IMG/VR virus record: IMGVR_UViG_3300023278_002549
Span: 1 to 42,645 of that record
Strand: one strand, 5' to 3'
DNA length: 42,645 nt
From: a virus
The position numbers and the translations under genes are program-made. Positions within the stretch are counted from its first letter, which is position 1, and each line of letters starts with the position of its first letter. The notes under the pieces are model-generated. The model saw only the letters and a program-made list of their open reading frames with translations. It was not told the DNA's origin and did no database searches. Shown piece by piece: positions 1 to 42,645 of the stretch.

Positions 1-12
1 AGTCTACGCACC
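1..12. other. Left copy of 12-base terminal repeat (putative cos overhang)
   Basis: The window begins AGTCTACGCACC and ends with the same 12 bases. Filling in the two 5' overhangs of a cos phage would give exactly this: one copy of the overhang at each end. The length equals the 12-nt overhang of lambda, and the window carries lambda-type terminase genes beside the other end. If the ends are joined with one copy, the top strand is cut after CCGCG and the bottom strand after ATGCG, so both strands read GCG^RGT. An assembly overlap of the same size is the alternative. Confidence 0.6.
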
Positions 13-13
13 C

Positions 14-27
14 GCATTTTAAAATGC
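14..27. repeat. Perfect 14-bp palindrome beside the cos repeat
   Basis: GCATTTTAAAATGC is a perfect palindrome starting two bases inside the left terminal repeat. In lambda the termination element cosQ lies on the side of cosN away from terminase, which is this side of the join. The site could be a protein-binding site for packaging, or a hairpin ending the leftward transcript of the gpZ-like gene. Function is inference only. Confidence 0.35.
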
Positions 28-81
28 TTGGGGAGGACCCTAAAAAATATATTATCTCAAGTGCTCTGAGGTTACGCATGG

Positions 82-690
82 TCATAGTTTAGAAAGATAA
101 TACGCTAGATTAGTTTCCATTTCTCTACTCAATCTGTCATTCGCTTCATTTTGTATGCGCGTGGCGGCGTGCGTATGCTCAAATAACGTCGATAACGAAG
201 GGCCTTGCATCTTGCGGATGGGCAATCGGGACTTATCCTTACGCTTAAATATCTGTTCATTGGGTTTGCCTATGTTACCTATGAAAGCGCCCTTGGGTGT
301 ACGCCTATTACCTAGCGTGCTAACACTCACACCATACATTGGCTTGCTATTGACCTTTGTTATAGCTGTTTGAATGCGCTTAGCGAAGAAGACTATGAGA
401 TCGAGTTTCTTGGATGACACCTCGAAGGCGGCATACATATCGGTTAACTCCGCAGTAGAAGATAAATTCTTTGTCTCTCTGAAATACTTATCCTTAACCT
501 TCGCCGTCGGTAGACGCTTTTTATCATAGAACTTTCCCTTATTTATCTCTTTCACAACATCGACCTTAATCCCAGAGAATGTTTTTTGAATGGATTTCCT
601 TACTGCCTGCTTAACAGCTTTTTCATTTAAGCTAGTTAAAAATACTTGAAGTTTTGAGAGATCAAAAGAGACTTTAATTTGAGAAGCCAT
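82..690 (-). CDS. Minor tail protein Z-like (tail completion) protein
   Basis: This 202-residue protein resembles the prophage minor tail protein Z family (lambda gpZ, about 190 residues), which acts at tail completion or head-tail joining. The best signal is the C-terminal stretch around residues 149-166, with KDKSRLPIRKMQGPS followed by a helix, typical of this family; a basic N-terminal helix (residues 20-40) also fits. It is the last leftward gene before the left genome end. It is therefore far from the other tail genes in the linear map, but upstream of terminase in the circular form. Its place beside HNH and cos, rather than beside the connector genes, is unusual. Assignment is by recalled family resemblance, not alignment. 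Confidence 0.65.
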   Translation of the reverse strand: MASQIKVSFDLSKLQVFLTSLNEKAVKQAVRKSIQKTFSGIKVDVVKEINKGKFYDKKRLPTAKVKDKYFRETKNLSSTAELTDMYAAFEVSSKKLDLIVFFAKRIQTAITKVNSKPMYGVSVSTLGNRRTPKGAFIGNIGKPNEQIFKRKDKSRLPIRKMQGPSLSTLFEHTHAATRIQNEANDRLSREMETNLAYYLSKL

Positions 691-704
691 ACGACCATTA
701 TCGG

Positions 705-932
705 TTATAGGTTGGCTAGAAGTAAGTCCTCTTTAGTTAAAATTTTAACTATGTCTTTAAAAGCAACATGTAGGGTGTTCTTGGGGCTTGAGTCATTGAC
801 CGGACGACACCATATACCCTTGTCAGTTTTTTGAAGGTATGAGTATACACGAAAGAAGTCTTTGATAACTAGACAGTCCCCGTACTTCCAATCGAAAATA
901 CGTGGCTCATTCTGGTAAAATCTTCTGTTCAT
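705..932 (-). CDS. Hypothetical protein, 75 aa
   Basis: I do not recognise this small protein. It is soluble and rich in aromatic residues (WKYGDCLVIKDFF, GIWCRPVND), with an alternating pattern suggesting a small beta-rich fold. Its ATG lies inside the last codons of the upstream 56-residue gene (26-bp overlap), and it ends 14 bp before the gpZ-like gene starts, so it is part of the leftward gene string. Confidence 0.55.
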   Translation of the reverse strand: MNRRFYQNEPRIFDWKYGDCLVIKDFFRVYSYLQKTDKGIWCRPVNDSSPKNTLHVAFKDIVKILTKEDLLLANL

Positions 933-1077
933 TCTGTTCTATTTTACCTTCAGATAGTTTTTTCTCAAGCAGTGCCTCGCCCTCTTTGTTTAAATACGTC
1001 TGAAATTTCTCCGACCAATAATAACCCGGCGGCAGCTTAGGCTTTTTCTTTGTAAAGTTATTTTTCCAGTTATTCAT
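907..1077 (-). CDS. Small hypothetical protein, 56 aa
   Basis: This short reading frame starts MNNWKNNFTKKKPKLPPGYY and ends in a charged helix and TGA. An AAAAGG ribosome-binding site sits five bases before the ATG. It fills the space between the membrane gene above and the 75-residue gene below with only small overlaps, which supports it as a real gene. The N-terminus is very basic and the C-terminal half is probably a helix rich in Glu and Lys. No family recognised. Confidence 0.55.
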   Translation of the reverse strand: MNNWKNNFTKKKPKLPPGYYWSEKFQTYLNKEGEALLEKKLSEGKIEQNEQKILPE

Positions 1078-1078
1078 A

Positions 1079-1195
1079 TTAACCTTTTAAGTGGGGATCA
1101 AACCAAAGTGAAAAAATTGTACCCCCAATAATAAAAACCAACATGAATAAAAGGTACAAAACGAAAATACTAAACTCTTTTAAGAAGATTTTCAT
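1079..1195 (-). CDS. Tiny membrane protein, 38 aa
   Basis: The protein MKIFLKEFSI... has one strong hydrophobic segment (about residues 9-31, FVLYLLFMLVFIIGG) and a short polar tail ending HLKG. The start chosen is the ATG that overlaps the stop of the upstream 35-residue gene in an ATGA, which implies translational coupling; a longer frame from 1264 would add an N-terminus that overlaps that gene. Size and topology fit small phage membrane proteins such as holins, lysis inhibitors or superinfection-exclusion proteins, but nothing decides between them. Confidence 0.5.
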   Translation of the reverse strand: MKIFLKEFSIFVLYLLFMLVFIIGGTIFSLWFDPHLKG

Positions 1196-1299
1196 TTCAC
1201 TAAAACAGCCCAGCCCAAAACTTTTTCGAAAATTGTAGAAGCTACGATAGCCCCTGATACCCACAAAAGACCTCCGATGAATTGATTTACATATTGCAT
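1192..1299 (-). CDS. Tiny hydrophobic protein, 35 aa, coupled to next gene
   Basis: The frame starts MQYVNQFIGG and is preceded by a good GAGGG ribosome-binding site. It is largely hydrophobic (GGLLWVSGAIVAS) and probably forms one membrane segment or amphipathic helix. Its stop overlaps the start of the 38-residue membrane protein by four bases. The two small membrane genes may act as a pair. No family recognised. Confidence 0.45.
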   Translation of the reverse strand: MQYVNQFIGGLLWVSGAIVASTIFEKVLGWAVLVK

Positions 1300-1341
1300 A
1301 ATTTATTTCCCTCTACGTTTTGGTCTAAACGGTTTAAGCGG

Positions 1342-1701
1342 TCAAAACAAGTCTGAAATCCCAAGGCGCTCGGCTTGCCTCTCGCTCTTAGTCTTAGCGT
1401 TGTGACACGAATGGCATAAGCCTTGGAGGTTTTTAGATGATGTGAATAGCCTCTCAATAAAACCTCCATCAACTGCACCAACTTTGTGGATGTGGTCAAC
1501 ATGTACTTTTGCGCACTTAGCGCCGCAACCCTCGCACTTAGAGAATCCATTTTTGAGAATACATCTCTTAATGACAAGCCTCCTAGGATGCGACCAAGAC
1601 CATACTTGTCTGATTGCTGCTCTGATTTTTTTAATGTCATCAGGGCCTAGCCCGTCTATTCGCTGCGGTTTTTGTTTTTTTGCTTTTTGTTTCTTGCTCA
1701 T
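1342..1701 (-). CDS. HNH endonuclease
   Basis: A 119-residue HNH-family nuclease. The two zinc-binding cysteine pairs are visible as CEGCG near residue 56 and CHSCH near residue 97. Between them lies the catalytic DHI with a preceding histidine (VHVDHIHKV), followed by N...LQGLCHSCHNAKT. The N-terminus is very basic. In HK97-like phages a small HNH protein encoded next to cos and terminase is needed for cos cleavage by terminase. In the circular map this gene lies about 1.4 kb upstream of cos on the terminase strand, so the same role is likely. The ATG directly follows AGAGG, an unusually short spacing, and the gene overlaps the upstream gene by 62 bp. Confidence 0.85.
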   Translation of the reverse strand: MSKKQKAKKQKPQRIDGLGPDDIKKIRAAIRQVWSWSHPRRLVIKRCILKNGFSKCEGCGAKCAKVHVDHIHKVGAVDGGFIERLFTSSKNLQGLCHSCHNAKTKSERQAERLGISDLF

Positions 1702-1903
1702 CCTCTAATAAGGCTACCAGAGAGCATAGCGCATTAGCTATTTTAGCGGTGCTTCCATTTAGCGCATCGAGCTGAAGAAGAAATCTATTAGCTTTTACAT
1801 AATTCCGAGGGTTAACAAAAGCACTACCGCCCTTATCCTCATGGAAAAATCCTACTTTAGCCAGATCAAAATACTCTTCAATTTTACTCTTTTCGGCTTT
1901 CAT
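1640..1903 (-). CDS. Hypothetical protein, 87 aa
   Basis: A mostly helical small protein with a charged C-terminal tail (ETKSKKTKTAANRRARP). A GAGG ribosome-binding site precedes the ATG. The 3' end overlaps the HNH gene by 62 bp in another frame, so the two are probably translated as a unit. Gene order before an HNH nuclease and the length recall small terminase-associated proteins, but a separate Nu1-like small terminase exists at 40865-41365, so I leave the function open. Confidence 0.5.
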   Translation of the reverse strand: MKAEKSKIEEYFDLAKVGFFHEDKGGSAFVNPRNYVKANRFLLQLDALNGSTAKIANALCSLVALLEDEQETKSKKTKTAANRRARP

Positions 1904-1952
1904 ATTTTTTACCTCAAAAAAGGTCTAAAACACACTTTTTGGGATGGCCACA

Positions 1953-1977
1953 AAAAACACCAAAAGCGGGTGTTTTT
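1953..1977. terminator. A/T-flanked hairpin, candidate terminator
   Basis: AAAAACACC (1953-1961) and GGTGTTTTT (1969-1977) form a perfect 9-bp stem with a 7-base loop and T-runs at the end in both directions. It lies in the gene-free stretch between the primase-helicase and the 87-residue gene. It could stop leftward transcription from the primase gene or be part of the origin. The stem is AT-rich, so it is a moderate terminator at best. Confidence 0.35.
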
Positions 1978-2116
1978 CAGCCCTTTTGAAAAAGTCGTTT
2001 TTCAGCCCGAAAGTTACTGACACCTTTTTCCGCTTTTTTGGTTTTTTGGCTTTTTAGGGAAAAGGCAAAAATGGCTTTTTTGCTCAGATGCCATTAAAAC
2101 CCCAAATGGCCATTTC

Positions 2117-2346
2117 TGTGACGCCTCCGAGGGGGGTGAGACAGCAGTTTGTAGGGAGTATGGACGCACACACACTTTACTGACAGGGGTGCGTCTTATG
2201 TCCTGTGTGAAAGGATAAATGTATATAGATAGGCGTCACAGGCGTCACACCCCTGTTTTTAATGCCTAAGTATATGTATTGGTGTAGCTATTCGTGTGAC
2301 GCCTCTGACGAAAACAGGCGTCACAGAGGCGTCACAAGGCGTCACA
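2117..2346. other. Iteron array, candidate replication origin
   Basis: Five direct copies of GGCGTCACA start at 2232, 2241, 2317, 2328 and 2338. Two inverted copies (TGTGACGCC) start at 2117 and 2295. The copies at 2295-2304 and 2316-2325 form a perfect 10-bp inverted repeat with an 11-base spacer. A second inverted repeat, GACGCAC (2163-2169) with GTGCGTC (2189-2195), and an AT-rich stretch near 2215-2230 lie between. The last iteron overlaps the primase-helicase stop codon. The remainder of the roughly 440-bp gene-free region 1904-2341 holds A/T-rich runs and short inverted repeats but no gene that I can support. Iterons beside a primase-helicase are the classic layout of a phage or plasmid origin. 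No experiment supports this here. Confidence 0.55.
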
Positions 2347-4693
2347 CCTCCGCGCTGTTTTCTGGTGTTGTTTTTGACCAAAATCTAGCCTGTTTTTGGC
2401 CTTCACGCTTTCGCACGTTTTTGAAGCCCATTTTGCGTAAAACCGCGCTTAGTCTTTTTGCGTTTTGCATGTCTGCTTTTTCTCCGCCTATCGGGCCGGC
2501 AGTATCGAAAAATTCGTTAGTAGTGTACGCATCTTTTTCATTTTCTTTTTTGCTCATCCACTCTTCGATTTTTTCTTGCCAAGGGTCCATTTGCATTCTT
2601 TGCTCTTGTTCTTCGATAGCCATTTGCTCTACGGCTTTGTCTTCAAGCCATAATGGCTCGCCAAGCTCAAAGCATGTTTTCGCCTCGGCAAGTAATTGAT
2701 CTCTGGCTTGCTCTAGCGCTTCGATGTCACACGCCCCAACACTTACTGGCCAAAACCTCCTATTGCCCGAAGAGTCTCTCAGGTATTCATGCTCATTAGT
2801 CGAGCCGATAAAAATACTTTGACGGGGGAAATCCTCGACATGCTTACCATAGGCCTGTCGTATTCTGTCTTCTTTTGTGGAAATGAAACTTTTTACTTTT
2901 TCAAGGTCAGCTTTGTTTAAGCCAGCAAGCTCGCTTAACTCTACCGCCCACTTGCCCGCAATTTTCATTACTGAATCTTTGTCATTCACGTCAATTTTGG
3001 AGTCAGTAAACCACGGTGTCGTGGCGAGAGTTTCTATGCACGTTGATTTTCTCATACCTTGGGGCCCTTGAAGAATTAAGACGTAGTCAAACTTTATCGC
3101 CGGCTTGTAAATCCGAGCGACCATAGCTGTTAGCACTTTTCGCCCTACAGCTTGCACATACTCCTTCGGGCCTACCGCCTTGGTGTAATTAAAAAGCCAG
3201 TTATCAAGCCTGGGCACCCCATCCCATTCAAGTGTGTCTAAATAATCTCGTACAGGATGAAATTTATTAGTGTCTGAGATTACTTTAATCGCATCCTCAA
3301 TTCGGTCAGTGCTCGGCTCTAGTTCATAAAACGTAGCCATCCATAGTTTTATACGAGAGACTAAAGAGTCGGTTACTTGTTTGCCGTTTGCTATACTCAC
3401 CCCAAGTAAATCAAAATCCGAACCAAACGTGCGAGCGCAAGTAAACTCATTGCGCACAAAAATCTTTTCGCCTATAGCTTTCCGCAGAATAAGCTGCACG
3501 TTCTTTAAAGTATTTTTTGGTTTATTGCCGTAGCGCGGGTCGGAACGCTCTATCTGACTTTGCCAATGGGCTAAACTTTTTATCTCGCCTTCTTGCTCCC
3601 TAGCCGCCTCATCCGAAAAGCTTGGTGTTGGCACCCCGCTCTCGCCAATATCTTCACCGTGGGATACTTCAAAATCTCTAGCTGCATCTTTCTCACTCAC
3701 CGCTTTATCAAGGCAATACTTTTTTATCCATGTAGCGGCTCTTTGCCGATTTTCGCTTTTGGTGTGGCGAAAGCCCACTTCGCCTAAATAATTATCCGTG
3801 TCGGTTAGCACCGAGAGAATTTCAATCTCGCTAAGACCAGCTTGGCTCATGGCTAAGCAAGCACCAAAAAGCGATGCGCTCTTATCTCCCTCGCAGCCTT
3901 CTCCGCTTATGATAAGCCCCACCATACGCGCAGAAACTTGCGAGCCGACTAAATCCACATCGACAAATTTAAAATCACTGAGTGCCGCAGAGCCGTTAAG
4001 GTGAGACTTCTCTTTTTTGACTCCCACCAATTTTGAAACATCAAGCACTGGTAGGTCTCCAAGCTTCGAGGGCTCGAATTCTTTTCGCCATTTATAAATC
4101 GCTCCCGTATCGGCATGGGCGCTTGGAGGCAAAACCGTTTGTTGGCCCTCGCCTAGTAAGCTTATTTCCCAAGCGGCACGCATCCTGTAGCCCGCCTTTA
4201 ACTCCGCATCGTTTAAATGCTTCCTATCGTTTGGTGTGGGCGCTCCCGAGCTTGGCATCAAAACTTTAACTTGACGCGGTGCTTGCGCAAGCCTGCGCTG
4301 ATTTTGAGCCCCAATTGTGGCGCAGTAGATGTGCATTGACCCATTGCCTCTCCCACTAAGCACCTGTAACGCGGTGCTAAAGCTAAATTCAGGCAGTAGC
4401 TTTTTCAAAGTTGACAGCATTTCTTCCCGGTCTATCCTGTCCCCGCCCTTTACGTCGCAATCAATTACAGCTAAAAATTTGTCCTTCCCCAAAGGCGTAG
4501 CGCTCCCAAGGCGCACTCCCAAATTCATGCCAGGCTTGAAGGTGCTCTTTAGCTTTTCCCAGTTAGCTCTTGGAAGCTTCGACCAATTGTTCTCAAAAGG
4601 CGCTTTGGATTTTGGGCGTATCCAATGAAGGGACATCTTGGTGTGGTATTTCTTTGCAGCGTTAATTATTTCTTTGTCTTGGGACTGTAGCAT
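2342..4693 (-). CDS. Prim-pol / VirE-family primase-helicase
   Basis: A 783-residue replication protein that should prime synthesis and unwind DNA at the phage origin. The N-terminal part looks like a bifunctional primase-polymerase domain: the metal-binding pair is in VIDCD (residues 76-80) and the histidine in GNGSMHIY (116-123). The C-terminal half is a VirE/D5-like superfamily 3-type helicase. It has Walker A GPQGMRKST at 543-551, a Walker-B-like WAVELSEL at 582-589, a sensor-like FIGSTNE near 628 and an arginine-bearing GNRRFWPV near 643. AAAGG precedes the ATG by nine bases. The gene starts five bp after the HTH gene, so both share the leftward promoter. Its stop codon lies inside an iteron of the candidate origin. 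Confidence 0.88.
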   Translation of the reverse strand: MLQSQDKEIINAAKKYHTKMSLHWIRPKSKAPFENNWSKLPRANWEKLKSTFKPGMNLGVRLGSATPLGKDKFLAVIDCDVKGGDRIDREEMLSTLKKLLPEFSFSTALQVLSGRGNGSMHIYCATIGAQNQRRLAQAPRQVKVLMPSSGAPTPNDRKHLNDAELKAGYRMRAAWEISLLGEGQQTVLPPSAHADTGAIYKWRKEFEPSKLGDLPVLDVSKLVGVKKEKSHLNGSAALSDFKFVDVDLVGSQVSARMVGLIISGEGCEGDKSASLFGACLAMSQAGLSEIEILSVLTDTDNYLGEVGFRHTKSENRQRAATWIKKYCLDKAVSEKDAARDFEVSHGEDIGESGVPTPSFSDEAAREQEGEIKSLAHWQSQIERSDPRYGNKPKNTLKNVQLILRKAIGEKIFVRNEFTCARTFGSDFDLLGVSIANGKQVTDSLVSRIKLWMATFYELEPSTDRIEDAIKVISDTNKFHPVRDYLDTLEWDGVPRLDNWLFNYTKAVGPKEYVQAVGRKVLTAMVARIYKPAIKFDYVLILQGPQGMRKSTCIETLATTPWFTDSKIDVNDKDSVMKIAGKWAVELSELAGLNKADLEKVKSFISTKEDRIRQAYGKHVEDFPRQSIFIGSTNEHEYLRDSSGNRRFWPVSVGACDIEALEQARDQLLAEAKTCFELGEPLWLEDKAVEQMAIEEQEQRMQMDPWQEKIEEWMSKKENEKDAYTTNEFFDTAGPIGGEKADMQNAKRLSAVLRKMGFKNVRKREGQKQARFWSKTTPENSAEV

Positions 4694-4698
4694 TTTCG

Positions 4699-4893
4699 TT
4701 AAACCTTTCGTTTCATCTTCAACAGGCGGAGGGCTTTCACCTTTCCCTTTGAAAGTCTTTCAATCTCTAAAATTCGCTCCACACTGGGCAATCTTTCACC
4801 CCGAGCCCAACTTCTTATCGCGTGTGGTGTACAATTGAGTTTCATGGCAAGCGACATTGCGCCTTCTTTTTTTATGTATTCGTAAAGTGTCAT
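4699..4893 (-). CDS. YdaS/Cro-like helix-turn-helix protein
   Basis: A 64-residue DNA-binding protein. The helix-turn-helix spans roughly residues 12-45: LAMKLNCTPHAIRSWARGER with LPSVERILEIERLSKGKV after it, the pattern of YdaS-type Cro/antitoxin proteins. It is the first gene of the leftward arm and divergent from the helicase gene. It is the natural candidate for a regulator of the switch region 4894-5043. No ribosome-binding site is visible before the ATG at 4893 (A/T run only). Translation may be leaderless, or may start at the internal ATG preceded by GAAGG, but that shorter form would lose the first helix. Confidence 0.7.
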   Translation of the reverse strand: MTLYEYIKKEGAMSLAMKLNCTPHAIRSWARGERLPSVERILEIERLSKGKVKALRLLKMKRKV

Positions 4894-5043
4894 AATTTTT
4901 TTAAAACGCTAACATAGGCGTGTAACTTGACGGTACGCACAAAAGAAAATCATTAAAGATTTTATGACACCTCGACACAATACCGAAGTGACGGGTAACA
5001 CGTTTCAAAAGCATGAAACTCTCGAAAGGATGTCGGAAGCGTT
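4894..5043. promoter_or_regulatory. Divergent control region with two inverted repeats
   Basis: This 150-bp interval separates the leftward and rightward arms and must hold both early promoters. Two inverted repeats with identical geometry are seen: AAAATC-N6-GATTTT at 4946-4963 and GTTTCA-N6-TGAAAC at 5002-5019. Both have 18-bp span, as expected for a small dimeric HTH repressor, but their half-sites differ. A TTGACG hexamer at 4927-4932 could be a rightward -35 box, though no good -10 box lies at the usual spacing. GGAAG just before 5044 is the ribosome-binding site of the helicase gene. Confidence 0.5.
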
Positions 5044-6597
5044 ATGGTTGTTAGCTATGAAAATAATCGCTTCGTTTGCAAATGTAGTTTTGCAGAAAAA
5101 GACAGCGTAAAAAGAATAGGCTTCACTTGGGATTTTCCCGACAAAGTATGGTGTACTTCTCAGGAATGGATTGCGCTCAAACTCCGGGAGTATTTCGACA
5201 CCTCTGCAAAAAATAAATTAGCTGAGAAAGAAATTAAAATCTCCCCTTGGTGTGGCGCAATCCATTTCGACGAAAAAACTAATACCCCTTACCCGTATCA
5301 ATTAACTGCGGCGAAGTGGGCGCTTTCTAGAAACAAAGGCTACATATCGCTTTCTGCCGGCATGGGAAAAACCATAGTAGCTGCTCTTATAATCAATAGT
5401 CTTTGCAAAGAAAAAAAGCCTTCGGAGTTTCCCCCGAAATTTCTTTATATTTGCCCACCTCATTTAGTTATGGACGCGAGAGCAAAATTAGAGAGGTGGG
5501 TGCTAACTCATCAGCCGATTTCTACGATGAAAAATTTAGGTAGCGACATACTCATTATCCCTGACTCTATGACGTGCAAAGAAGAAACACTTGAGGTGAT
5601 TAAAAACCACGTTAGGCTTAATCCCGAGCGCGTGGTGTTTTACGATGAAGCCCAGCGAATCAAGAATGATATGGCTTTGCGCTCGAAAGCTTTTTACAAA
5701 AAAATTATGCCGCTCTTTACTCGTGTCTACCCCATGAGCGGCACACCCCTTCCGAGTAGAAACATGGAATTATTCGCGATGCTTCATTATGTGGCACCGG
5801 AGTGTATAGATTTTAAAAATAAGCATCAGTACGGAATAAAATATTGTGCGGGCTTTGAGGGTACCTGGGGGTGGGATTATTCGGGCTCGAGTAATTCTCA
5901 AGAACTTGCCCTTAAAGTCAAAGACCGATTTATGCTTCGTATGCGCAAAGAGGATTATTTAAAAGAGCTTCCAGAAAAAACAGAAGAGCTAGTTTTTATT
6001 GGTGAGAATGTGCCCGCCAAAATTGCACTTATGGATAAAAAGATTTTGGCGGCGTGTAGCCCCAAAGACCTTACTCGTTCTGTGATTTCTTTGAAGGTTA
6101 AGGGCCAAGAAGATAATGAGCTTTCTATTTCTACCTACAGAAAGGAATTAGGCATCTTAAAGCTTAAACCCGCTCTAGAGCACATAAAGTATTTGCTTGA
6201 AGAAAATGAAGACTCTTTTATTATTTTTGCTATCCACAAAGAAGTTATCGCAGGTCTTGCTAAAGCTCTTGCAGACTATAAACCTGTCATTGTGGTGGGA
6301 GAAACACCCATGAATGAAAGACTAGCACGGGTGCAGAATTTTCAAGCAAGAAAAACTCGTGTCATTATCGGAAATATTCAAGCCATGGGTACGGGCTTTG
6401 ATATGACCGCAGCTAGTCGCGTACTTTTCGTCGAAAGCTCGTGGGTACCTTCAGATAACGAGCAGGCAAGTGATCGCGCCCACCGCATCGGGCAAAAACA
6501 AAATGTCCTCATTACTCATTTAGTTTTTAAAAATAGTCTTGACCGCGCAGTGCTTGAGACAATTTTAAAGAAAAAAGAAATCACAAAGCATATATAA
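5044..6597 (+). CDS. SNF2-family DEAD/DEAH helicase
   Basis: A 517-residue superfamily 2 ATPase of the SNF2/SMARCAL1 type, expected to translocate on double-stranded DNA and remodel forks or anneal strands. Motifs in order: a short N-terminal domain (1-60) with KRIGFTWDFPDKVW, resembling HARP-like annealing-helicase fronts; Walker A SAGMGKT at 104-110; DEAQ at 201-204; SGTPLPS at 232-238; motif V GTGFDMTAASRVLF near 449; and motif VI QASDRAHRIGQ at 474-484. It is the first gene of the rightward arm and sits directly ahead of the nuclease, ssDNA-binding protein and polymerase genes, which places it in phage replication or recombination. Confidence 0.9.
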   Translation: MVVSYENNRFVCKCSFAEKDSVKRIGFTWDFPDKVWCTSQEWIALKLREYFDTSAKNKLAEKEIKISPWCGAIHFDEKTNTPYPYQLTAAKWALSRNKGYISLSAGMGKTIVAALIINSLCKEKKPSEFPPKFLYICPPHLVMDARAKLERWVLTHQPISTMKNLGSDILIIPDSMTCKEETLEVIKNHVRLNPERVVFYDEAQRIKNDMALRSKAFYKKIMPLFTRVYPMSGTPLPSRNMELFAMLHYVAPECIDFKNKHQYGIKYCAGFEGTWGWDYSGSSNSQELALKVKDRFMLRMRKEDYLKELPEKTEELVFIGENVPAKIALMDKKILAACSPKDLTRSVISLKVKGQEDNELSISTYRKELGILKLKPALEHIKYLLEENEDSFIIFAIHKEVIAGLAKALADYKPVIVVGETPMNERLARVQNFQARKTRVIIGNIQAMGTGFDMTAASRVLFVESSWVPSDNEQASDRAHRIGQKQNVLITHLVFKNSLDRAVLETILKKKEITKHI

Positions 6598-6613
6598 AAA
6601 GGAGAAAAATATA

Positions 6614-7039
6614 ATGCAATTAACCATAGACCTAAACAATAAAATCCAAGTACAAGAGGCAACAAAGCTTCTAGCCATTCTTCACATGAGCGACATTGAT
6701 GCGCCTCTAGAAAATGGACACATCAAAGCCGCACCAAAGAAAACGGCTAAAAAAGAGGAAGAGACTTTTGACCTCGACGCCGCTACAACAGAAATGAGTG
6801 AGGAAGTGCCAGAAGCGGATTTCCTTGACGACGCGCAAGACGAAAAGCCCGCTGTAAAAACGGCCCCTAAGAAGAAAGAAGAAAAAATCACGGAGGCACA
6901 AATCCTTAAAGCGCTTCAAGCCTATGTAAAAATAAATGGAAAAGACAAAGCTCTTAAGTGCTTAAAGAAATTCGGGGCTAAAGGGGTCAGGGAATTAAAA
7001 GAAAAAGATTATCCTAAATTTATGGTTGAGATTTGCTAA
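6614..7039 (+). CDS. Hypothetical replication-module protein, 141 aa
   Basis: A two-part protein. Residues 1-30 and the C-terminal 50 residues look folded; between them lies an acidic/lysine-rich linker (about 35-95, with repeated APKK and EEE runs). The C-terminal piece, ILKALQAYVKINGKDKALKCL then FGAKGVRELKEKDYPKF, is a small helical domain I recall from many phage replication modules, with no settled function. An AAAAAGGAGAAAAATATA leader gives a clear GGAG ribosome-binding site. It probably assists the neighbouring nuclease or ssDNA-binding protein. Confidence 0.65.
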   Translation: MQLTIDLNNKIQVQEATKLLAILHMSDIDAPLENGHIKAAPKKTAKKEEETFDLDAATTEMSEEVPEADFLDDAQDEKPAVKTAPKKKEEKITEAQILKALQAYVKINGKDKALKCLKKFGAKGVRELKEKDYPKFMVEIC

Positions 7040-7257
7040 TGAAAAGAAAAATTGTACAAATCACAAGTGCTAAAGAAACTAATGGTCGCGTCGTGGTGTT
7101 CGCTCTCGCCGATGATGGCACCATATGGATGAAATGCCACAGCTCAACAGAGGAATGGATTGAGGTGCCCACGCTTCCAGAAATGGAGATGATTGCCTCG
7201 GACATAAAGCCCGGAGGAGCGGTAATCCAAAATGGGAAAAATCTTTCGAAGAGATAA
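7039..7257 (+). CDS. Hypothetical protein, 72 aa
   Basis: The start chosen is the ATG at 7039 (MKRKIVQITSAKE), which overlaps the upstream stop as TAATG; a TTG two codons earlier is possible but less likely. The chain has the look of one beta-propeller blade or small beta sheet (GRVVVFALADDGTIWMKC, EWIEVPTLP). The family is common in phage replication modules with no known role. It is packed directly against the next gene. Confidence 0.55.
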   Translation: MKRKIVQITSAKETNGRVVVFALADDGTIWMKCHSSTEEWIEVPTLPEMEMIASDIKPGGAVIQNGKNLSKR

Positions 7258-8481
7258 GTGATGCAAACAACACCAAAAAAACACGCGAAGTACTCAGCGA
7301 GTGGTGCTAAGCGCTGGCTATGTTGCCCTGGCTCTGTGGCTCTTAGTCTTAGAGCGCCAAAGCAGGTAGAGAGTAGCTACGCACTCGAAGGCACACTAGC
7401 TCACGAGGCTCTAGAGGATATACTTTTGCATAAATCCCCAATAGAAGAATTAGAGTTAATGTATTCCAAGGAGACTCTAGAGCATGTAACCGAAGCGGCA
7501 AAATATGTTTTCGATCTTTTGCCTATGAATACGGAATTAGAATTTTTGGTTGAGCAAAAAGTTGATCTTAGTTTTGTATATCCTGAAACTTTCGGCACGG
7601 TAGATGTGGCAATCGTCGAACTTTTTGGGACACTAACAGTTTTTGATTACAAGCATGGTGCGGGTCTGCCGGTAGAAGTAGAGGAGAATCCGCAAGCGCT
7701 TTTTTACGCTTTAGGATTAGCGCATAAATATGATTACAATTTTGCAGAAATTAAACTCGTTATCTATCAGCCTCGCGCGGAACACAAAAACGGGCCAGTT
7801 AGAGAATGGACAATTGATACCGACACTCTTTTATCTTGGAAAAAGAAATTCCAAGAAGGTGTCGCAAGAGCTGAGCAAAAAAACGCGCCCTATTGCGCAG
7901 GCGAGTGGTGTCGTTTCTGCCCAGCTAAAACAATTTGCCCTGAGATTTCTGACAAAGCTCTCTCACAAGCGCAAATAGATTTCGCCCCCGATAAATCCGT
8001 GTTGGCCTTGCCACAACTAAAAGAAAATACACCCCTTAGTTTCTTAGCTACTGTCATGCCAGCGGTAGAGAAATTGGAAGTGTGGTGCGAGTCTGTCAGG
8101 CGTGCCGCATTTGATGCTCTTCAAAGTGGCCAAGAAGTCCCCGGATATAAACTCGTTGATAAGCGTAGCACCCGTCATTGGATAGACCCTGAAAAAACCT
8201 GCGAAATTGCTCGCAGGACTTTTGGGCCTCTAGCTTTTAGCGAGCCTGCGCTTTTATCACCGGCAAAGCTTGAAAAGCTTGCGGGTAAAAACTGGGTCGC
8301 ACCCCGTGTTACTAATATCTCAAGTGGTGTGACTATGGTCAGGGATTCAGACTCAAGACGCGAAAGCAGTTCAAGTGCTGCAAATGATTTTAGGATTAAT
8401 AGAATTGAGGCTTTAGAAATTGCTCTAGAGACTTCAAAAGAATTAAAAAGAAAAGGAAAAAATAAGTATGGCCTCAAATAA
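7258..8481 (+). CDS. DUF2800 Cas4-like PD-(D/E)XK nuclease
   Basis: A 407-residue protein of the DUF2800 family. The nuclease signature is visible: EGTLAHEALE (His49), GTVDVA (Asp116), then DYK at 130-132, and a following Q...YALGLA helix. A cysteine set at about 213, 218, 221 and 227 (CAGEWCRFCPAKTICP) matches the iron-sulfur-binding pattern of Cas4/AddB-type nucleases. A likely role is 5'-end resection in phage recombination with the DUF2815 ssDNA-binding protein encoded next. A GTG at 7258 and ATG at 7261 are both possible starts; GAAGAG upstream fits either. It overlaps the next gene by 14 bp. Confidence 0.85.
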   Translation: MMQTTPKKHAKYSASGAKRWLCCPGSVALSLRAPKQVESSYALEGTLAHEALEDILLHKSPIEELELMYSKETLEHVTEAAKYVFDLLPMNTELEFLVEQKVDLSFVYPETFGTVDVAIVELFGTLTVFDYKHGAGLPVEVEENPQALFYALGLAHKYDYNFAEIKLVIYQPRAEHKNGPVREWTIDTDTLLSWKKKFQEGVARAEQKNAPYCAGEWCRFCPAKTICPEISDKALSQAQIDFAPDKSVLALPQLKENTPLSFLATVMPAVEKLEVWCESVRRAAFDALQSGQEVPGYKLVDKRSTRHWIDPEKTCEIARRTFGPLAFSEPALLSPAKLEKLAGKNWVAPRVTNISSGVTMVRDSDSRRESSSSAANDFRINRIEALEIALETSKELKRKGKNKYGLK

Positions 8482-9043
8482 AATTAAAAAAAATATAGTT
8501 ACACCGTCTTTTCGGGTATCATTCCCACACGTCTTTAAACCCCAGCCGGGTATGAATCCCGGTGACCCTGCAAAGTACAGCATCACTATGCTCTTCCACA
8601 AAGATATAGATATCACACCACTTGAAAAAGCCGTGTTCGCTGCCGCTATAGAAACTTTTGGCCCAAAAGATAAGTGGCCGAAGAATTTACGCCTCCCTTT
8701 TAAAGACGGTGACGAGAAGTCAGACATGGTGGGCTATAAAAACACCACATACATTTCGGCGAGTTCTAAACAAAAACCCGGCCTAGTTGATAAAGACCTT
8801 CAGCCAATTATAGAGGATGGCACTTTCTACGCAGGGTGTTTTGCTCGTGCCACTGTTCGAGTCGGCACCTATGACAAAGCGGGAAATAAAGGCGTTTGCT
8901 TTTATCTAGATAACATTCAGAAGTTAAAAGACGGTGAGCAATTTAGCGGAAAAAAATCAGCCGACAAAGATTTTGAATCTTTTGCGGATGATAGCGATGA
9001 CGCCAATAACTACGAGTCTTCAGATTTAGACGGGCTGATGTAA
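8468..9043 (+). CDS. DUF2815 single-stranded DNA-binding protein
   Basis: A 191-residue DUF2815-family protein. Residues 1-150 form the OB-fold-like body (TPSFRVSFPHVFKP, YSITMLFHK, YISASSKQKPG, FYAGCFARATVRVGTYD, GVCFYLDNIQKL). The last 40 residues are an acidic tail ending SSDLDGLM, like the acidic tip by which SSB and T7 gp2.5 contact partners. It coats single-stranded DNA during phage replication. It overlaps the nuclease gene and precedes the polymerase. A similar SNDLDDLM sequence stands near the end of the zinc-ribbon protein at 12496-12717. Confidence 0.85.
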   Translation: MASNKIKKNIVTPSFRVSFPHVFKPQPGMNPGDPAKYSITMLFHKDIDITPLEKAVFAAAIETFGPKDKWPKNLRLPFKDGDEKSDMVGYKNTTYISASSKQKPGLVDKDLQPIIEDGTFYAGCFARATVRVGTYDKAGNKGVCFYLDNIQKLKDGEQFSGKKSADKDFESFADDSDDANNYESSDLDGLM

Positions 9044-9049
9044 GTTTTT

Positions 9050-9217
9050 ATGACTACTTTTTATTTAGTATATAAGAAATACGAATTAGAAACTCTTGGC
9101 CCTATCTTTTCACCACAGTGGGTAACTATTGAGCGTAAAAACTTTTTAGAAGATGATGCCAATATAGAGCATAGTTCTTGGGTTACTACTGAAGAAACAA
9201 AAGAATTTGAAATATGA
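9050..9217 (+). CDS. Small hypothetical protein, 55 aa
   Basis: MTTFYLVYKKYELETLGPIF... fits tightly between the ssDNA-binding protein (six-bp gap) and the polymerase (four-bp ATGA overlap), which supports it as a real gene. It is soluble and rich in acidic and aromatic residues. No family recognised. Coupling suggests that its translation sets the level of the polymerase. Confidence 0.5.
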   Translation: MTTFYLVYKKYELETLGPIFSPQWVTIERKNFLEDDANIEHSSWVTTEETKEFEI

Positions 9218-11208
9218 CCCAGAAAATTCTACTCCTCGATTTTGAATCACGCTCTGAATGTGACTTAAAGCGAGCGGGTGCAGTAGAATACGCACGTCAC
9301 CTGACCACGAAAATATTTTGTGTCTCTTGGCGCCTTGGCTCCCGTCAAGAGCTGAGAGACACAAAAACCTATTCATGGTCTCCCATTTTAGGGGGGCCCA
9401 TTGAAAGCTTTTTAGATGCTCTCGGCGATGAAAGCGTTTTATGTGTGGCACATAATGCCATTTTCGAAAATAGTTTTGTGGAGCATGTGCTTCCCCGAGT
9501 GCTACCTAAGCATAAAATCCCGAAGGTGCCGCACCATCGGTGGGCATGTACTGCGTCTTTCGCCGCTGCGCTTGCACTCCCTCGCTCTCTAGAAGGTGCG
9601 TGCGAGGCGCTAAACTTATCTGTAAAAAAAGATGCAGAAGGTAGACGCCTTATAATGAAGTACACCAAGCCAAGGCGAGAGACTTTAAATAATAAAAACA
9701 AGTGGCACAACAAACTAAGCGACCTAAAAAGGATAATTGAATACTGTGAAGCCGACATAGCCGCTGAAGTCGAGTTATTCCTTTCTATCCCACCACTCTC
9801 AGAAGATGAAAGAAAAGTTTGGATATTAGACCAAGAAATTAATACCCGAGGATTTAAAGTTGACCGCGACTTGGTGTTAGCAGCTCTTGAATTGATAGAA
9901 ATAGAATATAAAAACATTCAAAGCCGCACACAGTATTATTCAAATGGTGAAATCACTAGCACCACGCAAAGAGATAAAACGCTCGAATGGCTGCGAAGCC
10001 GAGGTGTGATGTTAGAAAACTTACAGGCTAAAACTATAAGTGATTTTTTAGTTTCTCAGAAAGATTGCGACCCTGAAGCTCTTCAGATTTTAAAACTAAG
10101 ACAAAGCGCTTCAAAGACTAGCACCGCCAAATTCGCCGCTTTTGAATATCGCTCTCGCAGTGACGGCTATTGCCGGGATAATTTGATGTACCACGGAGCC
10201 TCGACGGGAAGAGCTTCCGGTAGAGGGGCACAAATTCAGAATTTACCTAGGCCGAAGATAAAAGACACGGATGCGGCTTCAGAAATTGTAAAACAAAAAG
10301 ACCTTGAGTTACTTAGCATGTATTACGGGGATTCAATGGCCGCATTATCAAGTGTGCTGCGCTCTTGTATTATATCTAGCGAGGGTAAAGAGCTTTTCGT
10401 TGCTGATTACAATGCTATCGAGGCTCGAATGGCTTTTTGGCTTGCCGACCACACCAAGGGAATAGAAGCCTTCGCTCTTGGTCATGATCTTTATAAAGAA
10501 ATGGCGGCGAAGATTTACCGGAAAAAGATAGAAGACGTAACGGAAGCCGAGAGACAATTAGGTAAAACCGCAATTTTGGGTTGCCAGTACGGAATGGGTC
10601 CCACAAAATTTCACCTGACGTGTAACAACGCAGGAATTGTTATCGACGAAAAGCTCGCTGACTTAGCCGTAAAGATTTATCGCGACGTTCATTCACCCAT
10701 AGTACAGGTGTGGAATGACACCGAGCGGGCGGCTATCGCGGCGGTAAAAAGCATCGGGCTTAAAAGCTATTCAGCCGGAAAAGTTAAATGGTTTATGGAA
10801 GGCGAATTTCTTTATGCCGAGCTTCCCTCGAAACGTCGTATTGCTTATTACAAGCCGGTTATTAAATTTGTTGCAACACCTTGGGGCGAAAAACGAGCTG
10901 CGCTTCACCATATGGCGGTAGACCCTCTCACTAAAAGTTGGTGGGAAGTAAAGGCGAATCGTGGACTGCTTTTCGAAAATTGTACTCAGGCTATCTCTCG
11001 CGACATTATGATGTATGCCTCTTTAGAAATTGAAAAAGCAGGTTATAAGATTTTGCTATCCGTCCACGACGAATTAATTTCGGAGAAAGAAATAGGCCGT
11101 GGAAGCTTGCAAGAGTATATAGATTTGCTTTGTAAACTCCCCGCATGGGCTAAAGGTTTACCGCTTAAAGCTAGTGGGTGGGTCGGGACCCGGTATAAAA
11201 AGGGATGA
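9214..11208 (+). CDS. Family A DNA polymerase with 3'-5' exonuclease domain
   Basis: A 664-residue phage DNA polymerase I-type replicase. The proofreading exonuclease occupies about residues 1-200: DFES (9-12), AHNAIFENSF (79-88) and YCEADIAAE (177-185). The polymerase domain shows motif A ADYNAIEAR (397-405), motif B ERQLGKTAILGCQYGMG (446-462) and motif C SVHDE (616-620). No 5'-3' flap nuclease domain is present. It should copy the phage genome together with the primase-helicase and the DUF2815 protein. Start overlaps the upstream 55-residue gene as ATGA; its stop overlaps the sigma-like gene as ATGA. Confidence 0.95.
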   Translation: MTQKILLLDFESRSECDLKRAGAVEYARHLTTKIFCVSWRLGSRQELRDTKTYSWSPILGGPIESFLDALGDESVLCVAHNAIFENSFVEHVLPRVLPKHKIPKVPHHRWACTASFAAALALPRSLEGACEALNLSVKKDAEGRRLIMKYTKPRRETLNNKNKWHNKLSDLKRIIEYCEADIAAEVELFLSIPPLSEDERKVWILDQEINTRGFKVDRDLVLAALELIEIEYKNIQSRTQYYSNGEITSTTQRDKTLEWLRSRGVMLENLQAKTISDFLVSQKDCDPEALQILKLRQSASKTSTAKFAAFEYRSRSDGYCRDNLMYHGASTGRASGRGAQIQNLPRPKIKDTDAASEIVKQKDLELLSMYYGDSMAALSSVLRSCIISSEGKELFVADYNAIEARMAFWLADHTKGIEAFALGHDLYKEMAAKIYRKKIEDVTEAERQLGKTAILGCQYGMGPTKFHLTCNNAGIVIDEKLADLAVKIYRDVHSPIVQVWNDTERAAIAAVKSIGLKSYSAGKVKWFMEGEFLYAELPSKRRIAYYKPVIKFVATPWGEKRAALHHMAVDPLTKSWWEVKANRGLLFENCTQAISRDIMMYASLEIEKAGYKILLSVHDELISEKEIGRGSLQEYIDLLCKLPAWAKGLPLKASGWVGTRYKKG

Positions 11209-12032
11209 GTACGGATGAAAAAACAATTCTTAAAAAATATGAACAACTTAAGCGATTATCTTCCAGAGTCTTTGGTAAGCAAGCAGGAGAAGATGTTGCT
11301 CAAGAGGCTATTATTTCGTTTTTGGAAGGGCGAGGCATTAGACAAAGTAACCGTTTTGCCATTATTGACGCTGCTAGAAAACGTCGCAGCGGAACTTACC
11401 GTTACAGAGATGGAGTTAATGAGCCTTCACAGCCGAATGTCTGGATGCCCGACACCAATTTTGTTTATGACGACGGACTCGGACCAATTAATGAGAGCAC
11501 GGATAGATATAGAGAAGACTTATTTACTTTTATTCGACTTGTGTCACATCTTAAGAAGCCGAAGCTAATTCAAATGGTATTATTACATGAAAGTTACGAG
11601 TGGACTCTTCTTGAAATATCTAGATTCTCTGGAGTTACTGAGTCTCGAATCAGTCAGCAAATTACCCTTTCGAAAAAGCTCCTTAAAAAGATCGCTATAC
11701 ATGAAGGCATACTTACGAGCGAACAAGGAGGAGGTGAACAAGAAAGCTCGGGAATATTACCACCTGAAAATAAAAGTATCGCCCATTGCTTTGAAGAACC
11801 GTTCGAAGAATTGGCGGAAATTCAAAGAACGGAAAATGAAAGAAAATCCCAATTGGCAACGAGAGCGTTCTTTAAAATACCGAAAACCTTATTCGGAATT
11901 ACCCGAGAAAACGAAACAAAAGATCCGAAACAAAAGCCGAGAATGGCAAAAATTAAATTGGAAAGAGAGAGTTTTATATGCCCGAAAATGGAGAAGACGA
12001 CAATCAACTTTTGGCCTCAGAAAAGCCGTTAA
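11205..12032 (+). CDS. Sigma-factor-like protein with an overlapped C-terminal tail
   Basis: The first 165 of 275 residues look like a small sigma factor. A region-2-like helix is seen at FGKQAGEDVAQEAIISFLEG (23-42), and a region-4 helix-turn-helix at LLEISRFSGVTESRISQQ (about 134-151), reminiscent of FliA-type SRVSQ recognition helices. It could redirect host RNA polymerase to phage promoters, the obvious target being the leftward late arm. The remaining 110 residues are unstructured in composition and are overlapped out of frame by a basic-protein gene from 11701, so the working protein may be shorter or this tail may be a by-product. The start overlaps the polymerase stop (ATGA). Confidence 0.6.
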   Translation: MSTDEKTILKKYEQLKRLSSRVFGKQAGEDVAQEAIISFLEGRGIRQSNRFAIIDAARKRRSGTYRYRDGVNEPSQPNVWMPDTNFVYDDGLGPINESTDRYREDLFTFIRLVSHLKKPKLIQMVLLHESYEWTLLEISRFSGVTESRISQQITLSKKLLKKIAIHEGILTSEQGGGEQESSGILPPENKSIAHCFEEPFEELAEIQRTENERKSQLATRAFFKIPKTLFGITRENETKDPKQKPRMAKIKLERESFICPKMEKTTINFWPQKSR

Positions 12033-12144
12033 CGCTGCAAGAAAATCAGGAGACATTCGAGAACTTGCCAATGTCTGTGAGCTTGCAATTATTAGGGCTT
12101 ATGAAAAAAGTAGTCGCAAAAGAAATAAACCCCGAAACGGTTAA
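11701..12144 (+). CDS. Highly basic protein overlapping the sigma-like gene, 147 aa
   Basis: This frame, +1 to the sigma-like gene, encodes MKAYLRANKEEVNKKAREYY and further Arg/Lys-rich helical segments (KERKMKENPNWQRERSLKYR, RKWRRRQ). The N-terminal pattern RANKEEVNKKAREYYH is familiar from basic arms of phage HNH-associated and DNA-binding proteins. I therefore think it is real despite a 332-bp overlap with the sigma-like frame. The ATG at 11701 has no strong ribosome-binding site; the open frame reaches back to an ATG at 11587. A nucleic-acid-binding role is likely from charge alone. Confidence 0.5.
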   Translation: MKAYLRANKEEVNKKAREYYHLKIKVSPIALKNRSKNWRKFKERKMKENPNWQRERSLKYRKPYSELPEKTKQKIRNKSREWQKLNWKERVLYARKWRRRQSTFGLRKAVNAARKSGDIRELANVCELAIIRAYEKSSRKRNKPRNG

Positions 12145-12208
12145 TGCCGCATGTAACTGTGCTAGCGAAATCCATAAGATACTTAAGCTTTCAGCAATGG
12201 TGGGATAA
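11978..12208 (+). CDS. Small phage protein with PETVNAACNCASEIHKI motif, 76 aa
   Basis: The C-terminal half (LLGLMKKVVAKEINPETVNA then ACNCASEIHKILKL) is a pattern I recall in small proteins of many phages, usually beside HNH or packaging genes, with unknown function. GAGAGAG lies about eight bases before the ATG. The gene begins inside both the sigma-like frame and the basic-protein frame, so 11978-12032 is open in all three rightward frames. Confidence 0.6.
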   Translation: MPENGEDDNQLLASEKPLTLQENQETFENLPMSVSLQLLGLMKKVVAKEINPETVNAACNCASEIHKILKLSAMVG

Positions 12209-12216
12209 AAATAAAA

Positions 12217-12486
12217 ATGAAAACAAATATTGCAACGGAAAGACTTCACAGATACCAAAAAGAAAACTTTAAATCCTACAGAACTACCGCAAGTGGTGGG
12301 GAATTTGATTTTGACTATAGGGCATATCCTGAAACGGCTGAAGGCGTACACCTCGATGGCTTAGCTCATGGCCTTATAGTAAATAGAGCCAAAATCAAAG
12401 GTGTCATTGAGAGCGATGAATCTCTTCGCTCTAGACTTATTAATTTTCTAGCTGAGCCGAGTACCAAAAAAGATGAAACGGAATAA
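12217..12486 (+). CDS. Hypothetical protein, 89 aa
   Basis: A soluble protein with no recognised domain. The middle (GGEFDFDYRAYPETAEGVH) is acidic and aromatic; the C-terminal part is a charged helix. It lies in the tightly packed rightward operon, eight bp after the preceding stop. Confidence 0.5.
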   Translation: MKTNIATERLHRYQKENFKSYRTTASGGEFDFDYRAYPETAEGVHLDGLAHGLIVNRAKIKGVIESDESLRSRLINFLAEPSTKKDETE

Positions 12487-12495
12487 TATAAATTT

Positions 12496-12717
12496 ATGAG
12501 TATTTTGGAACATGTATGCGCGCACTGTAATCACTTTTCTATCGACGCTGAGAAATTACTTGTGTGTCCTTCGTGCAGCTGCTCGGAAATTACAAATAAC
12601 GAGGTGTTAAAAACCGCTGAAGTTGTGGATTTCGAAGACGATGTACTAGAGGGCGAACGCGATGAAAATTTCGAAAGCAATGATCTAGACGACTTAATGG
12701 AAGATGCAGGGGTATAA
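12496..12717 (+). CDS. Zinc-ribbon protein with acidic SSB-like tail, 73 aa
   Basis: The first 35 residues form a zinc ribbon: CAHC at residues 8-11 and CPSC near residue 25, with one further cysteine in CSC. The remainder is a strongly acidic tail (DFEDDVLEGERDENFESNDL then DDLMEDAGV). The SNDLDDLM run copies the end of the phage's own ssDNA-binding protein (SSDLDGLM). This suggests a shared docking site on a replication protein, or mimicry of the tail. The stop overlaps the next gene as TAATG. Confidence 0.55.
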   Translation: MSILEHVCAHCNHFSIDAEKLLVCPSCSCSEITNNEVLKTAEVVDFEDDVLEGERDENFESNDLDDLMEDAGV

Positions 12718-13286
12718 TGACAAAAATAATTCCAGACAATAAACCACTTCAAACTCGTGAGTGGCTCGAAGAAATTTTAGGCCAAGAAAATCGGGATAAG
12801 CTAAAACTTTTCAGCGTCTACTTGGTGGGAGTAAGGGGATATTTTTTAAATACTTTTGGCTCTACTAAAAACCAAATAGGTATTTATGATGACGCTCTTT
12901 TTGTTGTTAGCCCCACCGCTTTTGTGGCTTTTAATTTTAACACTGACCCTGTTAGGATTAAAAAAGGCAAAGGCACGGGCGAGTGTAAAGGTATGGCCCA
13001 TTTAAAAGAAGGCATGTGGTTTTATCAAAAAGGTATCCATCGGGGCTATCAGGCTTTCATACAGTACAAAGAAGTTACTGTGGTCAGAGATGGCACGCCG
13101 AACTACGAGGATACGGGATTTTTCGGTATCAATATCCATAAAGGCGGCACTAACACCACATCAAGCATCGGGTGTCAGACGGTATATCCTATGCAATGGG
13201 ACTCGATGAAGACAATGACTTACGAATTACTAAGCCGCTATAAGCAAAAGTATTTCCCGTATGTTTTATTAGAGCATGAGGGATAA
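12717..13286 (+). CDS. L,D-transpeptidase-like (YkuD-motif) protein, possible lysis enzyme
   Basis: A 189-residue protein. Near the C-terminus, INIHKGGTNTTSSIGCQT (138-155) matches the YkuD catalytic pattern of His, spacer, Ser-x-Gly-Cys, with His141 and Cys153 as the expected catalytic pair. Upstream sequence (GIYDDALFVVSP, AFVAFNFNTDP) looks like the beta-rich part of the fold. I recall similar proteins in other phages, usually unnamed. It may cut or modify peptidoglycan cross-links. It has no signal peptide, so it would need the holin for access. Alternative: a structural virion-associated muralytic protein. Confidence 0.55.
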   Translation: MTKIIPDNKPLQTREWLEEILGQENRDKLKLFSVYLVGVRGYFLNTFGSTKNQIGIYDDALFVVSPTAFVAFNFNTDPVRIKKGKGTGECKGMAHLKEGMWFYQKGIHRGYQAFIQYKEVTVVRDGTPNYEDTGFFGINIHKGGTNTTSSIGCQTVYPMQWDSMKTMTYELLSRYKQKYFPYVLLEHEG

Positions 13287-13290
13287 TTAT

Positions 13291-13518
13291 ATGAGAGATT
13301 TACCCACACCATTAGTTTTAAGTGCTACGAAAGTTTTAGGCGTCGAGCGCTTTGATCTTTTAATTAAAGATTTTGACAGCGTTTTGGTTGACGGCGGTCT
13401 AGTACCTGATGAAGTCAAAGAAGAGCTGTACCACATTCAGCTCGCTAGTTTTATTTTGGGGGCTATTACAGTTTTAAATAGTGAAAGTAATTTCAATAAA
13501 GGGCGAAAAGTAAAATGA
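13291..13518 (+). CDS. Hypothetical protein, 75 aa
   Basis: The start chosen is ATG at 13291 (MRDLPTPLVLSATKVLGVER), because GAGGGA lies seven bases before it; a frame from 13276 adds five residues and overlaps the preceding gene. It is mostly helical, with a moderately hydrophobic segment near residues 50-62 (LASFILGAITVL). It overlaps the dNMP kinase gene as ATGA. No family recognised. Confidence 0.55.
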   Translation: MRDLPTPLVLSATKVLGVERFDLLIKDFDSVLVDGGLVPDEVKEELYHIQLASFILGAITVLNSESNFNKGRKVK

Positions 13519-14093
13519 AAAAACAAATTTTTGTTTTATCAGGCTGTCAGGGAAGTGGAAAATCTACTTACGCGAAATGGCTTCAAGCTTATACGGGCTT
13601 AGAAAATTCTAAAATAATGAAATTCGCCGAGCCGCTCTATGAGCTGCATGATAGGTGTCTCCCGGTGCTTAAGCTCTACGGGCTTAGGCCCTATGGTATG
13701 ACGAAAGACGGCGAGCTTTTACAAGTGTTGGGTACTGAATTCGGTAGAAATAAATTAGGTGAAAATGTGTGGGTTAATACTTTAAAGAAACGAGTTGATA
13801 AGTATTTAAAAGAAAGCCCAACTAAATTTGTAATCATAGATGACTGTCGTTTCGAAAATGAGTTTAACGCCTTTCACGCTGACGCTCACATGATACGTTT
13901 AACTGCACCTGCGAGTGTCAGAAAAGCTCGCTGCACTTATTGGCGTGAAGATACATCGCATCCTAGTGAAACGGGGCTCGATGATTATGAGCGAAAAATG
14001 ATGTTTCACGCTGTGGTAAATACTGAGCTAGCCACACCAAAGGACGCTGTCAGAGAGCTATTAACTCAGTGGGGGCATTTAGCAAAAGTATGA
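13515..14093 (+). CDS. Deoxynucleoside monophosphate kinase-like protein
   Basis: A 192-residue P-loop kinase. Walker A is SGCQGSGKST at 9-18. IIDDCRFENE near 113-122 matches the D-x-R-F-x-N-E segment of T4-type dNMP kinases, and a lid-like RCTYWRED follows near 138. It should phosphorylate dNMPs to feed the phage polymerase. The length is close to other phage dNMP kinases. It starts and ends with ATGA overlaps with its neighbours, so it is embedded in the replication operon. Confidence 0.8.
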   Translation: MKKQIFVLSGCQGSGKSTYAKWLQAYTGLENSKIMKFAEPLYELHDRCLPVLKLYGLRPYGMTKDGELLQVLGTEFGRNKLGENVWVNTLKKRVDKYLKESPTKFVIIDDCRFENEFNAFHADAHMIRLTAPASVRKARCTYWREDTSHPSETGLDDYERKMMFHAVVNTELATPKDAVRELLTQWGHLAKV

Positions 14094-14344
14094 ACGACGC
14101 AGACTTTGAAGAATTTTGGAATAATTACTCTAATTATGGCGGCAATTTTGATTCTTATAAAGAGCTAGGGAAAGCGGCATTTTCCGCAGGCGCGCAGTCT
14201 GTGCTGTCTCGGCTACCTGAGAGAAAAGAAGGATACAATGATTACACTACTAATAGCTTGTCGCCCGATGGCTGTTACAATGAGGGCTTTAATGCTTGCA
14301 TTGATGAGATTCGAGACCGCCTGACAGCGCCACGAGAGGGATGA
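14090..14344 (+). CDS. Hypothetical protein, 84 aa
   Basis: Start chosen at the ATG that overlaps the kinase stop (ATGA), giving MNDADFEEFWNNYSNYGGNF; a frame from 14069 would add seven residues. The chain resembles small phage proteins of the form DFEEFW...SAGAQS...YNEGFNACIDEIRDRL, which are common in tailed phages and unnamed. Confidence 0.55.
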   Translation: MNDADFEEFWNNYSNYGGNFDSYKELGKAAFSAGAQSVLSRLPERKEGYNDYTTNSLSPDGCYNEGFNACIDEIRDRLTAPREG

Positions 14345-14350
14345 AAAAAT

Positions 14351-14584
14351 ATGCACTGTTACTATGATGACTTTACGAATATACCATCGAAGCAGATTTG
14401 GGTTTTGTTTGAGAGCTGGTATTTCGACAAACAAGCAAATGAAATGGTGCCTGCTAAGGGATTGGTTTACGTTAATTTAGATCATGTTTATTTTGTTTCA
14501 AAACCACAAGCTGGCTTGGTTACCCTAATGCTTCAAACTGATAGGTATTGCGGAAAATTTGTTATGACAGAGGGTGACTCGTGA
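14351..14584 (+). CDS. Hypothetical protein, 77 aa
   Basis: A beta-rich small protein (KQIWVLFESWYFD, KGLVYVNLDHVYFVSK, AGLVTLMLQTDRYCGKFVM). GAGAGGG precedes the ATG by about nine bases. It overlaps the next gene through a GTGA. No family recognised. Confidence 0.5.
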   Translation: MHCYYDDFTNIPSKQIWVLFESWYFDKQANEMVPAKGLVYVNLDHVYFVSKPQAGLVTLMLQTDRYCGKFVMTEGDS

Positions 14585-15114
14585 CCGACGACACAAATAA
14601 TTCGCCACGCACGCCAGAGTGCGCGGTATGCGACCCCTCAGTGAATTTTATATGTACAAAATGTTATATTGAAATAGAAGTGTGGGCCATAGTCGATATG
14701 CTGGCGAATATAGGGAATCGACAGGACATAAACCAATTAAAACAAAAACAGGTCGATAGGATATTATATCTAATACATCTCTTTAATCCGAACATGAAAG
14801 AGCGAGAGCATCAGGCCGCGAGCAAGGCTGTGGTGCTTCCCAAAAAAAAGATAGTGATACTTAATGCAACTAGAGAATTAGATGTTGGAAATAGGGCTTG
14901 GAACGAGTGTCTCCAAGAATTTAAGCGACTTAATTCATGGGTTGTAAATGAAGTTGTAAATAAATCCGAGGTTGTAAATCATGGTTGTAAATGGCCGAGT
15001 TTCGATGAGTTTCATGAAAAATACTTTTCATTAATAGAAGATCGTGAAAGCTCTAGCGAAGAAGATGCTGTAGTTTTCTATGCTTGGCTCAGAGAACGTA
15101 TGGGGGATAAATGA
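14581..15114 (+). CDS. Hypothetical protein with N-terminal CxxC motifs, 177 aa
   Basis: Starts with GTG in a GTGA overlap. Residues 13-30 hold CAVCDPSVNFICTKC, a probable zinc-binding pair. A helical middle follows. Residues around 121-138 read VVNEVVNKSEVVNHGCKW, produced by four copies of the DNA word GTTGTAAAT (14941, 14953, 14971, 14984), the last copy in another frame. The C-terminal part (EKYFSLIEDRESSSEEDAVVF) is acidic. Function unknown. Confidence 0.55.
   Translation: MTDDTNNSPRTPECAVCDPSVNFICTKCYIEIEVWAIVDMLANIGNRQDINQLKQKQVDRILYLIHLFNPNMKEREHQAASKAVVLPKKKIVILNATRELDVGNRAWNECLQEFKRLNSWVVNEVVNKSEVVNHGCKWPSFDEFHEKYFSLIEDRESSSEEDAVVFYAWLRERMGDK
14941..14992. repeat. Four copies of GTTGTAAAT inside a coding region
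   Basis: GTTGTAAAT occurs at 14941-14949, 14953-14961, 14971-14979 and 14984-14992. The first three are in the reading frame (Val-Val-Asn); the fourth is shifted by one base and encodes different residues. Conservation of the DNA word across a frame change hints at a DNA-level role such as a protein-binding site, though local slippage is possible. Confidence 0.5.
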
Positions 15115-15338
15115 AAAAGTATAAAATCGGAATAGGCTCGGTGTTTCGCTGCAATAGCGGCGAGGTACTTTTTGTAAACAACATCACAGAAAAAGAAATT
15201 TATTGCAATATCAGAAGCCCGAATGGCCTTTGGGTAGACGAAATGATGGCCGGACCCATCGCGCCATTTAACGATTTTTTAAACTCAAACGAGGCTATCC
15301 AATTGCCAGAAACTATTTTCGAGACTCTAATCCATTAA
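15111..15338 (+). CDS. Hypothetical protein, 75 aa
   Basis: A small beta-rich protein (KIGIGSVFRCNSGEVLFVNN then ITEKEIYCNI), preceded by GGGGGA and overlapping the upstream stop as ATGA. It ends directly before the endolysin-like gene. No family recognised. Confidence 0.5.
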   Translation: MKKYKIGIGSVFRCNSGEVLFVNNITEKEIYCNIRSPNGLWVDEMMAGPIAPFNDFLNSNEAIQLPETIFETLIH

Positions 15339-16166
15339 ATGCTAAATAAAAAATATCTACTCCTTGCCACCCTGATTACTCTCGCTGCTTATTCCTTCAC
15401 TAAAAAAATCCCAAGCCCACCCATTGGTGGGAGTAGCAGCTCGTCGATGTCTTCTAATTCTTCATCGTCAGTTACATCTTTTAATCTTGAAACTTTCGCG
15501 GCTACTTCTAGCTGTGCAAAGGTACAGTGGAAAAATAGGGGACTTGCCCCACTCGGTTTTATCAAAGGTATGGCTAAGACTTTTGCGCTGAGTTATTGCG
15601 CACCCACTTCCCCCACCACTCTCAAGCTCTCGAAGCCTTTGGGGAGTCAAACTGACGACGCTCTGAAGTATTACGGCCTAAAACCCGCTACACCAAAAGA
15701 TATTTTCATTGAGACATTTACCCTCGGCACGGGCTTAGCGATGCGTGAGTCGAGCGGTAGCTACTGTACGGGTAGGGATAAGAGTGCGGGTAACACTTCC
15801 AGTGACACCGCCGAGGCGGGGCTCATGCAGACTTCTTTTAATTCCGTAAACGCAGATAAAGAGCTTAAACGGCTTTTTGACTTCTACGTCAAAGACGGCG
15901 CACCTTGTTACCTTGAGACTTTCAAAGAAGGCGCATCGTGCAAGCCTTACGATAACGTAAATTTTGGAGCCGGCGACGGATTGAAATTTCAAAAGCTCTC
16001 CAAGTCTTGCCCGGCATTTGCCGCCCAGTATTCCATGATAGTTACACGAGTGTTGAAATCCCACTTCGGACCAATTTTGCGACTTGAAGCTCAAATATCT
16101 ACCGAGTGTAGACAAATGTTTAAAGGCTTGGCTTCTGAATTAGATAAAGCTTCTTGCGTTTTTTAA
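15339..16166 (+). CDS. Secreted lytic-transglycosylase-like endolysin
   Basis: A 275-residue exported muralytic protein. Residues 1-20 (MLNKKYLLLATLITLAAYSF) form a signal peptide or signal anchor, followed by a serine-rich linker (32-47). The lysozyme-like domain shows the catalytic glutamate in LAMRESSG (Glu137) and the SLT-type AGLMQTSFN (160-168). Eight further cysteines suggest disulfide bonds in the periplasm. It should cleave glycan strands during lysis. If residues 5-20 stay as an anchor it could be a SAR-type endolysin. It is the last gene of the rightward arm; its TAA shares three bases with the TAA of the convergent 68-residue gene. Confidence 0.75.
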   Translation: MLNKKYLLLATLITLAAYSFTKKIPSPPIGGSSSSSMSSNSSSSVTSFNLETFAATSSCAKVQWKNRGLAPLGFIKGMAKTFALSYCAPTSPTTLKLSKPLGSQTDDALKYYGLKPATPKDIFIETFTLGTGLAMRESSGSYCTGRDKSAGNTSSDTAEAGLMQTSFNSVNADKELKRLFDFYVKDGAPCYLETFKEGASCKPYDNVNFGAGDGLKFQKLSKSCPAFAAQYSMIVTRVLKSHFGPILRLEAQISTECRQMFKGLASELDKASCVF

Positions 16167-16369
16167 TTCATATCCCCGTCAACTACTACCACACCATGCG
16201 GGAAGGCTTTTTTAAAAGCGTATTGGGCCTCTTCTAGTGCTTCTCTCGCCGAGTATGCGTAGACGTTGCCTAGATACAAGCCTTGAGTGCCATCGGTCCG
16301 CAGAGAATAAATAAAATATTTTTTGTAATGTCTTTCGGGTTTTATCTTTGGTGCATCTTCATCATACAT
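16163..16369 (-). CDS. Hypothetical protein, 68 aa
   Basis: The last leftward gene. It is soluble, with a strand-helix pattern (KYFIYSLRTDGTQGLYLGN then SAREALEEAQYAFKKAFP and GVVVVDGD). Its stop overlaps the stop of the convergent endolysin gene, so transcripts of the two arms meet here. No family recognised. Confidence 0.5.
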   Translation of the reverse strand: MYDEDAPKIKPERHYKKYFIYSLRTDGTQGLYLGNVYAYSAREALEEAQYAFKKAFPHGVVVVDGDMN

Positions 16370-16457
16370 TGCCGCATTTTCACCCCTACAATCTTTAAGG
16401 GGGCCACGACAGAAGCATCACGGCGAGTAATGCCCCTGTCTAGACCTTAATTTTAAT

Positions 16458-16473
16458 ATAGCTTTAAAGCTAT
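16458..16473. terminator. Perfect 16-bp palindrome after the holin-like gene
   Basis: ATAGCTTTAAAGCTAT is a perfect palindrome that directly abuts the stop codon of the holin-like gene. It could form a short hairpin or be a protein-binding site. The following leftward sequence is A/T-rich but has no clean T-run, so termination is uncertain. Confidence 0.3.
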
Positions 16474-16665
16474 TTAATCACCAATCGAGAGTTTGTCTTT
16501 TGTCAGCGATCTCAAAACGATGTTAGCAATTGTGAAAAAGGATAAAATCATTTCAGGGTGTGCTGCAGTGCAAGCGCTTACGCCGGGAATGAATTGCCCC
16601 ACAAGCCCTAAGATGTTTAGCCATATCGTTTTCGAGAGCCACGGTTTTTTATTTTGTTGTTCCAT
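16474..16665 (-). CDS. Holin-like small membrane protein, 63 aa
   Basis: Two hydrophobic segments are visible: residues 13-32 (TIWLNILGLVGQFIPGVS) and 38-55 (EMILSFFTIANIVLRSL). A charged N-terminus (MEQQNKKPW) and the tail SLTKDKLSIGD flank them. The pattern W-x-SKTIW...HPE...NIVLRxLTK is common in phage membrane proteins annotated as holins. Its place close to the endolysin gene, although on the opposite strand, supports a lysis role. Confidence 0.55.
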   Translation of the reverse strand: MEQQNKKPWLSKTIWLNILGLVGQFIPGVSACTAAHPEMILSFFTIANIVLRSLTKDKLSIGD

Positions 16666-16729
16666 TTAAATAGTCCCCTTTAGACCCCCATTGTAGCGGC
16701 TTTTTAGTGTCAATGTCCTTTACAGCTAG

Positions 16730-16738
16730 GGGTGTCAA
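16730..16738 (-). promoter_or_regulatory. TTGACACCC element upstream of holin-like gene
   Basis: On the minus strand TTGACACCC occurs here, with a second TTGACA 25 bases downstream (16708-16713) and TACAAT at 16690-16695. The same nine bases stand upstream of the capsid gene (37155-37163). No pair has the standard 17-bp spacing, so a -35-like element for a phage-modified polymerase is only a suggestion. The interval 16666-16754 otherwise holds no gene. Confidence 0.3.
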
Positions 16739-16754
16739 CTCTTTTTCCACTCAT

Positions 16755-16865
16755 GTGTTTTCGCGTATTTCTAAAAACAGCATGAGATTGATTAAACAAT
16801 TAGAATTAAAAACAAGTTCAAAACTTTGGGAATTAGAAAGACAGCTTAGGGAGAAAAAGAAATGA
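16755..16865 (+). CDS. Possible tiny rightward peptide gene, 27-36 aa
   Basis: A short frame from GTG 16755 or ATG 16782 (MRLIKQLELKTSSKLWELER then QLREKKK) ends with an ATGA overlap onto the next gene. It is helical and charged. No ribosome-binding site is seen at either start, so it may be no more than leader sequence; the ATGA overlap is the only support. Confidence 0.25.
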   Translation: MFSRISKNSMRLIKQLELKTSSKLWELERQLREKKK

Positions 16866-17002
16866 CCACACCAAAAGAATTAAAGAAATACTTTTCAGAC
16901 ATGGGGCGAAAAGGTGGGAAATCGAAATCGAAAAAGAAACTCGATGCCGCTAAAAAAACTATTGAGAAAGTAAACGCTAAAAAGAAAATTAAAAAGGCTT
17001 AG
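16862..17002 (+). CDS. Small basic rightward protein, 46 aa
   Basis: The frame MTTPKELKKYFSDMGRKGGK... has a good ribosome-binding site (AGGGAG, nine bases upstream). It has a Gly/Lys-rich middle (GRKGGKSKSKKK) and a helical lysine-rich tail. Small proteins with a GRKGGK core are common and mostly unnamed. It is the only supported rightward gene inside the leftward late region, and its end overlaps the 3' end of the next leftward gene by 14 bp. Confidence 0.45.
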   Translation: MTTPKELKKYFSDMGRKGGKSKSKKKLDAAKKTIEKVNAKKKIKKA

Positions 17003-17318
17003 CCACAACACTGATAGCGGTCTCAAAACCTTTGATAACTACTGTGCGTGCAGCACCTTTATCCACAGTCACGTAGAAAGCTTGGCGATTAGCTTCTTTC
17101 AAAAGTGCTGTTTCGGTATCGCTTAAAGAAAGCTGAATTTTTCCTGCATCGCTAGAAATGACGGTAGCCGTTTTCACAAGTACCGTTTTATCAGCATTTT
17201 GAAAAGAGCCAGTGATGGCTGTGTAGCCTGCAAGATCAAAAGGCGAGCCGTCGGAATTTACTAAACTGATTTTAATAACTTTGTCTTCGCCTTTTACAAT
17301 TTGTATAAAATCATTCAT
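16989..17318 (-). CDS. BppU-like small structural protein, 109 aa
   Basis: Start chosen at MNDFIQIVKGEDKVIKISLV, because AAGGA lies upstream and the longer frame from 17354 would overlap its neighbour. The immunoglobulin-like beta sandwich pattern (DGSPFDLAGYTAITGSFQN, GKIQLSLSDTETALL, QAFYVTVDKG) resembles N-terminal modules of phage baseplate upper proteins and fibre-associated proteins. It probably decorates the tail tip or fibres. It follows the 122-residue gene with a 16-bp gap. Confidence 0.5.
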   Translation of the reverse strand: MNDFIQIVKGEDKVIKISLVNSDGSPFDLAGYTAITGSFQNADKTVLVKTATVISSDAGKIQLSLSDTETALLKEANRQAFYVTVDKGAARTVVIKGFETAISVVAKPF

Positions 17319-17334
17319 TTTAATTTTTTCCTTC

Positions 17335-17703
17335 TTATTCGCACTCGCACACAATTCCAGTCAAACTATCGTCATCGACCACACCTTGAATTTCACTTGA
17401 GGTCCCGTCGGGGGTTTTTAAAATCAAAAGCGTAAAGCTTTCTGTCACCATGTCGTAGCCGCTTGGGATAGTAAACCCGGCGTCGTCGTAAGCCGTATAC
17501 TGGGCTTCGATTAAATCTACACTGGGCATCGAGCCCGTGAAATTCTTATACTTTCCAGAGACATCATGAGTAAGAGTAAAAGGACTTCCCGAAATCGGGG
17601 TGCCCAAGTTATCTTTAACTACGGCTTTGACAAATTTTCCGGTATTCCCATCAGTAAGCTGCATGATAAGCGGGATAATTTGACCGGCGGCTAAGTTTTG
17701 CAT
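17335..17703 (-). CDS. Hypothetical structural protein with Ig-like fold, 122 aa
   Basis: The sequence is beta-rich with an Ig-like domain: GQIIPLIMQLTDGNTGKFVK, DNLGTPISGSPFTLTHDVSG, and a segment ending EIQGVVDDDS. Such proteins sit beside fibre genes and are thought to be virion or fibre accessory proteins. I cannot give a precise function. Confidence 0.5.
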   Translation of the reverse strand: MQNLAAGQIIPLIMQLTDGNTGKFVKAVVKDNLGTPISGSPFTLTHDVSGKYKNFTGSMPSVDLIEAQYTAYDDAGFTIPSGYDMVTESFTLLILKTPDGTSSEIQGVVDDDSLTGIVCECE

Positions 17704-17723
17704 TTATACCTTCAAGCTTAACC

Positions 17724-17918
17724 TTAAACTTCTTTAGGAGCTTCTTGCACTGCAGCGAGAGCCGGCAGTGCTTCTGCAGGTTTTTGGGCGGGTACGGGGA
17801 ATAAAACTTGAGCGAGCATGTTTAGGTTATTTCCTAATTCCATGTGATCTTTTGCCGTGCCCTTAAATTCGCCCACCGCTTTTTTAATGTTTTCCCATGC
17901 CATTTGTAATTCATTCAT
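17724..17918 (-). CDS. Hypothetical protein, 64 aa
   Basis: Start chosen at MNELQMAWENIKKAVGEFKG, since AGAGGA precedes it; a frame from 17936 adds MKRNNK. The first 45 residues are amphipathic helix, the end is Ala/Pro-rich (PVPAQKPAEALPALAAVQEA). It resembles short proteins often found after tail fibre genes. Function unknown. Confidence 0.5.
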   Translation of the reverse strand: MNELQMAWENIKKAVGEFKGTAKDHMELGNNLNMLAQVLFPVPAQKPAEALPALAAVQEAPKEV

Positions 17919-17959
17919 TTTATTGTTCCTCTTCATTATCCTTAACAGGATTTATTTGG

Positions 17960-18091
17960 TTAATCTACCTTAACATCTTCTTTAACGGCGTCGCCAATTA
18001 CAACGGTGCCATCCTTATTAATTGTGAATAAGTAGGGTGAGTTTAATGTAACCGAACCCGGCTTTAACTTATTCTCCTCATCATGCGCCAC
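17960..18091 (-). CDS. Small protein after the fibre gene, 43 aa, GTG start
   Basis: The frame MAHDEENKLKPGSVTLNSPY... starts with GTG at 18091, overlapping the last 11 bp of the fibre gene, and ends with TAA at 17960. AAGGGA lies about ten bases upstream. It fills the interval between the fibre and the 64-residue gene. The chain is beta-rich (LFTINKDGTVVIGDAV). No family recognised. Confidence 0.4.
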   Translation of the reverse strand: MAHDEENKLKPGSVTLNSPYLFTINKDGTVVIGDAVKEDVKVD

Positions 18092-20966
18092 CTTTTATAA
18101 TTCCCTTTTCAACCAAGGCGGCTCTTATTTCATTCACAAGAGTCACCATTGCATCTGCTTGAGCTGCTGTTGTAAACCCATACGGAGCGACATTTGTCGC
18201 TGCCGTAGTGGCTACAGCATCCTGAGCGGCCCCTGACCTTTGAACGACAGGCGTTGAATTATGAAATGCCAGCTTTTGGCTAACATCCGTCGCTATAATT
18301 GTCCCAGTTGTAGTTCCAAGCTTTACGTTCTTAGCCTCAGCAATCGTTACTTCTTCGCTGAATAAAGACTTTCCGTCTATGTGCAAAGAGTCATACGTGT
18401 AGCTTGTGGGAGTAACCGTAGAACCAGCGGCCCATGTGCTGTCATCCGTAAATGATGGCGTTGCAGAGTCAACAAAGGTTCCCGTTGTAGTATTAAGTGT
18501 TCTCGTTGCAGATATCCCTGTTGGGAATGTGCATGAGAAGAAAACGTCATAAGTAATGTTTGGAAGTCCGGGAGAAGTTCCCACAGTCCAAGCTGTATTA
18601 TCATCTAAGACAGATAAGCTTGTGGTTGTTTTATAGTCTGTGGCGTTTCTTACGATGAAATAAGAAGTGGGAGCTAACCCAGTTGGTTGAGTCCATGAAA
18701 TTAAAACATCTTGATTGTTTGAGAAGTCTATCCAGGCGCCTGTTCCATTTAAGGTCAGGGCAAGTGGAGTTATGCTTTGGGCGGTGTCAGTTACATACAA
18801 TGCCCAAATTTGATAAGCCGGAGGAGTGTCTACGTTAGGGTCATAGCCGGTTCCAACTTGCTCGTTTGCTGTCCCAGCAATTACGTCATAGACGGTTGAT
18901 GCCGGTTCGGTAAATGTTGTTGTTGCCGGAGTCGCTGCAAAAATATCTGTTCCGTTTATCGTTTGCTTGGAATACGCTTCATAATTTTTATTTCCAGACG
19001 CAAAAGCATACCCACCTGTCGCAAGTATTGCACCGATAACAGCATTACAGCTTGTAATTAAAATTGGTGTGACGGTGTATGAACCAACATGGACACTGGA
19101 ATCAGGTGCAGTTTTTTGAAATCCGAACAGTCCGTTTTCAGTAACTCGTCCACGCTCTAATGCAAATGTTTTTATCACCATTGCTTGGAAGTCTGTGGTG
19201 CCTAGAAAATCCGTTCCGGGACTTGTGCCAGAATTTCCGCTTATAAGCCACGGATTGAAAGGCAATCCGCCAATTCTGAAAATACCACCAGCGTTAACAT
19301 CCCCTGATACATCTAATTTGTATTGCGGATTTGTAACGCTAATCCCTAAATTTCCGCTAACAGCAATGTTACCTTGGTCTGAAGACTGAACTCTTGCCGA
19401 AGCGCCTATTACTAATGTTCCACTTACATTACTCGTGTTACAACCTGTAGAGGTTCCAATTGAGATATTGTCTACCCCAGTTCCATAATTTACACCGCTG
19501 TTAAGCCCAATTCCGATATTAAAACCGCCTGTTGTCACACTATTATTCGAACCAGACCCAATTCCAATATTTCCACGGCCTGTGGTCATAGATGGGCTGC
19601 TATTATCTCCTATAGCAATACAGCTATATCCAGTTGTAATGAGTTGAGCAGCAGTAGAACCTATAATTACGTTATTGGAGCCATTACCGGGGGAAGTGTT
19701 TGTTATGTCCCTTCCTGCGCTATTTCCAATGATAACATTGTTGCTTAGAAAACCCGTTGTGTTCTTCGCTGCCTCATATCCCATAATTACATTGAAACCT
19801 CCACCAATGAGGCCAGTGGTTATTGCGGCCCTATGACCAATAAGAATATTACTAACTCCGCTTGTAAGAACGCCAGCGTTGATACTAAATAAATTGTTTC
19901 CTGTATCGTTTGCGACTTGGTTACGAATTTCTTTTACGTTCCAACGGCTACTTGTAGTGTTGTAAATAAATTCTGATGTAGCCCCACTCACGATAGTTAA
20001 ATCTTTACCTGATTCTAACTCGAAACGATTTGCTGCCGTCGCACCAGCGTTTTGATTTGCTATAATAAGACCGCCAGCACCAAGGTTTCTTAATGTAACC
20101 CTATAATTTCCACTCGCAGGAGCAACCATGCCCTGAATGGTTTTTGTTGCGGCCCCAGTAAATTCTAAAAATGTAGAGGCGACTGCTTGAGCGGTTATAG
20201 TGCCGACTGTGGCAATTGTTGTTTGAGTGTTTGGAAGTGCAGGGCCGCCGCGAGATAATGCGAGTGTGGCTTCTCCGCCAAAAGCCCCGGCATTATTAAA
20301 CTGCAAGTCACCACTAGAGCCCGCAGGCGTACCACCACCACCACTACCATTAGCAGCAACTGTTATTCTGCCCTTAGCGTCAACAGTTATATTTGCTGAA
20401 GTGTAAGCGCCAGCAGTTACGCCACTGTTTGATAAGGTTGCAGCAAATGTCCCCGTACCGCTTCCAGTAACGTCACCAGTAAGAGTTATAAGTTGATCGC
20501 CTGTATTTGTACCAGAAAGATTTGAAGCAGAAATAGCACCTGAAAAAGTAGCTCCAGTTAATAGCGCATATCCTGCTAGCGTTCCTGATAATGCAGAAAT
20601 CGCACGCGCATTTGTAAAATAAAGATTTGAGCCTTCAGAAATATTTGACGTGGATTTCGCCGCAAGTGCAGTATCAAAGCGCGCTTGCGTGTAATAAAGA
20701 TTAGAGCCTTCAGATAAATTCGAGGTGCTCTTTGCAGCGAAAGCACTATCAAAACGCCCCTGAGTGTAATAAAGATTCCCGCCTTCAGTTAAGTTTGAAG
20801 TATTTTTTGCAGAAAAAGCAGTATCGAAACGGGCTTGTGTGTAATAAAGATTTGAGCCTTCTGTGACTAAACTTGTAGAGTAATCTCCGGACTGCGCAAC
20901 AACCGCACCAATTCTACCGAAAACGGATTGAACGGGTACAACAACTTTTTTTGATGAATTAGCCAC
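18081..20966 (-). CDS. Long tail fibre protein, 961 aa
   Basis: The N-terminus holds SVFGRIGAVVAQSGDYS, a frequent start motif of phage fibres. Four tandem 25-residue repeats (EGSNLYYTQARFDTAFAAKS type, residues about 35-130) and the GDVTGSGTG...TVDAKGRIT module follow. A long block of GxNxxIG repeats (about 365-540) looks like the left-handed coil of trimeric adhesins. A region with fibronectin-III-like sequence (about 690-870) and a C-terminal coiled coil ending EIRAALVEKGIIKGGA complete it. It should form trimers that bind the host surface. No intramolecular chaperone is evident. The 196-bp gap upstream contains a candidate structured RNA. Confidence 0.85.
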   Translation of the reverse strand: MANSSKKVVVPVQSVFGRIGAVVAQSGDYSTSLVTEGSNLYYTQARFDTAFSAKNTSNLTEGGNLYYTQGRFDSAFAAKSTSNLSEGSNLYYTQARFDTALAAKSTSNISEGSNLYFTNARAISALSGTLAGYALLTGATFSGAISASNLSGTNTGDQLITLTGDVTGSGTGTFAATLSNSGVTAGAYTSANITVDAKGRITVAANGSGGGGTPAGSSGDLQFNNAGAFGGEATLALSRGGPALPNTQTTIATVGTITAQAVASTFLEFTGAATKTIQGMVAPASGNYRVTLRNLGAGGLIIANQNAGATAANRFELESGKDLTIVSGATSEFIYNTTSSRWNVKEIRNQVANDTGNNLFSINAGVLTSGVSNILIGHRAAITTGLIGGGFNVIMGYEAAKNTTGFLSNNVIIGNSAGRDITNTSPGNGSNNVIIGSTAAQLITTGYSCIAIGDNSSPSMTTGRGNIGIGSGSNNSVTTGGFNIGIGLNSGVNYGTGVDNISIGTSTGCNTSNVSGTLVIGASARVQSSDQGNIAVSGNLGISVTNPQYKLDVSGDVNAGGIFRIGGLPFNPWLISGNSGTSPGTDFLGTTDFQAMVIKTFALERGRVTENGLFGFQKTAPDSSVHVGSYTVTPILITSCNAVIGAILATGGYAFASGNKNYEAYSKQTINGTDIFAATPATTTFTEPASTVYDVIAGTANEQVGTGYDPNVDTPPAYQIWALYVTDTAQSITPLALTLNGTGAWIDFSNNQDVLISWTQPTGLAPTSYFIVRNATDYKTTTSLSVLDDNTAWTVGTSPGLPNITYDVFFSCTFPTGISATRTLNTTTGTFVDSATPSFTDDSTWAAGSTVTPTSYTYDSLHIDGKSLFSEEVTIAEAKNVKLGTTTGTIIATDVSQKLAFHNSTPVVQRSGAAQDAVATTAATNVAPYGFTTAAQADAMVTLVNEIRAALVEKGIIKGGA
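20600..20860 (-). repeat. Tandem 75-bp repeats in the fibre gene
   Basis: Four units with a 75-bp period encode the 25-residue EGSNLYYTQARFD repeat. The word GTAATAAAGA recurs at 20691, 20766 and 20841, with a diverged unit near 20614. Units have diverged at third positions, so they are not a recent duplication. Unequal recombination here could change fibre shaft length. Confidence 0.75.
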
Positions 20967-21018
20967 AGCTTCATTCTATGAGAAAAAACTTCGCTACACC
21001 ACGTCTAGGACGATAAAA

Positions 21019-21125
21019 GTGTGGCTCCCTTAAAGAACCCTCGGGATTATTACTTTATGGCAATTAGTAAAGGGTAAATTAAAAATTTCAGAAAGAAAGA
21101 ATGGTAACTTCACGGGGAGCCACAC
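21019..21125 (-). ncRNA. Candidate structured RNA with 11-bp closing stem
   Basis: GTGTGGCTCCC (21019-21029) and GGGAGCCACAC (21115-21125) are perfect reverse complements 85 bases apart. Read leftward, the element opens with GTGTGGCTCCC and closes with GGGAGCCACAC followed at once by TTTT, as at the end of a small RNA or a terminator. Inside are a TTACT...AGTAA hairpin and a CCC/GGG pair. No reading frame is supported in 20967-21162. It may be a noncoding RNA, or a leader for the fibre gene that starts about 50 bp later. Confidence 0.45.
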
Positions 21126-21162
21126 CATTTAAGCGTAGCCCAAGGGAGCTGCAGCACTAGCG

Positions 21163-21633
21163 TCAAAACATCCCTCTCTCAGAAATAGAGCCTTGCGCTG
21201 CGCAATAAGTTTTCGCATCTAGAAGTACCTGCAAATCTTCAGGCATGTAGAGGATTTCTGTCACTATTTTGGTGCTATACACCACACCAAGAAATTCCTT
21301 TGTTTCTTCGGAGTTTGAGCAGAGCCCTATTTTATCATCGCAAATATGAAAACGCCTTTCTCCCACCTTGCAGATTAATCTGATAGCCCTTAAGCGCTCT
21401 AGGGTTTTCGGGTCCTGAAAATCATACTCAACTAAATCCTGCGTCATGCAAGAGCCGTCAAAAAACTCTCTGCAGGCCGTATGTGTTAACCCCGTGTGCC
21501 CTATACGAAAGCGCATTTCTTGCTCAATAAGTGGCCCGTGGTCTATCGAGCTACAACTAACGAAAAATAAAAATAGCGAGCCCAATAAGAATAGATAACA
21601 AAAAAATGAGAATGCCCATGAGTCTTTTTTCAT
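21163..21633 (-). CDS. Putative outer-membrane lipoprotein, 156 aa
   Basis: A basic start (MKKDSW), a hydrophobic stretch (8-25) and a lipobox-like FVSC with Cys27 mark it as a lipoprotein. The mature part holds seven further cysteines, so disulfides in the periplasm are likely. Two genes earlier lies a membrane protein with coiled coil; together they could be the outer and inner parts of a two-component spanin, although 156 residues is long for an o-spanin. Alternatively it is a lysogenic-conversion or superinfection-exclusion lipoprotein. The start overlaps the upstream stop as ATGA. Confidence 0.55.
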   Translation of the reverse strand: MKKDSWAFSFFCYLFLLGSLFLFFVSCSSIDHGPLIEQEMRFRIGHTGLTHTACREFFDGSCMTQDLVEYDFQDPKTLERLRAIRLICKVGERRFHICDDKIGLCSNSEETKEFLGVVYSTKIVTEILYMPEDLQVLLDAKTYCAAQGSISERGMF

Positions 21634-21866
21634 TTAGACGCTCTTGCACTTTGCGCCTCTTGAATTGCTGCACGCATAATGATGGCAATTTCTTTTTTTA
21701 TTCTTACAATTTTTTTATCGTTTTGAGAATTTAGAGGTTTTTCATCTTCATCTAATAAAGTTAATTCAAGCTCCGTTAAGCGGTCTAAGTATTTGTTACC
21801 CTCTTTTGTATTTAAAAGCTGAAAGACTTCTTTGGCTAAGAGTATCGCTGCTAGGGTTAATTCCAT
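21630..21866 (-). CDS. Small helical protein, 78 aa
   Basis: Start chosen at MELTLAAILLAKEVFQLLN, since AAGGAG lies nine bases before it; the frame from 21902 is longer but lacks this signal. The first 18 residues are hydrophobic and may be a membrane helix; the rest is charged coiled coil (KYLDRLTELELTLLDEDEKP, KKIVRIKKEIAIIMRAAI). It lies between the possible spanin components. Confidence 0.5.
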   Translation of the reverse strand: MELTLAAILLAKEVFQLLNTKEGNKYLDRLTELELTLLDEDEKPLNSQNDKKIVRIKKEIAIIMRAAIQEAQSARASK

Positions 21867-21907
21867 AAAGTGAAACTCCTTTTTGCTAGATACACCTAGC
21901 AAAATTA

Positions 21908-22207
21908 CTAGCTCGGGCTATTTTCTTTAAATAGCCTTCCCTCGATGCGGGATAAAGTTTTAGACACCTCTAAATGATTATTGCCTATTTCTCGTCTTAC
22001 GTTTTTAAATTCATCAGAAAAATGTATGGTCGCTGAGTTTATTTTTTGACTCACACCTTTGATGTCCCGCTCTTTTTCATGCATATCTCTTTTCAAAGTT
22101 GTTATCGCATATCTCATATTAAGATAGCCCAAAATTGAAACGCCCATGAATGTGAGCAAGGGCCAAATTTCTGAAACTTGTTTTAAAGTATCAAAAGTTT
22201 GGCCCAT
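21908..22207 (-). CDS. Membrane-anchored coiled-coil protein, i-spanin-like, 99 aa
   Basis: Start chosen at MGQTFDTLKQVSEIWPLL, which begins four bp after the upstream stop; the longer frame from 22261 would run into the fibre-like gene. One membrane segment (about 13-32, IWPLLTFMGVSILGYLNM) is followed by a charged coiled coil (LKRDMHEKERDIKGVSQKI through LEVSKTLSRIEGRLF). This topology fits inner-membrane spanins and also small phage haemolysin-XhlA-like proteins. The ribosome-binding site is weak. Confidence 0.5.
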   Translation of the reverse strand: MGQTFDTLKQVSEIWPLLTFMGVSILGYLNMRYAITTLKRDMHEKERDIKGVSQKINSATIHFSDEFKNVRREIGNNHLEVSKTLSRIEGRLFKENSPS

Positions 22208-22211
22208 AGTT

Positions 22212-23915
22212 TTATTGTTGAATTTCTTCGACAGATATCGACGAGGCCATGACCCCACCAAGTTGTCTTATGCTAGAGCCACCATTAAAAGTTACAGTCG
22301 AGGCGTTAGACCCGCCCGCCCTAACTCTAAAAGTAGTCGCCGATGTAGTACCCGCTGTCATAGTATGAGTAAAAGTTATGGGAAAACTTTGGCCGCCTGT
22401 TGGCTCCGATTGCCACATACTAGCTAAAGCATTGGCCGTTGAGTCTTGGAATAAAGCAGCAATAAGATTATTTGAGGCATTAGAGCTAAGTTGAGCGGTT
22501 ACTCGTATCCTTAGCAAATTTGACGCGCTTAATGGTGTGAAGGCTAGAGTCATATACTCATTTCCTTCAGTAATTTGAGGAATAGTATCGTCAATTGGAA
22601 TTAACGTCGTACCAGTAGCGACAGCTCCCGTTTGAGTATATGCACTTTGAACTACACTTCCAACTATTCCTTTAGGTGAGAAAATCGGTTGCACAACAGG
22701 AAGTTTGAAATCCACACCGGCTTTTTGACACCACACGCTAGTGTCAATATTTGTAGCCGCCGCTGTAGTGCTTGTAGCAGAGTAAAAATCAACCGCAGTA
22801 CTAGAAACCGAAAATATCCCACAAGTATACGCACCCGTGCCCCCAATGTCTGGGACGCATCCGCAGTTAGGCGCTACGGTAAAAATCCCAGAATTGAAAG
22901 TACATGTCTGTCGACCTGTAGTCGCATTGGTGCAATTGCCATTTATCCAATCTGAATTCTCACCTGTAACCACGTCAGCGGTAGAAACTCTTGCAGTAAA
23001 ATCATTTATGTTGGAAGTAATGGTGGGGATAGATTTATAAACTTGTACACTTTGCTTCGCATCAGTAGAGGCTTTATTACACGAAACATGGGTCGCAGTA
23101 TTTGCCGCAGCGCCTGTAGCACCCACACCAACTTGAAAAGTTACAGAAGTAGAAGACGCCGCAGTTACTGCGCAAGTATCATTAAATGCTACAGAATTGC
23201 ACGAGCAATTTGGCGCTACAGAAAAAATTCCCGAATTAAAAACACATGTTTGACTACCCGTGGCCGCATCAGTGCAATTTCCATTTATCCAATCAACATT
23301 CTCGTCACTAACTACATCCGCGCTAGAGATTTTTGCGTTGAAAGTGTCGGGGAGTGCAGACTCACCCAACATAGAAAGCTGACCTAAATACCAGTCATCG
23401 GTATACATAACCGCATGAGTACCTGCGCTAGTTTGCCTAATCTGTGCGTAAACAATTCCTTTATTAGCGTCACCGGCGACATCAGTAGCACTAGGACAAG
23501 GGAAAAAAGCGCTTTCAGCTCCCACGACTGCGTGAAGAGTTAGCGCTTGAGAGCCGAGCAATGTATTATTTGCATTATAAACTTCTAGTGTGGTTAGTGC
23601 GTCCCCGTTGCGGTAATTAACTCTGACTTCACAAGCTTTCCCATAAAGTCCTTTAGGCAAAGTCATGCTCGATGTGCGGGCATAACCGCCGTTTGAAGCA
23701 ATGAGTATCGAGCCTGAAGCAACACCCGTAAGTACATTGGCCGCCGTAGTCGTAGCTGTCAGAGTAGCGCTCGAGGTAACCCACTTACTCTTCCCGTTTT
23801 CAAAACCGGGGTTAAGGATAAGATTTCTGTCATTGAAAAGAGCCTTGTCAACTTCAGTTATGGCTGCAGAGCCGGTAGTGGTTAAAAGTAAAAGAGCTAA
23901 TAGAATTTTTTTCAT
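22212..23915 (-). CDS. Fibre-like protein with signal peptide and cysteine-rich duplicate, 567 aa
   Basis: Residues 1-18 (MKKILLALLLLTTTGSAA) are a clean Sec signal peptide, unusual for a virion protein. Then come NLILNPGFENGKSKW, typical of carbohydrate-binding beta-sandwich modules, and two related cysteine-rich units (WINGNCTDAATGSQTC near 209 and WINGNCTNATTGRQTC near 318). The C-terminal 150 residues (IPIDDTIPQITEGNEYMTLA onward) resemble receptor-binding tips of phage fibres. It lies among fibre genes. It may be a fibre matured across the membrane, an exported decoy or adhesin, or a fibre whose N-terminus only looks like a signal. Confidence 0.6.
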   Translation of the reverse strand: MKKILLALLLLTTTGSAAITEVDKALFNDRNLILNPGFENGKSKWVTSSATLTATTTAANVLTGVASGSILIASNGGYARTSSMTLPKGLYGKACEVRVNYRNGDALTTLEVYNANNTLLGSQALTLHAVVGAESAFFPCPSATDVAGDANKGIVYAQIRQTSAGTHAVMYTDDWYLGQLSMLGESALPDTFNAKISSADVVSDENVDWINGNCTDAATGSQTCVFNSGIFSVAPNCSCNSVAFNDTCAVTAASSTSVTFQVGVGATGAAANTATHVSCNKASTDAKQSVQVYKSIPTITSNINDFTARVSTADVVTGENSDWINGNCTNATTGRQTCTFNSGIFTVAPNCGCVPDIGGTGAYTCGIFSVSSTAVDFYSATSTTAAATNIDTSVWCQKAGVDFKLPVVQPIFSPKGIVGSVVQSAYTQTGAVATGTTLIPIDDTIPQITEGNEYMTLAFTPLSASNLLRIRVTAQLSSNASNNLIAALFQDSTANALASMWQSEPTGGQSFPITFTHTMTAGTTSATTFRVRAGGSNASTVTFNGGSSIRQLGGVMASSISVEEIQQ

Positions 23916-23918
23916 AAA

Positions 23919-24626
23919 TTAAAATCTCACTTCCGTAAAGCTTGGGATGAATCTTATGTCTGCCGTGTCTGTATCCGTACCCCGGCTGAGTTGAATCAAA
24001 ATCAAATCTCCAGGAGTTACAGCCACACCATTTATCTGACCCGTAGTAGACGTCAGGTCAAGAGTTGTAAGTCTTAATTGCTTGGCTACTGTGTTTGTTA
24101 ACGCAGTGTTTGTAGAAGTTCTTTGATTAGTAGTCGAGTCAATCGTGTCAACTCCATCACGTATAAGTGTAGAAACACTAGTAAGAAGCTGAGTCAAAGT
24201 GGCTGTAGGACTATAGTGCCCCACCTTAGCGGTAATTTGCCGCCCGCTCACATAACCTTCGGGGACTTTCAGAAATAAATTCATTTTTGCAGTCGAGCCG
24301 CTTTCGAAAAGATAAACAAGACCCTTATTTTCTTGAGCAGATGTGGGTGCGTCCCCGGGATTTTCTTGCCAAGCCGCCCCGGCTCCTCCCCCGCCCCCTG
24401 CACTTGCTAAGACGAGCACTGCTTGTCTGAGCTGAGTCTTATCGTTGCTTGCATAAGCCGTCGCCTGATCTACAGTGAGTCCCGCGTATTCCACAAGAAG
24501 AGCTATTTCCTCTTGTAATATGTTCAGCCAATCGCTACCCACCACGCTGGCAGGTGTAGATGTGGCGGGATTGCCATCGGTAAATAAATTGCTTGGCGCT
24601 GCGTCTGTTCCGGCATTTCGTCTCAT
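23919..24626 (-). CDS. Tail fibre N-terminal/adaptor-like protein, 235 aa
   Basis: The N-terminus (SNLFTDGNPATSTPASVVGS then DWLNILQEEIALLVEYAG) is the usual start of baseplate-attached phage fibre proteins. The rest is threonine-rich beta structure with no further domain recognised. Directly after gp48 it would join fibres to the baseplate. The following fibre-like gene starts four bases after its stop. Confidence 0.7.
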   Translation of the reverse strand: MRRNAGTDAAPSNLFTDGNPATSTPASVVGSDWLNILQEEIALLVEYAGLTVDQATAYASNDKTQLRQAVLVLASAGGGGGAGAAWQENPGDAPTSAQENKGLVYLFESGSTAKMNLFLKVPEGYVSGRQITAKVGHYSPTATLTQLLTSVSTLIRDGVDTIDSTTNQRTSTNTALTNTVAKQLRLTTLDLTSTTGQINGVAVTPGDLILIQLSRGTDTDTADIRFIPSFTEVRF

Positions 24627-24632
24627 AATCTT

Positions 24633-25232
24633 CTAACTCCCATAAAAAAACTGCACATTGGTATGCGAGGGCTTTGCTCTCTCTATTACACACTCTAGTG
24701 CGCTATTCTCAAACGTCCTAAGTCTATCGCCTGCCATATTTTGCCCAGCGCGAAAAACACCAAGCACGTAGGTGCTAGTGTAAACTTGAAACCAGTATTT
24801 CCATAAAGCCCCGTATAGTCTATCCCCTGCGCGACTTATGCCTGCACGAAAAAGATTAACTCCCGGCTCTTGAATAGTAATTGTGTACCCAACTGAGGCA
24901 GCAAGATCGATAAAAAATTGCTTGCTCATGGTATTCCCACCACGTTTGGTTAGCTTTAAAAAGACCGCGTCGATTCTCTCTTGAATAGTGCCCGCGATAT
25001 CTTGGCACTCATCAGGGATTCCTAAAACTCTTTCCCAATTTTCCAACAATTCAAAAGTAGTGCGAGGGTCTAACTCATTTAAGAGGTCCCCGGCTCTACC
25101 CTCGACACGAGTAAACTCGACACCCATGCCTTCACCCGTTTCAAAAAGGAGACCGCCTTTTTCTTTATTCCATGCTCTACCCCTAGGGAAGAGACTAAGT
25201 AAAAGCTGGCGGTATTTATCGATTCCACTCAT
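24633..25232 (-). CDS. Mu gp48-like baseplate protein (YmfQ/DUF2313)
   Basis: This 199-residue protein matches the YmfQ/DUF2313 family: LLLSLFPRGRAWN near residues 9-21, then DPRTTFELLENWERVLGIPD (55-74), RIDAVFLKLTKRGG near 86, and SVGYTITIQEPG. In Mu, gp48 is a baseplate wedge component next to gp47. It follows the gp47-like gene within four bp. Confidence 0.85.
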   Translation of the reverse strand: MSGIDKYRQLLLSLFPRGRAWNKEKGGLLFETGEGMGVEFTRVEGRAGDLLNELDPRTTFELLENWERVLGIPDECQDIAGTIQERIDAVFLKLTKRGGNTMSKQFFIDLAASVGYTITIQEPGVNLFRAGISRAGDRLYGALWKYWFQVYTSTYVLGVFRAGQNMAGDRLRTFENSALECVIERAKPSHTNVQFFYGS

Positions 25233-25236
25233 AGGA

Positions 25237-26304
25237 TTAAACCCAAGTTATAGTCCCCATTAAATAAATGCTACCAACTGCCGGAGTTGAATCCGCTGTA
25301 GGCACACTAACAGTATTATTTTCTTCTCCTGCCGCCGCACTTACTGCCTCACGAATTTGTGACAAGTAAATTATCCCCGAGCCCGCAACATTGGGCTCGG
25401 CTTTTCTTTTAATAAGGTCAGTTAACTCTGCCGTTACCGCAGCCCGAATAGCTGCAGTGTCTGGAACAATATGAATAGTAAAATTCAAATTTTGAGCAAC
25501 CGGCGCCCACACAGTTACCGCAGCTGTAAGCGGTCTTACTGAATCAATAAAAGTCTGAACATCCGCGACTTCTCCCGCACTGGGGATTATAGAGCCTGAA
25601 TCATTATCTCTAACAAAAGTAACCCCGACTGTGCCAACTCCGTATTGGTTTTCATGCACCCAAACTCTAGTCACGCCACTTATTTCTTTAGCCCAAAATT
25701 CGTAATCGGTAGCATTACCGCCGCGTGCAGGAAATTGAATAAGGAGTAAAAGCCTTGCTCTGAAATCGTCATCGCTTTCTGTGTCAGTACCTCCGGCCAT
25801 ACCATTTGAATCGATTACGCCTTGGCTAGTGATTCCAGAAATAGGCGTGGCAATTGTCAAGGTGCCCGCAGCATTCATGTTGCCAGTAGCTCCCGCCGTA
25901 GAGCAAGTCGCGGTAACTGTAGTCGTGCCCGATGCCACAAGCCCATCGGCGTCAACTGTAAATTGCACGCCATCACTTCTTTGGAGAGTTGTACCCGCAG
26001 GAAGTATAGTTCCATTTGTGCCTGTAAAAACAATCGAGCCGTGAGCAAAAGTAGCAGGATTACGAGCAAGACCCCAAATAGAAGCTTTTCTATTTAGATA
26101 CTCAACTGTGGCAGTATCTTCGAAATACTGTTTGCTCATGAAATCCAAAAAACCGTAAAGCAAATGAACTGCGCCGCCATAAGCTGCACCGAAGGCCCTA
26201 ATAGTAGAACGTCTAAGAGCGGAAACTGTCCCGATAACCCTGGTCGAAATATCTGATGTAATCCGGTCAACGATTTCTTTTAGTGTAGGTCTTTCAAAAG
26301 CCAT
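25237..26304 (-). CDS. Mu gp47-like baseplate J protein
   Basis: A 355-residue baseplate J-like protein. Clear signals are FERPTLKEIVDRITSDI at the N-terminus, HGSIVFTGTNGTILPAGTTL (108-127), GGTDTESDDDFRARLLLLIQ (171-190) and the GGNATDYEFWAKEISGVTRV segment. It forms the baseplate wedge that surrounds the spike and triggers sheath contraction. It overlaps the gp46-like gene by one base. Confidence 0.92.
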   Translation of the reverse strand: MAFERPTLKEIVDRITSDISTRVIGTVSALRRSTIRAFGAAYGGAVHLLYGFLDFMSKQYFEDTATVEYLNRKASIWGLARNPATFAHGSIVFTGTNGTILPAGTTLQRSDGVQFTVDADGLVASGTTTVTATCSTAGATGNMNAAGTLTIATPISGITSQGVIDSNGMAGGTDTESDDDFRARLLLLIQFPARGGNATDYEFWAKEISGVTRVWVHENQYGVGTVGVTFVRDNDSGSIIPSAGEVADVQTFIDSVRPLTAAVTVWAPVAQNLNFTIHIVPDTAAIRAAVTAELTDLIKRKAEPNVAGSGIIYLSQIREAVSAAAGEENNTVSVPTADSTPAVGSIYLMGTITWV

Positions 26305-26765
26305 TATCTTGCGCCCTCAGCCTTCCACGCATTATCAAAAGCATAATTTAGTTTCTCACCGTTTGGCTTTTGAATAAAAACTTCTATAAATAAAATTCCA
26401 CGAGTGGGATAACTCGCCGTGACACTAACCGACTCGGCAATTTCACCATCAATCATCCATTGCAAGGCGGTAGAAGCATACTCTTCTGCCTGAATACGAG
26501 TATCCTCTGTTTGCTTTTGCCTATCTAGAAGCCAAAGCTTTGACCCTATTTGATCGGCGGTGATATCTGAAATGACATCGCCCCACCAGCCTCTTTGACT
26601 TTGCCCCGAATCGATTTCGTCTTTTGTAACTCGCATATCTGTAAATAAGGATATGGTCACGGCAGTACGAAAGCCATCCTCGCCGGTGAAGTCATTTTGA
26701 AAAAGTCCTAAATCAAAGACATCCCCGAAATCTGTCCTAGTACCAATTAACGCAATATCTAACAT
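26304..26765 (-). CDS. Mu gp46-like baseplate wedge protein
   Basis: A 153-residue GP46-family protein, recognisable by FRTAVTISLFTDMRV, the RGWWGD motif near residue 60, LWLLDRQKQTEDT and LQWMIDGE. In Mu it is the gp25-like wedge component that nucleates the sheath on the baseplate. Gene order (45-46-47-48) agrees. Confidence 0.9.
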   Translation of the reverse strand: MLDIALIGTRTDFGDVFDLGLFQNDFTGEDGFRTAVTISLFTDMRVTKDEIDSGQSQRGWWGDVISDITADQIGSKLWLLDRQKQTEDTRIQAEEYASTALQWMIDGEIAESVSVTASYPTRGILFIEVFIQKPNGEKLNYAFDNAWKAEGAR

Positions 26766-26767
26766 GG

Positions 26768-27421
26768 CTAAGTCACCTGTACGTCGGCCACATTAGTGAT
26801 ACCGCCGCCCGTTCCATTTTCTTGATGTTTGTGAGTGTTGTGAGCTGTTTTAAGTTCAAGAACTTTAGTGCCTAGATTCGCAACCGGAGTACCACCAGTA
26901 GATGCTATAATAGCTCCCGAAAGTGTAGCTGGAGTTATTACGCCGGCAGTAGCAGTAGCAAGACCTGTCAAAGTCGACGTGCCCCCAACGCTTAAGTTTC
27001 CGATTATGTGCGCATCCGCTGATGTCTCAAAAAGCGGAGTTGTAGCAAGCACTTTGGTATTTGCTTTTACTTCCACTATACCGCCCGTTTTTATATAAAC
27101 GTATTGCCCTTCATCGTCGTATAGGGCAACTTTCCCGTCAGTAACTTTTAAGCGGTAGCGCCTATCGTCAGTAGCGATTACAACTCCGTGAGATTTGTCA
27201 CCGCCAAGAAATAATACGACTCCTTCAGAACCCGCCTTAGGACTAGATGCAAATCCATATTCTTGGACTCTTTGAACATCTTCCATAACTTCGTCATTGA
27301 GGACTTCGATTTTAAGTCTCTGAAGCCCAGTAGTGTCGTTGAGAGATTTTATAACTACGCGACCCACCATATTCATGATGCGCCTTTGGAGTGGTAAAAG
27401 AAGTCGATTCAAAGTTATCAC
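26768..27421 (-). CDS. Mu gp45-like baseplate spike (gpV family)
   Basis: A 217-residue spike protein. The N-terminal OB-fold is visible (GRVVIKSLNDTTGLQRLKIE, VQRVQEYGFASSPKAGSEGV, VVLFLGGDKSHGVVIATDDR), followed by a beta-helix stem. Near the end, HNTHKHQENGTGG is the histidine-rich metal-binding tip of P2/phi92-type membrane-piercing spikes. An iron-loaded tip points to a Gram-negative host outer membrane. Confidence 0.9.
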   Translation of the reverse strand: MITLNRLLLPLQRRIMNMVGRVVIKSLNDTTGLQRLKIEVLNDEVMEDVQRVQEYGFASSPKAGSEGVVLFLGGDKSHGVVIATDDRRYRLKVTDGKVALYDDEGQYVYIKTGGIVEVKANTKVLATTPLFETSADAHIIGNLSVGGTSTLTGLATATAGVITPATLSGAIIASTGGTPVANLGTKVLELKTAHNTHKHQENGTGGGITNVADVQVT

Positions 27422-28488
27422 TACTCTTCTACCTCGGGATTAGATTGAATTCCCAAATCTGGGTTATTTGATTTATTAACTGTAGGGACCGGGATAAATG
27501 CATCTTTTCTCTTTAAGCCAAGAGTCGTAATAGCACCCGCGCCTTCGCTTAAAGAATAAGAAACATCACAAATTAAAAGCGTCTCATTGATAATGCCGAT
27601 TGTGGGAGAGTTTACCCGAACCAGCTGATTCATTTTCCATATAGAGCCGTCTCTTTGCGTAAATCCACTAAGAGTGACTGAAACTTTAACCGAGCGTGCT
27701 GCTCTGACAGATGCTTCATACTGTGCCCTTTTTTTTGCTTGCTCAAGAGTCATAGCGCTCTCGCCTACAATTACGAGAGGACGAAAACGCGGCACACCTT
27801 CATCTGTGGCCCTACCAATAATTTTATAGCCATCCATGCCATCGACTTCCAAATCATTAGCCGCCTTGACTGTGTATTTAGAAAATCTGTCTTTGAAATC
27901 AAAACTAGCATCGGATGACATTATGTTCTGTCCTTCGACAATACCTGTTAGTGCATAATCCTCTCCGGGCTCGGTTATTTCCACCGTACCATTTTCGTTA
28001 GATATTAATAGAAAACCTTTTTGTCTTATTTTTTTATCTAAGATTTCAAAAACGCTTTGCCCTTGCGTAATTCTAAAATTAGGGAAGGCACTTCCAGTAT
28101 CTACACTTGTCAAAACTTTTAACCCGAAAGGGCCTAAAAGCCATGCGGCTAAGGCCTCTAACTTTTGCGATTTTATCTCACCTCCGCTTATATCAGCGCT
28201 GCAATCTACTAAATCAGCGGCGATGTCTCGCCCCGAGACTTCTATGGTCGTGTCGGTAGAAGATAAAGAATTTCTAACTACTTCTACATAGCCGGTTATA
28301 AGTTTTGTATCTCCTAAGTAAACTTCTGCTTTATCATTAGGCTGAATAGGCCAAGGAGCTTTCAATCCGCTCCAGTTATCATTCACACTAAAATTAAAAC
28401 TTCCGGAAAGTGTTTCGATGCTTTTAGAAATGGCAAAAGACTTCCATCCCGAAAATTTCTTTTCATTTATCTTTAAAAAGGCGTCCAC
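27421..28488 (-). CDS. Mu gpP-like baseplate hub protein (gp44)
   Basis: A 355-residue baseplate hub homologue of Mu gpP and T4 gp27. Signals: FSGWKSFAISKSIETLSGSF (13-32) and FNFSVNDNW near the N-terminus, then PIQPNDKAEVYLGDTKLITG (46-65), VSGRDIAADLVDCSAD and the segment PGEDYALTGIVEGQNI. The hub sits between the tube and the spike encoded next. It overlaps the spike gene by one base. Confidence 0.88.
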   Translation of the reverse strand: MDAFLKINEKKFSGWKSFAISKSIETLSGSFNFSVNDNWSGLKAPWPIQPNDKAEVYLGDTKLITGYVEVVRNSLSSTDTTIEVSGRDIAADLVDCSADISGGEIKSQKLEALAAWLLGPFGLKVLTSVDTGSAFPNFRITQGQSVFEILDKKIRQKGFLLISNENGTVEITEPGEDYALTGIVEGQNIMSSDASFDFKDRFSKYTVKAANDLEVDGMDGYKIIGRATDEGVPRFRPLVIVGESAMTLEQAKKRAQYEASVRAARSVKVSVTLSGFTQRDGSIWKMNQLVRVNSPTIGIINETLLICDVSYSLSEGAGAITTLGLKRKDAFIPVPTVNKSNNPDLGIQSNPEVEE

Positions 28489-29691
28489 TTAAGAAAACCT
28501 CAATACCTTTAGGGTTTTCATAGCCGGAAAAAAGCCCGGATTAACTACGGCGTTTCTATCTATTAAATCTTGCTCAAGGTCGAAGGCTTCGTAAAGATCA
28601 TAAGCTAGAGTCAAACTAGATCCTTGTGACTCAAGCTCGATTGACACGATACTAGGTAAATCTTTCGATGTATCCGGTACAGCTTTCGAGACTTCAAATT
28701 TAAGTCTCTGAAAACTCCGGTAAACATCATCATCGCCCGTGGAATCTAAAATTTGATCGATTAGATCTAAAATTTCTTGGCGATCTGAATCCGCATCCTG
28801 ATAACTGGCATAAGTTCTATCTGTGGCCTCACTAGCAAGAAGTCCCACCACTAATTGAAAGCTCAAATCACTAAGGGCTTTTGAATTCGTCGCTTGAGCG
28901 ACCCTACTCGAAGTAGACATGTTAGAAAGATCAAAATCAACACCGTATTTAGAAACTCCCTTAAGCGCGATTTTCATTTGAGTAGACCCGCCGGGAAGAA
29001 TAGCTAAAAGATTATTTAAAGTTGTTACAAAATTAGCTGCAAGTTGGCTAGGAAGTCTAACGAGAGCCGCAACTTGCGACTGCATTTTTCTTATTTGATA
29101 AGTATAATCTGCAAGCTTAAGCGCGATACCATTTAATTTATTCGCTTCGCCCTGCACGACATTTGTAAACCCTGTCACATCAGAAGATGCTGCATCAGTT
29201 ACAAAAGAGGGCGCATTAACCACCGAATAGACTTTTGTGAAAGCAACCGAGCATAAATCCTGAAGTTCTGAAATAGTAGACTTCGCTTTAGTGATTTGAT
29301 CTATATTTTGAGTAGGGTTTTGCTGAATTCCCGTCTCGGCGAAGGTTAAAGAGAAGTAAGCTATACCTAGCTCGGCCTTAGATTCTCTGACCCGGCACCC
29401 GGTGCACACTACATCTTTAGACCCTAAATACGGATGAATGAGTTTTCCGCTACCAAACTGCTCACACGCGCCTATTAGAGAATCTCTCTGCGCCTCATAA
29501 TTTTCTCCGTTAACATAAGCCTCGATAGAGAAATCTCGTTTTTTTCTTCCAAGATCTTTAGAACTTGAAATGTCGCTAAGAGGATATTCATCGATAACTA
29601 CTCGCCTACCACCTTCGAAATCAGTAGAATCAACTTTAAAATTAATCCCCCTAAAACTAGCTTGACGATATTTTTTCGCAAGTAAACTCAT
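28489..29691 (-). CDS. Mu gpN-like tail/DNA-circularisation protein
   Basis: A 400-residue protein of the Mu gpN family. The N-terminal domain is clear: YRQASFRGINFKVDSTDFEG (8-27), RRVVIDEYPLSDISSSKDLG and LIGACEQFGSGKLIHPYLGS. Despite the older name, it is a tail-hub or tape-measure-proximal tail protein. It lies between the tape measure and gpP genes as in Mu. Confidence 0.88.
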   Translation of the reverse strand: MSLLAKKYRQASFRGINFKVDSTDFEGGRRVVIDEYPLSDISSSKDLGRKKRDFSIEAYVNGENYEAQRDSLIGACEQFGSGKLIHPYLGSKDVVCTGCRVRESKAELGIAYFSLTFAETGIQQNPTQNIDQITKAKSTISELQDLCSVAFTKVYSVVNAPSFVTDAASSDVTGFTNVVQGEANKLNGIALKLADYTYQIRKMQSQVAALVRLPSQLAANFVTTLNNLLAILPGGSTQMKIALKGVSKYGVDFDLSNMSTSSRVAQATNSKALSDLSFQLVVGLLASEATDRTYASYQDADSDRQEILDLIDQILDSTGDDDVYRSFQRLKFEVSKAVPDTSKDLPSIVSIELESQGSSLTLAYDLYEAFDLEQDLIDRNAVVNPGFFPAMKTLKVLRFS

Positions 29692-31223
29692 AATCCGCTA
29701 CCTAAAAATCCTCTATCCACTAAGAGACTTTCCCACCCGCTAGAAGTCTGAGAAACCTTAGACCCTCCAGGCATGCCAGAAAAACTAACTTGTAGAGATG
29801 CTGTAGCGTTATTCGTTTGAACACTTGATGACTGATTCTGCAAAAAGTTTCCGATGGGGGTAGCTGTTGGCGCGGTACCAAAGGCAGCTTGGAAATTTTC
29901 TTTTGAAAAAACTCCCGACCATTTAGCTTTTATTTTTTCCTCGAAGCCGTAAATCTCTTTTAATAGATCTCGAATAGGGGCCCAGTACTTGTATATTAGC
30001 AACCCCGCACCTACTGCTGCTGCGGCTATTAAGCCCCAAGGGGTCAAAAGGCCGCCAATTAAAAGAAAAGCAATATCTCCAAGTGAGGCTATTAAAACTT
30101 CAAAAACGGTAGACTCCAAAATAATAGTTGCGAATGTTAAAAACGAAGTAACCATAGAAGCAAAAGCCCCGAACACTATAACTAAAGAGGCTAGAAAAGG
30201 TCCTGCTAAAATGGCCCCGATAACAAGAAGAGCTGCTTGCATCCTTCCGGTGTTAACTGTCATCTCACCAGTTTTCTTATTGTAATTAAAAAAGAAACCC
30301 ACAACTAAATTAATGGCCCCAGCTAATTTTCTAAAAGCATCGGGTAACTCTTTACCGATAGCTTTGAAAAAAGCTCGAATCTCGGCTTTATTTTCTTTTA
30401 AGAATTTTTGAAAATCTTTCAGAACTTGACTGAAACCTTCGGCTAATTCCGCACCGGCTAGGGTTTTGATTAAATCAAAAGTAACAACAAATCTATCAAA
30501 AGTATTATTTAACTCTTTGCCTTTTTTTAAGTCTTCGTCACTTATAATAAAACCACCTGCCTCATCAGTTAGGTTTTTAAAATCTTTTATTAGAGGTAAA
30601 ATTTCGCCAAATTGCCTACCAAAAAGTTTAGCTCCTAGAGCATTTCTTAAATTAGCGTTGCCCATTTTGGAAAGAGCTAATGCCACTTGGGGGAGTGCTT
30701 TACCAAACGATTTAAAATTTTTAGGGTCTATTTTTAAAAAACTAAAAATTTTCCCAACATTACTCCCCCGTATAGCTGCTTCGCCAAGAGAGCGCGAAAA
30801 CTTATCCATGCTCTTAGAAAAAACCTCGGTGTTAACAGAGCCTAACTGAGCAGCAATTGAGAATTTTTGAAATTCACCCTCGGATATACCTAGGCGACTT
30901 GCACCGTGCTCCACATTTTGGGCAAACTCGCTAAAGTTTTTAGCCAGCAAAAAGAGACCGCCCCCACCAAGTCCGGCAATAGCCCCTATCTTAGTAAGTA
31001 GGCCTGTAAATTCTCCAGCGGCATTAGAAACTGCGCCCCCGAAATTGCCCACACTTTTACTGAAGGCTTTTAACCCGGAAGCTGAGCTAGCGAATCTTAA
31101 CGAATTATTTAATTTTGCAAAATCTGAATTTGCGAGTTTTTTAGAAATTTCTTTGAACTGAGCTGAAGCATTATCTACGGCAGAGACTACGACTTTAACG
31201 CCAAATTTTTTATCGTTAGGCAT
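29688..31223 (-). CDS. Tail tape measure protein
   Basis: A 511-residue tape measure. The N-terminus (KVVVSAVDNASAQFKEISKK) is a standard start for this class. Gly/Ala-rich hydrophobic segments occur at about 80-110 and 320-410, and helical segments lie between. The length should set the tail length; 511 residues predicts a short contractile tail of roughly 75 nm by the usual 1.5 angstrom per residue rule. Its ATG lies in the last codons of the frameshifted chaperone extension and it overlaps the gpN-like gene by four bases. Confidence 0.88.
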   Translation of the reverse strand: MPNDKKFGVKVVVSAVDNASAQFKEISKKLANSDFAKLNNSLRFASSASGLKAFSKSVGNFGGAVSNAAGEFTGLLTKIGAIAGLGGGGLFLLAKNFSEFAQNVEHGASRLGISEGEFQKFSIAAQLGSVNTEVFSKSMDKFSRSLGEAAIRGSNVGKIFSFLKIDPKNFKSFGKALPQVALALSKMGNANLRNALGAKLFGRQFGEILPLIKDFKNLTDEAGGFIISDEDLKKGKELNNTFDRFVVTFDLIKTLAGAELAEGFSQVLKDFQKFLKENKAEIRAFFKAIGKELPDAFRKLAGAINLVVGFFFNYNKKTGEMTVNTGRMQAALLVIGAILAGPFLASLVIVFGAFASMVTSFLTFATIILESTVFEVLIASLGDIAFLLIGGLLTPWGLIAAAAVGAGLLIYKYWAPIRDLLKEIYGFEEKIKAKWSGVFSKENFQAAFGTAPTATPIGNFLQNQSSSVQTNNATASLQVSFSGMPGGSKVSQTSSGWESLLVDRGFLGSGL

Positions 31224-31377
31224 TCTTTTTTTCTAGCTCCTTTCGTATCTCTTTTGCTCTCTCAATCCAAAATGCGACATCCCCGCTTGTAAGTTTGTCT
31301 AACTCTGCGGGCGACCAGTGAAAAACATAAGCGAATGACCCTAGCCATTCTCTCCAGTTTCTTGGCCACCCGAAATA
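31216..31377 (-). CDS. GpE-like frameshift extension of the tail chaperone
   Basis: After the chaperone reading frame slips -1 at 31377-31383, 53 codons follow without a stop, starting YFGWPRNWREWLGSFAYVFH and continuing WSPAELDKLTSGDVAFWIER. The FHWSPxELD core is the hallmark of GpE-type extensions in P2/Mu/lambda-like tail assembly genes. No good independent start or ribosome-binding site is present. The stop overlaps the tape-measure start. The fused product would be 130 residues. Confidence 0.75.
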   Translation of the reverse strand, partial: YFGWPRNWREWLGSFAYVFHWSPAELDKLTSGDVAFWIERAKEIRKELEKKNA

Positions 31378-31607
31378 AAACCCGCGACGATTTCCAACAC
31401 TTTCATGTAGTCCTTGACGCTAAGTTTATTCATGACAGAAGGTGACTGTGCGCACAGTATCCCACCAAGGTCTAAGAAATCTCCTTGCTTAGGCTCCATG
31501 GGCATTCCGCGAAGATCTTTCGCCGTAGCGTCCCTAAAGCTTAGCTCTTTAATTTCCTCACTCCCTTGAATGATCGGAGAAGTTAGCGCCAGAGTCACGT
31601 TAGACAT
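31341..31607 (-). CDS. Tail assembly chaperone (Mu gp41-like)
   Basis: This 88-residue protein sits between the tube and the tape measure, where all contractile and lambda-like phages place the chaperone that coats the tape measure. It contains IQGSEEIKELSFRDATAKDL (13-32) and a helical second half (VKDYMKVLEIVAGFISGG). It carries a slippery GGGTTTT eleven codons before its stop, giving a longer minor product. The start overlaps the tube stop by one base. Confidence 0.85.
   Translation of the reverse strand: MSNVTLALTSPIIQGSEEIKELSFRDATAKDLRGMPMEPKQGDFLDLGGILCAQSPSVMNKLSVKDYMKVLEIVAGFISGGQETGENG
31377..31383 (-). other. GGGTTTT slippery heptamer (-1 frameshift site)
   Basis: Read leftward the codons are GCG GGT TTT ATT, so the heptamer is in the canonical X XXY YYZ register. 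Slipping leads into the GpE-like frame. GGGTTTT is not the strongest heptamer in bacteria but is used in tail genes. No strong downstream pseudoknot was searched for. Confidence 0.7.
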
Positions 31608-31969
31608 TAGGCTACCTCTTCTCCTGAGATGCCTTCGAATTTAGCGGCGATTTCACCCTCTTCAGTAGTTACATTCCCGTCGCCTGCGAACCAAGCTTCA
31701 CGCAAAACAATAACTTTACCGTTTGCTAATTCCAAAGTGAGAGTTGCATCTTTTGTGTTCAAGAGAGCCACAACATCAAGTTGCGAACTATCAGTGATAA
31801 CGCCTTCGATCATAGGAATCTGTGGCAATTCTTTGTAGCCGTGTACTTGATCGGCTCCCACAATTCCTTCTCTCTTTGGTTGACCTAAATTATAGGTCCA
31901 AGAACCCTTAGCGCGTAATTGCGCTCCATTTGCTTTTACAAATAAAATCCCACCAACTCGTTCAGCCAT
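31607..31969 (-). CDS. Tail tube protein (Mu gpM-like)
   Basis: A 120-residue contractile tail tube protein. RVGGILFVKANGAQLRAKGS at the start, LGQPKREGIVGADQVHGYKE in the middle and TLELANGKVIVLREAWFAGD near the end match the Mu/Mu-like tube family. It forms the inner tube through which DNA passes. It follows the sheath gene by 17 bp. Confidence 0.9.
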   Translation of the reverse strand: MAERVGGILFVKANGAQLRAKGSWTYNLGQPKREGIVGADQVHGYKELPQIPMIEGVITDSSQLDVVALLNTKDATLTLELANGKVIVLREAWFAGDGNVTTEEGEIAAKFEGISGEEVA

Positions 31970-31986
31970 TTTCTTATCTCACTTTC

Positions 31987-33453
31987 TTACAATAAAAATT
32001 GTATTTGAACCCCAAGAATCACAAGTTGATTTATGAGATCCGGACTCATGCGAATATCCAAACGGTTTACATCCGTTGCATTTATCTCGACAATCAAATC
32101 ATTTTTGAATTGATCGAAACCCTCTACAAGTCCTTTTTCTTCCCATTGTCTGAAAATTGAAAAACATTCAGCCTTAGCAACTTTCGGAGTAATAACCGCT
32201 TGGCCAGGACCGAAGCGAGTGCCATCCTTCGCCAATTTGTGACGAGGATAACGAGAAGTCATAAGAGCTTTGAAAGAATACCGAAGATAAGAAAGTGTCA
32301 AAAGCACATTCAAATCAAGATAACTTGGATCAGCTACGTTGAAAGCGTTCAACTGATAAGTCGTAATGAGTCTTTCAATTTGAATAGTATTTCCGGGACC
32401 GATATTGAGAGAAGCAATACCGTCAAACAAAAGAGTATTTCTTTCGCTCATGATAAAGCGGTCAATTTCGTTAGGCCCTAGAATACCTTTTACTTGAAGA
32501 GTTTGAAAAGGACGAGCCGGGTCAATAGCGCCTTGCAAAGCTACAACAGCCGCGACACCTGCTGCGATTTCCGAAGGAGGTGTAGGAAATTTATAAGCCC
32601 CGATAATCACCGAGTGCTTAGAATTTCTAGACTGTCCAAGAGTCGCCAAATTCCCGAGAGTATCCGACTGCGCTGCAATCATGACGCCTTCATTTTGTCG
32701 TAGAGGCCCCCAACGATCAAGAAGCTCCGCTTCCATAGCCGTCAAAGAAGTCGCATCCACATACGGGTTAGCGATAATGTGATATTGAATTTCGCCCATA
32801 GCAGAAATTAAATTTGTAAGAATAGGGTTAGTAGCACCCGATGCCATTGCAACAATTGCTACAGCAACACCAGAGGGATTAGCTTCACTGGCTTGATAAT
32901 TCAAACGGAGATCAATTTTGTTACCATTTGATCCTTTATTTTTAGCAGTCAATGTAACTACGTTAGTAGCTACCGTGCTTGTAACTGCAAGAGTTGTAAC
33001 TAAGTTGATAGCAGCATTAATATTCGCTGCAATAGTATTTTGCGCATCGCCCGAGCTAACACCAACTTGAACGAGCTGGCCGCCAACATAAAGACTGATA
33101 GTCCCTGCCGCAGTAGCTGGGCCAGTGACGGTAAGAGTGCCAGTAGCCGCAACACCTGCACCGTTGTCAGCTAAAGGAATTGCCCAGACTTCAGTAGTGG
33201 TATTGTTTTTAAACCATTGAATGAACATTCTGTGCAACATCGAGCCAACACCAAAAAGTGTTTGGGCTTGGGCAGCACTAGAAACTAAAACTGGCACTTC
33301 TACGGTAGCCGTACCCGCTGCAGTTTTCTGGCCGTAAATTAACCCTTTATACGTTTGAAGAGCAAGACCTTGTACCGCTCTTGAATTATCAAATTCCGCA
33401 TAAAAAAGTGGCACTCTTAAATTGCTTGGAATACTGTTAAATGAAATCGACAT
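31987..33453 (-). CDS. Contractile tail sheath protein (Mu gpL-like)
   Basis: A 488-residue sheath protein. SFNSIPSNLRVPLFYAEFDN at the start, then VPVLVSSAAQAQTLFGVGSM, MFIQWFKNNTTTEVWAIPLA and the C-terminal VNRLDIRMSPDLINQLVILG are typical of the Mu sheath family. A beta-rich insertion (about 100-200) decorates the outer surface. This gene proves the tail is contractile. Confidence 0.93.
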   Translation of the reverse strand: MSISFNSIPSNLRVPLFYAEFDNSRAVQGLALQTYKGLIYGQKTAAGTATVEVPVLVSSAAQAQTLFGVGSMLHRMFIQWFKNNTTTEVWAIPLADNGAGVAATGTLTVTGPATAAGTISLYVGGQLVQVGVSSGDAQNTIAANINAAINLVTTLAVTSTVATNVVTLTAKNKGSNGNKIDLRLNYQASEANPSGVAVAIVAMASGATNPILTNLISAMGEIQYHIIANPYVDATSLTAMEAELLDRWGPLRQNEGVMIAAQSDTLGNLATLGQSRNSKHSVIIGAYKFPTPPSEIAAGVAAVVALQGAIDPARPFQTLQVKGILGPNEIDRFIMSERNTLLFDGIASLNIGPGNTIQIERLITTYQLNAFNVADPSYLDLNVLLTLSYLRYSFKALMTSRYPRHKLAKDGTRFGPGQAVITPKVAKAECFSIFRQWEEKGLVEGFDQFKNDLIVEINATDVNRLDIRMSPDLINQLVILGVQIQFLL

Positions 33454-33455
33454 GG

Positions 33456-33677
33456 TTATTCATCCCCCTTGGTTTTTTCTTTTGTCTTTTTAACTTCGGG
33501 CAAATCACCCTTGGCTTTTTCTGTTTCGGCATTTCCTACAAGCTCTACATCCCCGCATTGGATTCTTCGAACCCAATACGTTGACTGTTCTACTGACTTG
33601 CCCTCGGGAGGCAACGGGTGCTTGGTTTTCTCGCACCTTATCAGAAGCCCCTTGGCAGGTTTTACGTGTATTTTCAT
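33456..33677 (-). CDS. DUF2635 protein (Mu gp38-like)
   Basis: A 73-residue DUF2635 protein with MKIHVKPAKGLLIRCEKT, the LPPEGKSV turn and YWVRRIQCGDVEL, followed by a charged tail. It always lies just before the sheath gene in Mu-like tails. Its role is not known; a link to sheath or tail assembly is inferred from position. It ends two bp before the sheath start. Confidence 0.82.
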   Translation of the reverse strand: MKIHVKPAKGLLIRCEKTKHPLPPEGKSVEQSTYWVRRIQCGDVELVGNAETEKAKGDLPEVKKTKEKTKGDE

Positions 33678-33693
33678 CTTTCATGCTCTCCCA

Positions 33694-34233
33694 TTATGGC
33701 ACAACGTCCGCTTTCCCCAGCAAGTCAGGAGTTTGGTTATCTCCTACCTTCATGGTGAAATCAGCGCCTTTATAATCTTTTAAATCTTGCTGAGCAGGTG
33801 CATCAGTAAAATACTTAACGTCAAACTGAAGAATAGCCGAAGCCGTGAGGGTATCGCCCTCTTTTTTTTGTATCATCTCTGTGCCTGTCAAGACGCAATC
33901 ACTCGCCTTGCTACCTAAAGTTTCGTCTACATGGATGGCATTTTCAACCTCAAGACAAAGTTTATCCACAATGTCGTCGGAGCTTTCGTCATCCTGCACA
34001 ATAACCTCAACCGCTAGTGTGAGAGTCCTTTTCAAATTCCTAGGCGCAGTATCATAAATCTCACTGGTCTCGGTAAGAGTATAAATAGAAATAGCCGGGA
34101 GTTCTTCCGCTGGCCAATATGGACGAAATCTATTTTTAGAAAAGCTCTTAACATCAGAAATTTTATCTTTAAGAATTTGAAAAACGGAGTCTCTAATCTC
34201 TCGTCTAGGATGTAATATCTCTCCTGTACTCAT
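33694..34233 (-). CDS. Tail terminator-like protein (gpU/Mu gp37 type)
   Basis: A 179-residue protein. IRDSVFQILKDK near the N-terminus, then RPYWPAEELPAISIYTLTET (38-57) and LTLAVEVIVQDDESSDDIVD fit the minor-tail-protein-U-like family, which caps the finished tail and joins it to the head. A second small domain follows (about 105-145). It sits between the connector gpFII-like gene and DUF2635, the expected place. Confidence 0.7.
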   Translation of the reverse strand: MSTGEILHPRREIRDSVFQILKDKISDVKSFSKNRFRPYWPAEELPAISIYTLTETSEIYDTAPRNLKRTLTLAVEVIVQDDESSDDIVDKLCLEVENAIHVDETLGSKASDCVLTGTEMIQKKEGDTLTASAILQFDVKYFTDAPAQQDLKDYKGADFTMKVGDNQTPDLLGKADVVP

Positions 34234-34559
34234 GGCAGTTTATGAAGATAGAGCTTCGCCCCACCATTTGTGTCCTTGCGCACATCGATTATCCTATAAA
34301 GAACGCCTTTGACCAAAGCCTTGTCGTCCTTAATTGGGTATTCCTTAAGTTCGGCCAACTTCACTCCCAAAACAGGAATTACTGAAGTAACACCAGCTTC
34401 GATATTCGGGTCAGCTTCCTGGTACTCATTATCGAAGATTCCTCTAACTTTGTAGCTGGTACCTTTTTTTGGCATGTAAGTAAACATGCCATCCATATCA
34501 GTCCCAAAAGTATCTAGGCATACATCAAGCACGCCATCGGTCATTTCATCCCAGCTCAT
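34230..34559 (-). CDS. Head-tail attachment protein (lambda gpFII-like)
   Basis: A 109-residue connector protein. YKVRGIFDNEYQEADPNIEA and VLGVKLAELKEYPIKDDKAL, then YRIIDVRKDTNGGAKLYLHK, match the gpFII attachment family, which completes the head and provides the site for the tail. It overlaps the tail terminator start by four bases (ATGA). Confidence 0.75.
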   Translation of the reverse strand: MSWDEMTDGVLDVCLDTFGTDMDGMFTYMPKKGTSYKVRGIFDNEYQEADPNIEAGVTSVIPVLGVKLAELKEYPIKDDKALVKGVLYRIIDVRKDTNGGAKLYLHKLP

Positions 34560-34569
34560 AAATTAAAAT

Positions 34570-34598
34570 GCGGCTGTGGATACTAGCCCCACAACCGC
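34570..34598 (-). terminator. Hairpin between DUF2190 and connector genes
   Basis: On the leftward transcript GCGGTTGTGG pairs with CCACAGCCGC over ten base pairs (one G-U) around a nine-base loop, followed by ATTTTAATTT. It lies 35 bp after the DUF2190 stop and 11 bp before the connector start. It probably trims or attenuates transcription so that capsid proteins are made in excess of connector and tail proteins. Confidence 0.55.
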
Positions 34599-34632
34599 AA
34601 AACATTCTTTCCTTATTAGAAAATTTCTTTTC

Positions 34633-34968
34633 TTAGAAGCTACCATTTAGTCGTACTTTTCCAAGTACAAGCCCTGCCGTCGCTGCGACTGGCAAAATAG
34701 CAACACCGATTAAGGTATTCGTCGCTGCAGTAGTGGTAACATTTTTAGCCGCGTCGTCCCAATAGACTTTCACGCCTTGTGTCCAAGCCTGAGAATCTGC
34801 TTTCGCAAGTTCAAAAACTCCCTCTACATTAAAAGAGCCCTCGGCACCGTTAGCTACGTCAGAAACTGATACACCAAAAACCGAGCCTACTTTGGCTCCC
34901 GCTCCGGCGAGTACAGCGTAAGGAGCCGTAAGTTTTAGTACGTCGCCTTCTTGAATTGCATTTTTCAT
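34633..34968 (-). CDS. DUF2190 capsid decoration-like protein
   Basis: A 111-residue DUF2190-family protein: the segment GDVLKLTAPYAVLAGAGAKV (8-27), FGVSVSDVANGAEG, FNVEGVFELAKADSQAWTQG and GVKVYWDD. Members are thought to be capsid-stabilising or decoration proteins and follow the capsid gene. AAAGGA before the ATG is a strong ribosome-binding site, fitting high expression. Confidence 0.82.
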   Translation of the reverse strand: MKNAIQEGDVLKLTAPYAVLAGAGAKVGSVFGVSVSDVANGAEGSFNVEGVFELAKADSQAWTQGVKVYWDDAAKNVTTTAATNTLIGVAILPVAATAGLVLGKVRLNGSF

Positions 34969-34991
34969 TTTTAAAATCCTTTCTTTAATCA

Positions 34992-35009
34992 GGGGTCATT
35001 CAAGACCCC
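34992..35009. terminator. Small hairpin between capsid and DUF2190 genes
   Basis: GGGGTC (34992-34997) and GACCCC (35004-35009) form a perfect six-bp stem with a six-base loop. No T-run follows. It may protect the capsid mRNA 3' end, or partly stop transcription. It is short and could be chance. Confidence 0.35.
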
Positions 35010-35025
35010 ATCCATTTTCTTTTAA

Positions 35026-37065
35026 TTAAGCTCCGTTGTTAAGGTAGAGACCACGGAAATCGATAGCTTTCGCTGCGAAATCATGGCGTGCTTTAACACG
35101 AATACCGTCAACATCGAATCCCATTTCAGTCTCAGTAAATACGCCTTCATTTCCTTCAAGGTAGCAATACTCAACTGTATCGATAAGACCTTGGCCAGCT
35201 ACCAGGTACCAAGCAGTAGCACTTGTGTCATCGAGACGAGGCTCAACGATCAAAGACATACTGTTTTGGAAAGGGTTAACCGCTAAGGAAGTAGCAGGGA
35301 CGATGTTAGGAACAATACCTTGATTAAGAAATTGTTGACCGATAGTTTCGAGAGCCGCAGGGACAAGCAAGAAACCGGGGCGAAGATTTAATACTCTCGA
35401 ACCCGCTTTTTGCTTACGCATTGCCGCTCTACCAACACCAAGGGAGTTGACTGAAATCGCTGTTCCAGTCGAGGTAAAGTTTTTGTGAGTAGCCGCTTCA
35501 AAGAGAGCCAGTGAGTCAGCAAGAGCCGCGTTAGCAGTCAGAATCGAGTAAACGATGTCAGACTCTAAAGCTGCGCTTGCGATACCAGCTCCAGCTGCCA
35601 ATCGGCTAAACGCCGAAAGGTCATCATTGATAACCGCTTGGCGAGTAACTGCAACCATACCCGCGTAAGTAGCGAGTTGATAGCTTTCTTTGCTGTCGGC
35701 AACAGTCTTGTACTCGATTTCTCCGCCTTCCAAAACTTTTGTTAAGCTAGGGAAATTTCCGAGTTGTGTTCTGTTGATATTTTTGAAATCCGGCGCGCTT
35801 CCGCGTTTAGCCCATGGCAAGAAAGTACGAGGACTTTCTTCGTAAGCTTGACGTAAAGTTTTATTGATCGCATCGGCAAGGATAGAGGGAAAATCGCTAG
35901 TAGAGTGAAATGCTCTTTTTACGATTTCCATTTGACTCATGCCGCCGGTTTTAACACCGCTGCGCTCAACACAAAGACGAGCAAGTTCTTTAAAAGAATA
36001 ACCCATAACGGGTTTTCCAAGCTCAGTGAGCTTATGTTTTCCAGGATCGGCGCGGTGAAGGAGTGCTTCCCCGGCAGATTTACGGAAAGTTTCGTCAGCG
36101 TCACGAGTTACTGTGATAGAAGGATTAGCTCCCTGAATTTCAGTAGCGTCTTTTTGTGACCACATATCGATAATTTGCTTTCTAGCTTCGTTAATAGAAA
36201 CTCCTTTAGCGATAAGTTCACTCGCGAATTTATCGTCAAGCTTAGCAGCCTTAACTGCCTTACCAATTTCGAGAATGCGCGAGCGTTCTTGCTCAACACC
36301 TTCTTTTTTGGCTGCTTCTTCGATTTTAGCAGGGTCGCTAGATGCGACAGGCTCCGCATTTTCAATTACTTCTTTTGGCATTTCTGAAATCTCCTCTTGT
36401 GTTTCCTGTGCATTAGCACTTGATTCTTCTTTAATTTCTTTTGGGGGCTCGTTTGCTACGGGCTCATCCACTTTTTCATCACTCACTATTTCTACCTCAT
36501 TTAAGCTTTCTTCGTTAGAACGCTTTCGCATTTGCGCGCTATAATCCGCAGGAATTGCTACAACTGAAGCCTCAAACGGCTCCCAGTCAATGGCTCTCAT
36601 AACTTTAGGACTTCCAGTTTCTTTACCAGTCTCGTCTTTATATTTATAAACGCGATAACCGATAGAGATATTTTTAAGAAAACCTGTTTCAATTTTACGC
36701 CAAATAGTTTCAACGTCAGGAGTATCCGGGAAAGCAAGAGTAGCGATTAGATTTTCGCCGTCGATTCTATACCCGCGAATCTGTCCAATAACATCACTTA
36801 AATCTTTAACCCCACCAAAGAAGGCTGTGCCATGGTTATTTAGAACTGGCATCGCGCCGCTAGATAATCTTTCTTGGCGAATAGAACTAGGAAGCATAGA
36901 GAGAATTTCTTTAAATTCACCTTGCGACCATGAGAAGCTATCTACCGGCAAAGTGCTAGTGATAATAGCCTCTACTGTTCTTTCTTTTGAGTTAATTGTG
37001 CTGGGAAGAATCGCCGCCTTGGTATTCAACATCGGAATATTTTTTTTAATAATATTTTTTCCCAT
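35026..37065 (-). CDS. Fused prohead protease and major capsid protein
   Basis: A 679-residue fusion. The N-terminal 185 residues are an HK97-type prohead protease: His78 in VLNNHGTAF, Ser134 in LKNISIGYRV, and the motif FEASVVAIPADY. An acidic, lysine-rich coiled-coil linker (about 190-300) probably serves as scaffold. The capsid domain follows from about 340 to the end (TFLPWAKRGSAPDFKNINRT, VTRQAVINDDLSAFSRLA, RVLNLRPGFLLVPAALETIG). The protease should cut itself and the linker away during maturation. An internal ATG before MPKEVIENAEPV could make a scaffold-capsid form without protease. Confidence 0.9.
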   Translation of the reverse strand: MGKNIIKKNIPMLNTKAAILPSTINSKERTVEAIITSTLPVDSFSWSQGEFKEILSMLPSSIRQERLSSGAMPVLNNHGTAFFGGVKDLSDVIGQIRGYRIDGENLIATLAFPDTPDVETIWRKIETGFLKNISIGYRVYKYKDETGKETGSPKVMRAIDWEPFEASVVAIPADYSAQMRKRSNEESLNEVEIVSDEKVDEPVANEPPKEIKEESSANAQETQEEISEMPKEVIENAEPVASSDPAKIEEAAKKEGVEQERSRILEIGKAVKAAKLDDKFASELIAKGVSINEARKQIIDMWSQKDATEIQGANPSITVTRDADETFRKSAGEALLHRADPGKHKLTELGKPVMGYSFKELARLCVERSGVKTGGMSQMEIVKRAFHSTSDFPSILADAINKTLRQAYEESPRTFLPWAKRGSAPDFKNINRTQLGNFPSLTKVLEGGEIEYKTVADSKESYQLATYAGMVAVTRQAVINDDLSAFSRLAAGAGIASAALESDIVYSILTANAALADSLALFEAATHKNFTSTGTAISVNSLGVGRAAMRKQKAGSRVLNLRPGFLLVPAALETIGQQFLNQGIVPNIVPATSLAVNPFQNSMSLIVEPRLDDTSATAWYLVAGQGLIDTVEYCYLEGNEGVFTETEMGFDVDGIRVKARHDFAAKAIDFRGLYLNNGA

Positions 37066-37154
37066 AACTTAAGATGTCAGACTACAGTGTGCTGGTCGAA
37101 ATATGCTTTTTCAAGTAGCAAGTTAATTTTAATTTTACGCGGTGTTATTATTTT

Positions 37155-37163
37155 GGGTGTCAA
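37155..37163 (-). promoter_or_regulatory. TTGACACCC element upstream of the capsid gene
   Basis: The 102-bp gap between the portal stop and the capsid start holds TTGACACCC on the leftward strand, identical to the element upstream of the holin-like gene (16730-16738). TAAAAT follows at 37132-37137, with 20 bp between the hexamers, which is long for a sigma-70 promoter. It is a candidate late or capsid-specific promoter. Confidence 0.35.
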
Positions 37164-37167
37164 CCGT

Positions 37168-38640
37168 TTATTTTGGCTGATTTCCTGGATCTTTTCTAGG
37201 GTCGGTATCGAGGGTTAACTTTAGCACATCAGTCTTCTTATTATCTGACGCGATCTCCTCTAGAACTTCATCAGGCTGATAGCCATTTTGGCGTATAGCT
37301 TCTGACAAAGAAATAAGCCCGGATCTAACCTGAGATTTTGTAGCTTCTGTCTCTTTAACCGGGTCGATCATTTCTCGACGCGGTGCCGTCCAAGTTGCGA
37401 CCACTTTATCGCTTCCATAACCTGCAAGTGTGGCAGCCTCAGTAAACCACCGCCAAACAGGAATACAAAAACGCGGGATCATGACGTGTCTTCGCCATAC
37501 GTCAATATTTCTTTGAAATTCTATCCAACCCATTCGACCACTAGAAAAATTCACTTGGCTGTAGTCGTTAGTCAGAGTTTCAAAAGTAATACCAATACCA
37601 CTCGCTATAGAGCGGAGTTGCGCATTAGAAAATTGCGAGAAATCCCCACTCGATGGAGGATTTGCAAACTCAATACTCGTTCCCGGTGGGAGAGCTACAC
37701 TAGAACCCGGCTCTAACTTCTCGGGAATAGCTGAGGGAGTTGTACCTGAGGTTAAATCGTAAGCGTCAGCCGATGTCACAAAAGAGGTAAAACACGCAGA
37801 GACTTTTTGTCTCATTAAAGTAAAATCCGAGTAATCGCCTAAGTCTTTTAGCTTGAGCATGATCGGAGCAAGCCAAGGAATGCCCCGCACTTGCCCAGGT
37901 CTTTCTGTTCTAAAAAGATGTATAATTTCTTCAGCTGGGACTCTCTGAGAAATTAATCCCTTGATATCCTGAATCCCGAAAATATCTCCAGGATGTCTTG
38001 GGAATAGCCAGTAGGCTACCCTTCTACCAAGCTTATCAAACTCGACACCTTGAATAGTAAAATTACCATTATCGAAAATCTGACCGTCTCTGACAGTGTC
38101 AATAAAATCCGGCTCTAAAATTTGAAGCTGCATGGGAATATCCATGCCAAAGCCTGAACTTCTTTTGACCCGACGAATTAATACTTCGCCACTTTCAAAA
38201 ACGGTATGCCACACCAATGCTTGCAGGCCATAGAAGTTATTAGTTCCGTCATGGTCGCAGTCTAAACTCTCCGACCAGCTTAGCCACTCACTTTGAAACT
38301 TATTAGCACGACCCGCCGTCTTTGCCTGCGCCTTGGCTATAATACCCTCGCCTATAGTATTTGACACGATGGCTTGGGCAGCTCTTCGAGCATATGGCTC
38401 GTTACGAATCAAATCGCGTGAGCGATTACGCAAACGAAATAGGGATATTTTATTTTCAGCGTTCTGCGAACTGTGCGAAGTATTCCACTTCTCTGTTCGC
38501 CTACCGATATCCGCACCGTCGTATGCTCTAAGCAGATTCTTAGCCTTGTCTTGCATCACACGAGCGTGCATACGCCTTAGACCAGCTTGAGGAGATGCCC
38601 AAGCGATTGCTCTATCTAACCAAGTTTCACCCATCTTCAT
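37168..38640 (-). CDS. Portal protein (lambda gpB family)
   Basis: A 490-residue lambda-type portal. LRRMHARVMQDKAKNLLRAY, DLIRNEPYARRAAQAIVSNT (74-93), GEVLIRRVKRS near 150, EIIHLFRTERPGQVRGIPWL and LTNDYSQVNFSSGRMGWIEF are family signatures. It forms the dodecameric ring at one capsid vertex where terminase docks. It overlaps the gpW-like gene by 14 bp. Confidence 0.93.
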   Translation of the reverse strand: MKMGETWLDRAIAWASPQAGLRRMHARVMQDKAKNLLRAYDGADIGRRTEKWNTSHSSQNAENKISLFRLRNRSRDLIRNEPYARRAAQAIVSNTIGEGIIAKAQAKTAGRANKFQSEWLSWSESLDCDHDGTNNFYGLQALVWHTVFESGEVLIRRVKRSSGFGMDIPMQLQILEPDFIDTVRDGQIFDNGNFTIQGVEFDKLGRRVAYWLFPRHPGDIFGIQDIKGLISQRVPAEEIIHLFRTERPGQVRGIPWLAPIMLKLKDLGDYSDFTLMRQKVSACFTSFVTSADAYDLTSGTTPSAIPEKLEPGSSVALPPGTSIEFANPPSSGDFSQFSNAQLRSIASGIGITFETLTNDYSQVNFSSGRMGWIEFQRNIDVWRRHVMIPRFCIPVWRWFTEAATLAGYGSDKVVATWTAPRREMIDPVKETEATKSQVRSGLISLSEAIRQNGYQPDEVLEEIASDNKKTDVLKLTLDTDPRKDPGNQPK

Positions 38641-38869
38641 TATTCCTTGTTCCGCTTGGAACTGTGCCCTTCGAAGTTGAATGCTGAGTAACGTGCAAAG
38701 CGCCGGTAGTTATTCCAAGTTCTCTTCGCATAAGATCTCGCATACGAATCATGTCAGAGAGCGAGCGGTAAACAACTTTTTTATTGCCGTCGTATTGGAC
38801 TTCTAAAGCCCCGCTTGCCATCGCTTTTTCTAAGCTATCGAGCATTGCTTGAGTCCAGATTGATGCCAT
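38627..38869 (-). CDS. Head completion protein (lambda gpW-like)
   Basis: An 80-residue gpW-family protein: MLDSLEKAMASGALEVQYDG, KKVVYRSLSDMIRMRDLMRR, then a short basic tail. gpW stabilises the filled head and makes the site for gpFII. Position between terminase and portal is the lambda order. Confidence 0.85.
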   Translation of the reverse strand: MASIWTQAMLDSLEKAMASGALEVQYDGNKKVVYRSLSDMIRMRDLMRRELGITTGALHVTQHSTSKGTVPSGTRNNEDG

Positions 38870-38888
38870 TTAATTAGAGTATAAGGGC

Positions 38889-38911
38889 AAAAAGATCCTT
38901 TCTACGAGGAT
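38889..38911 (-). terminator. Weak hairpin with T-run after terminase
   Basis: On the leftward strand ATCCT and AGGAT form a five-bp stem followed by C and TTTTT, in the 77-bp gap between terminase and the gpW-like gene. The stem is short, so this would be a leaky terminator at best. Confidence 0.3.
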
Positions 38912-38946
38912 ACTTTAAAGTTTTTTAGACATACTGCACACATAAA

Positions 38947-40881
38947 CTACCAGTAACTAGACTTTTTATTAGGTATCCCAGTGAAAGAATCCGGGGTTTT
39001 TACCCGGACTTTTTCATCTTTGACCGCCAAAAGAGCAACACTCGGCACTTTTTTATTTACAGCGCCAAGTCCGACTTGAGCAGACATCACTTCCCAGTTT
39101 TCTAATTTGAATCTATCCATACCAATGGCAGCGGCAGCGACACGGCAAAGTATGTTGCAATCTAGAACTTCGTTTCTGTCCCGTACCTTTTCCCAAAAAT
39201 GCTTTGTGAAGCCGTTTTTTATTCGCACACTCAATTGCTCGGCAGTGAGTTGTTTGAAGTAGTCATCGCCGTACTGAGGGAAGTGACAATATCCCGGCGG
39301 GAATTCCTCCCCATCTAAAGCCTTGGGAAGTTTAAGCCATGCGTACAGCTCGCTTTTAACTAAGCTCACACCCACGGGCCATATTTTAAATCCTCTAGGT
39401 ATTCGTTTGCCTCTAAAATTTACGTCCACAACGCTCGGTGCGCCCAGCATAATAGGTGAGGACTCAACACCCTTAGTCGCTATCACACGCGACATTGAGT
39501 GACGCCTACACCAATTGTAGACCGCTTGAGTGTTGTAGCCTGAGTCTACCGCTAACATCCGAATAGGAATTTGAGCCCCAAGCTCATGCGGAAAAAATTC
39601 ATTTAGAAGCTCGTCAAGCTTAAGCCAAGCTCCGGCGTCAGAGTTAGAAGTGTCACCGATGAAAACCCGGTAATCCACAGACCAGCTTTCTTTACCCACA
39701 CCATAAGCTTTTATCTCAACTTCGATGCGGTCTTTTTGCACGTCCGCTCCTGCAACTAAAATCATTCCTTGCTTAGGGATAATGCCAATTGGGTAGCTTT
39801 CTCGGCACTCATAGAGACGCTCCCAGTCCGGTGCATCCCCGCGATCTTTCCATGTTTCACCCAGCACGGTGTTCACAAAGCCGCGAAGTCTTTCTTGAAC
39901 TTTTGCAGAGTCTAACCAAATTTTTACCGCGTCAGCCCAGCTAAACCAGCCAACAGGTGAGTAGAGCGAGTTGATATGGAAGCTTGCCGTCTTGCCGCCA
40001 TTAGCGCCCGGCTCTTTTGCGATCCACTTCGCGCCGTTTGCTTCGTCGAGCATCCAAGTCTTATGGTGCTCGGGGATTTGTTTTGCGCACCCGGCACATT
40101 CTAGCGTGGGCCTTTTAGGATTATCTTTGTACTTAATTCTTTTCCATTCGATTAACTGCAGCTCTTTACAAAAAGGACATGGTACATAGTATTGCCTTTG
40201 ATCGCCGGAGAGATATTCCTTTTCAATCTTGGAGCGATTTTGCATTGTAGGCGTTGAGATTAAAAACATTTTCCTACGTGAGAAAGTTCTTGTGCGAGCT
40301 TTCGCCAAAAGTATCGGATCGCCTTCACCATCGAGGTCACTCGGATAAGCATCGATTTCGTCGAGCAGTAAAAATCTTGCAGAAAGAGAGCGAAGTCCTG
40401 TAGCTGAGTTTGCTCCCGTTAACACCAAAATCCCACCTGGGAATTCTTTTGATAAAATTGTATTTCCAGAATCACGCGAGCGAGCCTCTTTAACTTTTTT
40501 ATAAAGCCTATCGCTTGTATCTATGAGTTGATCGATGCGCTGTCTGGAATACCTCTTAGCCATATCCACAGTCGGCTGAACTGCGAGTATAGGCCCACTT
40601 GTAATATCGATTATGTATCCTATCCAATTTGTTGCTGCCTCAGTGAATCCAAGTTGGGCGCCTTTCATCACTACCACTTCCTCAATGGGGCTAGAGGGAG
40701 AGAGGCATTTAAAAACTTCTCTCATATAGGGCACACGACTTGTACGCCATGGCCCAGGCTCCGCACTCGCTGCACTGGAAAGGATGCGGTATTTATCAGA
40801 CCACTCGTCAATATCCATTAAAGGATCGGGAGCGATACCAGCTAGAAATGCGTCTAGATAAACTTTACTCTTCGCTGCCAT
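38947..40881 (-). CDS. Terminase large subunit (lambda gpA family)
   Basis: A 644-residue packaging motor and cos nuclease. The ATPase holds a Walker-A-like KGAQLGFT (73-80) and Walker B FLLLDEID (170-177), the usual gpA/GpA-like forms. A zinc-binding set follows at Cys235, 238, 262 and 265 (CPFC, CAGC). The nuclease domain has VAGADVQKDRIEVEI (Asp380) and LAVDSGYNT (Asp446). It should cut at the cos site proposed at the window ends. It overlaps the small subunit by 17 bp. Confidence 0.95.
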   Translation of the reverse strand: MAAKSKVYLDAFLAGIAPDPLMDIDEWSDKYRILSSAASAEPGPWRTSRVPYMREVFKCLSPSSPIEEVVVMKGAQLGFTEAATNWIGYIIDITSGPILAVQPTVDMAKRYSRQRIDQLIDTSDRLYKKVKEARSRDSGNTILSKEFPGGILVLTGANSATGLRSLSARFLLLDEIDAYPSDLDGEGDPILLAKARTRTFSRRKMFLISTPTMQNRSKIEKEYLSGDQRQYYVPCPFCKELQLIEWKRIKYKDNPKRPTLECAGCAKQIPEHHKTWMLDEANGAKWIAKEPGANGGKTASFHINSLYSPVGWFSWADAVKIWLDSAKVQERLRGFVNTVLGETWKDRGDAPDWERLYECRESYPIGIIPKQGMILVAGADVQKDRIEVEIKAYGVGKESWSVDYRVFIGDTSNSDAGAWLKLDELLNEFFPHELGAQIPIRMLAVDSGYNTQAVYNWCRRHSMSRVIATKGVESSPIMLGAPSVVDVNFRGKRIPRGFKIWPVGVSLVKSELYAWLKLPKALDGEEFPPGYCHFPQYGDDYFKQLTAEQLSVRIKNGFTKHFWEKVRDRNEVLDCNILCRVAAAAIGMDRFKLENWEVMSAQVGLGAVNKKVPSVALLAVKDEKVRVKTPDSFTGIPNKKSSYW

Positions 40882-41365
40882 GAGATAAAATTTCCAATTG
40901 TTTAAAGATCTCTGCTTTTAATTTTGTATGAACTTTAAATTCGTCATTCTCCGCCGCTAATTCCGCTGCTAATCTGTCCGGGATGTTTAGCATCCCGTCT
41001 CTAACTGAGCGAGCGATATTAAACCAAGTGGTTTTCACTTCGTCAGCGTTTACGAGTTTACCCATACGCTCCTCGTAATCGAGCTGCAGGATTTTGGCTG
41101 TTAAAGTTTCTCTAACTGTTTTTGCTTTCGCAAAATTATTTATATTAGAATCTTGAGCACCGGGGGATGTGTCGGGAATATTTCTTAGATTACTCAAATC
41201 CCTATTATCTTCCCAAGCTTGGGACTGGGTGTCCCAATTGATTTTGGGATGGCCTTGCTTCATCTTAGTAGTTTTAATACGCCCGCCGACAATGGCGTCT
41301 TGGACAGCCTTACGGTGAATCTTTTTCCTCTTAGCAAATTCTAAAATAGAAATCATTTCAGCCAT
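40865..41365 (-). CDS. Terminase small subunit (Nu1-like)
   Basis: A 166-residue DNA-binding packaging protein. The N-terminal winged-helix (ISILEFAKRKKIHRKAVQDA, GGRIKTT) should bind cosB. A linker and a C-terminal domain (RETLTAKILQLDYEERMGKL, DEVKTTWFNIARSVRDGML) bind the large subunit. The C-terminal half is typical of the Nu1-like families. It is about 1.3 kb from the right end. Confidence 0.82.
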   Translation of the reverse strand: MAEMISILEFAKRKKIHRKAVQDAIVGGRIKTTKMKQGHPKINWDTQSQAWEDNRDLSNLRNIPDTSPGAQDSNINNFAKAKTVRETLTAKILQLDYEERMGKLVNADEVKTTWFNIARSVRDGMLNIPDRLAAELAAENDEFKVHTKLKAEIFKQLEILSHGSEE

Positions 41366-41368
41366 AAA

Positions 41369-42589
41369 TTATTTTTTCTTTTTCTTGACTATTACTTTCG
41401 AAGTAATCTTCTTAGCTTTTTTTCCTGTAAAGATTTCCCAGCGTTTAATAATCACTGAGCAATAGTGCGGGTCTAATTCCATCATGAAACATTTGCGGTT
41501 AGTTTTTTCGCAAGCGATAAGTGTGGAGCCTGAGCCGCCGAAGAGATCTAATACAGTCAACGCAGGTATCCTTTCAAAAAACCATTCTATTAATTTTATA
41601 GGCTTCATTGTTGGGTGTGTCTTTTTTGCCCCATCATCATTTTTATTGTGCCCGAAACAACCAGCCCAAGTTATTCTAGCAATTTCCTGTTTCCTTTTTT
41701 TCTTAGACCAGCACATTTCGAAAGACGAGCCGTACATTTTATCTAAATTCTCATTATCATTTCTCTTATCCCACATTATCCATGACCCTTTATTAGGGTC
41801 GTAGAACTTTGTCATATAATTAGCGCCAAAAAATAAAACCTCGTCTGCTAAATTTAAAAGAAATGAAGGGTCAAATTGTTTAGAGTCATTAGCCACGCGC
41901 TCAAATTTATTAGCCACGCGCTTTGATTTTAAAGAAGTGTAATCGGTATTCAAATCAATCCCATAAGGCGGGTCAGTAAAAACCATATCTACCTTCTCAC
42001 CATTCATTAATCTCTCGACCGTTTGCAAATCCGTAGAGTCGCCGCACATAAGCCGGTGCTTGCCAAGCTGATATACATCACCAAGTTTCACACCCAAAAT
42101 ATTTTGAGGAACTTCGGGAATTAAATCCGCATCTTTATTATTTTCTGAATCATCGTCTGGCAAAAGCTCTTGCAATTCTTTAGAAGTAAATCCGACAAGA
42201 TCAACGTCGTATCCTTCAAGAAGTAAATCCGCTAACTCCTCGCCTAAAATCTTTTCATCCCATCCCGCATTCAGCGCCAATTTATTATCCGCAAGAATGT
42301 AAGCGCGTTTTTGTAAATCAGTTAAGTGGTCAAGAACAATTGTGGGGACTTCTTTTAGATTTAATTTTTTCGCAGCTTCTAATCTTCCATGCCCAGCGAT
42401 AACACCATGCTTAGAGTCCACAAGAATCGGATTAGTAAAACCAAATTCCAAAATGCTAGCCGCAATTTGATCGACCTGCTCGTCACTGTGAGTGCGCGCA
42501 TTTTTTTCGTAGCCAATAAGCGCACTGATAGGCGTCAGAATAATTTTTTCAGAAATTTTTAGAGATTTTGTTGCTGGTGAATTGCGCAT
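41369..42589 (-). CDS. ParB-domain DNA adenine methyltransferase
   Basis: A 406-residue two-domain protein. Residues 15-130 are a ParB/Srx-like domain (ALIGYEKNARTHSDEQVDQI, then GHGRLEAAKKL near 66-76). Residues 165-395 are a DNA methyltransferase with DPPY at 206-209 and FGGSGST at 350-356, in the order of beta-class enzymes; DPPY suggests N6-adenine. It should methylate phage DNA, either to escape restriction or to mark cos. It is the first gene after the cos end in the terminase direction. The 56 bp before its start hold the ATG leader and a TAGGC...GCCTA inverted repeat. Confidence 0.9.
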   Translation of the reverse strand: MRNSPATKSLKISEKIILTPISALIGYEKNARTHSDEQVDQIAASILEFGFTNPILVDSKHGVIAGHGRLEAAKKLNLKEVPTIVLDHLTDLQKRAYILADNKLALNAGWDEKILGEELADLLLEGYDVDLVGFTSKELQELLPDDDSENNKDADLIPEVPQNILGVKLGDVYQLGKHRLMCGDSTDLQTVERLMNGEKVDMVFTDPPYGIDLNTDYTSLKSKRVANKFERVANDSKQFDPSFLLNLADEVLFFGANYMTKFYDPNKGSWIMWDKRNDNENLDKMYGSSFEMCWSKKKRKQEIARITWAGCFGHNKNDDGAKKTHPTMKPIKLIEWFFERIPALTVLDLFGGSGSTLIACEKTNRKCFMMELDPHYCSVIIKRWEIFTGKKAKKITSKVIVKKKKK

Positions 42590-42633
42590 ACGAAGCTAGG
42601 CGTCATACTTTCTATGCCTAAAAAGATTCCGCG

Positions 42634-42645
42634 AGTCTACGCACC
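42634..42645. other. Right copy of 12-base terminal repeat (putative cos overhang)
   Basis: The last 12 bases repeat the first 12 exactly. The bases before it are CCGCG. The bottom strand read into the left copy is preceded by ATGCG. The shared GCG before both cuts is the two-fold symmetry expected where a terminase dimer nicks both strands. The interval 42590-42633 between the methyltransferase start and this repeat is the likely cosB region. Confidence 0.6.

Follow-up and report, generated by a model that had tools for sequence, protein, structure and literature searches.

Results and Discussion

An Iteron Array at the 3′ End of a Phage Primase-Helicase Gene

The DNA analysed here, referred to below as the window, is a virus record of 42,645 bases, of a record class without end repeats where linear. 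It carries the genes of a contractile-tailed phage, including those for terminase, portal, a fused head protease/major head protein, sheath, and tape measure, and its replication genes encode an SNF2-type helicase, a DUF2800 nuclease, a Gp2.5/Enc34-type ssDNA-binding protein, and a family A polymerase. A 75-b tandem repeat of 3.3 copies (20618-20861) lies near the start of a 961-aa structural gene (18081-20966), and next to the terminase genes lies a gene (41369-42589) for a 406-aa protein that joins a ParB-like part at its N-terminus to a C-terminal DNA methyltransferase. The gene of interest encodes a 783-aa protein that matches Pfam PF09250 (Prim-Pol) and PF05272 (VapE-like helicase) as well as PHROG 1313/256 (Table 1).

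An earlier note on this DNA had described five direct and two inverted copies of a nine-base word across 1904-2346. The count is correct, with seven exact copies of GGCGTCACA, five on the plus strand and two on the minus strand, but all of them lie within 2117-2346 and none in 1904-2116. An exact-match search of both strands found no copy elsewhere in the 42.6-kb window, so the word is not scattered through the genome; shuffles gave a mean of 0.14 copies and a maximum of 1, and none of 100 reached 7. All seven copies share an extension to the 10-mer AGGCGTCACA, and only three 10-mers outside the array come within one mismatch of it (at 39498, 42530, and 42598). The array is also the sole 8-mer cluster of at least five copies per 450 b in the window. 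When the whole window was dinucleotide-shuffled 100 times, the best cluster held three copies in 89 shuffles, four in 10, and five in one.

Read from the stop codon of the gene, the array consists of three direct copies (spaced 10 and 11 b) followed by one inverted copy. A moderately AT-rich stretch of 45 b separates these from two abutting copies, and the last inverted copy lies about 100 b further on. The tandem copies are 9, 11, and 10 b apart, approximately one helical turn. As the note had stated, one copy overlaps the primase stop codon (TGA, 2342-2344), and the array sits in the largest gene-free stretch, which at 438 b (1904-2341) is the longest gap in a gene list drawn from the open reading frames. 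The 10-bp perfect inverted repeat described there is in fact longer, 13 bp at 2295-2307/2324-2336, and a second one of 10 bp is found at 2295-2304/2316-2325. The AT excess within the array is small (0.70 versus 0.68), making it hardly more AT-rich than the gene. The adjoining stretch 1904-2116 contains runs of A and of T, many of them ∼8-11 b apart; it is possibly bent DNA beside an origin, and it may be part of one. The GC-skew profile that the note had proposed as a check turned out to be uninformative and was dropped as origin evidence, because skew here tracks gene orientation, with turning points close to 5 kb and 15 kb.

Table 1. Coordinates of the primase-helicase gene, the iterons, and neighbouring features in the window
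Feature	Position	Strand	Basis
Initiator candidate, 783 aa: Prim-Pol (residues 19-209), VapE-like helicase (485-700), C-terminal winged helix	2342-4693	-	Pfam, PHROG, fold
C-terminal winged helix, residues ∼705-774, proposed iteron reader	2372-2581	-	AlphaFold; covariation in relatives
Small Cro/YdaS-like HTH gene, just upstream of the primase-helicase gene, same strand	4699-4893	-	Pfam, PHROG
Iteron copy 1, inverted relative to most copies, furthest from the gene	2117-2125	-	Exact word match
Iteron copy 2	2232-2240	+	Exact word match
Iteron copy 3, abuts copy 2	2241-2249	+	Exact word match
Iteron copy 4, inverted; 13-bp perfect inverted repeat with copy 6	2295-2303	-	
Iteron copy 5	2317-2325	+	Exact word match
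Iteron copy 6	2328-2336	+	Exact word match
Iteron copy 7, over the primase-helicase stop codon	2338-2346	+	
Moderately AT-rich spacer, candidate melting site (∼20/30 A/T)	2200-2231	.	Weak
Moderately AT-rich spacer between two iteron groups, candidate melting site (∼20/30 A/T)	2250-2294	.	Weak
Gene-free, A/T-tract-rich stretch without iterons, adjoins the array	1904-2116	.	ORF list, word count

A Predicted Winged Helix at the C-Terminus of the Primase-Helicase

An AlphaFold model of residues 371-783 (413 aa, 25 relatives) has a mean pLDDT of 90, and a model of the winged-helix domain alone has a pLDDT of 80. The C-terminal fold is predicted to run from a helix through a short strand and a short helix to a long recognition helix (742-754) and a two-strand wing (757-774, with strands 757-764 and 767-774). 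The best PDB match of the model in Foldseek is PriRep1 with dsDNA (7pds; TM 0.77-0.81 on the query), whose listed chains are 24-26% identical to the query, and hmmsearch to 7pds gives an E value of 9e-98. The matches carry the labels PriRep1 and "similar to D. nodosus vapE". We take PriRep1 to be the initiator of a staphylococcal pathogenicity island (SaPI). The winged helix alone gave no Foldseek match at E ≤ 0.001; VIA-align returned mostly winged-helix proteins for it, with Z scores of 5-6.6 that are too low to identify a relative, and the P4 alpha domain is absent from those matches.

Arrays Recur behind the Helicase Gene in Other Phages

We inspected the stretch behind the VapE-type gene in ten named phage records. 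Most of them have a word cluster there, and the words differ, with TGGTCACCCC in Marinobacter phage PS3, TGTTGCAGT in Paenibacillus phage Bob, and CTCACCCTT in Rhodobacter phage RcAqua. The KA2-1 and ep3 primases have no array within 700 b. The main survey took 160 loci, picked by protein alone and at most 80 per scan, from several hundred VapE loci. For each, both strands were scanned between 30 b upstream of the stop codon and 1.5 kb beyond it, and the score was the copy number of the most frequent 8-mer within 450 b; proteins were clustered by single link at 70% identity, and the best locus of each cluster was counted. The main count scored 169 of 173 loci. A downstream array of at least five 8-mer copies is present at 61 of 166 protein-found loci and in 20 of 43 protein clusters, about half of the clusters having no array by this measure. 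Gene bodies scored in the same way gave none (0 of 164). A control stretch 1.2-1.8 kb downstream, for which 4 of 160 loci were left out for having too little downstream DNA, reached five copies in 2 of 145, both in the group with displaced arrays described below.

The arrays start within 100 nt of the stop codon in 17 of 22 cases and between -5 and +27 of it in 16, and in three arrays, that of the window included, a copy lies over the stop codon at the identical place. TGT occurs inside the consensus word in 16 of the 22, as compared with 4.8 by letter-shuffling, and 19 of 21 arrays contain an AT-rich bit (p 0.0001); the array of L216, one of the 22, resembles a coding repeat and was left out of this test and of the Mantel test below. 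Pseudomonas phage Haddon (L059) and a group of Pseudomonas prophages have the array ∼0.4 kb downstream, behind one small open reading frame, and these displaced arrays are mostly at nearly equal distance from the gene.

Among 154 loci fetched later, 34 were new (<97%), and 21 of these were non-redundant. Six of the 21 have at least five copies, and a prior forecast that at least 40% would have arrays failed. With at least four copies the count is 11 of 21, versus 0 of 21 for gene bodies.

Words Covary with a Few Winged-Helix Residues

Across distant proteins, C-terminal similarity does not correlate with word similarity (Mantel r 0.01, p 0.44; r -0.12, p 0.89 after thinning of relatives). Within two groups of relatives, single bases of the word do track single residues. 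We defined the covariation classes after inspecting these data and wrote down predictions before fetching the new loci. In the Pseudomonas prophage group, whose words include TGTCCCAC and TGTCCTAC, 64 of 79 members have at least six sites; identical rows were merged. At base 6 of the word, C occurs with Arg in 36 of 36 cases, and Lys accompanies T or A in 7 of 7, the residue being located in the wing two positions after a conserved Trp (W+2). Loci of this group without a clear base 6 have Lys at W+2 in 17 of 19 cases, and the column ranks first of 238 variable columns in the last 430 residues. For base 8 the linked residue is the one just before the invariant Arg of the long helix, where C pairs with Met in 57 of 58 cases and T with Ile in 4 of 4. 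This column ranks first of 259 variable columns over the same 430 residues, and the word change at base 8 is counted four times on a tree of the helicase part. The top column for base 1 likewise falls in the C-terminal domain.

In the Rhodobacterales group, 23 of 36 members could be classed. GTCACC words go with Gln at W+4 of the wing (4 of 4) and other words with Arg or Lys (18 of 18), so that Gln accompanies A, and Arg/Lys accompanies C; the column has the top rank among 304 variable ones, and two changes are seen on the tree. Pairings of Gln with A and of Arg with G are classical contacts. The words change across all copies of an array while the array spacing stays similar.

The 7 of the 21 new loci that were scorable all followed the W+2 Arg/Lys rule. 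For the helix residue, Met-C was seen in 3 of 3, Gln-G in 1 of 1, and Ile-T in only 1 of 2, and one new locus has Arg with A, which was outside the written predictions. We propose a partial code in which W+2 Arg would specify C and Lys T or a relaxed base, the helix residue before the invariant Arg would specify C as Met, mostly T as Ile, and A or G as Gln, and W+4 would specify A as Gln and C as Arg or Lys. The covariation was observed in groups of other phages, and the window's own group lies outside it. TGTGAC words, which were found in none of the new loci, are limited among the VapE loci to the window, L039, and L159, all with Asn at W+2 and Arg at W+4, a pattern noted after the fact. On the model of the fold and the covariation in relatives, the winged helix of the helicase is the proposed iteron reader in the window phage as well.

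The Word in Other Viral Contigs

A nucleotide search of phages and a single-protein search of viral contigs each returned no relative. A scan of viral contigs for the direct-repeat word gave 26 stretches, mostly in-frame repeats inside genes, and a scan for the inverted pair gave 25, in which the intergenic clusters are those of L039, L056, and L034. L039 and L056 are one phage (99.99% identical); found by the word alone, it has a six-copy array over the stop codon of a VapE helicase that is 36% identical to that of the window. L159, found by protein, carries the word TGTGACAC. The closest full-length relatives of the window (L149, L069, and L070) have other words or no array.

The window's word also stands behind a primase of a different family (phrog_35358) in L014. 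There it occurs between the primase gene and the terminase genes, flanking a TATATATATATA stretch (3300-3552). This may possibly be a second initiator family with the same word; we did not count it as support because L014 was picked by the word. In L034, a 20.5-kb record with no VapE match, TGTGACGCC-type words surround an integrase gene and a tRNA-like end (11600-11970) and are perhaps integrase arm sites that use the window's word. Because these two records carry it, the word alone is no proof of an origin.

A Candidate Replication Origin Bound by the Primase-Helicase

The recurrence of the array and the covariation in relatives support the suggestion of the earlier note that this is an origin recognised by the phage's own initiator. 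We consider it very probable, from sequence, structural model, and analogy, that the array is the phage's replication origin and is bound by its VapE-type primase-helicase, with the C-terminal winged helix as the proposed reader. The note had named two initiator candidates, this protein and the HTH protein. We favour the former because the word is absent near the start of the HTH gene, arrays recur behind the helicase family, and words covary with its C-terminal residues; the explanation works without the HTH gene, which is not needed. The seven sites, grouped at the 3′ end of the helicase's own gene, would be bound by the winged helix, and the bound initiator would assemble, probably as rings. 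DNA between or beside the iteron groups could then be melted and unwound, and the primase domain would lay the first primers for the family A polymerase.

An improbable alternative is an origin like that of plasmid pRN1, where the helicase would bind a large stem-loop behind its gene, with the repeats serving only as stem arms. The array strand folds far better than its shuffles (z -5.4), but much of this folding is due to the inverted iterons, and relatives keep many copies in mixed order and with changing words. PMC4234260 describes a requirement for a downstream stem-loop in pRN1 and suggests the same for phage BIP-1, behind its DNA primase gene, calling BIP-1 and BPP-1 nearly identical. 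However, in Bordetella phage BPP-1 (L229) an A/T-rich stretch ∼0.5 kb downstream has copies of the 8-mer ACGAGGCA on either side, four in all. At L229:608-711, ∼0.5 kb behind the DNA primase gene, words of the TTTGCCTCGT type form two inverted pairs around the A/T-rich stretch.

We give very little credence to the array being the sites of another phage regulator, such as the HTH protein, that controls transcription past the primase gene. The HTH gene does lie directly upstream on the same strand, but the word is absent near its start and at any other gene, promoter-like or terminator-like sites in 1600-2700 are not beyond chance, and arrays lie behind the helicase gene in phages with different neighbours. 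Recombination or packaging sites, that is, integrase arm sites as L034 might suggest or terminase-binding repeats of a cos/pac region as the arrays close before terminase genes in L039, L014, and Caulobacter phage Jess A might, are just as remote a prospect, since the 29 window ORFs scanned with PHROGs include no integrase, the window's terminase genes (38947-41365) are >3 kb from the array even on a circular genome, and the covariation is with helicase residues.

If the array is indeed an origin bound by the primase-helicase, the origin of a common phage type could be read from sequence, just behind the primase-helicase gene, and whose DNA is replicated by whom (phage, satellite, or hybrid) would come down to the match of winged helix and word. 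It would also correct the view of this origin layout as peculiar to phage satellites and supply naturally occurring protein-DNA pairs for working out a recognition code. We also lean, with less assurance, toward a wider reading in which the VapE-type helicases of phages, paired with the iterons behind their genes, make up a single large family of initiators and origins, the word having drifted repeatedly in concert across all copies, with its bases partly readable from a few winged-helix residues; the window would be one member, and the PICI origins a branch rather than unique. Iteron origins of VapE phages are undescribed in the literature we searched by title and abstract, a search with most subscription journals outside it. 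The helicase-iteron covariation in these phages, likewise undescribed there, is the newest part.

Comparison with Known Initiator-Origin Systems

The layout itself is of a known kind, and by analogy the window is best read as a PICI-type rep-ori in a full tailed phage. According to PMC7581432, SaPI Rep helicases recognise iterons directly downstream of their own gene by a C-terminal domain. The window resembles the SaPI/PICI rep-ori (PriRep1, 7pds; SaPI5 primase-helicase, 7ola) in its homologous helicase, with the TM score and E value given above, in the iterons directly 3′ of the initiator gene, and in a fused primase and a C-terminal DNA-binding domain, the latter predicted here. Unlike a PICI element, which is a satellite without a full virion gene set, the window encodes a phage that has head, tail, and polymerase genes of its own, from terminase and portal to head protease/major head, sheath, and tape measure. 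Its word is also different and its AT-rich core weak: two iteron sets flank an AT-rich region in SaPI/PICI origins, and in the window the groups are present but the largest gap between them is 52% AT, versus 54% in the gene.

In plasmid pRN1, a single protein, ORF904, likewise combines a Prim-Pol, a helicase, and a winged helix at the C-terminus, and the origin lies 3′ of the gene (PMC4234260); unlike the window, this archaeal plasmid has a single stem-loop, not iterons. The same source describes the alpha protein of satellite phage P4 as a primase-helicase with a winged helix that binds origin repeats. The primase is of the Toprim type in P4, in contrast to the Prim-Pol (PF09250) of the window. 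The P4 ori word presumably differs from the window's word. Finally, the SCCmec helicase Cch2 recognises short direct repeats downstream of its gene through a C-terminal domain (PMC7581432), as is proposed for the window, but it belongs to a different helicase family, has three copies of 5-nt repeats, and has no fused Prim-Pol.
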